Origin: Acidaminococcales bacterium
GTDB lineage: Bacteria; Bacillota; Negativicutes; Acidaminococcales; JAISLQ01
Assembly: GCA_031290885.1 (NCBI GenBank)
Contig: JAISLQ010000064.1
Span: forward strand, 1 to 46,075
Direction: 5' to 3'
DNA length: 46,075 bases
Positions 1 through 46,075 of the stretch are shown here, piece after piece. Positions within the stretch are counted from its first letter, which is position 1. Every line of letters starts with the position of its first letter. Made by a program: the position numbers and the translations under genes. The notes below the pieces were generated by a model that searched no databases, was not told the origin of the DNA, and worked only from the letters and a program-made list of their open reading frames with translations.

Positions 1-255
1 CGCCTCCCGGTGCAGGGGAAAACGTTTCCTTTTGCCGGTTTTCCTCTCCGTAAGCTCGATGCGCGCGCGGCAACTGCCTTTCGCGAAGTCATAGGCATCT
101 TCCCAGGTCAACGAGAGCAGGTCGCTTATCCGCAAGGCGCTGTGCACGCCCATGACGAGCAAAAGGCAGTTGCGCAAGGCGCCTTTTTGCCGCCAGTAGG
201 CGGCCATTTTTTTAATGTCGCTTTTTTTCCTGACAGGATCGGTTACCGCCGACAT
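1..255 (-). CDS. Tyrosine recombinase/integrase, partial (N-terminal 85 residues)
   Basis: The minus strand opens with an ATG at 255 (MSAVTDPVRKKSDIKKMAAY) and stays open to the window edge, so the C-terminal half with the catalytic His and Tyr is outside. The stretch HSALRISDLLSLTW carries the first catalytic arginine in the box I context (G-x-R-x-x-D/E-L) of the phage-integrase family. There is almost no N-terminal SAM-like DNA-binding domain, so this is one of the short integrase-like recombinases of roughly 180 residues common in Firmicutes. A G-rich ribosome site lies just upstream and a good sigma70-type promoter sits at 300-327. The target of recombination cannot be told from this piece. 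Confidence 0.8.
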   Translation of the reverse strand, partial: MSAVTDPVRKKSDIKKMAAYWRQKGALRNCLLLVMGVHSALRISDLLSLTWEDAYDFAKGSCRARIELTERKTGKRKRFPLHREA

Positions 256-286
256 GCCAAACCGCCCCTTTCCCCAAAAAAAATTA

Positions 287-315
287 TTGACTTAAAAGAA
301 AAATATTGTTAACAT
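287..315 (+). promoter_or_regulatory. Possible rightward promoter facing the recombinase promoter
   Basis: On the plus strand TTGACT (287-292) and TAACAT (310-315) are separated by 17 bp. If real, it would give a short transcript ending at the terminator at 381-427, with no convincing reading frame in between. It overlaps the minus-strand promoter face to face. Confidence 0.25.
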
Positions 316-327
316 TATGAATGTCAA
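300..327 (-). promoter_or_regulatory. Promoter of the recombinase gene
   Basis: Reading the minus strand, a perfect -35 (TTGACA, 327-322) is followed by a 16-bp spacer and a -10 of TATTTT (305-300). This places the transcript start near 293 and the ATG at 255, a normal leader length. The sequence around it forms an imperfect inverted repeat (AATATTG...CAATATT, 302-331), which could be an operator. Confidence 0.5.
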
Positions 328-380
328 TATTTACAATGCGTCAGTTTTTCGCGCGCTGCAAACAATGTTCATTTTAGCAC

Positions 381-427
381 AACCGCCGGGTCAACAGAAG
401 TTAAAAACTGTTGACCCGGCGGTTTTT
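381..427 (+). terminator. Strong rho-independent terminator
   Basis: A perfect 17-bp stem (AACCGCCGGGTCAACAG at 381-397, complement at 408-424) closes a 10-nt loop and is followed by a T-rich tail in the plus direction. No protein gene feeds it from the left on this strand, so it either ends a small RNA or insulates the genes to the right. Confidence 0.8.
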
Positions 428-650
428 CTTTGCCCGGCGGCGCGGGGTTTCCCGCGCCCGTTCTTTTATTTGATCTATAACGCGGCAAAAATGGAAATGG
501 CTCTTTCCCGCCTGTGCGCGGCCTGTCAACTTAGGCTCCGGTAAACAATATTTAACTTTTGTTGACTTTTCCCGCAAACGGGTTTGGGCACAAGTGGCGC
601 AAATAAAAATTGCGCCTTGGAACATGGCTTGCCGGGCACGCAAAAACACA
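428..650. other. Gene-free stretch before the (NQT)n gene
   Basis: Short open frames exist on both strands here but none has a ribosome site or recognisable product. A loose inverted pair GTCAAC (near 526) and GTTGAC (near 561) is present. I see no other structure. Confidence 0.3.
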
Positions 651-667
651 AAGGAGGAGAAGGGCAA

Positions 668-1456
668 ATGAACCAAACGAACCAAACGAATCAAACGAAC
701 CAAACGAACCAAACGAACCAAACGAACAAAGTGAACTTCATTCCTTGGGTAGGCGGGGAGTATTGCCAAATAGTGCAAAGGAATATTGATTGGCCCGGCT
801 ATGGCTCAAATACTGACTTTGCCAAAGTGTACAGCTGGGGCAGCAAGCACAGAATCCTTATGCTGGGCGAAAGCGTTTATGCGGGCGGCGGCTTTGACGC
901 AGATACAGTAAACAAATTCTCCGACCGCAATATCGCTTTGGTCAAAGACTGCATGGCGGCCGGCCAGAACACGACTTTCGCCAAGGCGGGCGCCGTAGTC
1001 ACGGGAAAGTGCGATCCCCACATTCCAATATTTCAAGAATTGGCTTTCATGAACTTTTTTCAGAAAGCTGTCGGCGACAGCAGCAGAGACAAACAGTATA
1101 TTACGCCCACGCTTGTGGAGGATTCGTGCCATGCCTTGGGCGAGGTTCTGGATGTCCTGAAGCCGGATTTGGTCATAGCTTGGGGCATCAGCAAACTTAC
1201 GTCAAACGGAACGGATGGTTGGCTGCCTTCGGAGAACCATAAAAGCGATATCTGCCGCTGGCCGGACAAATTGACCACGCCGGAAAATGTGGGGCAAATA
1301 CCCTTAAAACGCGCAGCGGACCTAAACACTTGGGTTTATGACGCGTACCTGCGCACGACCTTTTGGGCGATAGAACATCCCAGCGTTCCCGGATTTTCCT
1401 GCGACTATTGGCATAAATTGTTCAAAACCGTATTGGCGGCATTGCCGCCCGTTTGA
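668..1456 (+). CDS. Uracil-DNA glycosylase-superfamily-like protein with an Asn-Gln-Thr repeat head
   Basis: The start is the ATG at 668, eight bases after an AAGGAGGAG ribosome site; an earlier in-frame ATG at 584 has none. The 262-residue product begins with six Asn-Gln-Thr triplets. The rest resembles the UDG superfamily: a first beta strand RILMLGESVY (G67-E68-S69), a central KPDLVIAWG strand, and a late EHPS motif (H237) where the family has its conserved His-Pro-Ser. No iron-sulfur cysteine pattern is evident. Related proteins of this fold are often annotated as hypothetical, so glycosylase activity is not assured. The repeat head is not part of the fold and looks like a slippage-prone addition. 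Confidence 0.6.
   Translation: MNQTNQTNQTNQTNQTNQTNKVNFIPWVGGEYCQIVQRNIDWPGYGSNTDFAKVYSWGSKHRILMLGESVYAGGGFDADTVNKFSDRNIALVKDCMAAGQNTTFAKAGAVVTGKCDPHIPIFQELAFMNFFQKAVGDSSRDKQYITPTLVEDSCHALGEVLDVLKPDLVIAWGISKLTSNGTDGWLPSENHKSDICRWPDKLTTPENVGQIPLKRAADLNTWVYDAYLRTTFWAIEHPSVPGFSCDYWHKLFKTVLAALPPV
671..724 (+). repeat. Six tandem copies of a 9-bp repeat (AACCAAACG)
   Basis: Six in-frame copies of AACCAAACG directly follow the start codon at 668; the third copy reads AATCAAACG. Each unit encodes Asn-Gln-Thr, so gain or loss of copies changes protein length without breaking the frame. Each triplet is also a formal N-x-T sequon. Confidence 0.95.
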
Positions 1457-1526
1457 GCAAAAGGGCAAGGGCGGCGGCGTTTCCCTCGGTTGCATTGTTT
1501 ACGAGCATCAGAACGAGACTTAGCGG

Positions 1527-2012
1527 ATGGTTATAATGAATATTGCCAAGGCGTTTTGGCAGGCCTACCGGGGCAGGCAGCTGTGGCTGGGACTGAAAAA
1601 AGAATATAAGCTCACCGACTGGGACTGGGCCATGCTCTTTCCTTCGGATTCAGAAGAGGAAACCGCGCTCGCCTTGGGCTTGGTGAAGAGTTTCTACCAA
1701 TTCGAGGAACTGTCCGGAGAAATTTTGCTGATTTTTTGCCGGGAAGAGTTCAAAATCTTGGCGGAAAGCTTCCCTTTCCCGCAAAAGGGCCGCGTTGCGA
1801 TCGGACGGGAGGCATGCGAAAGCCTCTTGAAGCTATATTCCTTTTACCATTTCGAAGGCAACTTCATCGTCGCCTCGCTGGACAAGCCCGCCGGCCGCAA
1901 GGCAGGCCGCCTCTTGGGCTACAAAGGCCTTTCCCGCTTTGACCTGTACCAAGCCTTTGTCTTTAGGCTGCCGCACGATACGGGAACAGGAAACGGCGGG
2001 AACGGGCCGTGA
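1527..2012 (+). CDS. Hypothetical protein, upstream partner of the GT9-like gene
   Basis: This 161-residue frame ends in a TGA that overlaps the GTG start of the next gene, which suggests translational coupling and supports it being real. ATG codons at 1527 and 1536 are both possible starts and neither has a strong ribosome site. I do not recognise the family. It has a Trp/Phe-rich body (TDWDWAMLFPSDSEEETALA, then an EILLIFCREEF strand) with no signal peptide or membrane segment. The last dozen residues (HDTGTGNGGNGP) are low complexity and may be an artefact of the overlap. Position suggests a role linked to surface-glycan synthesis. Confidence 0.55.
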   Translation: MVIMNIAKAFWQAYRGRQLWLGLKKEYKLTDWDWAMLFPSDSEEETALALGLVKSFYQFEELSGEILLIFCREEFKILAESFPFPQKGRVAIGREACESLLKLYSFYHFEGNFIVASLDKPAGRKAGRLLGYKGLSRFDLYQAFVFRLPHDTGTGNGGNGP

Positions 2013-3331
2013 ACACGCAAGACTTCGCCGACGCCAGGAAAAAACTGGAAACGCTTATACGGGCGGGTGCTTTTAAAAACAAAAAGATATTCTTTTTTGG
2101 CAGAACGGACGACGCCGCAGTTTCGAGCGCCTTTTTGGCGCAGAAAGGGCTGCCGGTCTTTGGCATCCTCAACAACTCCAAACGGTTGGCCGGCCAAACC
2201 TGCGGCGGGCTGAAAGTCTACAAACCGGAAGAAATATTTGCCGGCGGCGCCAAAGGCTGCGCGGCCATCACCGTGTCGAGATACCACAAAGCAATGCTGG
2301 CCCAGCTGGAAAAGCTCGGCTTTGACAAGAACTGCTTCTTCCGGCTGGACAAATTCTATTACTTCGCTACGGCCGGCGGTAATGACGACAGCCTTTGGTT
2401 TTTCCTGAAAAACTGTTTCCACATGCTAAGGGCCAAGCTCCTCGTCAGGTGGCTCACCGCGAAATACGGCCTCGGCAAAGAAGGCAAAGTCTATGTCTGC
2501 GGCTACCCCGGCTTGGGGGACGTCTACCTGGCCTGCGCGCACTTAGGGCGCCACGCGAAGTCAAGCGGCACCGAAAAATACGCGCTCGTCGTGCCCCATG
2601 AGGCAGGCAGAGACATAGCGCTCGCCTTTGACATAAAAAACGTGGCCGTCCTCGGCAAACAGGCCCGGCTCTACCTTGTGGCGCTCGCGCGCTTCCTGCA
2701 GGAGCCGGGCATAGAAACCATCTGCCTCTCCTATGACTATGCCAATAACTTCGCCGTGGGCCTGGGCTTCAAACAACTCAACATGAGGGACATCTACGAA
2801 CAGGCCATTTTCACCTTCCCCCGGCGTGGGCCCAAAGCGGCCTTTAGGCCAAAGAGCGACCCTGAGTACATAGAGCGCCTTATGGCGGAACGCGGCGTGG
2901 CCAAAGGCAAGTCCGCCATCTTCTTCCCCTACGCCGGCAGCGTGGACAACATACCGCATCTTTTCTGGCTCAGCCTGATAGCCTGCCTGAAAGAAAAAGG
3001 CTACGGGCTCTTCAGCAACACGACGAACGAAGAAGTGGCCCTGCCGGGCACAAAGCCGCTTTCCTTCCCCGTCAGGGAGGCGAAGGCCGTAGTTGAGTAC
3101 GCGGGCTGGGCCGTCATGAACAGGAGCGGCATCTGCGACGTGCTCTCCCAGGCGAAATGCAGGAAGACCGTCTTTTACATGCCGCAGAGGTGGATGGACA
3201 ACAGGGGGCACATCTTCGACGCTTTCAGCCTCCGCGCGATGGGCATGGGCGAAGGCGCAGAAGAAATCGTCCTGGACGGGCAAGCCCTGCGGGGCGACAT
3301 CACGGCAGTTCGCCGGCAGCTGGGCTTGTAG
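2009..3331 (+). CDS. GT9-like (heptosyltransferase-type) glycosyltransferase with N-terminal Rossmann-like module
   Basis: Starts at a GTG overlapping the stop of the previous gene. Residues about 20-115 form a Rossmann-like accessory module: KIFFFGRTDD, then a second strand (PVFGILNN), then CGGLKVYKPEEIF. From about residue 155 (KVYVCGYPGLGDVYLACAHL) it resembles the GT-B fold of ADP-heptose:LPS heptosyltransferases, with a C-terminal half beginning SAIFFPYAGSVDN and a donor-site-like stretch MNRSGICDVLSQA. It likely transfers a sugar in cytoplasmic assembly of a surface polysaccharide; donor and acceptor are unknown. Base composition is GC-rich like the core genes, unlike the glycan genes beyond 5480. 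Confidence 0.65.
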   Translation: MNTQDFADARKKLETLIRAGAFKNKKIFFFGRTDDAAVSSAFLAQKGLPVFGILNNSKRLAGQTCGGLKVYKPEEIFAGGAKGCAAITVSRYHKAMLAQLEKLGFDKNCFFRLDKFYYFATAGGNDDSLWFFLKNCFHMLRAKLLVRWLTAKYGLGKEGKVYVCGYPGLGDVYLACAHLGRHAKSSGTEKYALVVPHEAGRDIALAFDIKNVAVLGKQARLYLVALARFLQEPGIETICLSYDYANNFAVGLGFKQLNMRDIYEQAIFTFPRRGPKAAFRPKSDPEYIERLMAERGVAKGKSAIFFPYAGSVDNIPHLFWLSLIACLKEKGYGLFSNTTNEEVALPGTKPLSFPVREAKAVVEYAGWAVMNRSGICDVLSQAKCRKTVFYMPQRWMDNRGHIFDAFSLRAMGMGEGAEEIVLDGQALRGDITAVRRQLGL

Positions 3332-3369
3332 CCGGCCGGCGGCGCGAACGAATAGGAAAGGATGCCCCG

Positions 3370-4872
3370 ATGAAAATAGTCGTACAGGCCGGCGGGCGCG
3401 GCTCCAGGCTGGAACAGCTCACCAGGAACAAACCCAAATGCCTCGTGCCGGTCAGCAACCTGCCCATACTCTTTTACGCCTTCCGGCAGTTCCCCGCAGC
3501 GGAATTCACCGTCATAGCGGACTACAAAATGGACGTGCTGGAAAAATACCTCGCCGCCTTCGCGTCCCAGTACCGCTACAGGATCGTCCGCGCGCGGAAA
3601 AAGGGCACGGCGGCGGGCATACGGGAAGCCGTGCTGGATTTCGGCGACGACGAGCGCTTCATGCTTTTATGGTGCGACTTGATCCTCTCGGAAGATTTTA
3701 ACCCGGAAGAATGCCAGGGGGGCAACTACATAGGCATCTCCTGCGGCTTTGAATGCCGCTGGTCCTACGAGGGGGGACAGTTCTCGGAGACGCCGTCCAA
3801 AGAAAACGGCGTGGCGGGCGTCTTTGTTTTTGAAAGCAAAAAAAGCTTGGCCGGGCTGCCGGAAGAAGGAGCCTTTGTATCCTGGCTGCAAGGAAGCGGC
3901 ATCCCCTTCCGGCGCCTTGAACTGCGTGGCTGCCGCGAAGTGGGCACCGCGCTCTCCTACGCCGACAACAACGCCGCCGGGCGCCGCTGCCGCCCCTTCA
4001 ACTCCATAGAGTTCGACGGGGATACCGTCACCAAGCGCGCCGTCACGGAGCAGGGCAAGGCCATAGCCCAAGACGAGGCGGCATGGTACAAATACGTGAA
4101 AGGCCTCGGCTACCAGTTTGTCCCGGAAATCTACGAATACGATCCCCTGACAATGAAGCGCGTGCAGGGCAAGAACATCTGGGAATACGACTGTCTGACC
4201 CGAAGCCAGAAAAAAACCGTCCTCTCCAACATCATCGGCGCGCTGAAAAAACTGCACGGCTTCACGGCGCCCCGGCCGGCCAGCGCGGCGGACGTCGAAG
4301 AGTGCTACGTGGCCAAGACCTTCGAGCGAATCGGCAAAGTGGAAAAACTCGTTCCCTTCGCCGACCGGGAATTCGTGCGCATAAACGGCCGGTACTACAA
4401 AAACGTCTTCTTCGGCAGGGAAAATTTCGCCGGCGCGCTGGGCAAGCTGGCGCCGGAAGAATTTCGCCTCATCCACGGCGACTGCACCTTCTCCAACGTC
4501 ATGTTCGACACCTACGACATGAAAACCGTCCTGATCGACCCCAGGGGCTACTTCGGCAAAAGCAAGTTCTTCGGCGACGCCGACTACGACTGGGCAAAGC
4601 TCTATTATTCCCTCAAAGGCAACTACGACCAGTTCAACATGAAAAAATTCACCCTCGACATTGGAAGGGAAGAAGTGGAGTTCTTCATAAAGCCCAACAA
4701 CTGGGAAGACATGGAAGAATACTTCTTTGACCAAACGTCCGCCGGCAAGGGGAAAATCCGCGCCCTGCACGCGGCCATCTGGCTGTCCCTCACCACCTAC
4801 GCCTGGGAGGACTACGACTCCATTTGCGGCGCTTTCTACAACGGGCTTATTCAGGCGGAGGAGATGCTCTGA
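3370..4872 (+). CDS. Fused sugar-phosphate/alcohol-phosphate nucleotidyltransferase and choline-kinase-like phosphotransferase
   Basis: The ATG at 3370 follows an AGGAAAGGATG ribosome site and gives 500 residues. Residues 1-220 are a nucleotidyltransferase of the RmlA/GlmU fold: QAGGRGSRLEQLTRNKPKCL near the N-terminus, with LLWCDLIL later. The C-terminal half is an aminoglycoside/choline kinase fold with the Brenner-type motif HGDCTFSN (H369, D371, N376) and a metal-binding IDPRG (D390). The pairing is analogous to LicC (CTP:phosphocholine cytidylyltransferase) and LicA (choline kinase), here in one chain, so it may phosphorylate and then CDP- or NDP-activate a small alcohol or sugar for attachment to a glycan. 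The substrate is inference. Its last codon overlaps the next start. Confidence 0.75.
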   Translation: MKIVVQAGGRGSRLEQLTRNKPKCLVPVSNLPILFYAFRQFPAAEFTVIADYKMDVLEKYLAAFASQYRYRIVRARKKGTAAGIREAVLDFGDDERFMLLWCDLILSEDFNPEECQGGNYIGISCGFECRWSYEGGQFSETPSKENGVAGVFVFESKKSLAGLPEEGAFVSWLQGSGIPFRRLELRGCREVGTALSYADNNAAGRRCRPFNSIEFDGDTVTKRAVTEQGKAIAQDEAAWYKYVKGLGYQFVPEIYEYDPLTMKRVQGKNIWEYDCLTRSQKKTVLSNIIGALKKLHGFTAPRPASAADVEECYVAKTFERIGKVEKLVPFADREFVRINGRYYKNVFFGRENFAGALGKLAPEEFRLIHGDCTFSNVMFDTYDMKTVLIDPRGYFGKSKFFGDADYDWAKLYYSLKGNYDQFNMKKFTLDIGREEVEFFIKPNNWEDMEEYFFDQTSAGKGKIRALHAAIWLSLTTYAWEDYDSICGAFYNGLIQAEEML

Positions 4873-5237
4873 TGCTGGAGATGTCCCCCCTGCCCAAGAC
4901 CTGGCTGCTGGACGCGGACGGCACCATCGTAAGGCACAACGGCCACAAGGCGGGCGGCGACGCCCTTTTGCCCGGCGTGAAGGAGTTCTTCGGCCGGATG
5001 GGCCCCGAAGACAAAGTAATCGTCCTGACCTCCAGGGGCGAAGAGCACAGGGCCGCCATAGAAGACTTCCTGCGGCGAAACGGCCTGCGCTGCGACGGCA
5101 TGGTCTGCGGCCTGCCTTGCGGCGAGAGGATCCTCGTCAACGACAGGAAGCCAAGCGGCCTCGCCACCGCTTACGCCATGAACAAGGACAGGGACGCGGA
5201 CTTTGCCTTTGCATTTGCCATAAACGAAAAACTGTAA
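4872..5237 (+). CDS. Small HAD-superfamily phosphatase
   Basis: The ATG at 4872 shares a base with the preceding TGA, with GGAGGAG just upstream, so translation is probably coupled to the kinase fusion. The 121-residue product shows HAD motif I DADGT (D14 nucleophile, D16), motif II LTSRGEE, and a late VNDRKPSG in place of the usual motif III/IV loop. There is no cap domain. Such small HADs in capsule loci dephosphorylate sugar-phosphates or related intermediates. It belongs to the operon 2009-5237 and probably acts on the same metabolite as its neighbour, which is inference. Confidence 0.7.
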   Translation: MLEMSPLPKTWLLDADGTIVRHNGHKAGGDALLPGVKEFFGRMGPEDKVIVLTSRGEEHRAAIEDFLRRNGLRCDGMVCGLPCGERILVNDRKPSGLATAYAMNKDRDADFAFAFAINEKL

Positions 5238-5275
5238 CAAGCGGCAACATCAGTGCCCATATCTTTGTATAGTAG

Positions 5276-5450
5276 TTAAGTCGAATAATTATAAAGTCCG
5301 GCATAACGCAGAAAATATCGCGAGACGGTGATTCCCCAATCGTCCGCTCCCTGCAAAATATCAGCCAACTGCCGCTTAATGTTCGACACAGTCTCTTTTC
5401 TATGGGGTTAAAGTCAGGCGAATATGCCGACAAAAAAATGAAGCACGAAC
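5276..5450 (-). pseudogene. IS630-family transposase remnant (C-terminus)
   Basis: Reading the minus strand, one frame gives AYSPDFNPIEK, the signature around the catalytic Glu of IS630/Tc1-type DDE transposases. A one-base frame change then leads into NIKRQLADILQGADDWG and a stop at 5276-5278 after RYFLRYAGLYNYST. The N-terminal two thirds and the first two catalytic Asp residues are gone. It marks the boundary between the GC-rich genes on the left and the AT-richer glycan island on the right. Confidence 0.75.
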
Positions 5451-5480
5451 AACCGCATTCGTATGCAAGAGGACTAAAAA

Positions 5481-6677
5481 ATGTTATTTGACCAACCTCA
5501 TCTTTATGAAGTCGAGGACATGATTGTTTTTGCCGAAAGGTACAAACGATTGTTCATATATGGTTGTGCAAGCAATCAAGAGTTCCTTCTGAAATTTTTA
5601 GATATTTGCGACGTTAAAGTTGAAGGATACCTTACGACATCCCAAGATGGCTGCGCGCTTTGTTATAGGCAAATGCCCAAGCATACATTAGAAACGGTTG
5701 ACCTGACCGATGCCGGAATTATTGTCGGTCTAAGCGACCGCCATTTCAACGACGTGATACCACGTTTACGTGAGCGTAGGTTTGCCGATTATTTCATAAT
5801 GAGTGAGTTTAACAAGGATAAAATCGCATATAAACTAACGCCACGTCCGCGAGAACGTATGGAGATCGAGGTGAATCTCGCCGACCACTGCAATTTGAAC
5901 TGCCAATGTTGCGACCACTTTTCACAGTTAGTCAAAGAACCTCGTTTTCTTGACTTCAATGTATTCAAGCGCGATATGGAACGGCTTGCGCAGTTAAGCG
6001 AGCATAACATTGGCAGTATGAAATTGCAAGGCGGCGAACCGTTGCTCAATAAGGACGTGAACAGATTTGTCGAATTGACACGTTCGCTGTTTCCCAAAAC
6101 TGTCATATACTTCTTCACTAATGGTCTATTGCTGATGAAGTCCGAGAAATACGAGAGTGGTAACTTTTGGCAATGTTGCAAAGACAATGATGTCACGTTG
6201 CAGTTGACGGAGTATCCCATTAATCTCAACGTAACGGCTATCGAGCAAAAAGCAAAAGAGTACGAGGTAAAGCTACAAGTATTCGGAGATGTCGCGGACA
6301 GAGTGCGCGGCAAAACAAAACGCTCAACGAAACATCCCTTTGATCTCAGCGGTGGCGTTGACAAATGGCAGTATATTTCTTGTTATCATTTTAATGAAAC
6401 GATGACGCTGAGAAACGGGCGTCTTTATACTTGTTCGATTATTCCGTATGCCAATTATTTCAACGAGGCGTTTGAGCAGCATTTGGATCTGAGCGATAAT
6501 AACAGCATTGACATTTATAAAGCCCAAAGTTACGAGGAAATCGCGGAGTTCGTCACGCATCGCGTTCCGTTTTGCAACTATTGCGATATAAAACGCAGAC
6601 ACTCACTTCCGTGGGCGCGCAGCAACAGGACGTTAGACGAATATGTCTCAACACAGCAGAAAACGGGGAGTTTGTGA
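5481..6677 (+). CDS. Radical SAM enzyme with N-terminal Rossmann-like module and SPASM-like cysteines
   Basis: The ATG at 5481 follows an AAGAGGA site. Residues about 20-115 form a nucleotide-binding-like module (RLFIYGCASN ... GYLTTSQDG ... GIIVGLSDRHF). The radical SAM core starts near residue 130 with C137-x3-C141-x2-C144 in DHCNLNCQCC, which should bind a [4Fe-4S] cluster, and a GGEP motif in KLQGGEPLLN. C-terminal cysteines (ISCYHF, YTCSIIPY, PFCNYCD) resemble a SPASM auxiliary-cluster region. The substrate is unknown. First gene of the AT-rich glycan operon that runs to 14985. Confidence 0.8.
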   Translation: MLFDQPHLYEVEDMIVFAERYKRLFIYGCASNQEFLLKFLDICDVKVEGYLTTSQDGCALCYRQMPKHTLETVDLTDAGIIVGLSDRHFNDVIPRLRERRFADYFIMSEFNKDKIAYKLTPRPRERMEIEVNLADHCNLNCQCCDHFSQLVKEPRFLDFNVFKRDMERLAQLSEHNIGSMKLQGGEPLLNKDVNRFVELTRSLFPKTVIYFFTNGLLLMKSEKYESGNFWQCCKDNDVTLQLTEYPINLNVTAIEQKAKEYEVKLQVFGDVADRVRGKTKRSTKHPFDLSGGVDKWQYISCYHFNETMTLRNGRLYTCSIIPYANYFNEAFEQHLDLSDNNSIDIYKAQSYEEIAEFVTHRVPFCNYCDIKRRHSLPWARSNRTLDEYVSTQQKTGSL

Positions 6678-6696
6678 CAAAAGGGATGTGTGCTTA

Positions 6697-7797
6697 GTGA
6701 AGCGATTTAATTTCAAAGCCGAGCTTGGTAAAATGACGCCCAAAATTGCCGAGGGCGCGAAGTTGTACATTTGGGGCACGGGAAATAACTGTGAGAGAAT
6801 TAGCAGGATGTTTGCCAGACTGGTCAAAGCAGATATTTACGAATATATCGATGGCTTTATTGATAACGATTTTGATAAGCAGGGAACGGAATTCCATGGC
6901 AAAAGGGTTTATAATATTTCTGCAATTGACCCCTGTAGTTCGGTTGTTCTTATAGCTGTAGATTCACATAAGGCAAACTTAGATATATTAAAACAATTAA
7001 TGAGAATTGGCATGCGTGAGTTGAATTCAGTATTTCCTGTAGATTGGGCGTTCAATTTGCTTATGAAATTTGCGTATTCAATGTCAATGCAATTCAAAGA
7101 CAAGCACAAAGACAAACGATGCTTTGTTATTGCGAATGGTTCGAGTTTGTCAGTAAATGACCTGAATATGCTGAAAAATGAAATAACATTTGCCGTAAAT
7201 AAGATATTTTTGATTTTTGATAAAACTGACTGGCGACCTACCTACTATATCTGCCAAGAAGACCTATTGTTTGAAAGTATACAAGATGAAATATGCAGAG
7301 AGATTCATTGCGACAAGTTTTTTTCACTTCCTGCTGTTTTAGAGTTAGACGAGTTCAAACTAACAAACTCAGATTACTTTTATTTTCAACTTGACAGCAG
7401 TCACCGATGGAGGCTGGACAGCAAACCGGGATTTAGCGAAGATATTGCCCTGATTCGTTCAGGGGAATCTGTAATATATACTTGTATTCAATTTGCGGCA
7501 TACATGGGCTTTAGCGAAATATATCTACTTGGAGCTGACAACACAATGACGCCTGTTGTCAAATTGAATGGTGAAATAATCCGTCACAACTATGACTGGC
7601 TGCATTTTGACAGTAATTATCGCCCAACCGACATATATATGCCTCAAATTGATGTCATAAACGCGGCTTACGGCACGGCAAGAGAATATGCCGATTCCCA
7701 CGGAATAAAGATTTATAACGCCACGCGTGGCGGAAAACTTGAAGCATTTGAACGAGTGAATTTTGATAATTTGTTTGAGGTTGAAAAATGCGAATAA
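6697..7797 (+). CDS. DUF115 / MptE-like (Maf-type) protein with N-terminal Rossmann-like module
   Basis: I place the start at the GTG at 6697, about ten bases after AAAAGGGA; an ATG at 6643 would overlap the previous gene by 35 bases. An accessory module opens the protein (KLYIWGTGNN ... YIDGFIDND ... FHGKRVYNIS). The second half matches the 6-hydroxymethylpterin pyrophosphokinase MptE-like/DUF115 fold: CFVIANGSSLSVNDL, later IYTCIQFAAYMGFSEIYLLG with the acidic ADN following. In motility accessory factor (Maf) proteins this fold moves CMP-activated nonulosonic acids onto flagellin. Because the next gene is a CMP-sugar synthetase, a transferase role is plausible but not shown. It overlaps that gene by ten bases. 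Confidence 0.7.
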   Translation: MKRFNFKAELGKMTPKIAEGAKLYIWGTGNNCERISRMFARLVKADIYEYIDGFIDNDFDKQGTEFHGKRVYNISAIDPCSSVVLIAVDSHKANLDILKQLMRIGMRELNSVFPVDWAFNLLMKFAYSMSMQFKDKHKDKRCFVIANGSSLSVNDLNMLKNEITFAVNKIFLIFDKTDWRPTYYICQEDLLFESIQDEICREIHCDKFFSLPAVLELDEFKLTNSDYFYFQLDSSHRWRLDSKPGFSEDIALIRSGESVIYTCIQFAAYMGFSEIYLLGADNTMTPVVKLNGEIIRHNYDWLHFDSNYRPTDIYMPQIDVINAAYGTAREYADSHGIKIYNATRGGKLEAFERVNFDNLFEVEKCE

Positions 7798-8432
7798 CTT
7801 CAATAGTGCCAATAAAACTTCGCAATGAGCGCTTGCTTGGCAAGAATACTCGCTTGCTCGGCGGAAAGCCGCTGATTGCTTATTGCTTGAATATGTTGCT
7901 GAGCGTTGGCACAATAGACGAAAGGTATGTTTATTGCAGCGATGAGTCAATATGCGAATATCTGCCGGATGGAGTCAGCTTCCTGCTCAGGCCTGCGGAG
8001 CTCGACCTGCCGACTGCCAACTTCACACAAATTTTCGATTCATTTTCAAAAGCTGTTCCTTCGGATGTATATATATACGCACACGCTACGGCGCCTTTTG
8101 TTAAGCCAGAAACGGTCAATGCGGAAATTGATGCTGTACTTAGCGGCGAATATGATTCGGCTTTTTGCGCTGAACGGATTCAGGATTTTCTGTGGAAAGA
8201 TGGCGTGGCTCTGAATTTCAATCCGGAGAACATACCCCAAAGCCAGGATTTGCCCGTCGTTTACCGTGAAACTTCCGGCGTATATGTGTTCGATAAGGCT
8301 GTATTTGAAATTTATCGCAGGCGCGTAGGGCTCAAGCCCTATATCGCTGAGGTCAGCAAGCGCGAAGCGATTGACATAAATACTTCTGAGGACTTTCAAT
8401 TCGCGGAGTTATTATTAGGAGGCGCGAAATGA
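7788..8432 (+). CDS. Acylneuraminate cytidylyltransferase-family CMP-sugar synthetase
   Basis: 214 residues, close to the usual length of single-domain NeuA/PseF enzymes. The N-terminus SIVPIKLRNERLLGKNTRLL matches the family's nucleotide-binding loop (I-P-A-R-x-x-S-K-R-x-x-x-K-N), and AHATAPFVKPETVNAEI matches the conserved region after the HxxxP-type motif; KREAIDINTSEDF is the C-terminal acidic motif. It should activate a 2-keto acid sugar with CTP to a CMP-derivative in the cytoplasm. No NeuB-type synthase is in the window; instead the next gene is a DRE-TIM aldolase overlapping by four bases, so the acid may be unusual. Confidence 0.8.
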   Translation: MRITSIVPIKLRNERLLGKNTRLLGGKPLIAYCLNMLLSVGTIDERYVYCSDESICEYLPDGVSFLLRPAELDLPTANFTQIFDSFSKAVPSDVYIYAHATAPFVKPETVNAEIDAVLSGEYDSAFCAERIQDFLWKDGVALNFNPENIPQSQDLPVVYRETSGVYVFDKAVFEIYRRRVGLKPYIAEVSKREAIDINTSEDFQFAELLLGGAK

Positions 8433-9457
8433 GCAGACGTAATTTATTGGACTGCACACTCCGCGATGGCAGCTACATTACCAATGGGGAGTTTACTGAA
8501 CGGGCCATTCGCGACATCATTAGTACTTTGGTTAACTCACGGCTCGATTTCATCGAGGTAGGTTATCTGAATAAAACCAAGCGATACTGCGGCAACTCAA
8601 CACATTGGGATTGCATAGAGCGAATTGCCGACTATATACCGCAAAACAGGCAAAGTTCGACAATGCTGGCGATGATTGACATTGACCAGTTCGGAATTGA
8701 TGATATTACACCTCATTCCGCGCAGTCTGTTGATGGTATACGGATTGTGTTTTACAAGCATCAGGTAGACGAGGCAATGAGATATGCCGGGAAAATAAGA
8801 AAATGCGGCTATAAGTTGTTTGTCCAACCGATGGTAACGATTGACTATACACTCGACGAATATTCGTCCCTGTGCGACAGGATAGCGCAACTTGAACCAT
8901 ATGCAATTTCTATAGTGGATAGTTTTGGGTATATGGCACCGCCGGATTTCAGGCAGTATTATCGAGTAATTGACAATATCGTGCCGGACGCAACGGCAAT
9001 CGGGGTCCACTCACACCAAAATAAGCTGCTTGCCTTGCCTGTCGCCGTTGACGTGTTTGAATATCAGACACAAAGGAAACTTGTCGTAGATTGTTCGTTG
9101 CTTGGGATGGGGCGCGGTGCCGGTAATTTGCAAACAGAACTGATTGCGGATTACTATAACGCAAATTTCAACAACAAATACAATGTGCCTAAACTTCTTA
9201 GGTTGATAAACGAGCATATAGTTCCAATTCAAAAGGAACATACTTGGGGATATTCCCCGTATTACTTCCTAACCGCGAACAACGAGTGTCATCCTAACTA
9301 TGCGGCATTCCTCTTGGAGTCACACGATGTTAGCATCAACGAATTCGCGGAGTACCTCAAGATGATACCAAAAGAAATGCGTACAAAATGCCGTAGGCCT
9401 TATGTGGAAGAAATATATGAAGAATTCTTGAATAAAAAAGGTAAGTCCTTTTGTTAA
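8429..9457 (+). CDS. DRE-TIM (HMGL-like) aldolase
   Basis: The ATG overlaps the preceding stop (ATGA), with AGGAGGCG upstream. The N-terminal LLDCTLRDGSY carries the R12-D13 signature of the DRE-TIM metallolyase family, and GVHSHQNKLLALPVA (H194, H196) provides the metal-binding His pair. GMGRGAGNLQTE is the conserved barrel-closing segment. Relatives include 4-hydroxy-2-oxovalerate aldolase and HMG-CoA lyase; similar enzymes occur in surface-polysaccharide loci without a known substrate. Family knowledge suggests pyruvate-enolate chemistry with an aldehyde. Coupling to the CMP-sugar synthetase suggests it makes the acid that is then activated, which is inference. Confidence 0.8.
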   Translation: MSRRNLLDCTLRDGSYITNGEFTERAIRDIISTLVNSRLDFIEVGYLNKTKRYCGNSTHWDCIERIADYIPQNRQSSTMLAMIDIDQFGIDDITPHSAQSVDGIRIVFYKHQVDEAMRYAGKIRKCGYKLFVQPMVTIDYTLDEYSSLCDRIAQLEPYAISIVDSFGYMAPPDFRQYYRVIDNIVPDATAIGVHSHQNKLLALPVAVDVFEYQTQRKLVVDCSLLGMGRGAGNLQTELIADYYNANFNNKYNVPKLLRLINEHIVPIQKEHTWGYSPYYFLTANNECHPNYAAFLLESHDVSINEFAEYLKMIPKEMRTKCRRPYVEEIYEEFLNKKGKSFC

Positions 9458-9477
9458 AAATGTGGCGAGGTAAACCA

Positions 9478-10740
9478 ATGGCACCAAAGGTTAGCTTTGT
9501 CGTCCCTGTTTGGAATGTAGGCGCGTATTTAGAAGATTGCCTTGACAGTTTACTGAACCAAACTTTCACCGACTATGAAATAGTTATTGTGTATGATGTT
9601 TCACAGGACAACACTTTGCAAGTCTGCAAGCAATATGCAGATAATCCGAGAGTGCGGCTAATTATCCGCGAAATCAACGAGGGCAATTTGGTTGGAGCGC
9701 GAAACACCGGAATCAAACAGGCCTCCGGTTTGTATACGTGCCTAATTGACGGCGACGATATTGTTCACGAAGATTTGTTAAAAATCACATATAACATTGC
9801 CGCGAATAACGATGCGGAAGTTGTTTTTTTTGACGCCAAAATGTTTTATGGCAAAACTGAAAAACAGAATTTGAAGTTTGATTACTCCAATGGCAAGTCA
9901 GAGTTTGCGCTTCGACATTTGGAACACAATGAGATTTTACGAGGTTATCACTATGGCATTCTCAGCGGCAACTCTTTCCAAAGTTTGCGCAGAAGAAGTA
10001 TTTATGAGGATTATGATGTGTACTATTATAACAACCAAGCTTGCGAATCAACATTTCAAGCTATCCCGATGGCAGCCCGAATAAAAAGTGCTTACTACTT
10101 ACCAATTGATTTGTATTGTGTCCGGGTTGACAGGCCAGGGAGCATTAGGCACGGACTGGATTATTCAACCAAAGTGTTGCGTGATTTTACTAACACTTAT
10201 CTTTATCGATTGCACAAATTAGATAGTTTGAGCGATGAAATCCTCACAGCGCAAGAGAAATGTCAATGCGGATTCAAACTAATGCAAGTTATGATTGAAA
10301 GATATTTGCGTTATCAGAAAGAAGCGCTTTACTCAATAATTTTGGAGGAGAAGTCGGAAATGCTTAGAAACCTCGTTTTCTTCGGAGTTTCGGCATTTGG
10401 TATTGAGCTAACAAATTTGTTCAAGTTTGCCGGGCTGAAAATGTTTTTCTGCGACAATGACCGTAAAAGGCAAGGCCAAATGGTAAATGGTGTTAGAGTC
10501 ATTTCGCCTGAAGAATTAAGGGGGCTTTCTAAAAAATCCGACTATCGTTTGTTTATTGCAAGCCGATGCATTCTTGAAATAGCAGTACAATTGCTTGAAA
10601 ACAAAGTTATTGCCTCAGTTAATGAAGTTATGCCGTTTATGGGACAAACCGAGCGTGAAAGATGTTTTGTTGATTTGTTTGAGCAATATATGTCACTTCG
10701 TTTTTCAAAAGCAAAAAAATTTAGCGCGGGAGGAAGATAG
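9478..10740 (+). CDS. GT2-family glycosyltransferase with C-terminal Rossmann-like module
   Basis: I choose the ATG at 9478, seven bases after GCGAGG; a TTG at 9451 and an ATG at 9460 are less well placed. The GT-A domain opens with VSFVVPVWNVGAYLEDCLDS, then ARNTGIKQASG and the metal-binding LIDGDDIV. Unlike the radical SAM and MptE-like neighbours, the accessory Rossmann-like module is at the C-terminus (about residues 296-390: LVFFGVSAFGIELTNLF, CDNDRKRQG, NGVRVISPEEL). It should add one sugar residue from an NDP-sugar. It ends directly against the next start codon. Confidence 0.8.
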   Translation: MAPKVSFVVPVWNVGAYLEDCLDSLLNQTFTDYEIVIVYDVSQDNTLQVCKQYADNPRVRLIIREINEGNLVGARNTGIKQASGLYTCLIDGDDIVHEDLLKITYNIAANNDAEVVFFDAKMFYGKTEKQNLKFDYSNGKSEFALRHLEHNEILRGYHYGILSGNSFQSLRRRSIYEDYDVYYYNNQACESTFQAIPMAARIKSAYYLPIDLYCVRVDRPGSIRHGLDYSTKVLRDFTNTYLYRLHKLDSLSDEILTAQEKCQCGFKLMQVMIERYLRYQKEALYSIILEEKSEMLRNLVFFGVSAFGIELTNLFKFAGLKMFFCDNDRKRQGQMVNGVRVISPEELRGLSKKSDYRLFIASRCILEIAVQLLENKVIASVNEVMPFMGQTERERCFVDLFEQYMSLRFSKAKKFSAGGR

Positions 10741-11835
10741 ATGAAATATGGTCTGTGGTACTTCAAGAACACCCATAATATCGGAGACGATATATGGGCC
10801 TACGCGCAGTCGCTGTTTTACCCCCATATTGATTATCTAATCGACAATATAGCGGCCTACAAGTTCAAGTCGGCAAATGGCGAAGAGGTGGCGACAATTA
10901 TTGCGGCATTTGTCGAACCGTATAATCACGAGTACGCGTTTGCTCCCCCGATTAATGTGAACCCATTGTTTGTGTCGTCATATTTCCGTTCAACTATGTG
11001 GGAATTTATTAAAAAGGACTTTGTTCGCAACTACTTAAAAGCGCACGAACCAATTGGAGTGCGTTCGCAAGAACAAGCAAACCGTCTGCGCGAAATGGAT
11101 ATAGAGGCATACTTCAGTGGCTGTATAACATTGACGTTGCCGGAATTGAACAAAAAGGAAGGCGATTACATTTGTTGCGTCGATGTTCCAGATTATGTTA
11201 TTGACTATGTCAGAAAAGCAGTAAAAGGGCGGTTTGAAATTAAGAAAATGACTCATATTGCACTGATGTTGAATGAAGAAAATTCTCATTATATAAGAGA
11301 TTGGGAGCCAGAGTTTCAACGCGCTGTAACTTGTGAACAGAGGAACAATCTGTCCATATCCCAACGGTTCGAAATAGCGCGAAGTCTTGTGCAGTTTTAC
11401 TGCAATGCCCACTGCGTGGTAACGAGTCGCCTGCATGCCGCATTGCCTTGTCTATCGCAGAAGACTTCCGTTCTGCTTGCATTGCCAAACAATGGCGAGG
11501 GCATAAATGATATGGGTATGCGTTGTGCTGACTTCCTGCCATTTGTCCATCATAGCAGTTATGAAAATTTTCTCGAAGGCACTGTGGATTTCGACTTTGT
11601 AAATCCTCCGGACAATCCTGCAGGGTATCTCTTGTTTCGCAATAATCTTTCTGCCAAGTGTTCCGAGTTTATCAGAAATTGCGAAGATGGGAATATAGCG
11701 AACAGGTGTCCCTATACAACCGACCAACGCCAACTCCTTTTGATTGAGCTTCTGGAAAATAAAATTTTGCAGCTAAAAAATATAGTGGATGCCAAAAATC
11801 GTCTCATCAAAGACGCTAAAGCAATGCGGGGGTGA
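10741..11835 (+). CDS. Polysaccharide pyruvyl transferase-family protein
   Basis: The ATG immediately follows the preceding TAG and has a GGAGGAAG ribosome site. The N-terminus NTHNIGDDIWAYAQS has the glycine-rich loop of the PF04230 fold, and the C-terminal half shows VVTSRLHAALPCLSQK, the conserved S-R-L-H segment of that family. Members transfer pyruvate from PEP as a ketal onto sugars, or act as GT-B glycosyltransferases. A C-terminal helical tail (about residues 335-364) is rich in Lys and Leu and may be a coiled-coil contact. The acceptor is unknown. Confidence 0.75.
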   Translation: MKYGLWYFKNTHNIGDDIWAYAQSLFYPHIDYLIDNIAAYKFKSANGEEVATIIAAFVEPYNHEYAFAPPINVNPLFVSSYFRSTMWEFIKKDFVRNYLKAHEPIGVRSQEQANRLREMDIEAYFSGCITLTLPELNKKEGDYICCVDVPDYVIDYVRKAVKGRFEIKKMTHIALMLNEENSHYIRDWEPEFQRAVTCEQRNNLSISQRFEIARSLVQFYCNAHCVVTSRLHAALPCLSQKTSVLLALPNNGEGINDMGMRCADFLPFVHHSSYENFLEGTVDFDFVNPPDNPAGYLLFRNNLSAKCSEFIRNCEDGNIANRCPYTTDQRQLLLIELLENKILQLKNIVDAKNRLIKDAKAMRG

Positions 11836-11841
11836 TTATTT

Positions 11842-12678
11842 TTGAAGATTGACAAAAAAGGAATATTGGCGGCATCAATATTCAATGGCAGAAATCATTA
11901 TCTGAAAAATTGTGGCGGTGAAATAACATTTGAACAGATATTGGTCATACCTAACTTTACTTGCCCACTGAAATGCAGGCATTGTGCTGCGGGCAATCAA
12001 TATGCCCGCAGAAAAAATTTCGATTCAAAAGTTACTGTTGATGATTTTGACAAGCTGCTTTCTGTCTGCAAGACAAAGCAAGCTAACATTCAGGGAGGAG
12101 AAGTTTTTGTAAATCCACATATTGCCGAATTCTTTGACTTGTTTTCGCAGATGACGAATATCGAAAACTGTGCCAGCGTAGCCGTGTTTACCAATGCTAC
12201 CGTTATTCCGTCAGACGCCGCCTTGAACGCATACAGCAAGATAAATTTGCCGAAAACACTAATGATAAGCAACTATAATCTTCAAAATGTCAAAATTGAT
12301 GCATTTGTGTCAAAGGCAGCAGAATTCGGTCTTGAATATGTCGTTTTTCCGAAAGATAGATACTGGTTAAACCCTGGAGACCCCAGACACGAAACCGGGT
12401 TTTCGGAAAGCGAGCTTATTGAAGTTGTTAAGCGTTGCACGGCATTTACGAGGAAGCCTAAAATTATCGACGGTAAGTTTTTCGCTTGCGGACAAAACGC
12501 ATATGCCCTGTATGAGAACCTGTCAGACTTTGTTGATATTAGGATGTTATCGACCTCTGAGTTGAAGCAAGAGCTTTATGATTATATGTTCAATCGTCAG
12601 ACCTATGACATATGCAAATATTGTTATGGTCAGTATGATAATTGCGAAAAAGTCGCGGTTGCGGAGCAACTTAAATGA
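11842..12678 (+). CDS. Radical SAM enzyme, short form
   Basis: Starts at a TTG at 11842 preceded by a GGGGGTGA site, giving 278 residues. The cluster motif is C41-PLK-C45-RH-C48 in FTCPLKCRHCAAGNQ, and IQGGEVFVNP is the SAM-binding GGE motif. The end has further cysteines (CKYCYGQYDNC), a short SPASM-like or twitch-like tail. It lacks the N-terminal module seen in the radical SAM genes at 5481 and 13726. It was the last gene before an insertion sequence that now separates it from the third radical SAM gene. Substrate unknown. Confidence 0.75.
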   Translation: MKIDKKGILAASIFNGRNHYLKNCGGEITFEQILVIPNFTCPLKCRHCAAGNQYARRKNFDSKVTVDDFDKLLSVCKTKQANIQGGEVFVNPHIAEFFDLFSQMTNIENCASVAVFTNATVIPSDAALNAYSKINLPKTLMISNYNLQNVKIDAFVSKAAEFGLEYVVFPKDRYWLNPGDPRHETGFSESELIEVVKRCTAFTRKPKIIDGKFFACGQNAYALYENLSDFVDIRMLSTSELKQELYDYMFNRQTYDICKYCYGQYDNCEKVAVAEQLK

Positions 12679-12727
12679 TTAAAAATGTTTATGATGGTCG
12701 TTGATGGCGCCCTGATGAACTGTCCGC

Positions 12728-12861
12728 AAATAAACTGGACATCTTACCGGTCTTTTGCCGCTTGTCCGTGCCGGCAAAATCCTTGCGCAGCATTGTTGCG
12801 CGGTGGGCTTTGCTTTCTTGACAGGTAGCAAAAATACTACGCCATCTGTCCAATTTATTTA
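12728..12861. repeat. Small inverted-repeat element (MITE-like), about 134 bp
   Basis: AAATAAACTGGACA at 12728-12741 is the inverted match (13 of 14) of TGTCCAATTTATTT at 12848-12861. The interior has no gene. It abuts the left end of the IS5-type element at 12877. It may be a miniature transposable element or the two ends of a deleted IS. Confidence 0.45.
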
Positions 12862-12876
12862 TTGATAGTTCATAGA

Positions 12877-13708
12877 TAGTGTCGTCAATAGATAGAAGAC
12901 CATATTGCAATGCAGCGCACTTGAACTGCCGCCAAAAAGGAAGCCGTGTTTTTTGCATAGCGCGTGGCAATGCCACGCCAGCGCGAGGAACGCATTCCCC
13001 ACCAAGTGGCGCAACCTGTAAAGATATGCGTCGTAATCCCGCTTCACCCTCCGGCTCTTCTTCGGCGGGATTACTACTTACATTCCCGCCTTTTGTGCCG
13101 CCTCCACTATTGCGTTTGTGTCATAGCCACGATCGGCCAGCAGCGCTTCGGCCTCAATGCCTTCAATCAGTTTGCCGCCATATTTGCAATCAGCAACGGG
13201 ACCTGCCGCAACAAATGCTCTGATTGGCATGCCATGCGCATCCACGGCCAGATGCAGTTTGGAATTGAGCCCCCTTTTGTCCTTCCCATATCCTGGTTGC
13301 CGCCAACGGCTCCCGCCGCGTGTGGGTGCGCTTTGATGTGGCTTGCGTCAATCATAAGCCATTCGAAATCCGGTTCGTTTATAAGCTTTTCCAAAACATG
13401 TTCCCAAACCCCTTTGTCCCGCCACCGGCAGAACCTTCTGTGCGTGTTCTTCCAATTGCCGTATTCCGGCGGCAAGTCCATCCACGGCGCCCCAGTCCTC
13501 AATATCCAGAACACTCCGTTTATGAACTGCCGGTCGTCTCTCGCGTTGCCGCTCCAAGTGCCTTTGCGCCCGGGCAGATTCGGCTCCAGTACATCCCGAG
13601 CTTCATCGCTTATATCGGCCGACGATACGCTGCTTGCATTTTTCTCGCCTCGCAATCTCTTTAATTGCTTATATTATATCATAGTTGCATGGCTATTGAC
13701 GACACTAT
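12877..13708 (-). mobile_element. IS5-family (IS427/IS1031-like) insertion sequence, 832 bp
   Basis: Both ends carry the 16-bp inverted repeat ATAGTGTCGTCAATAG (12877-12892 and complement at 13693-13708). The flanks repeat ATAG (12873-12876 and 13709-13712), consistent with a four-base target duplication. Size and the encoded two-frame transposase match the small IS5 groups. It sits between two radical SAM genes of one operon, and its right end lies only 17 bp before the next gene, whose ribosome site AGGAG overlaps the duplicated target. Confidence 0.8.
12886..13655 (-). pseudogene. IS5-family transposase, frameshifted and degenerate
   Basis: On the minus strand the first frame runs from MRGEKNASS through WMDLPPEYGNWKNTHRRFCR, MIDASHIKAHPHAAGA and QDMGRTKGG. 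At the run AAAAGGGGG the matching sequence moves to the -1 frame (LNSKLHLAVDAHGMPIRAF ... LLADRGYDTNAIVEAAQ). Such a switch is used deliberately by some IS427-group elements. Further on, however, an in-frame TAA replaces a sense codon after QKAGM, the expected catalytic Glu in LVENAFLAL reads Gly (LVGNAFLAL), and a small deletion shifts the final segment ending CIAIWSSIY. The enzyme is therefore almost certainly dead, though the ends are intact. Confidence 0.85.
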
Positions 13709-13725
13709 ATAGGAGATAAAATAGT

Positions 13726-14985
13726 ATGAAAGAAATTATTTTTTATGGTGCAGGTGGGTTCGCTCGCGCGAATTACACTCAGTGGATCGCACAAGGCCTA
13801 AAACCTGTGTGTTTTGCCGATGCTGACACACAAAAGCATCATTCTTATTTTGTGTGTGCCGATGGTGATACAATGTTACAGGTGGTTCCTTTGGCTGAGG
13901 CGATTAACCGTTATCCTGACTATACATTGTATGTTACTGTTGACCCAAATAATCTGTTGCCCGTTACAGATTTTTTGCTTGCATGGGGCATCCCGTCATA
14001 TAGGATAAAATACCCCGGCCCCTACGAACGGCGCAAAGGTTGTTCGTGGTTAGGCGGTGCCCCAGCGTCTTTTCTTGCATATACTGGAGATAGAATTTGT
14101 ACCTGCTGTTATGTTGACCGTGAATTTTTGAAGCGCGCCGAGACCATCGAACAAGATATAATCAACGCTCAAAAATTTATTGGCAACAGAATTAATGATT
14201 TGCGCAACGATCGCCCGACCCCTTGCGATAAATGCCCCAATTTGGTTGACGGCATATTTTTGCAGAACCCCAAAATTGACCGTATAGGAATAAACAGCTA
14301 CCTTGACAAAACGGTTTGCAATTTCAGATGTGTTTATTGCGGAGTTGAAGAGGCGTTTCATAAAACAAAAGACGGGTTGGAAACACCATTGGAATTAACA
14401 AGGAAAATACACAAGGCAGTTGAAAACGCAAATCCCGCCATTGCCTTGTCGCTGTCTGCAGGTGAAATTACGGTTTCTTCTTGGTGTGATGAAGTTCTCG
14501 AATTCATCAAAGAAAAGCATTGGGCAACTCGACTGCTGACAAACGGTTATATTTACAAAGAAAAAATAACCGAATTGATGCAAGAAGGAATCATTACGAC
14601 TGTGTGTGTATCCTTAGATGCGGGAACAAAACAAACCTTCGCTAAAGTGAAAGCGGTAGACGGTTGGTACAAGGTAATCGGAAATCTTGAAAAATACGCA
14701 GTTGTTCACGGAGCGTTGCAACTCAAGTATATTATGTTGCGAGGTATTAACGACAACAAGGAAGACATATTGGGATTTATTGGCTTGTGCGCAAGACTTA
14801 ACACCGATGCAATGCTTTCAAAGGATGTGTTCGCAGATAGGAAGCTGTCCCAAAGCGAATTGGATTCGAGCTTGTTGTTTATAAAAGAGGCGAAACGACT
14901 TAATGTTCGTGTGCTTCTTCTGAGCGAGTTCTTTTATAACATATCTGACAGGCAAGTTTTGGAAAAGGCTTTGCAAAGTGAGTGA
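13726..14985 (+). CDS. Radical SAM enzyme with N-terminal Rossmann-like module
   Basis: The ATG at 13726 has AGGAG eleven bases upstream. Residues 1-95 are the accessory module (EIIFYGAGGFARANYTQWI, CFADADTQKH, LYVTVDPNN). A cysteine-rich linker follows (CTCCYVD, CDKCPNLVD), which may hold an extra cluster or zinc. The radical SAM motif is C198-NFR-C202-VY-C205, with LSLSAGEITVSSW where a GGE-like motif is expected and LLTNGYIY later. Substrate unknown. It was probably the last gene of the 5481-14985 operon before the IS inserted upstream. Confidence 0.75.
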   Translation: MKEIIFYGAGGFARANYTQWIAQGLKPVCFADADTQKHHSYFVCADGDTMLQVVPLAEAINRYPDYTLYVTVDPNNLLPVTDFLLAWGIPSYRIKYPGPYERRKGCSWLGGAPASFLAYTGDRICTCCYVDREFLKRAETIEQDIINAQKFIGNRINDLRNDRPTPCDKCPNLVDGIFLQNPKIDRIGINSYLDKTVCNFRCVYCGVEEAFHKTKDGLETPLELTRKIHKAVENANPAIALSLSAGEITVSSWCDEVLEFIKEKHWATRLLTNGYIYKEKITELMQEGIITTVCVSLDAGTKQTFAKVKAVDGWYKVIGNLEKYAVVHGALQLKYIMLRGINDNKEDILGFIGLCARLNTDAMLSKDVFADRKLSQSELDSSLLFIKEAKRLNVRVLLLSEFFYNISDRQVLEKALQSE

Positions 14986-15026
14986 CCGGCAATGGCCGAT
15001 ATTATGTCTCTCAAGGAATTGATCCG

Positions 15027-15850
15027 GCAATTCAAAATTGTAAATGCCGCAAATCAAGGACATTCTAAGCTGGAAACGGTTGCGGCGGTTTCTGTATTTT
15101 GTTGGCCATAATTTTGAACGCCTTGATTTTGGCGCTGATGTTTTCTATGAGAATCCGCTCACATGAGATGCGCCGGTTATCGGCTTTTTCTTCAGGAGTG
15201 AGTTCGCCGCCTTTTGGTTTCTTCTTCTGGGTCTCGCTGTTCCCGTGAAGCCTAAGGATGCCTTGGTACCCGCTGTAGCACTGTGCTTTTATGCCCCCGC
15301 TTATTGCCTCCCTACACTTTCCCCGTAAAGCCTGAAGTCATGGCAGGAACCCTCTGCGTGTGCCGTGCAAATGATTTCCCTGCTATCCTTGTTTACAATC
15401 AGTTGCGTTTTGATGGTGTGTTGCTTTTTCTTGCCCGAATACCATTGCCGCTGTTTTTTTTGGGGCGTTCTGCCGGGCTTTCGGTCGCGTCGACAAGGAT
15501 GGCCTCAATTTCGCCGTCCCAAGCAGGGCTTTCTTGCCCGGCAACCTAAACTTCCCGCCCTTTGTCAGCATCTCTTCCACCCACGCGACATAATTCTGCG
15601 CCGTGCTCTCGCAAACGCCATAGCTAAACCCCAGTTCCGCAAACGTGGCGTATTGGCGCAGGTATTCAAGCGCCATCATCAATTGTAATTCAACAGGCAG
15701 CATACTGTGCCTTCCCCGCCTTTTGTGTTTGTCGGCGTATCCCTTGCGCAATACGCTTAACATTTCTGCAAATGTTGCTTTCCTCGCTCCGATTATCCGC
15801 TTGAATTGTTCTTCCGTTAGCTTTTGCGATGCATCATATTTATTCATCAC
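15027..15850 (-). pseudogene. IS5-like (HTH_Tnp_4/DDE_Tnp_4) transposase, decayed
   Basis: Starting at the ATG at 15850, the minus strand reads MMNKYDASQKLTEEQFKRII, the helix-turn-helix region, then LEYLRQYATFAELGFSYGV and FRLPGKKALL. The frame then breaks repeatedly; matching segments continue in other frames (ILVDATESPAERPKK, then LIENISAKIKAFKIMANK) to SLICGIYNFELP near 15027. An inner segment contains several stops. No clean terminal repeats were found by eye, although TTATTATGTC-like motifs lie near both ends (about 15000 and 15910). Confidence 0.8.
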
Positions 15851-15944
15851 ACCTTATTTATCGGTTTTTTAAGAAATTTCTTTAATTATTGGAGAAGTCT
15901 TATTGTGTCCCGACATAATAAGCCGGTCGCCGGTTTTACAACTT

Positions 15945-16295
15945 TTAATTCGCTGATCTGCTTGCGCCCATAGCAGTTGTGCTGAATTTTAATATCGCGC
16001 AGTATAGCGTCTTTTGCGCCATATTTTCGTAGGCTTGCGACAGTCTTTCCCGTGCGGATTTAATAAGTTCGACATACGGATTTTCGGTAAGGACATGTTT
16101 CCATCCCGTGCGCTCTTCGTCATATTTGTAGACAAAGCCATCCTGTGCAACAAGAGGAATTTCTCCGCTTTTTTCAAATACGAGGGCGGTTGGCAGGCTG
16201 AACATTCTTATGCCACCGAACCATTTTTTTGGCATTAAGTATTCAAGGGCAATATCTTTGCCAATGATTTTGATGCACTTGCCGTTTTTCGACAT
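15945..16295 (-). CDS. Hypothetical protein, 116 residues, beside the toxin module
   Basis: The ATG at 16295 has an AAGGAGAG site eight bases upstream; a longer frame from 16406 has no ribosome site and crosses the terminator. The product starts MSKNGKCIKIIGKDIALEYL and contains KKWFGGIRMFSLPTALVFEK and GFVYKYDEERTGWKHVLTEN. There is no signal peptide or membrane segment. I do not recognise the family. Its last dozen residues (TTAMGASRSAN) approach the IS boundary and may be altered. It lies downstream of the zeta-type toxin but behind that operon's terminator, so it probably has its own promoter. Confidence 0.5.
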   Translation of the reverse strand: MSKNGKCIKIIGKDIALEYLMPKKWFGGIRMFSLPTALVFEKSGEIPLVAQDGFVYKYDEERTGWKHVLTENPYVELIKSARERLSQAYENMAQKTLYCAILKFSTTAMGASRSAN

Positions 16296-16404
16296 TTGCC
16301 ATCTCTCCTTGAAAATACAGTTTTGCCCCTGCGCTGTTTTATTTCTCATTGGCGGCTTAGACCGCTGCTTCGCTGGGGCGGTAATCGGAAGGTTGGTTTT
16401 GGGC

Positions 16405-16437
16405 ATAAAAAAACCGCAGCTTGTTAAGGCTGCGGCT
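16405..16437 (-). terminator. Rho-independent terminator of the toxin operon
   Basis: On the minus strand CCGCAGC (16435-16429) pairs with GCTGCGG (16420-16414) around an 8-nt loop, followed by seven T residues (16413-16407). It lies about 80 bases after the stop of the zeta-type toxin gene. Confidence 0.75.
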
Positions 16438-16517
16438 GATTAGGTTGTTTTGTTTATTCGTAAGTTAAATGCCTTTCCCGATTGCATAGCTATTCCCTCG
16501 CGGTTTTGCGTTTTTTG

Positions 16518-17111
16518 TTAGAGCAGCGCGAGCGGGCCTATTACGTATTCGTTTGCCCAGTCTGACGATAAATAAGTGGGGTTAAAATAGGTTTTATCGT
16601 CGGATCGTTTTAGAACAAGTACCGGTGCATAGCCGGAATTATCGTACAAATAAAAGACATCGGCGAGTTCGTATGCTTTTGGCAGGTTTGCGAGAGATTT
16701 GTAGTACCTGTCAAATATTTTGTCTTTGGGAACGTCATGCCCGCCTTTCCCGACACGGATTTTGACGCGCTCGGCGTTGATCTCCGGCGATGTCGTCGTT
16801 ACGTAAACAACAGTAATCTTATAGCCTTTTGCCTTGGCATATTTCAAAAATTCCAGTTTTCCGTTATTGGACATTACCGATTCAAAAGCAAAAGGACGGC
16901 CATGCTCGACTTCGTTTGTTCTTTGTTTTTCAGCTTTGTCCATTGCCGCTAAATAAGCACCAATGTCATCGCGTTTGTCAGGCTGTACGATCATATCGGG
17001 GCAAATATACGTTTCTGGACACTCTCCGTTTTTCTCAAATTGCCGCACAAGAGTAGATTTGCCGGAACCATTAGGCCCGGCAAATAGATAGAGTTCTTTG
17101 TCCTTATCCAT
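16518..17111 (-). CDS. Zeta-toxin-family P-loop kinase
   Basis: I choose the ATG at 17111, which overlaps the antitoxin's stop codon region by eight bases; a TTG at 17120 is also in frame. The 197-residue product begins MDKDKELYLFAGPNGSGKST, a Walker A motif at residues 12-20, followed by ETYICPDMI and FAFESVMSNNGK, and VYVTTTSPEINAERV with the arginine-rich region. Zeta and PezT toxins phosphorylate UDP-N-acetylglucosamine and block wall synthesis. This shorter clade in Firmicutes is often annotated as zeta toxin or AAA family ATPase. Pairing with the upstream small protein fits a type II toxin-antitoxin system. Confidence 0.75.
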   Translation of the reverse strand: MDKDKELYLFAGPNGSGKSTLVRQFEKNGECPETYICPDMIVQPDKRDDIGAYLAAMDKAEKQRTNEVEHGRPFAFESVMSNNGKLEFLKYAKAKGYKITVVYVTTTSPEINAERVKIRVGKGGHDVPKDKIFDRYYKSLANLPKAYELADVFYLYDNSGYAPVLVLKRSDDKTYFNPTYLSSDWANEYVIGPLALL

Positions 17112-17508
17112 GTTTTTCAACTACTTTTCCAGCAGTTTCGCACTCAAACCGCTCTGTAGTTTTTCGTTGCATTTCTGTAAGCCTTGCCATGACTTCTTCG
17201 TAGGGCGTGATTGTAAAGTTTTCCATCGCCCTGTCTATGGAATCGGCAATTTTCTCGCATATTATTCGATCTTCTGCCGTATAGCGCCCCTTGAATCGTT
17301 CTGCCGTTCTTCTTTGTATTTCGGCAAGTTTAGCCGCGACTTCTTCGGAATAGACGGTTTTGGGGTGTTCTTCCGGACATCTTGCTATATGGACGCTCCG
17401 GGCGTCCAATTTTTTGACGGCCATGCTGTTCGCACGCCTCCTTTTTATTTTTGTCCGGCGGCGCAATTGGTTTTGTTCTATTCTTTTTAGAGAGTTTGTT
17501 TGTGCCAT
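17104..17508 (-). CDS. Putative antitoxin with an internal repeat
   Basis: The ATG at 17508 follows AAAGGAGAT. The 134-residue product is basic at the N-terminus (QNQLRRRTKIKRRR) and then contains two related segments: VAAKLAEIQRRTAERF and VMARLTEMQRKTTERF. The repeat suggests two similar helical arms, perhaps both touching the toxin or forming a dimer. It lies directly upstream of the zeta-family toxin with an overlap, the usual antitoxin-first order. Sequence gives no recognisable epsilon-antitoxin or helix-turn-helix match, so antitoxin status rests on context. Confidence 0.6.
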   Translation of the reverse strand: MAQTNSLKRIEQNQLRRRTKIKRRRANSMAVKKLDARSVHIARCPEEHPKTVYSEEVAAKLAEIQRRTAERFKGRYTAEDRIICEKIADSIDRAMENFTITPYEEVMARLTEMQRKTTERFECETAGKVVEKHG

Positions 17509-17551
17509 AATTACTATCTCCTTTGCTATAATATTACCATATTCTCCGTTT

Positions 17552-17659
17552 CTACGCTACATTTTCCTGTTCGTCGCCGTCTTCGTTTTTAGGGCAACTT
17601 TCGCATTGGGAGAACCATCCCCTATCTTTCCAGTATTTGAAGCAGCAGTTTTCGCACAT
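17552..17659 (-). CDS. Cysteine-rich mini-protein (35 residues), possible zinc ribbon
   Basis: A short frame starts at the ATG at 17659 behind a G6 run and encodes MCENCCFKYWKDRGWFSQCE followed by SCPKNEDGDEQENVA. Two Cys pairs (C-x2-C and C-x2-C, 14 residues apart) form a potential zinc-binding knuckle, with an acidic tail. It ends 43 bases before the antitoxin start and may be the first gene of that operon. It could also be chance, since the region is flanked by transposon debris. Confidence 0.4.
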   Translation of the reverse strand: MCENCCFKYWKDRGWFSQCESCPKNEDGDEQENVA

Positions 17660-17726
17660 TTCAATTGCCCCCCTTTTTTGTTTAACATGCTGTCTATCGC
17701 CCGCGCCGCTTTCATGAGGCAATAGC

Positions 17727-17925
17727 GGAAAGTTTAGGTTGCCGGGCAAGAAAGCCCTGCTTGAGGACAGCGAAATTGAGGCCATCCTTGTAGACGTGAC
17801 CGAAAGCCCGGTAGAACGCCCTAAAAAACAGCGGCAATGGTATTCGGGCAAGAAAAAGCGACACACCATCAAAACGCAACTGATCGCAAACAAGGTTAGC
17901 AGGGAAATCATTAGGCTTCCTGCGC
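17727..17925 (+). pseudogene. IS5-like transposase fragment, middle part, plus strand
   Basis: The plus strand reads GKFRLPGKKALLEDSEIEA, then ILVDVTESPVERPKKQRQWY, then SGKKKRHTIKTQLIANKVSR, and loses similarity after REII. It is the same transposase family as 15027-15850 but without the N-terminal helix-turn-helix or the C-terminal third. Confidence 0.8.
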
Positions 17926-17932
17926 AACCTAA

Positions 17933-18175
17933 ACGGCTCTATCAAAATTACACAGCCCACAAATCAAGCTGAAGCGGAGAGCAAAGCGTTTCCTGCGGTT
18001 ACGGTAACGTTCAGCAATGATTCTGAACCGCTTGACAAAGCCAATCACATGCTCGTTGAGTACACGCCGGCTTGAAATGTCGTGGTTGCGGAGCTTGTCT
18101 GCCTTGCTCAAAGGGCTTAGTTTGAAACGCTTCTTTGGGCAGGACGCAATTGGAGTGGATCTTTGCCAGCCCTTT
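17933..18175 (-). pseudogene. IS5-like transposase fragment, C-terminal part, minus strand
   Basis: The minus strand reads GLAKIHSNCVLPK, then (after a frame change) KRFKLSPLSKADKLRNHDIS, RRVLNEHVIGFVKRFRIIAE and RYRNRRKRFALRFSLICGLC. It is the complementary half of the fragment at 17727-17925 in opposite orientation, so one transposase copy has been split and half of it inverted. Its right end is fused to the truncated GATase. Confidence 0.8.
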
Positions 18176-18425
18176 AGGCGCGCGCCATAAACTTGCCGGG
18201 AACTTCGCGCAGGAAGCAAACAGTTATCATCAATACGGGTTCGCTGAACTGCCGCCGCAACTGATGGCTATGGCGCAGTCCGACGATGGGGTCGTGGAGT
18301 CGTTCAGGCATGTTTCAAAACCGATATACGGTATAATGTGGCACCCCGAAAGAGAAAACCCGTTTCGGCAATCGGACAAGGATTTTGTGACGAAAGTATT
18401 CTCGCCAGAAAGTTCGGAGAGCTAA
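18176..18425 (+). pseudogene. Class I glutamine amidotransferase-like hydrolase, C-terminal fragment (Cj1417-like)
   Basis: Only the last 80 or so residues remain: ANSYHQYGFAEL and KPIYGIMWHPERENPF, the latter containing the His-x-Glu of the GATase/gamma-glutamyl-GABA hydrolase catalytic triad. The nucleophilic Cys half is missing, cut off at the IS fragment at 18175. The stop at 18423 is two bases before the next gene's TTG start, so the pair was an operon. In Campylobacter the equivalent neighbour (Cj1417) hydrolyses gamma-glutamyl-CDP-amidate in phosphoramidate synthesis. Confidence 0.75.
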
Positions 18426-18427
18426 CT

Positions 18428-19213
18428 TTGAAAGCCGTCATTTTGGCTGCCGGGCGGGGGACGCGTCTAAAAAAGCATACAGAAAACTTGCCTAAAGGCA
18501 TGCTGCAATTTTGCGGAAAAACTCTCATAGAACGCCAAATTGAACTCTATAAAAGCATCGGCATTGACGATGTGACAATAGTCTGCGGCTATGCCGCAGA
18601 AAAAATCAACTATGGCAAAGTAAAATACTTTTTGAATAAAGATTTCAACAGCACTAATATGGTAGAGTCGCTTATGGCGGCGCAATCAGAATTTAATGAC
18701 GACTTAATCGTAAGCTATTCGGATATATTGTTCACGCGCCATATGCTATGCAAAATAGCAATTTCAGATTGCGATTTTGCTGTTGCCGTTGATGACAATT
18801 GGAAAGCGTACTGGTTAAAGCGCTATGGCAAAATTGATTTTGATACGGAAAGCCTCTCTATCGGTTCAAGCAATGATATATTGTCCATCGGGCTTGAAAA
18901 TCCGAACTTGCATGAAATTGACGCGCGATACATAGGGCTGCTTAAATTTTCCCAATCCGCATTGCGGCAAATTGTGCGGGTGTGGGAACGCGATTGCGGC
19001 AAATTTCAGGATGCGCCGTGGCAGCAGTCAGGCAAACCTATTAGGCAGGCGTATATGACCGATTTGCTTAATGCGCTGATAAAAGATGGGTTTCCAATAA
19101 AAGCTGTGCGTTTTAATAACGGATGGCTTGAATTTGACACTAATGAAGATTATGAAAACGCCTGTGAATGGGCAATGAACAGCGTTATCGGGGAAGACAA
19201 TTATGAATTTTGA
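18428..19213 (+). CDS. CTP:phosphoglutamine cytidylyltransferase-like nucleotidyltransferase (Cj1416-like)
   Basis: The TTG at 18428 is seven bases after GGAGA and gives 261 residues. The N-terminus MKAVILAAGRGTRLKKHTEN is the nucleotidyltransferase loop. Further features recall Campylobacter Cj1416: STNMVESLMAAQ, DDLIVSYSDILF, DDNWKAYWLKRYG, ARYIGLLKFS and QAYMTDLLNALIKDG; this comparison is from memory and not an alignment. Cj1416 joins CTP to phosphoglutamine on the way to the capsular O-methyl phosphoramidate. The upstream GATase supports this, but that gene is truncated and no glutamine kinase is in the window, so the pathway is probably broken here. Confidence 0.65.
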   Translation: MKAVILAAGRGTRLKKHTENLPKGMLQFCGKTLIERQIELYKSIGIDDVTIVCGYAAEKINYGKVKYFLNKDFNSTNMVESLMAAQSEFNDDLIVSYSDILFTRHMLCKIAISDCDFAVAVDDNWKAYWLKRYGKIDFDTESLSIGSSNDILSIGLENPNLHEIDARYIGLLKFSQSALRQIVRVWERDCGKFQDAPWQQSGKPIRQAYMTDLLNALIKDGFPIKAVRFNNGWLEFDTNEDYENACEWAMNSVIGEDNYEF

Positions 19214-19519
19214 CCAACTCCAGTCTATTGGGCACTTTGCCGCTCCCCTCCAGGGGCGGCAAAAAGTTCGGCATAGCGCCGTAACGGATTGTTAGGGATC
19301 CTTATTGGGAAAATACCGGGACAGTTCCAAATTTCGGTTAATTTTTCTCCTGCGCCGGGCAGGATTTTTGTTTTTGGCGGCGAAGGGTTTTGAAAAGGCT
19401 AAGCAGGCGGCAACGGGCGCGGAGGCGCAGGCCAAAAATTGTTTTTATGTTTTCGGCTTCATTGCGCTGTTCGGTTTGCGCCGGGCAAAGGCGGATTTTA
19501 AAACAAAGGGGGCGAAGGT
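19214..19519. other. Intergenic stretch with one hairpin, end of the AT-rich island
   Basis: A hairpin at 19237-19263 (TTGCCGCTCCCCT against AGGGGCGGCAA, one bulge) follows the cytidylyltransferase gene but has no T-run, so its role as a terminator is doubtful. Composition turns GC-rich after about 19330. Open frames on either strand have no ribosome site. Confidence 0.35.
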
Positions 19520-20164
19520 TTGGATCTTTTCCTTGATACGGCAAATATCGGCGAGATACGCGAAGCTACTTCTTTGGGGGTAATTGCGGGCGTAACGACA
19601 AACCCTTCCTTGGTAGCGAAAGAAGGCCGCGCTATGGCGGCGGTTATAAGGGAGATAACCGCGATCAACCCAGGGCCGGTGAGCGCCGAGGTGCTGTCTT
19701 CCGACGCGGCCGGCATGGTGGCGGAAGGCAGGGAGCTTTCGCGCATAGCGGACAATGTGGCGGTAAAAATCCCCATGACGGCGGAAGGGCTGAAAGCGGC
19801 GTCGCAATTGGCCAAAGACGGCGTCAAGACAAACCTTACGCTGATTTTCAGCGTGAACCAGGCGCTTTTGGCGGCCAAAGCCGGCGCGTCTTATGTCAGC
19901 CCCTTTGTCGGGCGCCTTGACGACATTGATCACGACGGCATAGGACTGGTTGGAGAGATCGCCCGCCTGTTTGCTTTGCACAGCCTGCCGGCGCGCATCA
20001 TCGCCGCCAGCGTCCGGCATCCGCTGCATGTTTCGCAGGCGGCCCTGGCGGGCGCGCACATCGCCACCATTCCTTACAAGGTGCTGATGGACATGATCGG
20101 GCATCCGCTGACGCGCAGCGGGATAGAAAAATTCACGGCCGATTGGGAGCGGGCAAAAAAATAA
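19520..20164 (+). CDS. fsa: Fructose-6-phosphate aldolase / transaldolase-like protein
   Basis: Starts at a TTG at 19520 eight bases after AAAGGGGG, giving [13 protein letters not shown], the typical opening of the TalC/MipB family. At 214 residues it has the short FSA/transaldolase length. VKIPMT carries the Schiff-base lysine (K83), and GVTTNPSL and [12 protein letters not shown] are family hallmarks. Whether it works as fructose-6-phosphate aldolase or as transaldolase cannot be told by eye; in bacteria without a long Tal it is usually the pentose-phosphate transaldolase. It is 16 bases upstream of glpX and likely co-transcribed with it. Confidence 0.9.
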
Positions 20165-20180
20165 GGAAAGAGGGGACCGA

Positions 20181-21143
20181 ATGAAGCGCGAATTAACTAT
20201 GGAATTTATCCGCGTAACCGAGGCGGCGGCGATTGCCAGCGGCCGGCTGATGGGGCGCGGCGACAAAATAGCGGCGGACCAGGCGGCGGTGGACGCGATG
20301 CGCAAGGCGTTTGACGCTATAAACATTTCCGGCACGGTGGTCATCGGCGAGGGCGAAATGGACGAGGCGCCCATGCTTTACATTGGGGAAAAAGTGGGGG
20401 CGGGCGGGCCGTCGGTCGACATAGCGGTAGACCCGCTGGAAGGGACAAATCTTGTGGCCAAGGGGCTGCCGGGTTCCATCGCGGTCATGGCGGTGGCACC
20501 CAAAGGCATGTTGCTGCACGCGCCCGACATGTACATGGAAAAAATAGCGGTAGGGGCGCGCGGCAAGGGCTGCATAGACATAAACGCCCCCGTGCGGGAA
20601 AATCTGCGCAAGGTGGCGCAGGCGATGGACAGAAAGATAGAGGATCTGGTGGTGGTCATACTTGACCGCGAACGCCACAAAAAGATCATCGGCGATACGC
20701 GGGAAGCGGGCGCCAGGATCAAGCTCATTTCCGACGGCGACGTGTCGCCGATCATCAGCGCCGGCATTGAAGGCAGCGGCGTCCACATGCTCATTGGCGT
20801 GGGGGGCGCGCCGGAGGGCGTCATTGCCGCGGCGGCCATGAAATGCTTGGGCGGCGACATGCAGGGCCGGCTTTGGCCGGAAAACGAGGCGGACAAAGAA
20901 CGCGCCGCCATGATGGGCATAACCGACATAGACAAGGTGTTTACGATCGACGACTTGGTAAAAGGCAATGAGGTGTTCTTTACCGCCACCGCCATAACGG
21001 AGGGCGAAATGTTGCGCGGGGTGCAGTATTTTGGCGACGGCGTGCGCACCCACTCGATTTCCATGCGCCTTTCGTCCGGCACGGTGCGTTTTGTGGACGC
21101 CATCCACTCTATCGGCGGGCACCCGAAAAATATCAAACTTTGA
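20181..21143 (+). CDS. glpX: Class II fructose-1,6-bisphosphatase
   Basis: 320 residues with the GlpX signatures VIGEGEMDEAPMLYIGE and DPLEGTNLVAKG (metal- and phosphate-binding), and GVGGAPEGVIAAAAMK. It removes the 1-phosphate of fructose-1,6-bisphosphate in gluconeogenesis. An AAGGAAAGAGGGG site precedes the ATG at 20181; a second ATG six codons on is less likely. The pairing with fsa links gluconeogenesis to erythrose-4-phosphate supply, which the downstream aroF uses. Confidence 0.95.
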   Translation: MKRELTMEFIRVTEAAAIASGRLMGRGDKIAADQAAVDAMRKAFDAINISGTVVIGEGEMDEAPMLYIGEKVGAGGPSVDIAVDPLEGTNLVAKGLPGSIAVMAVAPKGMLLHAPDMYMEKIAVGARGKGCIDINAPVRENLRKVAQAMDRKIEDLVVVILDRERHKKIIGDTREAGARIKLISDGDVSPIISAGIEGSGVHMLIGVGGAPEGVIAAAAMKCLGGDMQGRLWPENEADKERAAMMGITDIDKVFTIDDLVKGNEVFFTATAITEGEMLRGVQYFGDGVRTHSISMRLSSGTVRFVDAIHSIGGHPKNIKL

Positions 21144-21155
21144 TCTAACGGTTGT

Positions 21156-21184
21156 TTGCGAACAAGCCGCCGCTATGTTAGAAT
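21156..21184 (+). promoter_or_regulatory. Likely sigma70-type promoter of aroF
   Basis: TTGCGA (21156-21161) and TAGAAT (21179-21184) are 17 bp apart, about 77 bases before the aroF start. A 9-bp inverted repeat (AAGCCGCCG at 21164-21172, complement at 21196-21204, then a T-rich stretch) straddles the -10; for the upstream glpX transcript the same repeat could act as a weak terminator. Confidence 0.45.
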
Positions 21185-21261
21185 AATAACGAGATCGGCG
21201 GCTTTAATTTTTCTGGCTGTTTTAGTGGGGAAAGGAACCGCATTAGGAGGATTTTCAGGAC

Positions 21262-22281
21262 ATGGTAATTGTTTTGGCGCAGGGGACGGACAAAGAGCAG
21301 ATCGCCATCCTCATAAAGGAACTGGAAGAGGCCAATTGCAGCGCTTCCATAACTTACGGCGAATTTCAAAACATCATAGGCGTGGTGGGCGACACCCATA
21401 ACATAGACAGGGAGCGCCTGGCCGCTTTTGAATTTGTCGAGAAAGTCCTGCCGGTGCAGGAACCTTACAAAAAAGCCAACCGGGCTTTCCATCCGGAGGA
21501 CACGGTCGTCCGGGCGCTTGGGCAGTCGATCGGCGGCGACAAATTGGCGGTCATCGCCGGCCCTTGCTCGGTGGAAAGCGAGGAGCAGATCGTAGGCATC
21601 GCGCAGGCCGTCAAGGCGGCGGGGGCCAATTTCCTGCGCGGCGGGGCGTTCAAGCCGCGCACTTCGCCTTATAGTTTTCAAGGCATGAAAGAAGAAGGGC
21701 TGGATCTTTTGAAGATTGCCAAAGCGCAAACCGGCCTGCCGATAGTTTCCGAGATAATGTCAACGGACAGGCTGGACAGGTTTGTCGCAGACGTTGACAT
21801 AATACAGATCGGCGCCCGCAACATGCAGAATTTCGACCTTTTAAGGGCGGTGGGGCAGACGCAAAAGCCCGTGCTTTTAAAACGCGGCTTGAGCGCGACC
21901 ATTGAAGAATGGCTGATGTCGGCCGAACACGTCATGGCGGCGGGCAGCGAAGGCGTGGTGCTTTGCGAGCGCGGCATCAGGACGTTTGAAACGTATACGC
22001 GCAATACGCTTGACCTTAGCGCCGTCCTGGCGGTAAAAAAGCTCAGCCATTTGCCGGTTATCGTTGACCCAAGCCACGCGGCCGGACTCTGGTGGATGGT
22101 GGACGCCTTGAGCCGGGCCGGCGTCGCGGTCGGTGCCGACGGCATAATGGTTGAAGTCCACAACGATCCGTTGCGGGCCAAATGCGATGGCGCGCAATCA
22201 ATCAAGCCGGAGCGGTTTGCCGCGCTTATGCGCTCCCTGAAGACTATCGCCGAGGCAAGCCCGCGCCGTTTGCAGCTGTAA
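21262..22281 (+). CDS. aroF: 3-deoxy-7-phosphoheptulonate (DAHP) synthase, type I with N-terminal regulatory domain
   Basis: 339 residues, matching the AroF/AroA(Q)-like family common in Firmicutes and Thermotoga. Residues 1-70 form a ferredoxin-like domain (MVIVLAQGTDKEQIAILIKE), which confers feedback control in relatives. The barrel shows AVIAGPCSVES, RGGAFKPRTSPYSFQG, CERGIRTFE and IVDPSHAAG, all substrate or metal motifs. It condenses PEP and erythrose-4-phosphate at the entry to the shikimate pathway. An AGGAGG site lies twelve bases before the ATG. Confidence 0.95.
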   Translation: MVIVLAQGTDKEQIAILIKELEEANCSASITYGEFQNIIGVVGDTHNIDRERLAAFEFVEKVLPVQEPYKKANRAFHPEDTVVRALGQSIGGDKLAVIAGPCSVESEEQIVGIAQAVKAAGANFLRGGAFKPRTSPYSFQGMKEEGLDLLKIAKAQTGLPIVSEIMSTDRLDRFVADVDIIQIGARNMQNFDLLRAVGQTQKPVLLKRGLSATIEEWLMSAEHVMAAGSEGVVLCERGIRTFETYTRNTLDLSAVLAVKKLSHLPVIVDPSHAAGLWWMVDALSRAGVAVGADGIMVEVHNDPLRAKCDGAQSIKPERFAALMRSLKTIAEASPRRLQL

Positions 22282-22292
22282 AAAGAGGCGGA

Positions 22293-22347
22293 GCCGGCGG
22301 TTCGGTTGCGAAAAGGCGGCCGGTCCGTCGCGGTTCCTGCCGCCGGC
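22293..22347 (+). terminator. Possible terminator after aroF
   Basis: GCCGGCGG (22293-22300) pairs with CCGCCGGC (22340-22347) around a long GC-rich loop; an AT-rich stretch with TATTTTTC follows about 25 bases later. The fold is loose, so this is weak. Confidence 0.3.
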
Positions 22348-22400
22348 CCTTCATTAAATAAAATATTTTTCTTAATTTCACGAAGTGAGGTAAGGCGCGG

Positions 22401-23297
22401 ATGTTTGTCAACAACGACCCGATAAGTTACAGTAAAATACCGGCAGGCTATCAGCCAAAGCCCACGGCGGAAACCGAGGCAGCGCAAGGCCGGGCGGGCG
22501 CGGCAAACGGCCGGGACAAGGAAAGTCCCGCTTACATCCTCTCGCTTAGCGGCAAAATGCCGGAGGGCGCGGAAAACGGCCGGGAGGAAAAAGCAAACAA
22601 ACAGCCCGCAGTAGGCAACAATCCGGCGGGCGCGGCCGAGGCGAAAGAGAAAAAGGCGGCCGGCGCGGAAAACCCCGCAGATAAAGGCGAGACGGGCGGC
22701 GAAGGCAAAAAGGGCGCGGCGGAAGGCCCGTCCGCCAATGCCGGCGAACCTTGGCGGAGAGGCAAAAGCCCTGAAGAACAAAGGCAAATTGAGCGCGAAG
22801 TGCAAGCCATGCGGCAGACCGAGAACAAGGTCATCGCGCACGAACAGGCGCACAAAAGCGCCGGCGGCCAGTACGCGGGCGGCATAAGCTATGAGAAGTC
22901 CGCCGGGCCGGACGGCAAGCAATATATCGTCGGCGGGGAAGTGTCCATTGACATGAGCGGCGAAAGCACCCCGCAAAAGACCATTGCCAAGATGCGGATC
23001 GTAAGGGGGGCGGCGCTGGCGCCGGCCGACCCGTCAGGGCAGGATCGGGCGGTGGCCGCCGCCGCTGCGGCAAAGGAAGCCGCCGCCAGACAGGCGCTCA
23101 GCAAAAACCTGCGGGAGGAAACGGCGGCAAAATTGGGCAAAGCCGCCCCCGGCGCTGCTGCAAACGCCCCGGTCGGCAAAAATGCCGCCGCGCAAAATGA
23201 AAAAGCCGCAGACAAAGAAAACTACGGCGTTTTTAAAGATGCCAGCGCCCGCGAGCAAGAACCGGACATCGGCACATGGGTGGATTTGTCTGCCTGA
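22401..23297 (+). CDS. SprA-like putative metalloprotease (CJM1_0395-type family)
   Basis: 298 residues. The first 125 are low-complexity and Ala/Gly/Glu/Lys-rich, resembling a disordered leader. The conserved core has ENKVIAHEQAHKSAGGQYAG (H147-E-x-x-H151, a zinc-metalloprotease motif), then YIVGGEVSIDMSGE and KTIAKMRIVRGAALAPADPS, and PSGQDRAVAAAA, all features of this family. A Lys/Ala-rich tail closes the protein. No signal peptide is visible. Relatives are annotated as putative metalloproteases without known substrate. GAGGTAAGG precedes the ATG. Confidence 0.75.
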   Translation: MFVNNDPISYSKIPAGYQPKPTAETEAAQGRAGAANGRDKESPAYILSLSGKMPEGAENGREEKANKQPAVGNNPAGAAEAKEKKAAGAENPADKGETGGEGKKGAAEGPSANAGEPWRRGKSPEEQRQIEREVQAMRQTENKVIAHEQAHKSAGGQYAGGISYEKSAGPDGKQYIVGGEVSIDMSGESTPQKTIAKMRIVRGAALAPADPSGQDRAVAAAAAAKEAAARQALSKNLREETAAKLGKAAPGAAANAPVGKNAAAQNEKAADKENYGVFKDASAREQEPDIGTWVDLSA

Positions 23298-23429
23298 CCG
23301 GGGGCAAACGGGCAAAAACAATATGCGCCGCGCGGACGCAAAAGGCCGTGCGGGGAGGGAATAATGTAGCAAAGAACGTGGCAAAAAATAAAGAAAATAC
23401 TATTTTCCCAGCAGGCAAGCCCTTGATTG

Positions 23430-23455
23430 CTATTTTGTTGACGTCAACAAAATAG
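23430..23455. promoter_or_regulatory. Perfect 26-bp palindrome upstream of the restriction-modification genes
   Basis: The half-site CTATTTTGTTGAC (23430-23442) is followed directly by its exact reverse complement (23443-23455) without a spacer. A loop-free palindrome of this length is more typical of a dimeric repressor or controller operator than of a terminator. It lies at the start of a DinD-like fragment and about 195 bases before the endonuclease gene. Confidence 0.6.
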
Positions 23456-23616
23456 TGGAGGCTGGCGTGTCTGCCAAAGAAATCGACGACCTGATATTGA
23501 CTCGCTACGCCTGTTACCTCATTGTGCGAAATGGCACCCCACGCAAACGGGCCAGCACCTTAGGGCAAACATACTTCGCCATAAGAACCCGCGAAAAAGA
23601 ATTCATTTCGGTTTAA
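23455..23616 (+). pseudogene. DinD-like (DNA damage-inducible protein D) fragment
   Basis: From a GTG at 23455 the frame reads VEAGVSAKEIDDLILTRYAC, then YLIVRNGTPRKRASTLGQTY and FAIRTREKEFISV before a stop. This matches the L-S-R-Y-A-C-Y-L-I-V-Q-N-x-D-P-x-K core of DinD/BRO-type proteins, but the N-terminal and C-terminal parts are missing. It is probably a remnant rather than a working gene. Confidence 0.6.
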
Positions 23617-23649
23617 CATATAGACGATATAGTGGGAAGATGGGTATAA

Positions 23650-24432
23650 ATGGGCAATTTAACAGATTTAAGCATAAAATTTGCGTCACAAAAGAACTAC
23701 CTTGACGAATTGTTCAAGGTATATCCGGCCATTCCAGAAGGCATTAGAGATATTGACGAAGAAAAACAATGTCACGTTGAAGAAAGTTTTAATGCTCATG
23801 ACAATATTAGCCTCATAACACATCTATTGTCTATGGACATTTTCCCGATCAAAGATTCATATGTAGCATATCTAAAACGAGACCCTACTGCCATACAAAG
23901 AAACCCAAATACAATCAATCGCCTATGTGGCAGACTTTATGAAATGGGCTTAGATGAAATAATTGACAAATGTTCATATCCAAAAGAAACCAATCGACAA
24001 ATTGGACCGCTTTTTAAAAAATGGCTTGCAAAGGGCGGTTTAGGCATCACGCCGGTAAATATGCAAACATTCGAAAACGGAAATGATAACGCTGTATTAG
24101 ATGCCTCTGATGCAGAAATGAAACAATGGTGTGCCAGAAATCTAAACTACACACGGGATAAGGGGCTTGATTTTGTTGGTAGATTTAATGGTAGATATAT
24201 AATTGGCGAGGCAAAATTTTTAACCGATTTTGGCGGTCATCAAAATGCTCAATTTGCTGACGCGATGAGTACCATAACAACTAAGTCTGTAAAGGCGGAA
24301 AAAATAGCAATACTGGATGGCGTCTTATATATAAAAGGAAATAATAAAATGTACCGGGATATTACTACGAAATACAGAGAATATAATATTTTCAGCGCTT
24401 TGCTTTTGCGCGAATATTTATATTCATTGTGA
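23650..24432 (+). CDS. Type II restriction endonuclease, PD-(D/E)XK type
   Basis: 260 residues, AT-rich codons unlike the flanks. The likely active site is D174 in GLDFVGRFNGRYIIGEAKF with E187 and K189 (D-x12-E-x-K), followed by LTDFGGHQNAQF, as in several type II enzymes. Upstream RNPNTINRLCGRLYEMGLDE may form a DNA-contacting helical part. The methyltransferase follows after nine bases, so the two form a restriction-modification operon. The recognition site cannot be read from the sequence. The start ATG at 23650 follows GTGGGAAGATGGG. Confidence 0.75.
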   Translation: MGNLTDLSIKFASQKNYLDELFKVYPAIPEGIRDIDEEKQCHVEESFNAHDNISLITHLLSMDIFPIKDSYVAYLKRDPTAIQRNPNTINRLCGRLYEMGLDEIIDKCSYPKETNRQIGPLFKKWLAKGGLGITPVNMQTFENGNDNAVLDASDAEMKQWCARNLNYTRDKGLDFVGRFNGRYIIGEAKFLTDFGGHQNAQFADAMSTITTKSVKAEKIAILDGVLYIKGNNKMYRDITTKYREYNIFSALLLREYLYSL

Positions 24433-24441
24433 GATGAAGAT

Positions 24442-25620
24442 ATGGAGTTGTTTTACCCTGGCAAAAGAAGTCAAGAAGATATTTTAAATTCAACTCCTGT
24501 TTGTAATTTCTCTGGATGTTTCAATCATGAAAACATACTCATTAAAGGAGAAAATTTAAATGTTTTACAAGCACTATTAAAGAATTATAATTTCAAAAAT
24601 AAAATAGATTTAATTTATATTGATCCACCATTTTCAACAAATACGGTTTTTACAATAGGGAAAGATCGTGTCAGCACCATTAGTATGAGTAATGACGATG
24701 AAATAGCTTATAATGATACTTTACAAGGGTATGCATTTATAAATTTTATCAGAGAAAGACTGATCATTGCAAAAGAGTTATTGTCCGAACAAGGGTCTAT
24801 TTATTTGCATATAGACTATAAAATAGGTCATTATATAAAAATAATAATGGACGAGGTCTTTGGCATAGAGAATTTTCGGAATGATATTGCCAGAATAAAA
24901 TGCAATCCTAAAAATTTCCCCAGAAAAGCATACGGCAATATTAAAGACATGATATTGTTTTACTCAAAAACCAATAAATTGATATGGAACGAACCTAAAA
25001 TCCCCTTTTCTTCAAAAGATAAAGAAACATTATTTAAAAAGATAGACAAAAATGGCAGAGCTTATACAACAATCCCTTTACATGCTCCTGGCGAAACAAA
25101 AGATGGAGTTACATCACGGGAATTTAAAGGTATGAAACCGCCTAAAGGCAGACATTGGAGAAGCGATCCAAGAGAACTTGAAGAACTTGACAAGGCCGGT
25201 CTAATTGAATGGTCTGCTAATGGAAACCACAGAAAAATTATTTATGCAGATGAACGGGAGGGAAAAAAAATACAGGACATTTGGGAATTTAAAGATTGCC
25301 AATACCCTGTATATCCAACCGAGAAAAATATGGATATGTTAAAAACAATAATTTTAGCTTCATCTAAGCAAAATAGTTATATTATGGACTTTTTCTGCGG
25401 GTCCGGCACTACATTAGCGGCAGCACAAGAATTAAATCGCAAATGGATAGGAATAGATAAATCAATTCATGCCATAAATGCAACGATAAATAAATTTAAA
25501 AACATTCCCCCCAATATGCTCTCAAATTCAGATTATTCCTATATTGAAGAAGAATGTGTGAATAAATCTTACAACGAAAACAATATACACGAAAGCATAC
25601 ATAGCTACATTGGTAAATAA
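24442..25620 (+). CDS. Site-specific DNA methyltransferase, beta class (N6-adenine likely)
   Basis: 392 residues. Catalytic motif IV is DLIYIDPPFSTN (D61-PPF), and the SAM-binding motif I follows late as MDFFCGSGTTLAAA (G320, G322), the order of beta-class amino methyltransferases. DPPF suggests adenine-N6 methylation. The middle (AYTTIPLHAPGE through PPKGRHWRSDPRELEEL) probably recognises the target. As the partner of the endonuclease upstream it protects host DNA. AT-rich composition marks both genes as acquired together. Confidence 0.9.
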   Translation: MELFYPGKRSQEDILNSTPVCNFSGCFNHENILIKGENLNVLQALLKNYNFKNKIDLIYIDPPFSTNTVFTIGKDRVSTISMSNDDEIAYNDTLQGYAFINFIRERLIIAKELLSEQGSIYLHIDYKIGHYIKIIMDEVFGIENFRNDIARIKCNPKNFPRKAYGNIKDMILFYSKTNKLIWNEPKIPFSSKDKETLFKKIDKNGRAYTTIPLHAPGETKDGVTSREFKGMKPPKGRHWRSDPRELEELDKAGLIEWSANGNHRKIIYADEREGKKIQDIWEFKDCQYPVYPTEKNMDMLKTIILASSKQNSYIMDFFCGSGTTLAAAQELNRKWIGIDKSIHAINATINKFKNIPPNMLSNSDYSYIEEECVNKSYNENNIHESIHSYIGK

Positions 25621-25686
25621 AATAATCTTTCGTAGTAGGGCTAAAAACGGCGCATAGAATGACTGCGGCAAAGAACGCGTAACTAA

Positions 25687-25695
25687 TGTTATAAT
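25687..25695 (+). promoter_or_regulatory. Extended -10 promoter before queF
   Basis: TGTTATAAT at 25687-25695 is a TG-n-TATAAT extended -10; there is no clear -35. I found no preQ1 riboswitch motif between it and the gene. Confidence 0.45.
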
Positions 25696-25761
25696 ATTGT
25701 CATGAAGGGGGGTTTTTACATGGCACTTACAGCAAGTTTGCGTCCGCGCGGGGAGGGAATA

Positions 25762-26265
25762 ATGGCGGCGCAGAAAAAAACGCGCGGGTTAAAGGCGCTG
25801 GGCGCGCCCGTTACCCGCTACAAAGACAATTACGATCCCGGCCTCTTGGAGTGCTTTGACAACAAGCACCCGCAAAACGATTATTTCGTCAGGTTAAATT
25901 GCCCGGAATTTACCAGCTTGTGCCCTTTGACCGGCCAGCCTGATTTCGCCGCCGTTTACATTTCCTACGTGCCTGGCCGAAAGCTGGTTGAGAGCAAATC
26001 GCTGAAGCTTTATCTGTTCAGTTTTCGCAATCACGGCGATTTTCACGAGGATTGCGTAAATACCATAATGAAAGACCTCATCAAACTGCTTGACCCGAAA
26101 TATATTGAGGTATGGGGCTGTTTTGCGCCGCGCGGCGGCATATCCATCGTTCCTTACTGCAATTACGGCTGTCCGGGCAGCGAGTGGGGAAACGTTGCGC
26201 TCCATCGCCTTCATTGCCATGACGCGGGAAAAAGAGGGGAGACTTGGGGCCTTGGCGAACAATAA
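25762..26265 (+). CDS. queF: NADPH-dependent 7-cyano-7-deazaguanine reductase
   Basis: I choose the ATG at 25762, preceded by GGGAGGGA, giving 167 residues, the usual unimodular length; ATGs at 25702 and 25720 would add an atypical head. The catalytic Cys54 and Asp61 lie in [12 protein letters not shown], and [15 protein letters not shown] is the QueF signature; [13 protein letters not shown] carries the substrate-binding Glu. It reduces preQ0 to preQ1 for queuosine in tRNA. No other queuosine gene is nearby. Confidence 0.95.
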
Positions 26266-26300
26266 GCCGGTTCCGGCCGGCCTGTGGGGAGATGATGTTT

Positions 26301-26879
26301 ATGAAAACATACGATAAAGGCGCGCTTTTCGAGGGGCATACGCCCAACATCCACGAAAGGGCGTACATAGCCGAAGGCGCGAGAGTGCTGGGCGACGTTA
26401 CCATAGGGGAATACAGCAGCGTTTGGTACAATTGCGTCGTGCGCGGCGACGTCAATAAAATAATCATCGGCAGCTACAGCAACATTCAGGACAATACCGT
26501 CATACATGTCGCGGATACGCACGCCACCGAAATCGGCGATTTCGTGACAGTAGGGCACGGCGCGGTCGTCCACGCCTGCAAGGTGGAGGATCATTGTCTG
26601 GTGGGCATGGGCGCGGTCGTGCTTGACGGGGCGGTCATCGGTTGCGGCAGCATCGTCGCCGCCGGCGCGGTAGTGCCGCCCATGACGGTGGTGCCGCCTT
26701 TTTCGCTGATTGCCGGCGTCCCGGGCAAAATAATCAAAAAATTGCCGGAAAATACCGAATCGACGCACGCGCAGGCGGTAAAATACAAAACGCTCTGGTG
26801 CGAGCGTTACAGCATACTGCCGGACAATGACGGCGAAAAATATAAAGGCAGCCGGATTGTTTTAAGCAGCAAGGAATGA
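26301..26879 (+). CDS. Gamma-class carbonic anhydrase-like hexapeptide-repeat protein
   Basis: I choose the ATG at 26301, about nine bases after GGGGAG; ATGs at 26292 and 26295 are too close to it. The 192-residue product is a left-handed beta-helix with repeats such as GDVTIGEYSSVW and IIIGSYSNIQDNT. H69, H86 and H91 (VIHV, VGHGAVVHAC) match the zinc ligands of the YrdA/CaiE/PaaY group, and LIAGVPGKIIKKL is a typical end of the helix. Relatives are often annotated as gamma-CA family although many lack measured activity. Confidence 0.85.
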   Translation: MKTYDKGALFEGHTPNIHERAYIAEGARVLGDVTIGEYSSVWYNCVVRGDVNKIIIGSYSNIQDNTVIHVADTHATEIGDFVTVGHGAVVHACKVEDHCLVGMGAVVLDGAVIGCGSIVAAGAVVPPMTVVPPFSLIAGVPGKIIKKLPENTESTHAQAVKYKTLWCERYSILPDNDGEKYKGSRIVLSSKE

Positions 26880-26882
26880 CCG

Positions 26883-27665
26883 TCAGCGGCTGTTTGCTTT
26901 GAGATGCCGCGCAAGCCGCCGCCCCGCGCTTTGTATTTCCGGCAAAGGCGGCAGGGACGCCAGGGTTTTTTCTATATAGCGCCGCTTTAAGAACAGTTCC
27001 CGGCTTTTGGGATAATTAAGGTCATAAACCCAAGAAAGCTTGATCAACCTTACGTCGTTGACATTGCGGGCGTCATTGATGTCGGCTGTTTGCCCGCCGT
27101 CAAGCGCGGAGAGTATTTTTTCCGAACAGCCGCCGGCCTTAGGCAGGTCAGGTTCCAAAACAAAGCGGAGTTCTTCTTGGCGGGCAACGTAATAATCGCA
27201 AAAAATGCGCATGATGTCAAGCTTGTCGGCGTCGCGCAGCAAAAAGAGCAGCGGTTTTTCATCTTCCGGCAATTCTGCCGGGACAAACCGCTTGTTGTGC
27301 CATTGGACCGCGGAAATGATCGTGCGCTGTTCTTTGCCGGAAAGCCCCGCCAAAATATTGTCTTCCAAGATGGCTTCAACGCCCAAGGCGGCGTGGTCGA
27401 CGGACCGCCGGTCGTCGAAGGTATGGAATTTGTTCATTTGCGGGAAACGCCCCACGTCATGCAATAGAGCCGCCGCCTCGGCGGCAAAAACCGCCTCCGG
27501 CGGCCAGCCGAGGCATTGCGCTATCTCCCGCGCGTCGTCGCAGACAAGGGCGGTATGGTGTATTTTCAAATCAAAAGCGCTGTTTGCGGCACTGTCGCCA
27601 TGGCGGTTTTTGATGATATAAACGGCAAACCACGCCTTTAATTTTGACAAGTCGGTGTCGAGCAT
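26883..27665 (-). CDS. HD-domain phosphohydrolase
   Basis: 260 residues from the ATG at 27665. HHTALVCDDAREIA supplies the first His, AALLHDVGRFPQMNKF the H-D pair, VDHAALGVEAI a further His, and LRDADKLDIMRIF the final Asp, the usual metal set of the HD superfamily. It resembles uncharacterised HD proteins annotated as phosphohydrolases of nucleotides. It is convergent with the carbonic-anhydrase-like gene, three bases apart, and divergent from the cyclophilin gene. Substrate unknown. Confidence 0.85.
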   Translation of the reverse strand: MLDTDLSKLKAWFAVYIIKNRHGDSAANSAFDLKIHHTALVCDDAREIAQCLGWPPEAVFAAEAAALLHDVGRFPQMNKFHTFDDRRSVDHAALGVEAILEDNILAGLSGKEQRTIISAVQWHNKRFVPAELPEDEKPLLFLLRDADKLDIMRIFCDYYVARQEELRFVLEPDLPKAGGCSEKILSALDGGQTADINDARNVNDVRLIKLSWVYDLNYPKSRELFLKRRYIEKTLASLPPLPEIQSAGRRLARHLKANSR

Positions 27666-27730
27666 TTTGACAGTTGTTCCCTTTCCAAAGTAAAAGCCGC
27701 GTTGAACAGGGCTTCATCAAGGAGGACGAA

Positions 27731-28201
27731 ATGAGCAATGCCATTGTAAAATTCGCCACAAACAGGGGGGAATTCTCCGTCGAGCTTTTTGAAGACAAAG
27801 CGCCGAAAACGGCGGCAAATTTTCTTAGCCTGGTAAAAAAGGGCTTTTATGACGGCGTAATTTTTCACCGCGTCATAGAAGGGTTCATGATCCAGGGGGG
27901 CGACCCCACCGGCACGGGCACGGGTGGGCCGGGGTATCAGATAAAGGACGAATTTGGCGATGGCCTCGGGCACGATGGCGCCGGCGTGCTGTCGATGGCC
28001 AATGCCGGCCCTGACACAGGCGGCTCGCAGTTTTTTATAACTTTGGCCCGGGCGCCCTGGCTAAACGGCAAGCACGCGGTTTTCGGCAAAGTAATCGACG
28101 GGCTTGAAGTCGTAAAAAAGATCGGCTCCGAACCGACCGATTTTTCCGACAGGCCGCTGGAGGACATATTAATGGAAAAACTGACGGTCGCCGGAGATTG
28201 A
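27731..28201 (+). CDS. Cyclophilin-type peptidyl-prolyl cis-trans isomerase
   Basis: The ATG at 27731 follows AAGGAGGACGA; 156 residues with no signal peptide, so cytoplasmic. [20 protein letters not shown], then [20 protein letters not shown] and [14 protein letters not shown] are the cyclophilin core, including the active-site Arg (FHRVI) and the FxMxGG-like segment. It catalyses proline isomerisation in protein folding. The GIY-YIG gene follows directly. Confidence 0.95.
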
Positions 28202-28202
28202 C

Positions 28203-28451
28203 ATGTACACCGTTTATATGGTGAGGTGCAGCGACGGTACGCTCTACACCGGCATCAGCAACCGCCTGGGCGAGCGGCTGGAAAAGCACAATCTTGGCGC
28301 CGCATCGCGCTACACGGCCTCGCGCCGCCCGGTGCGCCTTGTCTACAGCGAGCCGCAGCCGGACAAAAACAGTGCCTTAAAACGGGAAATCGCCATTAAA
28401 AAACTCTCGCGCGCGGATAAGTTAAAGTTGCTTGGAGACAGCCCGCAATAG
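28203..28451 (+). CDS. GIY-YIG domain protein (UPF0213/YhbQ type)
   Basis: 82 residues starting one base after the cyclophilin stop. YTVYMVRCSDGTLYTGISN is the GIY-YIG core, with the conserved Arg in LGERLEKHN and ASRYTASRRPVRLVY, and a late E in LKREIAIKKLSR. Single-domain members of this family are small nucleases or nuclease-like proteins of uncertain role in DNA maintenance. It is probably co-transcribed with the cyclophilin. Confidence 0.85.
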   Translation: MYTVYMVRCSDGTLYTGISNRLGERLEKHNLGAASRYTASRRPVRLVYSEPQPDKNSALKREIAIKKLSRADKLKLLGDSPQ

Positions 28452-28476
28452 CGTTTTCCCTTTGGGACGCTCCTTT

Positions 28477-28524
28477 GAAAATAGAGCAAGCTATCTTTAT
28501 AATGTGATAACTCGCTCTATTTTC
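28477..28524. terminator. Bidirectional terminator-like hairpin between convergent genes
   Basis: GAAAATAGAGC (28477-28487) pairs with GCTCTATTTTC (28514-28524) over an AT-rich 26-nt loop. It lies between the GIY-YIG gene and the oppositely oriented Asp23 gene, and both outer arms are T/A-rich as needed for termination on each strand. Confidence 0.5.
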
Positions 28525-28530
28525 TGCTAT

Positions 28531-28926
28531 CTATTCGTCCTCGTTACTTTCCTGCTCCGTTTTGACCAATTTTTCCACCGTGACGTCCACTTTCTCGACT
28601 TTATAGCCCGTTATGCCCTCCACTTCGTTCTTTACGGTTTCCCGGAGGCGGGAAACAACCGACGGTATGTTTTGCCCGTAGAGGACATTGACCTTCAGAT
28701 CAAAAGAAACGGTCGCCGGCACGGTCGGTTCCTCGTTTTCGTTTTCAATCGCGTCGGTCTTTCTGACGTTTATCTGCGGGGAAACTTTATCAGCCACTAT
28801 GCGCGCCAGGGCGACCAGGGAGATCTTTTGCCCCGTGCGGGTTGAGATGCTTTCGATTTTCGACATGGCCGTTTTGGCCAGTTCACTAAAAACCTCTTCG
28901 CTGATGATGGTTTTGCCTAAAATCAT
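28531..28926 (-). CDS. Asp23/Gls24 family envelope stress response protein
   Basis: 131 residues from an ATG with AAAGGAGGGA upstream. LVALARIVADKVSPQI and FDLKVNVLYGQNIP match the Asp23/Gls24 core, and the C-terminal NEVEGITGYKVEKVDVTVEK is typical. The tail is acidic. These proteins are widespread in Firmicutes, act near the envelope and are linked to alkaline and wall stress. It is transcribed divergently from the lipase gene, with about 140 bases between. Confidence 0.85.
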   Translation of the reverse strand: MILGKTIISEEVFSELAKTAMSKIESISTRTGQKISLVALARIVADKVSPQINVRKTDAIENENEEPTVPATVSFDLKVNVLYGQNIPSVVSRLRETVKNEVEGITGYKVEKVDVTVEKLVKTEQESNEDE

Positions 28927-29069
28927 GCTTGTCCCTCCTTTTTGTTTTTTTGATCTTGCTGTTTTGATTATACAACATATTCGCTGTGCTTGCGAAAAAA
29001 CCTGCGGATTTTTTGAAAATATAGATTGCCGGCGGAATATCTTTGCCGCCTTTCCCGAAAGGAAAGCAA

Positions 29070-30419
29070 ATGACGAAGAAAATAATTGCAGAAATTGTTT
29101 TTTTGTTAATTCCGTTCAGCCTGTTTGCGCTCGCGGCGCGCGCCGGCCCCCAAGAGGAATACGAGGAAGCCGCCCTCGTTTACGCCGCCGCCAACGCCAG
29201 CCTGGCCGCTTACGGCGACCAGACGGGCGCCGCTTTTTTCAGTGCCCGGGAAGGCTGGGAAACGCTCCGCCCGCAAAACGGCGAAACAAAAGCCGGCGGC
29301 GGGATTTTCAGGGTGCATAGGACGGACGCCCGCAACGGGCAAAAAGTCTATATAATGGCTTTTCGCGGCACAAATTCTTTCAAAGAAGCAACGGCCAATT
29401 TGCGGATAAAACTCGTGCCGTTTGCCGGCGCAAGCCCGGAAGAAATAAAAAATAACGCCGCAAAGCGCAGCGCGGGGGAAGGCCAGCCCAAAGCGCACAA
29501 GGGCTTTTTGGAATACGCGCTGGCCGGTTTTGACGCGCCGTGGCGGCAATGCCCCCTTTACGCGTCGCTCAAAAACGATCCCGGGGCAAGGCTGCTTGTT
29601 ACCGGGCACAGCCGGGGCGGGGCGGCGGCGGTGCTGTACGCCGCCGCCCTGGCAAAGATGGGCGCGCCGGCGGAAAGGATAAAAGTGATTACCTTTGGCG
29701 CGCCGGCGCCGGGCAACCAGGCTTTCGCCGATGAATATAACGGCCGGCTGGACGTACTGCGCGTATACGACCGCCTCGACCCTGTGCCGCCCAGCCTGGC
29801 TTTTCTCCCTTACGCGCAGCTTGGGCGGGCGCTTATGGCCAAAAGCGCCCGGCGCCGCCAGACGATACCGCACGGCATGAATCAATACGCGGATTTCGCC
29901 GGCAAACATTATTATGACTGCCGGGCAAAACTGGCCGAAGGCGCGGATCCGGCCCCGGCGCGCCGCGCCGGCAAAACCGTTGCCGCCGCGGTGCGTGCGG
30001 GTGGCGGCGGGTACGGTTTGGAAGCGGAATACCGCTATATGCGGGAAAACCTTCTTGACGCCTATCGAAAGTGCCTGCCGCGTTTGGCGGCGCTCGGCGC
30101 GGCACAGGGCGGCGCCGGCATAAGAGAGGCCGCCGCGGCGGCCGGGGCCGACTATCTTTTGCGCGCGCAGATAAGCGTCAGCCCCGTGAAAACAGGCAAG
30201 AACAAATGGATAGTAACGCTTGAGCAGAGCCTGACCGATCTGGCGACAGGCAAGATAATTGCGGCGGCGAGTTTTAACCGCCAAATAAAAAACGGCGGCA
30301 GTTTTTTGCAGACATCGTCTTACAACGCCTTTAAGGCCGCCGCGCAGTTAAATGCCTTGGACCCTGACCTATCGGCAGCCAATCATTCATCCGTTGCGGC
30401 CAGGGCCGAAGACGGATAG
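29070..30419 (+). CDS. Exported class 3 lipase-like alpha/beta hydrolase
   Basis: The ATG at 29070 has AAAGGA upstream and gives a clear signal peptide (KKIIAEIVFLLIPFSLFALA, then AARA). The lipase class 3 core has VYIMAFRGTNSFKEA, the nucleophile elbow GHSRG (S181) and VYDRLDPVPPS with the acidic residue; IPHGMNQYADF may hold the His. The last 130 residues form an extra domain of unknown role. A secreted lipase or esterase is likely. Its stop overlaps the C-terminal end of the convergent GH26 gene by 37 bases. Confidence 0.8.
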   Translation: MTKKIIAEIVFLLIPFSLFALAARAGPQEEYEEAALVYAAANASLAAYGDQTGAAFFSAREGWETLRPQNGETKAGGGIFRVHRTDARNGQKVYIMAFRGTNSFKEATANLRIKLVPFAGASPEEIKNNAAKRSAGEGQPKAHKGFLEYALAGFDAPWRQCPLYASLKNDPGARLLVTGHSRGGAAAVLYAAALAKMGAPAERIKVITFGAPAPGNQAFADEYNGRLDVLRVYDRLDPVPPSLAFLPYAQLGRALMAKSARRRQTIPHGMNQYADFAGKHYYDCRAKLAEGADPAPARRAGKTVAAAVRAGGGGYGLEAEYRYMRENLLDAYRKCLPRLAALGAAQGGAGIREAAAAAGADYLLRAQISVSPVKTGKNKWIVTLEQSLTDLATGKIIAAASFNRQIKNGGSFLQTSSYNAFKAAAQLNALDPDLSAANHSSVAARAEDG

Positions 30420-32017
30420 GCGCGCAGCCCTTCGGACAAGGCGGCGGCCACTTCCGGCGAATCGTCTACGAGATAGACGCGGCCGGGATGTCCGCTGCGG
30501 TCGTAGTCCACGCCGTTCCACCAGACGGCGGCCTTGATGTTGGGATATTTCGCTATTTTCGCGAACATGTCGCGGATCCAGGCCGCTTTGTCGCCGCCCA
30601 CCGAATTTGAGGAAAATTCCGTAATCATGAAAGGCTTGGCAAAAAAGGACAGGTACTTTTCGTACAGCGGCCGATAAATTTCATCAAAAGCCCGCCATTT
30701 TTCACCGGGGAAATAAGTGCCGGCGTTGTAGCCGGTCAGTCCGACGACGTCCACATATTCGTCCCCCGGGTAATAAGCCGCGAAACTGTTCCAGGCAAAA
30801 TCCGGCAAAGACGCGTCGTGCGGGTTCCATATCCAGATAAGGTTGTCCACTCCCGCCTCATCAAACAGTTTCCTGATATAGCGCCACAGTTCGACATATA
30901 TGCGCGGGTCGCGGGCAGTATAAAAAGCCGAATACCAGCACCAATCGCCGTTCATTTCATTGTTCAGGCGAAAAAGCACGGGTTTGCCGAACTTTTTCAG
31001 ATCCCGCGCGTAAGCGGCGAAATATTCGTCATAATGCCCGTTCAAAATTTCATAGGACACCAAGGCGTTGGCAGTCGCGCCTTCCGTTTTGAGCGCGTCG
31101 GCGCCGGCATCGTGGATGGTGGCAAGGGTCAGTTCCACCAGGCGGCCCCTTTGCCACGCCCGTTCAAGCTGCGCGAGCGGCAGCGGCTCGTCGACGCTCT
31201 GGTAGCGCAGAAGTATTTTAAAGCGGTGCCCCAAGGCCCGTTCCTTCTCCGCCAGCTGCCGGAAAGTCTGCGGCGCCGAATTTTCAAATATCCCCCAGGT
31301 AAGCCCGCTCCCGGAAGAAAATATTTCTTCGTAAACCGCGCGGGTAGCAGGATTCATCGGCGAGGTCCCGGCGTAGGGCTGCCTGCCGTCGCGCGGCGTC
31401 CCTTGGCGCTCGATGAAAGAAAAACTTTCGGTTATCCGCTCCGCCCGGTCGTCGCCGGGCAACGCGGACTTTACCATGATCGTATACGTTTCGTCCCGGC
31501 TGCGCCTGACCGAAGTCGCCGTATAATAATTCTTGTCGTTTTCCACCCTGGAGAGCTTGCCTCGCGACCATTTGGACGTAACGGCCGGACAGCCGCCCAC
31601 GGTGGCCGGATATTCGGCGGTTACGCGGTGCGCGATGCCCCGGCGCAAAAATTTGTTGCTGTAGTTTACCAGTTCGTGAAAACCGGCCGCTTTGCCGGAA
31701 AAATTGTCATGATATATTTCAACCGCCAAGCTGGGCGTCTCGAAAACATTGCGCAGGCTTGTCGCGCTTATGTCGACAAAGCTGCCTTTGGGTATGAGCA
31801 GGCGGTAACCGTTGGCGTGGTCGGTAAAAAGATCATAAGCATTGTCATAGCCGGCGACGCTTTTGCGGTCATGATCGCCCGTCTCCGAAACATCGGCCGC
31901 GCAGACATAGCCGTCGACAAAAAATTCCTCGGCGCCCGCCGGGGGCGGCGCGAGCGCGAGCGCAAGCAGCAGGCAAATGGCAGACAAAAATTTCCGGCTG
32001 GACAAAGTGGCCTCCAA
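30383..32017 (-). CDS. Exported GH26-family glycoside hydrolase with an N-terminal extra domain
   Basis: 544 residues; a signal peptide (FLSAICLLLALALAPPPAGA) is followed by about 200 residues of no recognised family. The GH26 barrel shows the acid/base Glu in FRLNNEMNGDWCWYS (E354) and the nucleophile in PFMITEFSSNSVG (E467), with LIWIWNPHDASLPDF and WWNGVDYD on loops. GH26 includes beta-mannanases and related endo-glycanases, so it may cut a mannan-like or mixed-linkage glucan; the exact specificity is unknown. Encoded antisense to the lipase, sharing 37 bases at the 3' ends. Confidence 0.8.
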   Translation of the reverse strand: MEATLSSRKFLSAICLLLALALAPPPAGAEEFFVDGYVCAADVSETGDHDRKSVAGYDNAYDLFTDHANGYRLLIPKGSFVDISATSLRNVFETPSLAVEIYHDNFSGKAAGFHELVNYSNKFLRRGIAHRVTAEYPATVGGCPAVTSKWSRGKLSRVENDKNYYTATSVRRSRDETYTIMVKSALPGDDRAERITESFSFIERQGTPRDGRQPYAGTSPMNPATRAVYEEIFSSGSGLTWGIFENSAPQTFRQLAEKERALGHRFKILLRYQSVDEPLPLAQLERAWQRGRLVELTLATIHDAGADALKTEGATANALVSYEILNGHYDEYFAAYARDLKKFGKPVLFRLNNEMNGDWCWYSAFYTARDPRIYVELWRYIRKLFDEAGVDNLIWIWNPHDASLPDFAWNSFAAYYPGDEYVDVVGLTGYNAGTYFPGEKWRAFDEIYRPLYEKYLSFFAKPFMITEFSSNSVGGDKAAWIRDMFAKIAKYPNIKAAVWWNGVDYDRSGHPGRVYLVDDSPEVAAALSEGLRAYPSSALAATDE

Positions 32018-32089
32018 GATAGTAAAGTATCACGCTGATTCCTTATTCTAACAGATAAGTTGATTTTTTGCCAGCGGGGGGCGATGGGC

Positions 32090-32764
32090 ATGGGCAGGAA
32101 CATGCCGCTGGACGCGGCCAGGGGGCTGGCGGTCTTTCTGATGCTGATCTTTCATCTGGCGGTGGATTTGGAAGACTTTTTCGGCCTTGCCACCGGCTAT
32201 GGATACGGCTGGTGGCAGGCGCTGCGCTATTTTACCGCTATGCTTTTCATAAGCGTCTCCGGCTGGACGGCCGGGGCAGGCGCAAAAGGCCGCGCCCGGC
32301 GCGGCGCTTTCAGGACGCTGGCCGGCGCTTTGCTGGTCAGTGCCGCTACATATATCTTTTTGGGCGAAAGCTACGTGCGGTTTGGCATACTGCACTTTTT
32401 AAGCTGCGCGCTTTTTCTGGTCCCCCTTTTGCGCGGGCAAAGCGATTTTTCTTTGTTTTTATTGGCCGCTTTTTCCGCCGCCGCCGGCTGGCTGCTGCCC
32501 GGCATAAATACGGACGCGGCTTTTCTTTTGCCTTTGGGCGCAATGCCGCGCGGATTTTACAGCGTGGATTATTACCCCTTGTTTCCCTGGCTGGCCGTTT
32601 TCATCGCGGGGCTGTCCGCCGGGCGGCGCCATGCGCCGCTGAAAGCGCGCCCCTGCGGCAACTTCGCCGTAAAGGCGGCGGCTTTTCTGGGGAAGCGTTC
32701 CCTTTTTATTTATTTGGCGCATCAACCATTATTTTTATTGTGTTTGTATGCCTTAATGGGGTAA
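32090..32764 (+). CDS. DUF1624 / heparan-alpha-glucosaminide N-acetyltransferase-like membrane protein
   Basis: I choose the ATG at 32090, about nine bases after a G-rich site; the ATG at 32084 is too close to it. The 224-residue product has six or seven hydrophobic segments and starts NMPLDAARGLAVFLMLIFHL, the conserved opening of this family with its active-site His. SLFIYLAHQPLFLLCLYALM is the last membrane helix. Members move acetyl groups across membranes onto sugars, so it may modify an envelope glycan. It is divergent from the GH26 gene. Confidence 0.75.
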   Translation: MGRNMPLDAARGLAVFLMLIFHLAVDLEDFFGLATGYGYGWWQALRYFTAMLFISVSGWTAGAGAKGRARRGAFRTLAGALLVSAATYIFLGESYVRFGILHFLSCALFLVPLLRGQSDFSLFLLAAFSAAAGWLLPGINTDAAFLLPLGAMPRGFYSVDYYPLFPWLAVFIAGLSAGRRHAPLKARPCGNFAVKAAAFLGKRSLFIYLAHQPLFLLCLYALMG

Positions 32765-32811
32765 ACTATGTATAGGGCAAACATGCGGTAATTTTTTTCA
32801 GGAGGTACGCC

Positions 32812-33627
32812 ATGCACAAAAAAGGGAGGTTTTTTGCCGCCTTGCTTTTATGCTTGTTGGTTTTTGCGGCGCAAGGCGGCAAATGCCACGCAAAAGAGCA
32901 ATCATGGGTATCGCTTGCCGCCGGGCAAATCCAATTGCCGGACGGCACGCGGATAGTGGAAATAGACATTCTTTCCCTGCTTGACCTGACAAAAGATTTT
33001 TATGTGGAGAAAGAAATGCTCCGGGCCATGTCCTTGGAAAACCGGCACGCGTATTATCAGAAACTATTTGAAATATTAAACGACCAGTCTTTGCGCTTCG
33101 CGCTCCGCGCCGTAAATTTGTATTTGGTAAACGTTCCGGACGGCGGCAACGATTATTACACCGCCTGGCTTGTTACCGTAAAAAGCAATAAGGAAACGGA
33201 AAAATTCCTGCCGGACGTTTTCAAGGGCAAAATGACCGAACAAAAAAAAGAGCAGGCCCTGGCTTGGTACGAGAAGCAAAAACAAGAAGTGGAAGGCATG
33301 TTCCCCCGCGGCGAAAAACCCGACTTTGCCGGCCCGGCGCGAAAAGTGGAATATGCTGACCTGTTTGGGTACAAACTTTCCGCAGAGTGCGAATGGCAAG
33401 GGCTGGACTTTATCACTATAAACAAAAAACCCGCCTTGAGCCACGGCGTTAGGCTCATCGGCGAAAACGGCGGCCTGTTTTCCGCTTTTTATGTCAAACG
33501 CTACATGTTTGGCGCGGGAAAGAAGCCGGCATCTTTGGCCATCGTTGCCTTTGACAGCGAGCGTTCTTTCTGGACGCGGGCGTTTGACCGAATCATGGCG
33601 GACGGCTTTAAGCCGTCCGCGCGTTAG
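32812..33627 (+). CDS. Hypothetical exported protein, paralogue 1
   Basis: 271 residues with AGGAGG before the ATG and a signal peptide (FFAALLLCLLVFAAQGGKCH) ending near a Cys-His. The body contains IVEIDILSLLDLTKDFYVEK and a C-terminal AIVAFDSERSFWTRAFDRIM. The end is clearly similar to that of the next gene, so the two are tandem paralogues. I do not recognise the family. Probably periplasmic or surface-exposed. Confidence 0.65.
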   Translation: MHKKGRFFAALLLCLLVFAAQGGKCHAKEQSWVSLAAGQIQLPDGTRIVEIDILSLLDLTKDFYVEKEMLRAMSLENRHAYYQKLFEILNDQSLRFALRAVNLYLVNVPDGGNDYYTAWLVTVKSNKETEKFLPDVFKGKMTEQKKEQALAWYEKQKQEVEGMFPRGEKPDFAGPARKVEYADLFGYKLSAECEWQGLDFITINKKPALSHGVRLIGENGGLFSAFYVKRYMFGAGKKPASLAIVAFDSERSFWTRAFDRIMADGFKPSAR

Positions 33628-33638
33628 GAGGCCGAGCC

Positions 33639-34406
33639 ATGAACAAACTTTGCGCAATGTTGGCGGCGCCCCTGTTGTCCTTGCTGCTCTTTTGGCCGCC
33701 GCTTCCGGGCGAATGTTATACGCCCGCCGGCCACAAAAAGGTGCCTTCCGCCATTGGTGCGCTGAATCTGCCCGCTGACGCTTACGTGGCGGAAATCGAT
33801 ATGTCGGCGAGCGTGAAGTATCTTCTGTCGCCGGTCGAGGAAGCCCTCTTCAAGCAGCTCAATGTCTACCAGGTTACCTTAAACGATGGGGAAAGTTACC
33901 GCAGCGCCGTGTTAATGGCGTTTTTTATGGACGATGCCGTCTTTAACGGGCGTTCCGGGAGCAAGCCCCCGGAGCAAAGGGGCAAAAGGTACCTTGAATA
34001 CAGCCAGTTGCAAAAGATCCTTTACACGCAAAAACAAATTTTGGACGAAATCGCATTTTTGCGCGTGCTGGCAGACGACCGCCTGTACGCGCCGCCGGAC
34101 AAAAACGGCGAGCGAAAGCCGTTTAAAATATTCGGGAGAGATTTTGGCCTTTTTGCGCGAAACAAACCGCAAGTATTTAGCTATGAATGGCCGGAAATTG
34201 CGGCGGCCATGATAAACGGCGAATTTGGCTTTAAATCCGATTTGCGGATTTCCGGCAGCTTGTTCGGGTTTATGGCGAGCATTTACGCCGCCGGAATAGC
34301 TTTCAACCACGAAGACAAAGGCGTAAACTTCCTGTTCTTTGTCGCCCCGGGCAGCGAGCGCGACTTTTGGGCGCCGATATTTGAAAAAACGGTTGTTGCG
34401 CAATAG
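33639..34406 (+). CDS. Hypothetical exported protein, paralogue 2
   Basis: 255 residues, twelve bases after paralogue 1, with AGGAGG upstream. Signal peptide (LCAMLAAPLLSLLLFWPPLP). YVAEIDMSASVKYLLSPVEE parallels IVEIDILSLLDLTKDFYVEK of the first protein, and FVAPGSERDFWAPIFEKTVV parallels its C-terminus, but overall identity is low. Function unknown; tandem placement and shared architecture suggest they act together or bind related partners. Confidence 0.65.
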   Translation: MNKLCAMLAAPLLSLLLFWPPLPGECYTPAGHKKVPSAIGALNLPADAYVAEIDMSASVKYLLSPVEEALFKQLNVYQVTLNDGESYRSAVLMAFFMDDAVFNGRSGSKPPEQRGKRYLEYSQLQKILYTQKQILDEIAFLRVLADDRLYAPPDKNGERKPFKIFGRDFGLFARNKPQVFSYEWPEIAAAMINGEFGFKSDLRISGSLFGFMASIYAAGIAFNHEDKGVNFLFFVAPGSERDFWAPIFEKTVVAQ

Positions 34407-34465
34407 TCATAAAAAATTGCAATGACAATACCGATACTCTAACGATGACAGAGGAGGCGCTTGGC

Positions 34466-34936
34466 ATGATAGTGGAACACAAATGCAAAATAGACGAGTT
34501 GTTGCCTTATTTGCCGCTTAGGCTATCGCGGGCGCTGGCTTATCTGCGTGACGCGGATTTGGGCGCGCTGGCGGACGGGCGGCATGAAATCGAAGGCAAG
34601 GACATTTATCTTAACATAATGTCCTACAGCACGGGGAAAAAAGAGGAGCAAACGGCGGAAGCGCACTATAAATACATCGACATACAGTACATAATCAAAG
34701 GCAGCGAAACCGTTTATTGCGCGCCGCTTGACCTGGAGCGGCAGAGCGTGAAAGAGAAAAACCTTAAAGAAGACTATGTGTTTTTCGATAAACTGCAGGA
34801 AGAGAAAGAATACCTCCAGACGGCCGGTTCCATCATGATCTTCTTCCCGTGGGACATACATCGGACAAAATGCCATGTCGGCGGGCGAGCCGGCAAAGTG
34901 CGCAAAGCCGTGATCAAGGTGAGGGCCGAGGGTTGA
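34466..34936 (+). CDS. YhcH/YjgK/YiaL-family protein
   Basis: The ATG at 34466 follows GAGGAGG; an upstream ATG at 34445 lies inside that site's leader. The 156-residue product is a cupin-like beta-barrel: DGRHEIEGKDIYLNIMSYST, then EAHYKYIDIQYIIKGSETV and MIFFPWDIHRTKCHVGG, with the metal-binding His/Glu pattern. Members such as NanQ promote anomer interconversion of sialic acid or act in sugar metabolism. The substrate here is unknown. Confidence 0.85.
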   Translation: MIVEHKCKIDELLPYLPLRLSRALAYLRDADLGALADGRHEIEGKDIYLNIMSYSTGKKEEQTAEAHYKYIDIQYIIKGSETVYCAPLDLERQSVKEKNLKEDYVFFDKLQEEKEYLQTAGSIMIFFPWDIHRTKCHVGGRAGKVRKAVIKVRAEG

Positions 34937-35218
34937 GATAGCGGCAGCGCGCCTTGCCGTCCTTGGCCCTGAAAGCGCGCCGGCAAGGGATTGAAACGCA
35001 AAATGCGCCGGCACAACTCTTGAGATTTAAGACGCGCTATGGCAACGGCGCCGCAGCCGGGGATAGGAGCAAGGCCGATTTGCCGCGCTACACTTGGACG
35101 ATGCGCGAATTTTCCGCAGGAAGCGGATTGACGTCTTACGGCTTAAAAGGTACATTCAGCCCTATTGTGCGAGCGACATAAGCAATAAATTTAATCAAGT
35201 CCAAAGGAGGCACACATC

Positions 35219-35614
35219 ATGATCTGGACTTCGTCACTGGAGACGGGCATCGGCAAAATCGACGAGCAGCACAAAGAACTTTTTCGGCAGATCGACATTC
35301 TCATGGACCGGGGCAAAGACGATCGCGTAACCGACACCATCAAGTTTTTGGGTGATTATGTCGTCAAGCACTTTAACGACGAACAAGGCATGCATTTATC
35401 TTCCAAATATCCCAAGGCCGCCGAACACCAGAAAATGCACACGGATTTTGTCGCGGCCTACAACAGGATGAAACAAGAATATGCGCAGGCAACGGAATTG
35501 AGCAAATTGCCGGTCATCCTGAAAATCAACAAAACGGTCATGGATTGGCTCAAAAATCATATCCTTATACATGACAAGGAGTTTGCGGCCTATTATAAGG
35601 CCGCAGGCAAATGA
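35219..35614 (+). CDS. Bacteriohemerythrin
   Basis: 131 residues starting IWTSSLETGIGKIDEQHKEL, the hemerythrin opening with a first His. Further ligands appear in VVKHFNDEQGMH (H-x3-E), KAAEHQKMHTDF (H-x3-H) and NHILIHDKEFAAYY (H-x4-D). The di-iron centre should bind oxygen, so the role is oxygen storage, sensing or scavenging in the cytoplasm. A strong AAAGGAGG precedes it, and it seems monocistronic. The 282 bases upstream hold no gene. Confidence 0.95.
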   Translation: MIWTSSLETGIGKIDEQHKELFRQIDILMDRGKDDRVTDTIKFLGDYVVKHFNDEQGMHLSSKYPKAAEHQKMHTDFVAAYNRMKQEYAQATELSKLPVILKINKTVMDWLKNHILIHDKEFAAYYKAAGK

Positions 35615-35721
35615 GGCGGCAGCCCTCTGCCTTCAGAGTGGGCTTTGCGCAAGGCGCGGCTTCCGCTTAGGGCGGAAATTGCCCCGTCGGCCGAAGTTGG
35701 CCGGACTATAAAGGGAAAGCC

Positions 35722-36534
35722 ATGCGGATAAAATTGATTGCCTGCGATCTTGACGGCACATTGCTAAATAGCGGACACACGGTAAGCGAAAGGACCCGCG
35801 CCGCGATAAATGGGGCGCGGGCGGCGGGGGCGCGGTTTTGCATAATTACCGGGAGAATGTTTTGCTCGGCGGTTCGTTTTGCCGAATTTTTGTCTTTGGA
35901 TACGCCGCTGGCCGCCTATAACGGCGCCTTGATAAAAGGCGCCGCAAACGGGCGAGTATATTTCTCGCAGCCGATCGACAGGGAAACCGCGCAGGAAATA
36001 TTGTCCTTCGCCAAGGCAAACGGCTTTTATCTGCAAAAATACGTAAATGACCGGCTTTATGTGGAAAAGATAAACGAAAAAGCGCGAAGTTACGCGCAAA
36101 AGGTCAATGTTTCGGCGCACGCGGAAGGCGATGCGTTTTACGAACTTTCCGCGCCGCCGGACAAATTGCTGTTTATTGTTGACCCGGCGGAAAAGTCTGC
36201 GGTGGCGCAAGCGATCGAAAGAAAATTCTCCGGGCGCGTTGCAATTACCAGTTCCGGGCCGCGTTTTATTGAGATTATCCGCATAGGGGTCAACAAAGGC
36301 GAGGCGCTGGCGTATATTGCCCGGTTTTTGCGGGTGGGGCGCCGGGACGTGATGGCCTGCGGCGATTCCTTCAATGATCTGGAAATGCTGGATTTTGCCG
36401 GGTTGAGCGTCGCGATGAATAATGCCGCGCCCGAAATCAGAGCCGCGGCTGATTTTGTTTCTTTAAACAATGACGAAGACGGCGTGGCCTTGGCGATTGA
36501 AAAGTACGTGCTGGGCCGCCGGCTTTCGTCTTAG
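35722..36534 (+). CDS. Cof-type HAD phosphatase
   Basis: 270 residues. Motif I is ACDLDGTLLNS near the N-terminus, motif II is CIITGRM, and motif IV is MACGDSFNDLEMLDFAG. A large C2-type cap lies between. NKGEALAYIARFL carries the conserved Lys. Cof-type enzymes act on sugar phosphates or pyridoxal phosphate; specificity is not visible. It is followed by a likely promoter and the MBL-fold gene. Confidence 0.9.
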   Translation: MRIKLIACDLDGTLLNSGHTVSERTRAAINGARAAGARFCIITGRMFCSAVRFAEFLSLDTPLAAYNGALIKGAANGRVYFSQPIDRETAQEILSFAKANGFYLQKYVNDRLYVEKINEKARSYAQKVNVSAHAEGDAFYELSAPPDKLLFIVDPAEKSAVAQAIERKFSGRVAITSSGPRFIEIIRIGVNKGEALAYIARFLRVGRRDVMACGDSFNDLEMLDFAGLSVAMNNAAPEIRAAADFVSLNNDEDGVALAIEKYVLGRRLSS

Positions 36535-36669
36535 CGGCGGACAGGGGCGCGTGCCGGCGATTCGTCCCCGGAACATGTTCTCTCTGTTGTTTTAATGCTT
36601 GTTTTGGCGAAAATCGGCCGAAATGTGATAAAATAGTTAGAGGTTCCCTTAGGAAAAGGGGTGGGCGAA

Positions 36670-37500
36670 TTGAAAGTTACAGTGCTTGTCGAAAACACGG
36701 TAAGCCTTGCCGCAGTCAAACCGCTTTTGGGGCAACACGGGCTGTCAATGCTTCTGGACATACCCAACTGCGGCAGGATACTTTTTGATTCCGGTTCGTC
36801 GGACATTCTGATAAAAAATCTTTTGCTCATGGACATAGTCCCCGACAGCGTGGATTACGCAGTTTTAACTCACGGCCATTACGCCCACTGCGGCGGCCTG
36901 TTGGAATTTTTGCGTTCGCGGAGCCTGCCGCTGACGGTTTTTGCCGGCCCGGGCATTTTTTCCCCGCGGTATATGCAAAGAAAAAACGGGCCGCTTGAAT
37001 TCGTCGGCATGCCTTATACCAAAGAACTGCTTACATCGGCGGGCGCGGAATTCATTTTCGTCTACGGCCCGACGCAGATAAGGGAAAACATCTGGCTGAG
37101 CGGCCCCATACCGAAAACGAGCGATTTTGAAAAGGAAAATGTTTCCATGCTGGACGCGAACGGCCAAACCGACCGTTTTACCGACGAGGTGGCTTTTTAT
37201 GTTTTGCGGCCGGAAGGCTTGGCGGTGTTTTCCGGCGGCTCGCACCGCGGGTTGGTCAACAGCATAAAATACGGGCAAAGGGTATCGGGCGCTAAAAAGA
37301 TACATGCGGTGGTCGGCGGCTCGCATCTTGCGGCGGCCGACAGCGAGCAGCAGGAGGCAACGCTGGCTTTCCTCAAGGAATCGGACATTAATATGTTGGC
37401 CCTTAACCATTGCACCGGCTTAAAAGTGCAAAGCATGCTGCTGGGGCAGGGCGGCGTGAAATTTGTAAGCGCCAACGCCGGCGACGTGCTGGAACTTTAG
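36670..37500 (+). CDS. Metallo-beta-lactamase-fold protein (dihydropterin ribofuranosyl-aminobenzene phosphate synthase-like) with altered metal motif
   Basis: I choose the TTG at 36670, eight bases after AGGAAAAGGGG; a GTG at 36661 overlaps that site. The 276-residue product resembles the MJ0301-type MBL group: ILFDSGSSDILIKNLLLMDI, then THGHYAHCGGLLEFL, later FSGGSHRGLVNSIKYG and LNHCTGLKV. The zinc motif HxHxDH normally has Asp before the last His; here A72 replaces it (H68-G-H70-Y-A72-H73), which should weaken one metal site. Function unknown. Confidence 0.8.
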   Translation: MKVTVLVENTVSLAAVKPLLGQHGLSMLLDIPNCGRILFDSGSSDILIKNLLLMDIVPDSVDYAVLTHGHYAHCGGLLEFLRSRSLPLTVFAGPGIFSPRYMQRKNGPLEFVGMPYTKELLTSAGAEFIFVYGPTQIRENIWLSGPIPKTSDFEKENVSMLDANGQTDRFTDEVAFYVLRPEGLAVFSGGSHRGLVNSIKYGQRVSGAKKIHAVVGGSHLAAADSEQQEATLAFLKESDINMLALNHCTGLKVQSMLLGQGGVKFVSANAGDVLEL

Positions 37501-37505
37501 ACTAT

Positions 37506-37523
37506 CGCGGGCGATCGCCCGCG
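37506..37523. other. Perfect 18-bp GC palindrome
   Basis: CGCGGGCGA is followed directly by TCGCCCGCG. It contains the octamer GCGATCGC. It sits just after the MBL gene's stop, without a T-run, so it is not a standard terminator by itself. Confidence 0.5.
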
Positions 37524-37546
37524 CGCAATATTAAGATATCGCAAAC

Positions 37547-37572
37547 GGCCTCGCGCGCGGGGCTGTTTTTTC
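37547..37572 (+). terminator. Possible rho-independent terminator after the MBL gene
   Basis: A GC-rich hairpin (GGCCTCGCG, then CGCGGGGCT) is followed by six T residues. It lies only about 20 bases before the giant gene's ATG, so that gene presumably has its promoter inside or after this region. Confidence 0.45.
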
Positions 37573-37593
37573 CCAATGGGGGGCCCTTTTTGC

Positions 37594-40500
37594 ATGGCAA
37601 CTGAAATTCAGCCGTCCTTTCATATTTTTGAATGTCTTAAAAACCTAAGCAACATAATGTTTTCGCCTGTCCGGGATCTTTCCGGTTGCGACAGCCTTTT
37701 GCCTGCGGATCAACTGCCTTTTGACCCGTACTGCCGGTTTTCGCCCCGGACGCGATGGACGTGCCGGCTCAAAATCAAAAAAACCAAATTCGACAGTTTT
37801 CCGGACATGCCGCCGGCGCTTGCCGGCTGGGTGGGCGATTGGGGCGGCCCGACGCCGGCGCAGCCGCCGCAGGCAAAAAAGTACCGCAAACAGGGCGGCG
37901 AATTTTGGCAAGGCGGGGGCGCGGACTTTCCAGCGCCGCTTCCGGCGCGGGAGGCCGGGGAGAGATTCGACGCCGATCCCGGGCGCGTAGCCGCATGGGA
38001 AAAATGGCTGCGCGACAAATGGCGGCCTTGGGCCAATGACAACGTGCAAAAGTACAAAGCGATACTGGCTTATGAAAAAATCCGCGCCTTGCAGCAAAAA
38101 TTGGCGCGCGGCGAAGGGCAATTCGAGCTATTTTGGGGGGCGGCGGTTTTTTATTGGAAATTTGGCGATGTCAAGCTGCGCCGCCCTCTCCTGACGCAGC
38201 GGCTGGAAATTGAATGTTCGCCGGACACGGGGGAAATATGCCTTGCCGCCAAACATTCGCCCGCCCGGCTGGAATATGAGGCGCTTTCCGGCATCCCCGG
38301 CGTAAATTTCAAGGAGCTGTTTTCTTTGGAAAATTCCCTGTTCGATGCGCCTTTTGACTTGTTCGACGCGCCGGCGGCGGCCGCCTTCAGCCAAAGGCTG
38401 GCGGCGGCGATTGGCAACGGCTGCGAAACCGGCGGCGCGGATAAAACGGCGCAGGTTTCGGAGAGGAACTGCCCGGTTATCTGCCTTGATGAACAGGCGC
38501 TTTTCCTGCGCCGGCTTGACGGGCGGCAATGGCGGGGCGAACTGGAAGCCATCACGGAAGCCGTTGAGGCGGGCGCCGCCTTGCCCGGCATTTTTGGCTA
38601 TTATTATGGCCATCGGCAAAGGCCCGGCGGCCTTTTCGGCAAAGAGCAGGAAGAAGCCGGCAATTTGCTGTTTCCCTGGCGGACGGATTCCGTCTGTGCC
38701 GACATAGCGCGCCGGCTGGCCTCCGATGCGCTGGTCGTCGTGCAGACGCCGCCGCAGAGCGCAAAAGAAGCTTTTGTCGCCGATATGCTGGCGCATCTTC
38801 TCGCCCAAGGGCAAAAAGTATTGGTTACTGGCCCTTTGCGGGAACCGCTGCAAAAAATAGCCGGCCTTTTGCGTAAGGACTTGCCGGAATTGGCGGGCCT
38901 TTGCGCCCTCGCTGTCGGCAACGGGCAAGACAATGCGCGGGAACTTTTGGCGGCCTTGAAAATGCACAGGCAAAAGCTCAACGGGCGCGGCCGGGAAAAA
39001 CCGGGGCGCGCGGCGGCGAAGCTAAAGGAGCGGCTGGATTTTTTTCAGCGGGAATTGGACGAGGACCGCCGGCAGGTACAAGCCGCCCGCGCCCTGGAAC
39101 ATACCCGGCGCTTCAGCGTAAAAGGACAGGATTTGGCTCCCTGGCAGACGGCCAAATGGCTACAGGAAAACCGGAGCCGGCTTGGTTTCATACCTGACGA
39201 CATCGGCCATGATCAAGCCTGCCCGTTGGACAAAGACGAAATGAACCGGTTTTTTGCCCTGGCCGGAAAAATGTCCCTGGCGGAGGAAGAAATTTTTTCT
39301 TTGCGGCTCCCCCCCGGCGGCGAACTATTGGACAGCGGCGCCCTGTCTTCGCTTTTCAGCGCCCTTTCTGATCTTAAAGCCAACCGGGAAAAACAAAAGC
39401 AGCTGCTGGACGATTGCGCGGCAATGGCTGACGTCGGCGCCGAAACCATAGCCGGTATTTTAGCCGAATGCCAACAGGCCCTGGCCGATCTTCCCGACGG
39501 CGGCAGCTGGATAGGCGAGATTTTACGCGAAATAGTGGAGTTGCCGCATAAAAACAGGCTTTGGCAGGAATGTTGCCAGAACGCTTTTGCCGGACTTGAA
39601 AGGATAAAAGTTTCGGCGGCGCAGACGGCCGGCCACGCCTTTACATTGCCGGAAGAATTTCCCGCGCCGCTTTTGCGCGAAGCCCTCTATGATTTGCGCC
39701 TGGAATTTTACAAAAACAAACGCCCGGGGATTTTGTTTAAGGCGCTGGCCAAAAAAAGCACCGTCAGGGCGTACAAAGAATGTCTGGTGGACGGGTTGCC
39801 GGCGGACGGGTTGCCGGCGGTGGACTTGCTTTTGGGCAAAATAAATTGCCTTGATGAAAAAGAGAAGGCGGCCGACAAATGGAATTTTATGATGGCGCAA
39901 GTGCAAGGGCCGCGCCTTGACGCTTCAAGCCCGTCTTTCCCCGACGATTTGGCGGAATACGCCGCAAAGCTCCGGGCGGCCTTGGATTGGCGGATGAAAT
40001 ATTTTGAAAAACTGAAAGAACACTGGCAGAAGTTCGTTTTGCGCCAACCGCCGCGCTGGGCGGATCGCGATTGGCTGATCGGGCTGGTTGCCAAACTGCG
40101 GGCTTGGCTGAAAGAGAAAAAAATAGAAGAATTGGAAAAATTGCTTGCCCGGCAACATGGCCTTATAATGGGGGACGGAGACGGGCAAAAGCTTGACCCG
40201 ATCTGCCGGGAACTGTCCGCAGCTTTGTCTGCCCGGGACGTTGAACGGTGGCAATTTTGCCTGGACGCGCTTTTGGCGTTGGAAAACAAGCATAAATTAT
40301 GGCGGGAATTTAAACTGTTGTATGAGAAACTGCGAGAAGCCGCCCCCGTATGGGCAAAAGAGACGGCGACGCGCGGACGGGAGGCCAATCTTGCCGCAGC
40401 GCCCCAAGACTGGCCGCAGGCTTGGCGGTTTAAGCAGGCCGGCGCTTGGCTGAAACGGCACATGGAGGGCAATCCGCTGGAAAAGATAACGGCGCGGTTT

Positions 40501-41928
40501 TACAACAGGCGCTTGGACGAGCCGGCCATGATCGGGGAATTTGCGGCGGCCGGCGCATGGAATTGGCAAATTGGCCGCCTCGCGCCGGAAGAGGTGGGGG
40601 CGCTGGATTTCATTCTGGGCGATGCCGGCCGGGGCGGCGAAGAGACGACTGACGGCAGGCCGGATTATGAATTTTGGCGCGCTGCGGAATTTTGGCGGAT
40701 GAGCTTGCCCGCCTGGGTAATGCCGCTGGATATTCTGACGGAAGCGGCCGGGCCGTTTGACCGCATGTTTGACGTGGTGATCGCAATCGACAGCGAAAAA
40801 TGCGATATTTTCAGCGCCGGCCTTTTGCTGCGCGGCAAAAAGGCGCTGATTGCCGGCGACAACGCGCTTGCGGGGCCGGCGCCTTATGAACGGGTGGATG
40901 CGGCGGTTAACATAGCTTTGGAAAAAGCCTTTCTCGGCGTCCCTGACAAGATGCAATTCGCGCTAAACGACAGCCTGTATGATTTTGCCCTGCGGCTCGC
41001 GGACAACAGGAGTTTCATATTGGGCGCATCTTCCGGGCCCTATGGCCTGAACGAATTTATCGGCAAACATTTTTACGCCGGCAAACTGCCGCTGCCGCCG
41101 CCGGCGCAAACTCGCGGCCTTGCGCCGGCCCTGCTGAAAATACCGGCGCGGGACGCGCGGCCGGACGGACAGACGAACGCGGACGAAGCGCGGATCATTA
41201 TTGCCCGTCTGGCCCTTATGCTCACACAAAAAGAATATGAAGGCAAAACGGCGGCGATAATCACCTTGGGCGGCGCCGAGCAGCAGCAATTGCTGGAAAA
41301 TTTCCTGCTGGAGCAAATACCGGAACAGGAAATAGCCGCCCGCCGGCTGGTTGCTTCCGCGCTTGAAGGCTATACCGGCGGCCGGCGGGACGTGATACTG
41401 GTTTCGTGCGTGTCGGCGCGGATAGCGGAAGCGGCCGGGCAGCGCCAATTAAATGGCGTTTTGGGGCTGGCGCGCGAACAGGTTGCGCTGTTTCATCCTT
41501 TCTCCGCCCAAGACCTCCCGGCCTGGTCCGCAGTCGCCGGCCTTCTGGATTTAGAGGAGGCGGCAGTAGAAGGCGGCAAAAGCCCCGATGCTTTATTTGA
41601 ACAGTTTTCCACCAGCGAAATTGTGCGCGATATTTTTGCCGCGATTTCGCAAAGGGGCTACAAGGCTTTGCCGGAATACGAGGGCCGCGGCCTGTCCTGC
41701 CGGTTCGACATTGTCATAAAAAGCGAAGAGTTCAACGTGGCGGTTGTTTGCGACGGCATAAGAAACCAAGAAGAAATCGAGCGGCTGATGAAGCAGGAGG
41801 ACGAACTTATGGGGCGCGGCTGGCATTTTTATCACATACGCGGCTGCGCCTTTTACGCCGACAAAAGCGCCGCTTTGTCTGGGCTGTGGAAAAAACTGGC
41901 CGCACTTGGGATGGCGGCGGCAAATTAA
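37594..41928 (+). CDS. Giant SF1 helicase-nuclease-like protein with degenerate catalytic motifs
   Basis: 1444 residues from the ATG at 37594, behind a G-run; an ATG at 37576 has no ribosome site. The layout matches Dna2/NAM7-like SF1 helicases with a C-terminal PD-(D/E)XK (MTES_1575-like) nuclease. Walker A reads VVVQTPPQSAKEA (T385-A393) instead of GPPGTGKT/S, though the KVLVTG strand after it remains. Motif II reads FDVVIAIDSEKCDI (1059-1072), losing the Asp-Glu pair. Motif VI reads LNGVLGLAREQ (1286-1296), lacking the first Arg of the T-R-A-R signature. The nuclease keeps D1372 but has V1385 where the I-E-C-D-G motif has Glu. The frame is open throughout, so it looks maintained as a pseudoenzyme, just upstream of rapZ. 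Confidence 0.75.
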   Translation: MATEIQPSFHIFECLKNLSNIMFSPVRDLSGCDSLLPADQLPFDPYCRFSPRTRWTCRLKIKKTKFDSFPDMPPALAGWVGDWGGPTPAQPPQAKKYRKQGGEFWQGGGADFPAPLPAREAGERFDADPGRVAAWEKWLRDKWRPWANDNVQKYKAILAYEKIRALQQKLARGEGQFELFWGAAVFYWKFGDVKLRRPLLTQRLEIECSPDTGEICLAAKHSPARLEYEALSGIPGVNFKELFSLENSLFDAPFDLFDAPAAAAFSQRLAAAIGNGCETGGADKTAQVSERNCPVICLDEQALFLRRLDGRQWRGELEAITEAVEAGAALPGIFGYYYGHRQRPGGLFGKEQEEAGNLLFPWRTDSVCADIARRLASDALVVVQTPPQSAKEAFVADMLAHLLAQGQKVLVTGPLREPLQKIAGLLRKDLPELAGLCALAVGNGQDNARELLAALKMHRQKLNGRGREKPGRAAAKLKERLDFFQRELDEDRRQVQAARALEHTRRFSVKGQDLAPWQTAKWLQENRSRLGFIPDDIGHDQACPLDKDEMNRFFALAGKMSLAEEEIFSLRLPPGGELLDSGALSSLFSALSDLKANREKQKQLLDDCAAMADVGAETIAGILAECQQALADLPDGGSWIGEILREIVELPHKNRLWQECCQNAFAGLERIKVSAAQTAGHAFTLPEEFPAPLLREALYDLRLEFYKNKRPGILFKALAKKSTVRAYKECLVDGLPADGLPAVDLLLGKINCLDEKEKAADKWNFMMAQVQGPRLDASSPSFPDDLAEYAAKLRAALDWRMKYFEKLKEHWQKFVLRQPPRWADRDWLIGLVAKLRAWLKEKKIEELEKLLARQHGLIMGDGDGQKLDPICRELSAALSARDVERWQFCLDALLALENKHKLWREFKLLYEKLREAAPVWAKETATRGREANLAAAPQDWPQAWRFKQAGAWLKRHMEGNPLEKITARFYNRRLDEPAMIGEFAAAGAWNWQIGRLAPEEVGALDFILGDAGRGGEETTDGRPDYEFWRAAEFWRMSLPAWVMPLDILTEAAGPFDRMFDVVIAIDSEKCDIFSAGLLLRGKKALIAGDNALAGPAPYERVDAAVNIALEKAFLGVPDKMQFALNDSLYDFALRLADNRSFILGASSGPYGLNEFIGKHFYAGKLPLPPPAQTRGLAPALLKIPARDARPDGQTNADEARIIIARLALMLTQKEYEGKTAAIITLGGAEQQQLLENFLLEQIPEQEIAARRLVASALEGYTGGRRDVILVSCVSARIAEAAGQRQLNGVLGLAREQVALFHPFSAQDLPAWSAVAGLLDLEEAAVEGGKSPDALFEQFSTSEIVRDIFAAISQRGYKALPEYEGRGLSCRFDIVIKSEEFNVAVVCDGIRNQEEIERLMKQEDELMGRGWHFYHIRGCAFYADKSAALSGLWKKLAALGMAAAN

Positions 41929-42009
41929 ATCAAATCTTTAATAAGGCGCGCCTGTCTGCGGCAAGCTGGCTTTTTTGCCGCGGGCGGCGCCCTGCTGGGG
42001 GGACTGGCC

Positions 42010-42888
42010 GTGAAGAAAGCGGAGTTTTTGATCATAACCGGGATGTCGGGCGCGGGCAAAAGTTTTGTGCTGAAAGTCCTGGAGGACTGGGAATTTTTCT
42101 GCATAGACAATCTGCCGCCGGAACTCATCCCCAAATTCGCGGAACTTTACCGGCAAATGGATTGGCACAAAAATGTCGCCGTAGTGGTGGATATAAGGCT
42201 GGGAAATTTTTTCGACCAATTGACGGCCGTTTTTCAGGACTTTGCCAAAACTGGTTTTGAATATGACCTTTTGTTTTTGGATTGCAGCGACGAAAAACTC
42301 ATCCGGCGCTACAAAGAAACCAGACGGCGGCATCCGCTGGCCGCGGACGGCCGGGTAAGCAACGGGATAAACTTGGAAAGGGACGCGTTAAGCCGGGTAC
42401 GCGAGCTGTCGACCGTCATAATAGATACTAGCGACATGGCGACCGCCGAACTGAAACAAAAAATCGCGGAAATGTTTTTCAAGGGAAAAAGCGATTCCGG
42501 GCTTGGCATAACGATAGTGTCCTTTGGTTTCAAGTTCGGCATTCCCACGGACGCCGACATGGTCATTGACGTGCGTTTTTTGGACAATCCTTTTTACGTG
42601 GAGCGACTTCGGCATAAAAACGGCCATGACAAAGAAGTGGCAAATTATATAATGCAATCGCCCGTAACCGGTGAATTTTTAGCCAAACAGGGGGATTTGC
42701 TTGATTTTTTGCTGCCGCAATTCGTAAAAGAAGGCAAATCGCAGTTGGTAATCGCGATCGGCTGCACCGGCGGCATGCATCGGTCGGTATTTGTCGCCAA
42801 CGCGTTGGCGGATCGGCTCAAAGTCCAGGGCTACAAAGTACGCAAGGAAGACCGGGACTTGGCGAAAAACCTGAAGGCCGCGACTTAG
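42010..42888 (+). CDS. rapZ: RNase adapter / nucleotide-binding protein RapZ (YvcJ)
   Basis: Starts at a GTG behind a G6 run; 292 residues. ITGMSGAGKS (P-loop, residues 10-18) and the switch segment FFCIDNLPPELIPKF are family marks, and IGCTGGMHRSVFVANALA is the C-terminal phosphate-binding part. In E. coli RapZ steers GlmY/GlmZ RNA processing; in Firmicutes YvcJ is a nucleotide-binding protein linked to competence. The order rapZ-yvcK-whiA is a classic Firmicutes and Actinobacteria arrangement. Confidence 0.95.
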   Translation: MKKAEFLIITGMSGAGKSFVLKVLEDWEFFCIDNLPPELIPKFAELYRQMDWHKNVAVVVDIRLGNFFDQLTAVFQDFAKTGFEYDLLFLDCSDEKLIRRYKETRRRHPLAADGRVSNGINLERDALSRVRELSTVIIDTSDMATAELKQKIAEMFFKGKSDSGLGITIVSFGFKFGIPTDADMVIDVRFLDNPFYVERLRHKNGHDKEVANYIMQSPVTGEFLAKQGDLLDFLLPQFVKEGKSQLVIAIGCTGGMHRSVFVANALADRLKVQGYKVRKEDRDLAKNLKAAT

Positions 42889-42958
42889 CCGGCAATTTGC
42901 CGTAGCGCAAGAAAGCTGCCGGACATTCCCTTTACGATAGCAGACAGAAGGTGTCCAG

Positions 42959-44308
42959 ATGTCCTTTTTGAAATGGCTTTATCCTGGCATAAATATAAAA
43001 CGCTGGATAGTTTTGCTGCTATTGGGCATTATTTTTGCCGCGGCCGGCTTTGCGCTGGCTTTTTCCCGGCAGCTTGCCGATTTGGCCGATGCGCCCGCCG
43101 CCGGCGCGGACAGGGGCAATTTACTGACAGGCATTGGCTGCGCGTTTGTTCTGGCGGGCTTGGGTTGCGGCATCTTGGCCGTTCGCGGTTTGTTGCGATC
43201 CCTGACGGCTATTTTCCTGTCTGGCTATGACGACAGTTTTATTGACTTGGTATTCTTGAAGCGGCGCCTGGTCAAAGGAGCCGCCGTTACAGTAATCGGC
43301 GGCGGTACCGGCCTGTCCACGCTTTTGCGCGTCATTAAGCAGATAACGAGCAATTGCAAGGCAGTCGTGGCGGTAACCGACGACGGCGGCTCCTCCGGCC
43401 GGCTGCGCGAAGAATTCGGCATAATACCGATGGGGGACTTGCGCAGTTGCATAACGGCGCTCGCCGACGCGGAACCGTTGATGTCAAAGCTCATGCAATA
43501 TCGGTTCAAGGAAGGGAACCATTTTTCCGGGCATAGTTTCGGCAATCTGTTCATAACCGCTATGGCGGCCATTGTCGGCGATATGGAGACCGCCTTGGAC
43601 GCGACCGGCAACATCTTGAAGGTGCGCGGCAGCGTTTTTCCCGCCACTTTGGAAAATGTGCGGCTGGCGGCGCTGATGGACGACGGCGAATTGATTGAGG
43701 GGGAAACCAAAATCGCCGCCGCCGGCAAAAAAATCAAACGGCTCATACTCGTGCCCGAACGCCCGGCGGCGGCAAAGAGCGCGGTCGAGGCCATTATGGG
43801 CGCCGACATGCTGGTGGTGGGGCCCGGCAGCTTGTATACCAGCATAATAACCAACCTGCTGATTCCGGAGATAAAAGAAGCGGTGCTGAAAAGCAAAGCG
43901 GTCAAGGTATATGTTTGCAACGTCATGACACAGCCGGGGGAAACCGACGGGTACAGTTCCTATGACCACGTCAAGGCGATTTACGACCATGTCGGCGAAT
44001 ACTTTTTTGATTTTATAGTTGTGAACAAGCAGGAAGTAGGAACGGAACTTTTGGAAAAATACGCCCGCAAGGGCGCGTATCCCGTCAAAAATGAAAACGG
44101 CATGATCATGGCCATGGGCGCGAGCGTCATCGAAGCAAACCTTATAAGCGAAGACAACCTCGTCCGCCATGAGCCGGCGCAACTGGCCAAAACACTGATC
44201 GCCCTCATCTACCGGCTGCATTTGTCTGGCAAGGGCAGCCGGCTGCTTGATTATTACTTTGTGAAAGACAGTTTGCGCAAACTGAAAAAAGTGCTTGAAG
44301 GGGAATGA
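42959..44308 (+). CDS. yvcK: Gluconeogenesis/morphogenesis factor YvcK with N-terminal membrane helices
   Basis: 449 residues. Two hydrophobic segments (IVLLLLGIIFAAAGFALAFS and GIGCAFVLAGLGCGILAVRG) precede the conserved domain, which starts VTVIGGGTGLSTLLRVIK, then VTDDGGSSGRLREEFG and HSFGNLFITAMA. Members bind UDP-GlcNAc-like ligands and support growth on gluconeogenic carbon and cell-wall synthesis. The membrane-anchored form is longer than B. subtilis YvcK (about 317). The next gene starts one base after the stop. Confidence 0.95.
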   Translation: MSFLKWLYPGINIKRWIVLLLLGIIFAAAGFALAFSRQLADLADAPAAGADRGNLLTGIGCAFVLAGLGCGILAVRGLLRSLTAIFLSGYDDSFIDLVFLKRRLVKGAAVTVIGGGTGLSTLLRVIKQITSNCKAVVAVTDDGGSSGRLREEFGIIPMGDLRSCITALADAEPLMSKLMQYRFKEGNHFSGHSFGNLFITAMAAIVGDMETALDATGNILKVRGSVFPATLENVRLAALMDDGELIEGETKIAAAGKKIKRLILVPERPAAAKSAVEAIMGADMLVVGPGSLYTSIITNLLIPEIKEAVLKSKAVKVYVCNVMTQPGETDGYSSYDHVKAIYDHVGEYFFDFIVVNKQEVGTELLEKYARKGAYPVKNENGMIMAMGASVIEANLISEDNLVRHEPAQLAKTLIALIYRLHLSGKGSRLLDYYFVKDSLRKLKKVLEGE

Positions 44309-44309
44309 A

Positions 44310-45242
44310 ATGTCATTTTCCGGCGATGTCAAAAACGAGCTGGCGCACTTGCCGGCGGCAAAACCCTGCTGCCGGCAGGCGGAGTTGGCGATACTTTTGC
44401 GCATGGGCGGCAGCGTCGTTATCCGCGATTGCCGCATAGGCATTGAATTTTCCACCGAAAACGCGGCTTTGGCCAGGCGGGTCCTGCAACTGGTCAAGAA
44501 CAACTTCGACCTGCCGGTCGCGATCGCGGTGGTCAGGCTTCGGCGCCTGAAAAAAAACAATCGCTACCTCATCAAGCTGCTGCCTTCCGAAAAGACGCAA
44601 AAGTTCCTTTGCCTGTTGGGGATCGTCCCGAACATGGAAAACAGCGAATTGGAGAAGACGCTGCTGCGGCGTTCGTGTTGCCGCAAAGCCTTTTTGCGCG
44701 GCGCTTTTTTGGCCGGCGGGTCGGTAAGCAAACCTACCGGCGACTACCACTTGGAGATAGTCGCCAAACCGGACGGGCTGGCGGAACTGCTTTTGAAAGA
44801 GTTGAAGAGGGCCGGCGCCGCAGGCAAACTTGTCAGACGCAAAGGCGATTGTATCGTATATTTGAAAGAAGCCGACCTTATTGTTTCCTTTCTTTCGCTG
44901 ATCGGAGCGCACGGCGCCTTGCTGGACTTTGAAAATGTCCGCATCGTGAAAGACATGCGCAACAACGTCAACCGGGTGGTAAACTGCGAGACGGCCAACC
45001 TCGGCAAAACTGTCGGCGCGGCTTTGCGGCAGCTGTCCGCCATAAAGTATATCGACGAAGCGATCGGGTTGGGCAAACTTACGCCGGCCCTGCGCGAAGC
45101 GGCGGCCCTCAGGCGAAAATATCCGGAGGCCAATTTGAGCGAGCTGGCGGAATTTACTGAAGGCAATGTCGGCAAGGCCGGCATGAACCACCGCCTGCGC
45201 AAACTTTTGCAAATAGCGCGCGGCAGCGGTTGGGAACTATAA
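44310..45242 (+). CDS. whiA: Sporulation/division transcription regulator-like protein WhiA
   Basis: 310 residues from the ATG at 44310, behind GAAGGGGA. The N-terminal part (SFSGDVKNELAHLPAAKPCC) leads to a LAGLIDADG-like domain (CCRKAFLRGAFLAGGSVSKP, VSFLSLIGAHGALLDFENVR), and the C-terminus has a helix-turn-helix (YPEANLSELAEFTEGNVGKA). WhiA is a DNA-binding protein that affects cell division and chromosome segregation in B. subtilis. It closes the rapZ-yvcK-whiA operon. Confidence 0.95.
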   Translation: MSFSGDVKNELAHLPAAKPCCRQAELAILLRMGGSVVIRDCRIGIEFSTENAALARRVLQLVKNNFDLPVAIAVVRLRRLKKNNRYLIKLLPSEKTQKFLCLLGIVPNMENSELEKTLLRRSCCRKAFLRGAFLAGGSVSKPTGDYHLEIVAKPDGLAELLLKELKRAGAAGKLVRRKGDCIVYLKEADLIVSFLSLIGAHGALLDFENVRIVKDMRNNVNRVVNCETANLGKTVGAALRQLSAIKYIDEAIGLGKLTPALREAAALRRKYPEANLSELAEFTEGNVGKAGMNHRLRKLLQIARGSGWEL

Positions 45243-45266
45243 GCGGACGGCGGGAAAAAATCAAAA

Positions 45267-45400
45267 TTGCTCGGGCATAACGACATTAAGGCGCCGCTCC
45301 CGTACGCGAAAGCCGCCCGGGGAGACTTGAAGAAAGTTACCGGCTCGCTTGACAGGCTGCGGGCTCGCGTTTTGCGCGGAAAAATCCTTGAAACAATGGC
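45267..45400 (+). pseudogene. Tyrosine recombinase C-terminal fragment
   Basis: The frame reads LLGHNDIKAPLPYAKAARGD, matching the L-L-G-H-x-D-I-x-T-T-x-x-Y-A-H end of tyrosine recombinases, including the catalytic Tyr. The His after Tyr-Ala has become Lys, and nothing upstream of LLGH is left; the reading frame runs on to 45488 without further similarity. It looks like a scar of a departed element after whiA. Confidence 0.6.
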
Positions 45401-45602
45401 GCGGCAATGGATTGACAGCTTGGGCATGGACAAAAAAGGTTCGTCTTTATATGGAGTTAGGCGCAATGGGGGCTCGCATGATGTATAAAATATAAAAGCG
45501 TGTAAAAATGACACACTCGGCAAGGAGCAATAGACCGATTTATAATGGGCGAACAAATTATTTGGTTGAAAGAGTATCCTTAATTTGCAGGTGAGGATTT
45601 TT

Positions 45603-46075
45603 ATGGATAATCAACTGTTGGGCGTTGCGAAAACGGCAAACCAAAAATTCAATAGAACTAAACAATTTTTGATTTCTACTTTAGGTTATCCTTATTTTGA
45701 GACAGATACCTGTATTTTATTTTGTGGGGATACTTTAGAAATGCAGGAGGAATTGGAAGGTGAATTGTTTGATGCAATAATAACGAGTCCACCTTACAAT
45801 ATTGGAAAAGAATATGAAGATGTTAAACCATTGCAGGATTATATCGATTGGTCAACACAATGGATTTCCGGTTCAAGTAAAATACTTGTTTCAAATGGTA
45901 CGCTCTTATTAAATTTAGGCTATGTATCTATTGAAAAACAGGCGCACGCAGTTCCGCTTCCCTATTTGTTATGGGATAAAGTGCCATTATATCTAAATCA
46001 GGAAATAATCTGGAATTATTCAGCAGGTGTTGCTTGTAAAAATTATTTGAGTCCCCGAAATGAAAAAATATTATG
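45603..46075 (+). CDS. Site-specific DNA methyltransferase, beta class, partial (runs off the window)
   Basis: An ATG at 45603 behind AGGTGAGGA opens a frame that stays open to the window end (157 codons). It reads MDNQLLGVAKTANQKFNRTK, then ILFCGDTLEMQ and the catalytic LFDAIITSPPYNIGKEYEDV. SPPY instead of DPPY points to N4-cytosine, or some N6-adenine, methylation. LISTLGYPYFETDT near the start may be part of target recognition. Composition is AT-rich, in contrast with whiA, so this is probably an acquired restriction-modification or defence gene. The C-terminal SAM-binding motif is outside. Confidence 0.8.
   Translation, partial: MDNQLLGVAKTANQKFNRTKQFLISTLGYPYFETDTCILFCGDTLEMQEELEGELFDAIITSPPYNIGKEYEDVKPLQDYIDWSTQWISGSSKILVSNGTLLLNLGYVSIEKQAHAVPLPYLLWDKVPLYLNQEIIWNYSAGVACKNYLSPRNEKIL

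Follow-up and report, generated by a model that had tools for sequence, protein, structure and literature searches.

The window analyzed here, a 46,075-nucleotide stretch of DNA from an Acidaminococcales bacterium, encodes a 1,444-amino-acid protein (37594..41928, plus strand) that combines a UPF1-like SF1 helicase with a Vsr-type (MTES_1575) nuclease fold and in which every helicase motif is altered. The one other genome of the genus included in the analysis, that of a congener (Acidaminococcales bacterium isolate Iy174_bin70, contig record JAISPA010000197; an uncultured MAG with a 75%-complete assembly), has a copy with 74% identity that shows the same motif losses and likewise lies downstream of the MBL gene. 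In the two species, catalytic residues are lost and dN/dS between them is well below 1, the combination by which we define a selected pseudoenzyme, and we regard the conclusion that the pseudohelicase is kept under selection as firm. The best explanation as a whole, to which we assign a probability of roughly 0.55, is that a defense-like helicase-nuclease was taken over, with a dead motor and a selected ATP-independent binding or scaffold role. An earlier note on this DNA had proposed a non-enzymatic role (DNA scaffold, decoy, or regulator) and an undescribed pseudoenzyme family. The shared losses and dN/dS values support such a role well for the helicase part, the three specific roles being candidates, while an undescribed family can be claimed only in the narrow sense of a pair of species.

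Profile searches placed the window protein, over its whole length, in a broad family with members in Pelosinus, Lucifera, Bacillus, Clostridium, Actinomycetota, Planctomycetota, Pseudomonadota, and others; identity to the Pelosinus, Lucifera, and Bacillus members was 25 to 26% over residues 9 to 1440. A contig scan with the window protein alone as the query gave no match. Among 86 usable homologs, GPPGTGK[ST], DE[AS]SQ, GD..Q, HFR, FQG, and [ST]R were conserved at 98 to 100% at the majority of key positions; another 29 loci agreed apart from conservative changes or truncation. The motifs were intact in about 100 homologs from several phyla, including the nearest ones (Pelosinus, Lucifera, and another Acidaminococcales family). 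The member from the last of these (G003; 1,479 aa) had its full set of helicase motifs and a nuclease motif that is degenerate. The motor-loss state was confined to the window protein and its congener, at every motif and in nearly the same letters; it is known from two sequences, both from MAGs, one of them cut at residue 1390. Profile matches occurred in 81 of 380 genomes of the class, and none of those examined shared the motor loss. At the locus of the window, the searches recovered no close homolog with intact Walker A or B motifs, the observation that the earlier note had taken as the sign of a single decaying copy.

In two trees, the pair fell within a clade of Negativicutes homologs (Pelosinus, Lucifera, and others), separate from the paralog clade present in the congener (G001) and G003, with long branches that make its exact sister uncertain. 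The stem branch of the pair measured 2.7 to 3.05 changes per site, compared to 0.11 to 0.22 on the tips. Since the losses are common to both genus members and the motifs are intact in about 100 homologs, the loss represents a lineage-specific event on this very long stem branch; as read from the sequences, the motor was lost on the stem and then fixed by selection. Intact frames of 1,625 to 1,696 aa from the other clade of the family (L011 5133-10007 and L012 4440-9527) were seen in the congener and G003 and are absent from the window genome. A phage or mobile-element origin was rejected, as phages and IMG/VR contained no relative and plasmids only distant ones (about 24%).

Intact UPF1-like helicases with an MTES_1575 REase domain form a PDC-S37-like family (Pelosinus propionicus L062, Lucifera butyrica L063, Bacillus sp. 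L061) of the same length class and domain order, beside whose Negativicutes members the window pair nests. Whole-length homology and the C-terminal MTES_1575 domain are shared; the family members keep all helicase motifs (I to VI), whereas none is complete in the window protein or its congener. Matches to PADLOC PDC-S37 had E values of 3e-39 for the G003 member, 5e-60 and 9e-63 for the paralogs, and 1.6e-5 for the window protein. Because the intact family matches this PADLOC candidate, a defense ancestry of the family is plausible; a literature search on PDC-S37 and ProA found nothing. The same resemblance, together with a weaker one to MkoC/MkoA and Hhe, would also suit an inactive defense sensor or decoy, which binds phage nucleic acid or an anti-defense protein and either acts via another effector or soaks up inhibitors. 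The intact other-clade paralog elsewhere in the congener genome and a restriction-modification system about 12 kb upstream in the window are consistent with this alternative. However, the window genome has no intact paralog, no defense gene is adjacent, and the gene sits at the same locus in two species, although defense genes usually turn over. The defense role of the family is itself a database candidate only, and we consider a sensor or decoy unlikely.

The gene has HAD, MBL, rapZ, yvcK, and whiA genes as neighbors in the window, so that its reported adjacency to rapZ-yvcK-whiA is real. The motif losses are shared in the congener, but the 75%-complete congener assembly contained no rapZ, and two related families had no helicase at the rapZ locus. 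The rapZ neighborhood therefore says little about function, and the related genomes lend no support to a function with rapZ. Where the window (37500-42010) has the pseudohelicase, the HAD-MBL...rapZ-yvcK-whiA block of a different family within the order (G002, L022 9737-16136) has other genes between MBL and rapZ, which look, by their sequences, like biotin synthesis genes and a PHP protein. No conserved neighbors of the intact homologs were evident by eye. Elsewhere, at 23650-25620, the window encodes a type II restriction enzyme of the Tsp45I type (PF06300, E 2e-115) with an N6/N4 DNA methylase after it. It also contains four consecutive predicted proteins without a Pfam match (30818-32038, 32068-32775, 32812-33627, and 33639-34406), the last two with signal-peptide-like N termini. 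Scanning the window for Rfam families and tRNAs gave no matches. Acidaminococcales have been reported in a termite-gut MAG survey (PMC9137090). The window genome carries a separate AddAB-like operon on another contig and no other AAA_12 helicase; thus, the protein is neither the AddB of this genome nor the partner of an intact paralog of its own kind. A regulator of an intact paralog is unlikely there for the same reason; the congener has one such helicase, of the other clade.

The motifs, all on the plus strand, were compared with those of the 86 intact homologs. Walker A (motif I; residues 381 to 393, VVVQTPPQSAKEA; 38734..38772) has changed from GPPGTGK[ST] to TPPQSAKE in the window, with the lysine kept, and reads A/TPPQSAKE across both genus members. 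Walker B (motif II; residues 1059 to 1073, FDVVIAIDSEKCDIF; 40768..40812; family FDVVIVDE[AS]SQ) displays IDSEK instead of DE[AS]SQ, and motif III (residues 1084 to 1098, ALIAGDNALAGPAPY; 40843..40887; family VGDDxQxSP) displays GDNAL instead of GDDxQ. The arginine of motif IV (residues 1141 to 1158, FILGASSGPYGLNEFIGK; 41014..41067; family LxEHFRCVPEII) was lost in the change from EHFRC to GASSGP. Motif V (residues 1250 to 1274, RRLVASALEGYTGGRRDVILVSCVS; 41341..41415), in which 23 of 25 residues are identical between the two species, reads YTGGRRD for FQGDERD, with Gln replaced by Thr and Glu by Arg. Leucine takes the place of the arginine finger in motif VI (residues 1284 to 1303; 41443..41502; family NVAxSRAxxQ), where SRAKEQ has become GLAREQ in the window and both species share NGVL(G/S)LAREQ. 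These comparisons agree with the earlier reading of Walker A as TPPQSAKEA, of Ile-Asp for the Walker B Asp-Glu, and of Leu at the arginine finger; the Glu-Gly for Gln-Gly described before motif VI was an alignment slip, the actual changes being those given for motif V. Family-invariant residues were kept at 40 of 57 positions outside the motifs versus 18 of 40 inside (Fisher P = 0.02), and Pfam detected the helicase weakly (AAA_12, 18.8 bits; AAA_11, 11.3 bits; both below the cutoff).

The MTES_1575 (Vsr-type) nuclease-fold domain (41626..41898, plus strand) matched PF18741 with an E value of 4.6e-13 and 49.5 bits against a cutoff of 38.2 (residues 1351 to 1441 of the protein counted from 37576). 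Its catalytic Glu is Val (VCDG versus ECDG), as previously noted, though the domain is only partly degenerate, with Asp1372 and Asp1387 kept. The corresponding site reads VCDG, DCSG, SCNG, or DCDG in relatives with intact motors, and the Glu change is therefore not diagnostic. Erosion of ECDG was repeated in homologs L030, L010, L037, L044, and L046, whose motors are intact, which suggests that the nuclease is often dispensable in the family. The residues kept (Lys391, Gly1088-Asp1089, Gly1262, Arg1265, Asp1372, and Asp1387), a nuclease domain above the Pfam cutoff, and strong conservation of the dead-motif segments could point to a divergent enzymatic activity, either non-canonical nucleotide binding via the retained Walker A Lys or cleavage at what remains of the nuclease site. 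Against such an activity, the Mg-ligand Ser/Thr, the Walker B Asp-Glu, the motif IV Arg, the motif V Gln and Glu, and the motif VI Arg were lost together, and the nuclease Glu was lost as well; we regard it as improbable.

The reading frame is already open from 37576, and comparison of the window with the congener places the conserved start at the ATG at 37594, in agreement with the earlier note. In the congener, the last features on contig C287 are the MBL gene, a hairpin, and ATG CCG ACC AAA ATC CAG; contig C12 opens with the next codon after CAG (CCG TCC), so that the two abut exactly at the pseudohelicase start (ATG GCA ACT GAA ATT CAG CCG TCC in the window). The MBL-then-helicase upstream order is therefore common to both species. 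Separating the MBL stop from the pseudohelicase start is a GC-rich hairpin followed by a T-run (window 37543-37568), some 25 nt ahead of the ATG. The congener retains the stem and has a different loop. This element may serve to terminate MBL transcription or to attenuate the pseudohelicase gene. The frame is open over 4.3 kb with normal codon use, as the earlier note had stated (CAI-like value of 0.718 versus 0.70 to 0.80 in neighboring genes, and 0.60 and 0.43 in the off-frames).

Over 1,384 codons compared between window and congener, no stop and no indel was found at a dS of about 0.44 to 0.54. The dN/dS was far below 1 by all three methods (NG86, 0.284, with a bootstrap 95% interval of 0.238 to 0.335; YN00, 0.36; ML, 0.37). 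The values for neighboring genes were lower (MBL, 0.16 to 0.21; hemerythrin, 0.08 to 0.14), so the constraint on the pseudohelicase is moderate. Each region was well below 1 (N terminus, 0.33; insertion, 0.24; helicase second half, 0.29), and the seven former motif segments (122 codons) showed an omega of 0.14 (0.06 to 0.29). Identity was 88.5% in these dead-motif segments versus 72.7% elsewhere (Fisher P = 5.5e-5), and 27 of the 32 changed residues at family-invariant columns were identical between the two species. Thus, the altered motifs are not drifting; few parts of the protein are under stronger constraint. The expectation that neutral decay would add stops was confirmed by simulation (500 runs), which gave a mean of 25 stops per lineage, with a minimum of 10, and about 41% protein identity for the divergence of this pair. 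Although the long stem branch and a dN/dS above that of the neighbors might recall a decaying pseudogene that has acquired no stops so far, such decay is refuted for the period after the two species diverged by the lack of stops and indels in either lineage and by an omega with an upper bound of 0.335 and its lowest values in the motif segments, and we give it hardly any credence.

Structure prediction was performed on two fragments. The AlphaFold2 model of residues 245 to 1444 (mean pLDDT, 78; pTM, 0.55) matched Setx, Sen1, Upf1, Dna2, and IGHMBP2 in Foldseek (E 1e-9 to 1e-7); since the underlying alignment includes intact homologs, the model backs ancestry more than it proves the present fold of this copy. 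The second fragment, the first 560 residues, gave lower model confidence and no match. The N-terminal region of about 360 residues (37594..38673, plus strand) is family-wide by alignment and without known fold (model pLDDT, 69; no Foldseek PDB match below E 0.2).

In the mechanism that we propose, a UPF1-like SF1B helicase with a Vsr-type nuclease fold, from a family resembling single-gene antiphage defense, would have been taken over in the ancestor of one uncultured Acidaminococcales genus. Along the long, fast stem branch, the residues for ATP binding, hydrolysis, and translocation disappeared, as the sequences show, and nuclease activity was probably lost on the same stem; the new form has since been under the purifying selection measured between the two species. 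In its present state the protein would be a static scaffold of two RecA domains, independent of ATP, whose long helical insertion and remodeled inter-RecA cleft bind a nucleic acid or a partner protein. The remodeled motif segments, the slowest-evolving parts, would form that binding surface. We see the chances of this ATP-independent scaffold at a remodeled cleft as evenly balanced. Weak nucleotide binding is possible, since not all motif residues are gone, the Walker A Lys being one of those kept.

To our knowledge, pseudohelicases are rare, and the known bacterial ones, RecC and AddB, are of UvrD-like ancestry. The window protein looks like a second route to a bacterial pseudohelicase, from a putative defense helicase-nuclease. 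With intact relatives nearby, the order of losses, with repeated erosion of the nuclease and a single loss of the motor, can be studied, as can the constraint reimposed on the dead motifs. For annotation, the protein is a warning that a nuclease domain that passes Pfam can sit on a dead motor.

Among known systems, the best matches to the predicted fold (residues 245 to 1444) are the solved SF1B helicases UPF1, SEN1, and DNA2, which are active ATPases. The yeast SSU processome protein Utp25, described as a validated pseudohelicase (PMC9539457), similarly keeps a helicase fold for a non-helicase role in which the motifs are dispensable; it differs in its eukaryotic DEAD-box (SF2) ancestry and its function in ribosome assembly. 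In RecC and AddB, an inactivated SF1 helicase fold serves as a surface for binding and scanning, by which Chi is recognized (PMC4824097, PMC1185551). The window protein shares with them an SF1 helicase fold, here by prediction, with lost motor motifs, and RecC also has an inactivated nuclease-like domain. However, RecC and AddB are of UvrD-like ancestry with a PD-(D/E)xK nuclease, whereas the window protein is UPF1-like with a Vsr-type nuclease; they are also obligate subunits with RecB and AddA, whereas no active helicase partner gene is found among the HAD, MBL, rapZ, yvcK, and whiA neighbors. Homology to RecC or AddB was rejected, as the best sequence and fold matches are UPF1, SEN1, and DNA2 and the genome has its AddAB-like operon. 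The likeness would thus be one of analogy, with an independent origin. That the protein is an independently evolved counterpart of RecC and AddB, a whole helicase-nuclease made non-catalytic under selection whose remodeled motifs provide a novel site for the specific binding of a partner or nucleic acid, is a tentative proposal that we place somewhat short of even odds; by the same analogy, it has probably taken on a non-enzymatic role in the way that RecC and AddB did.
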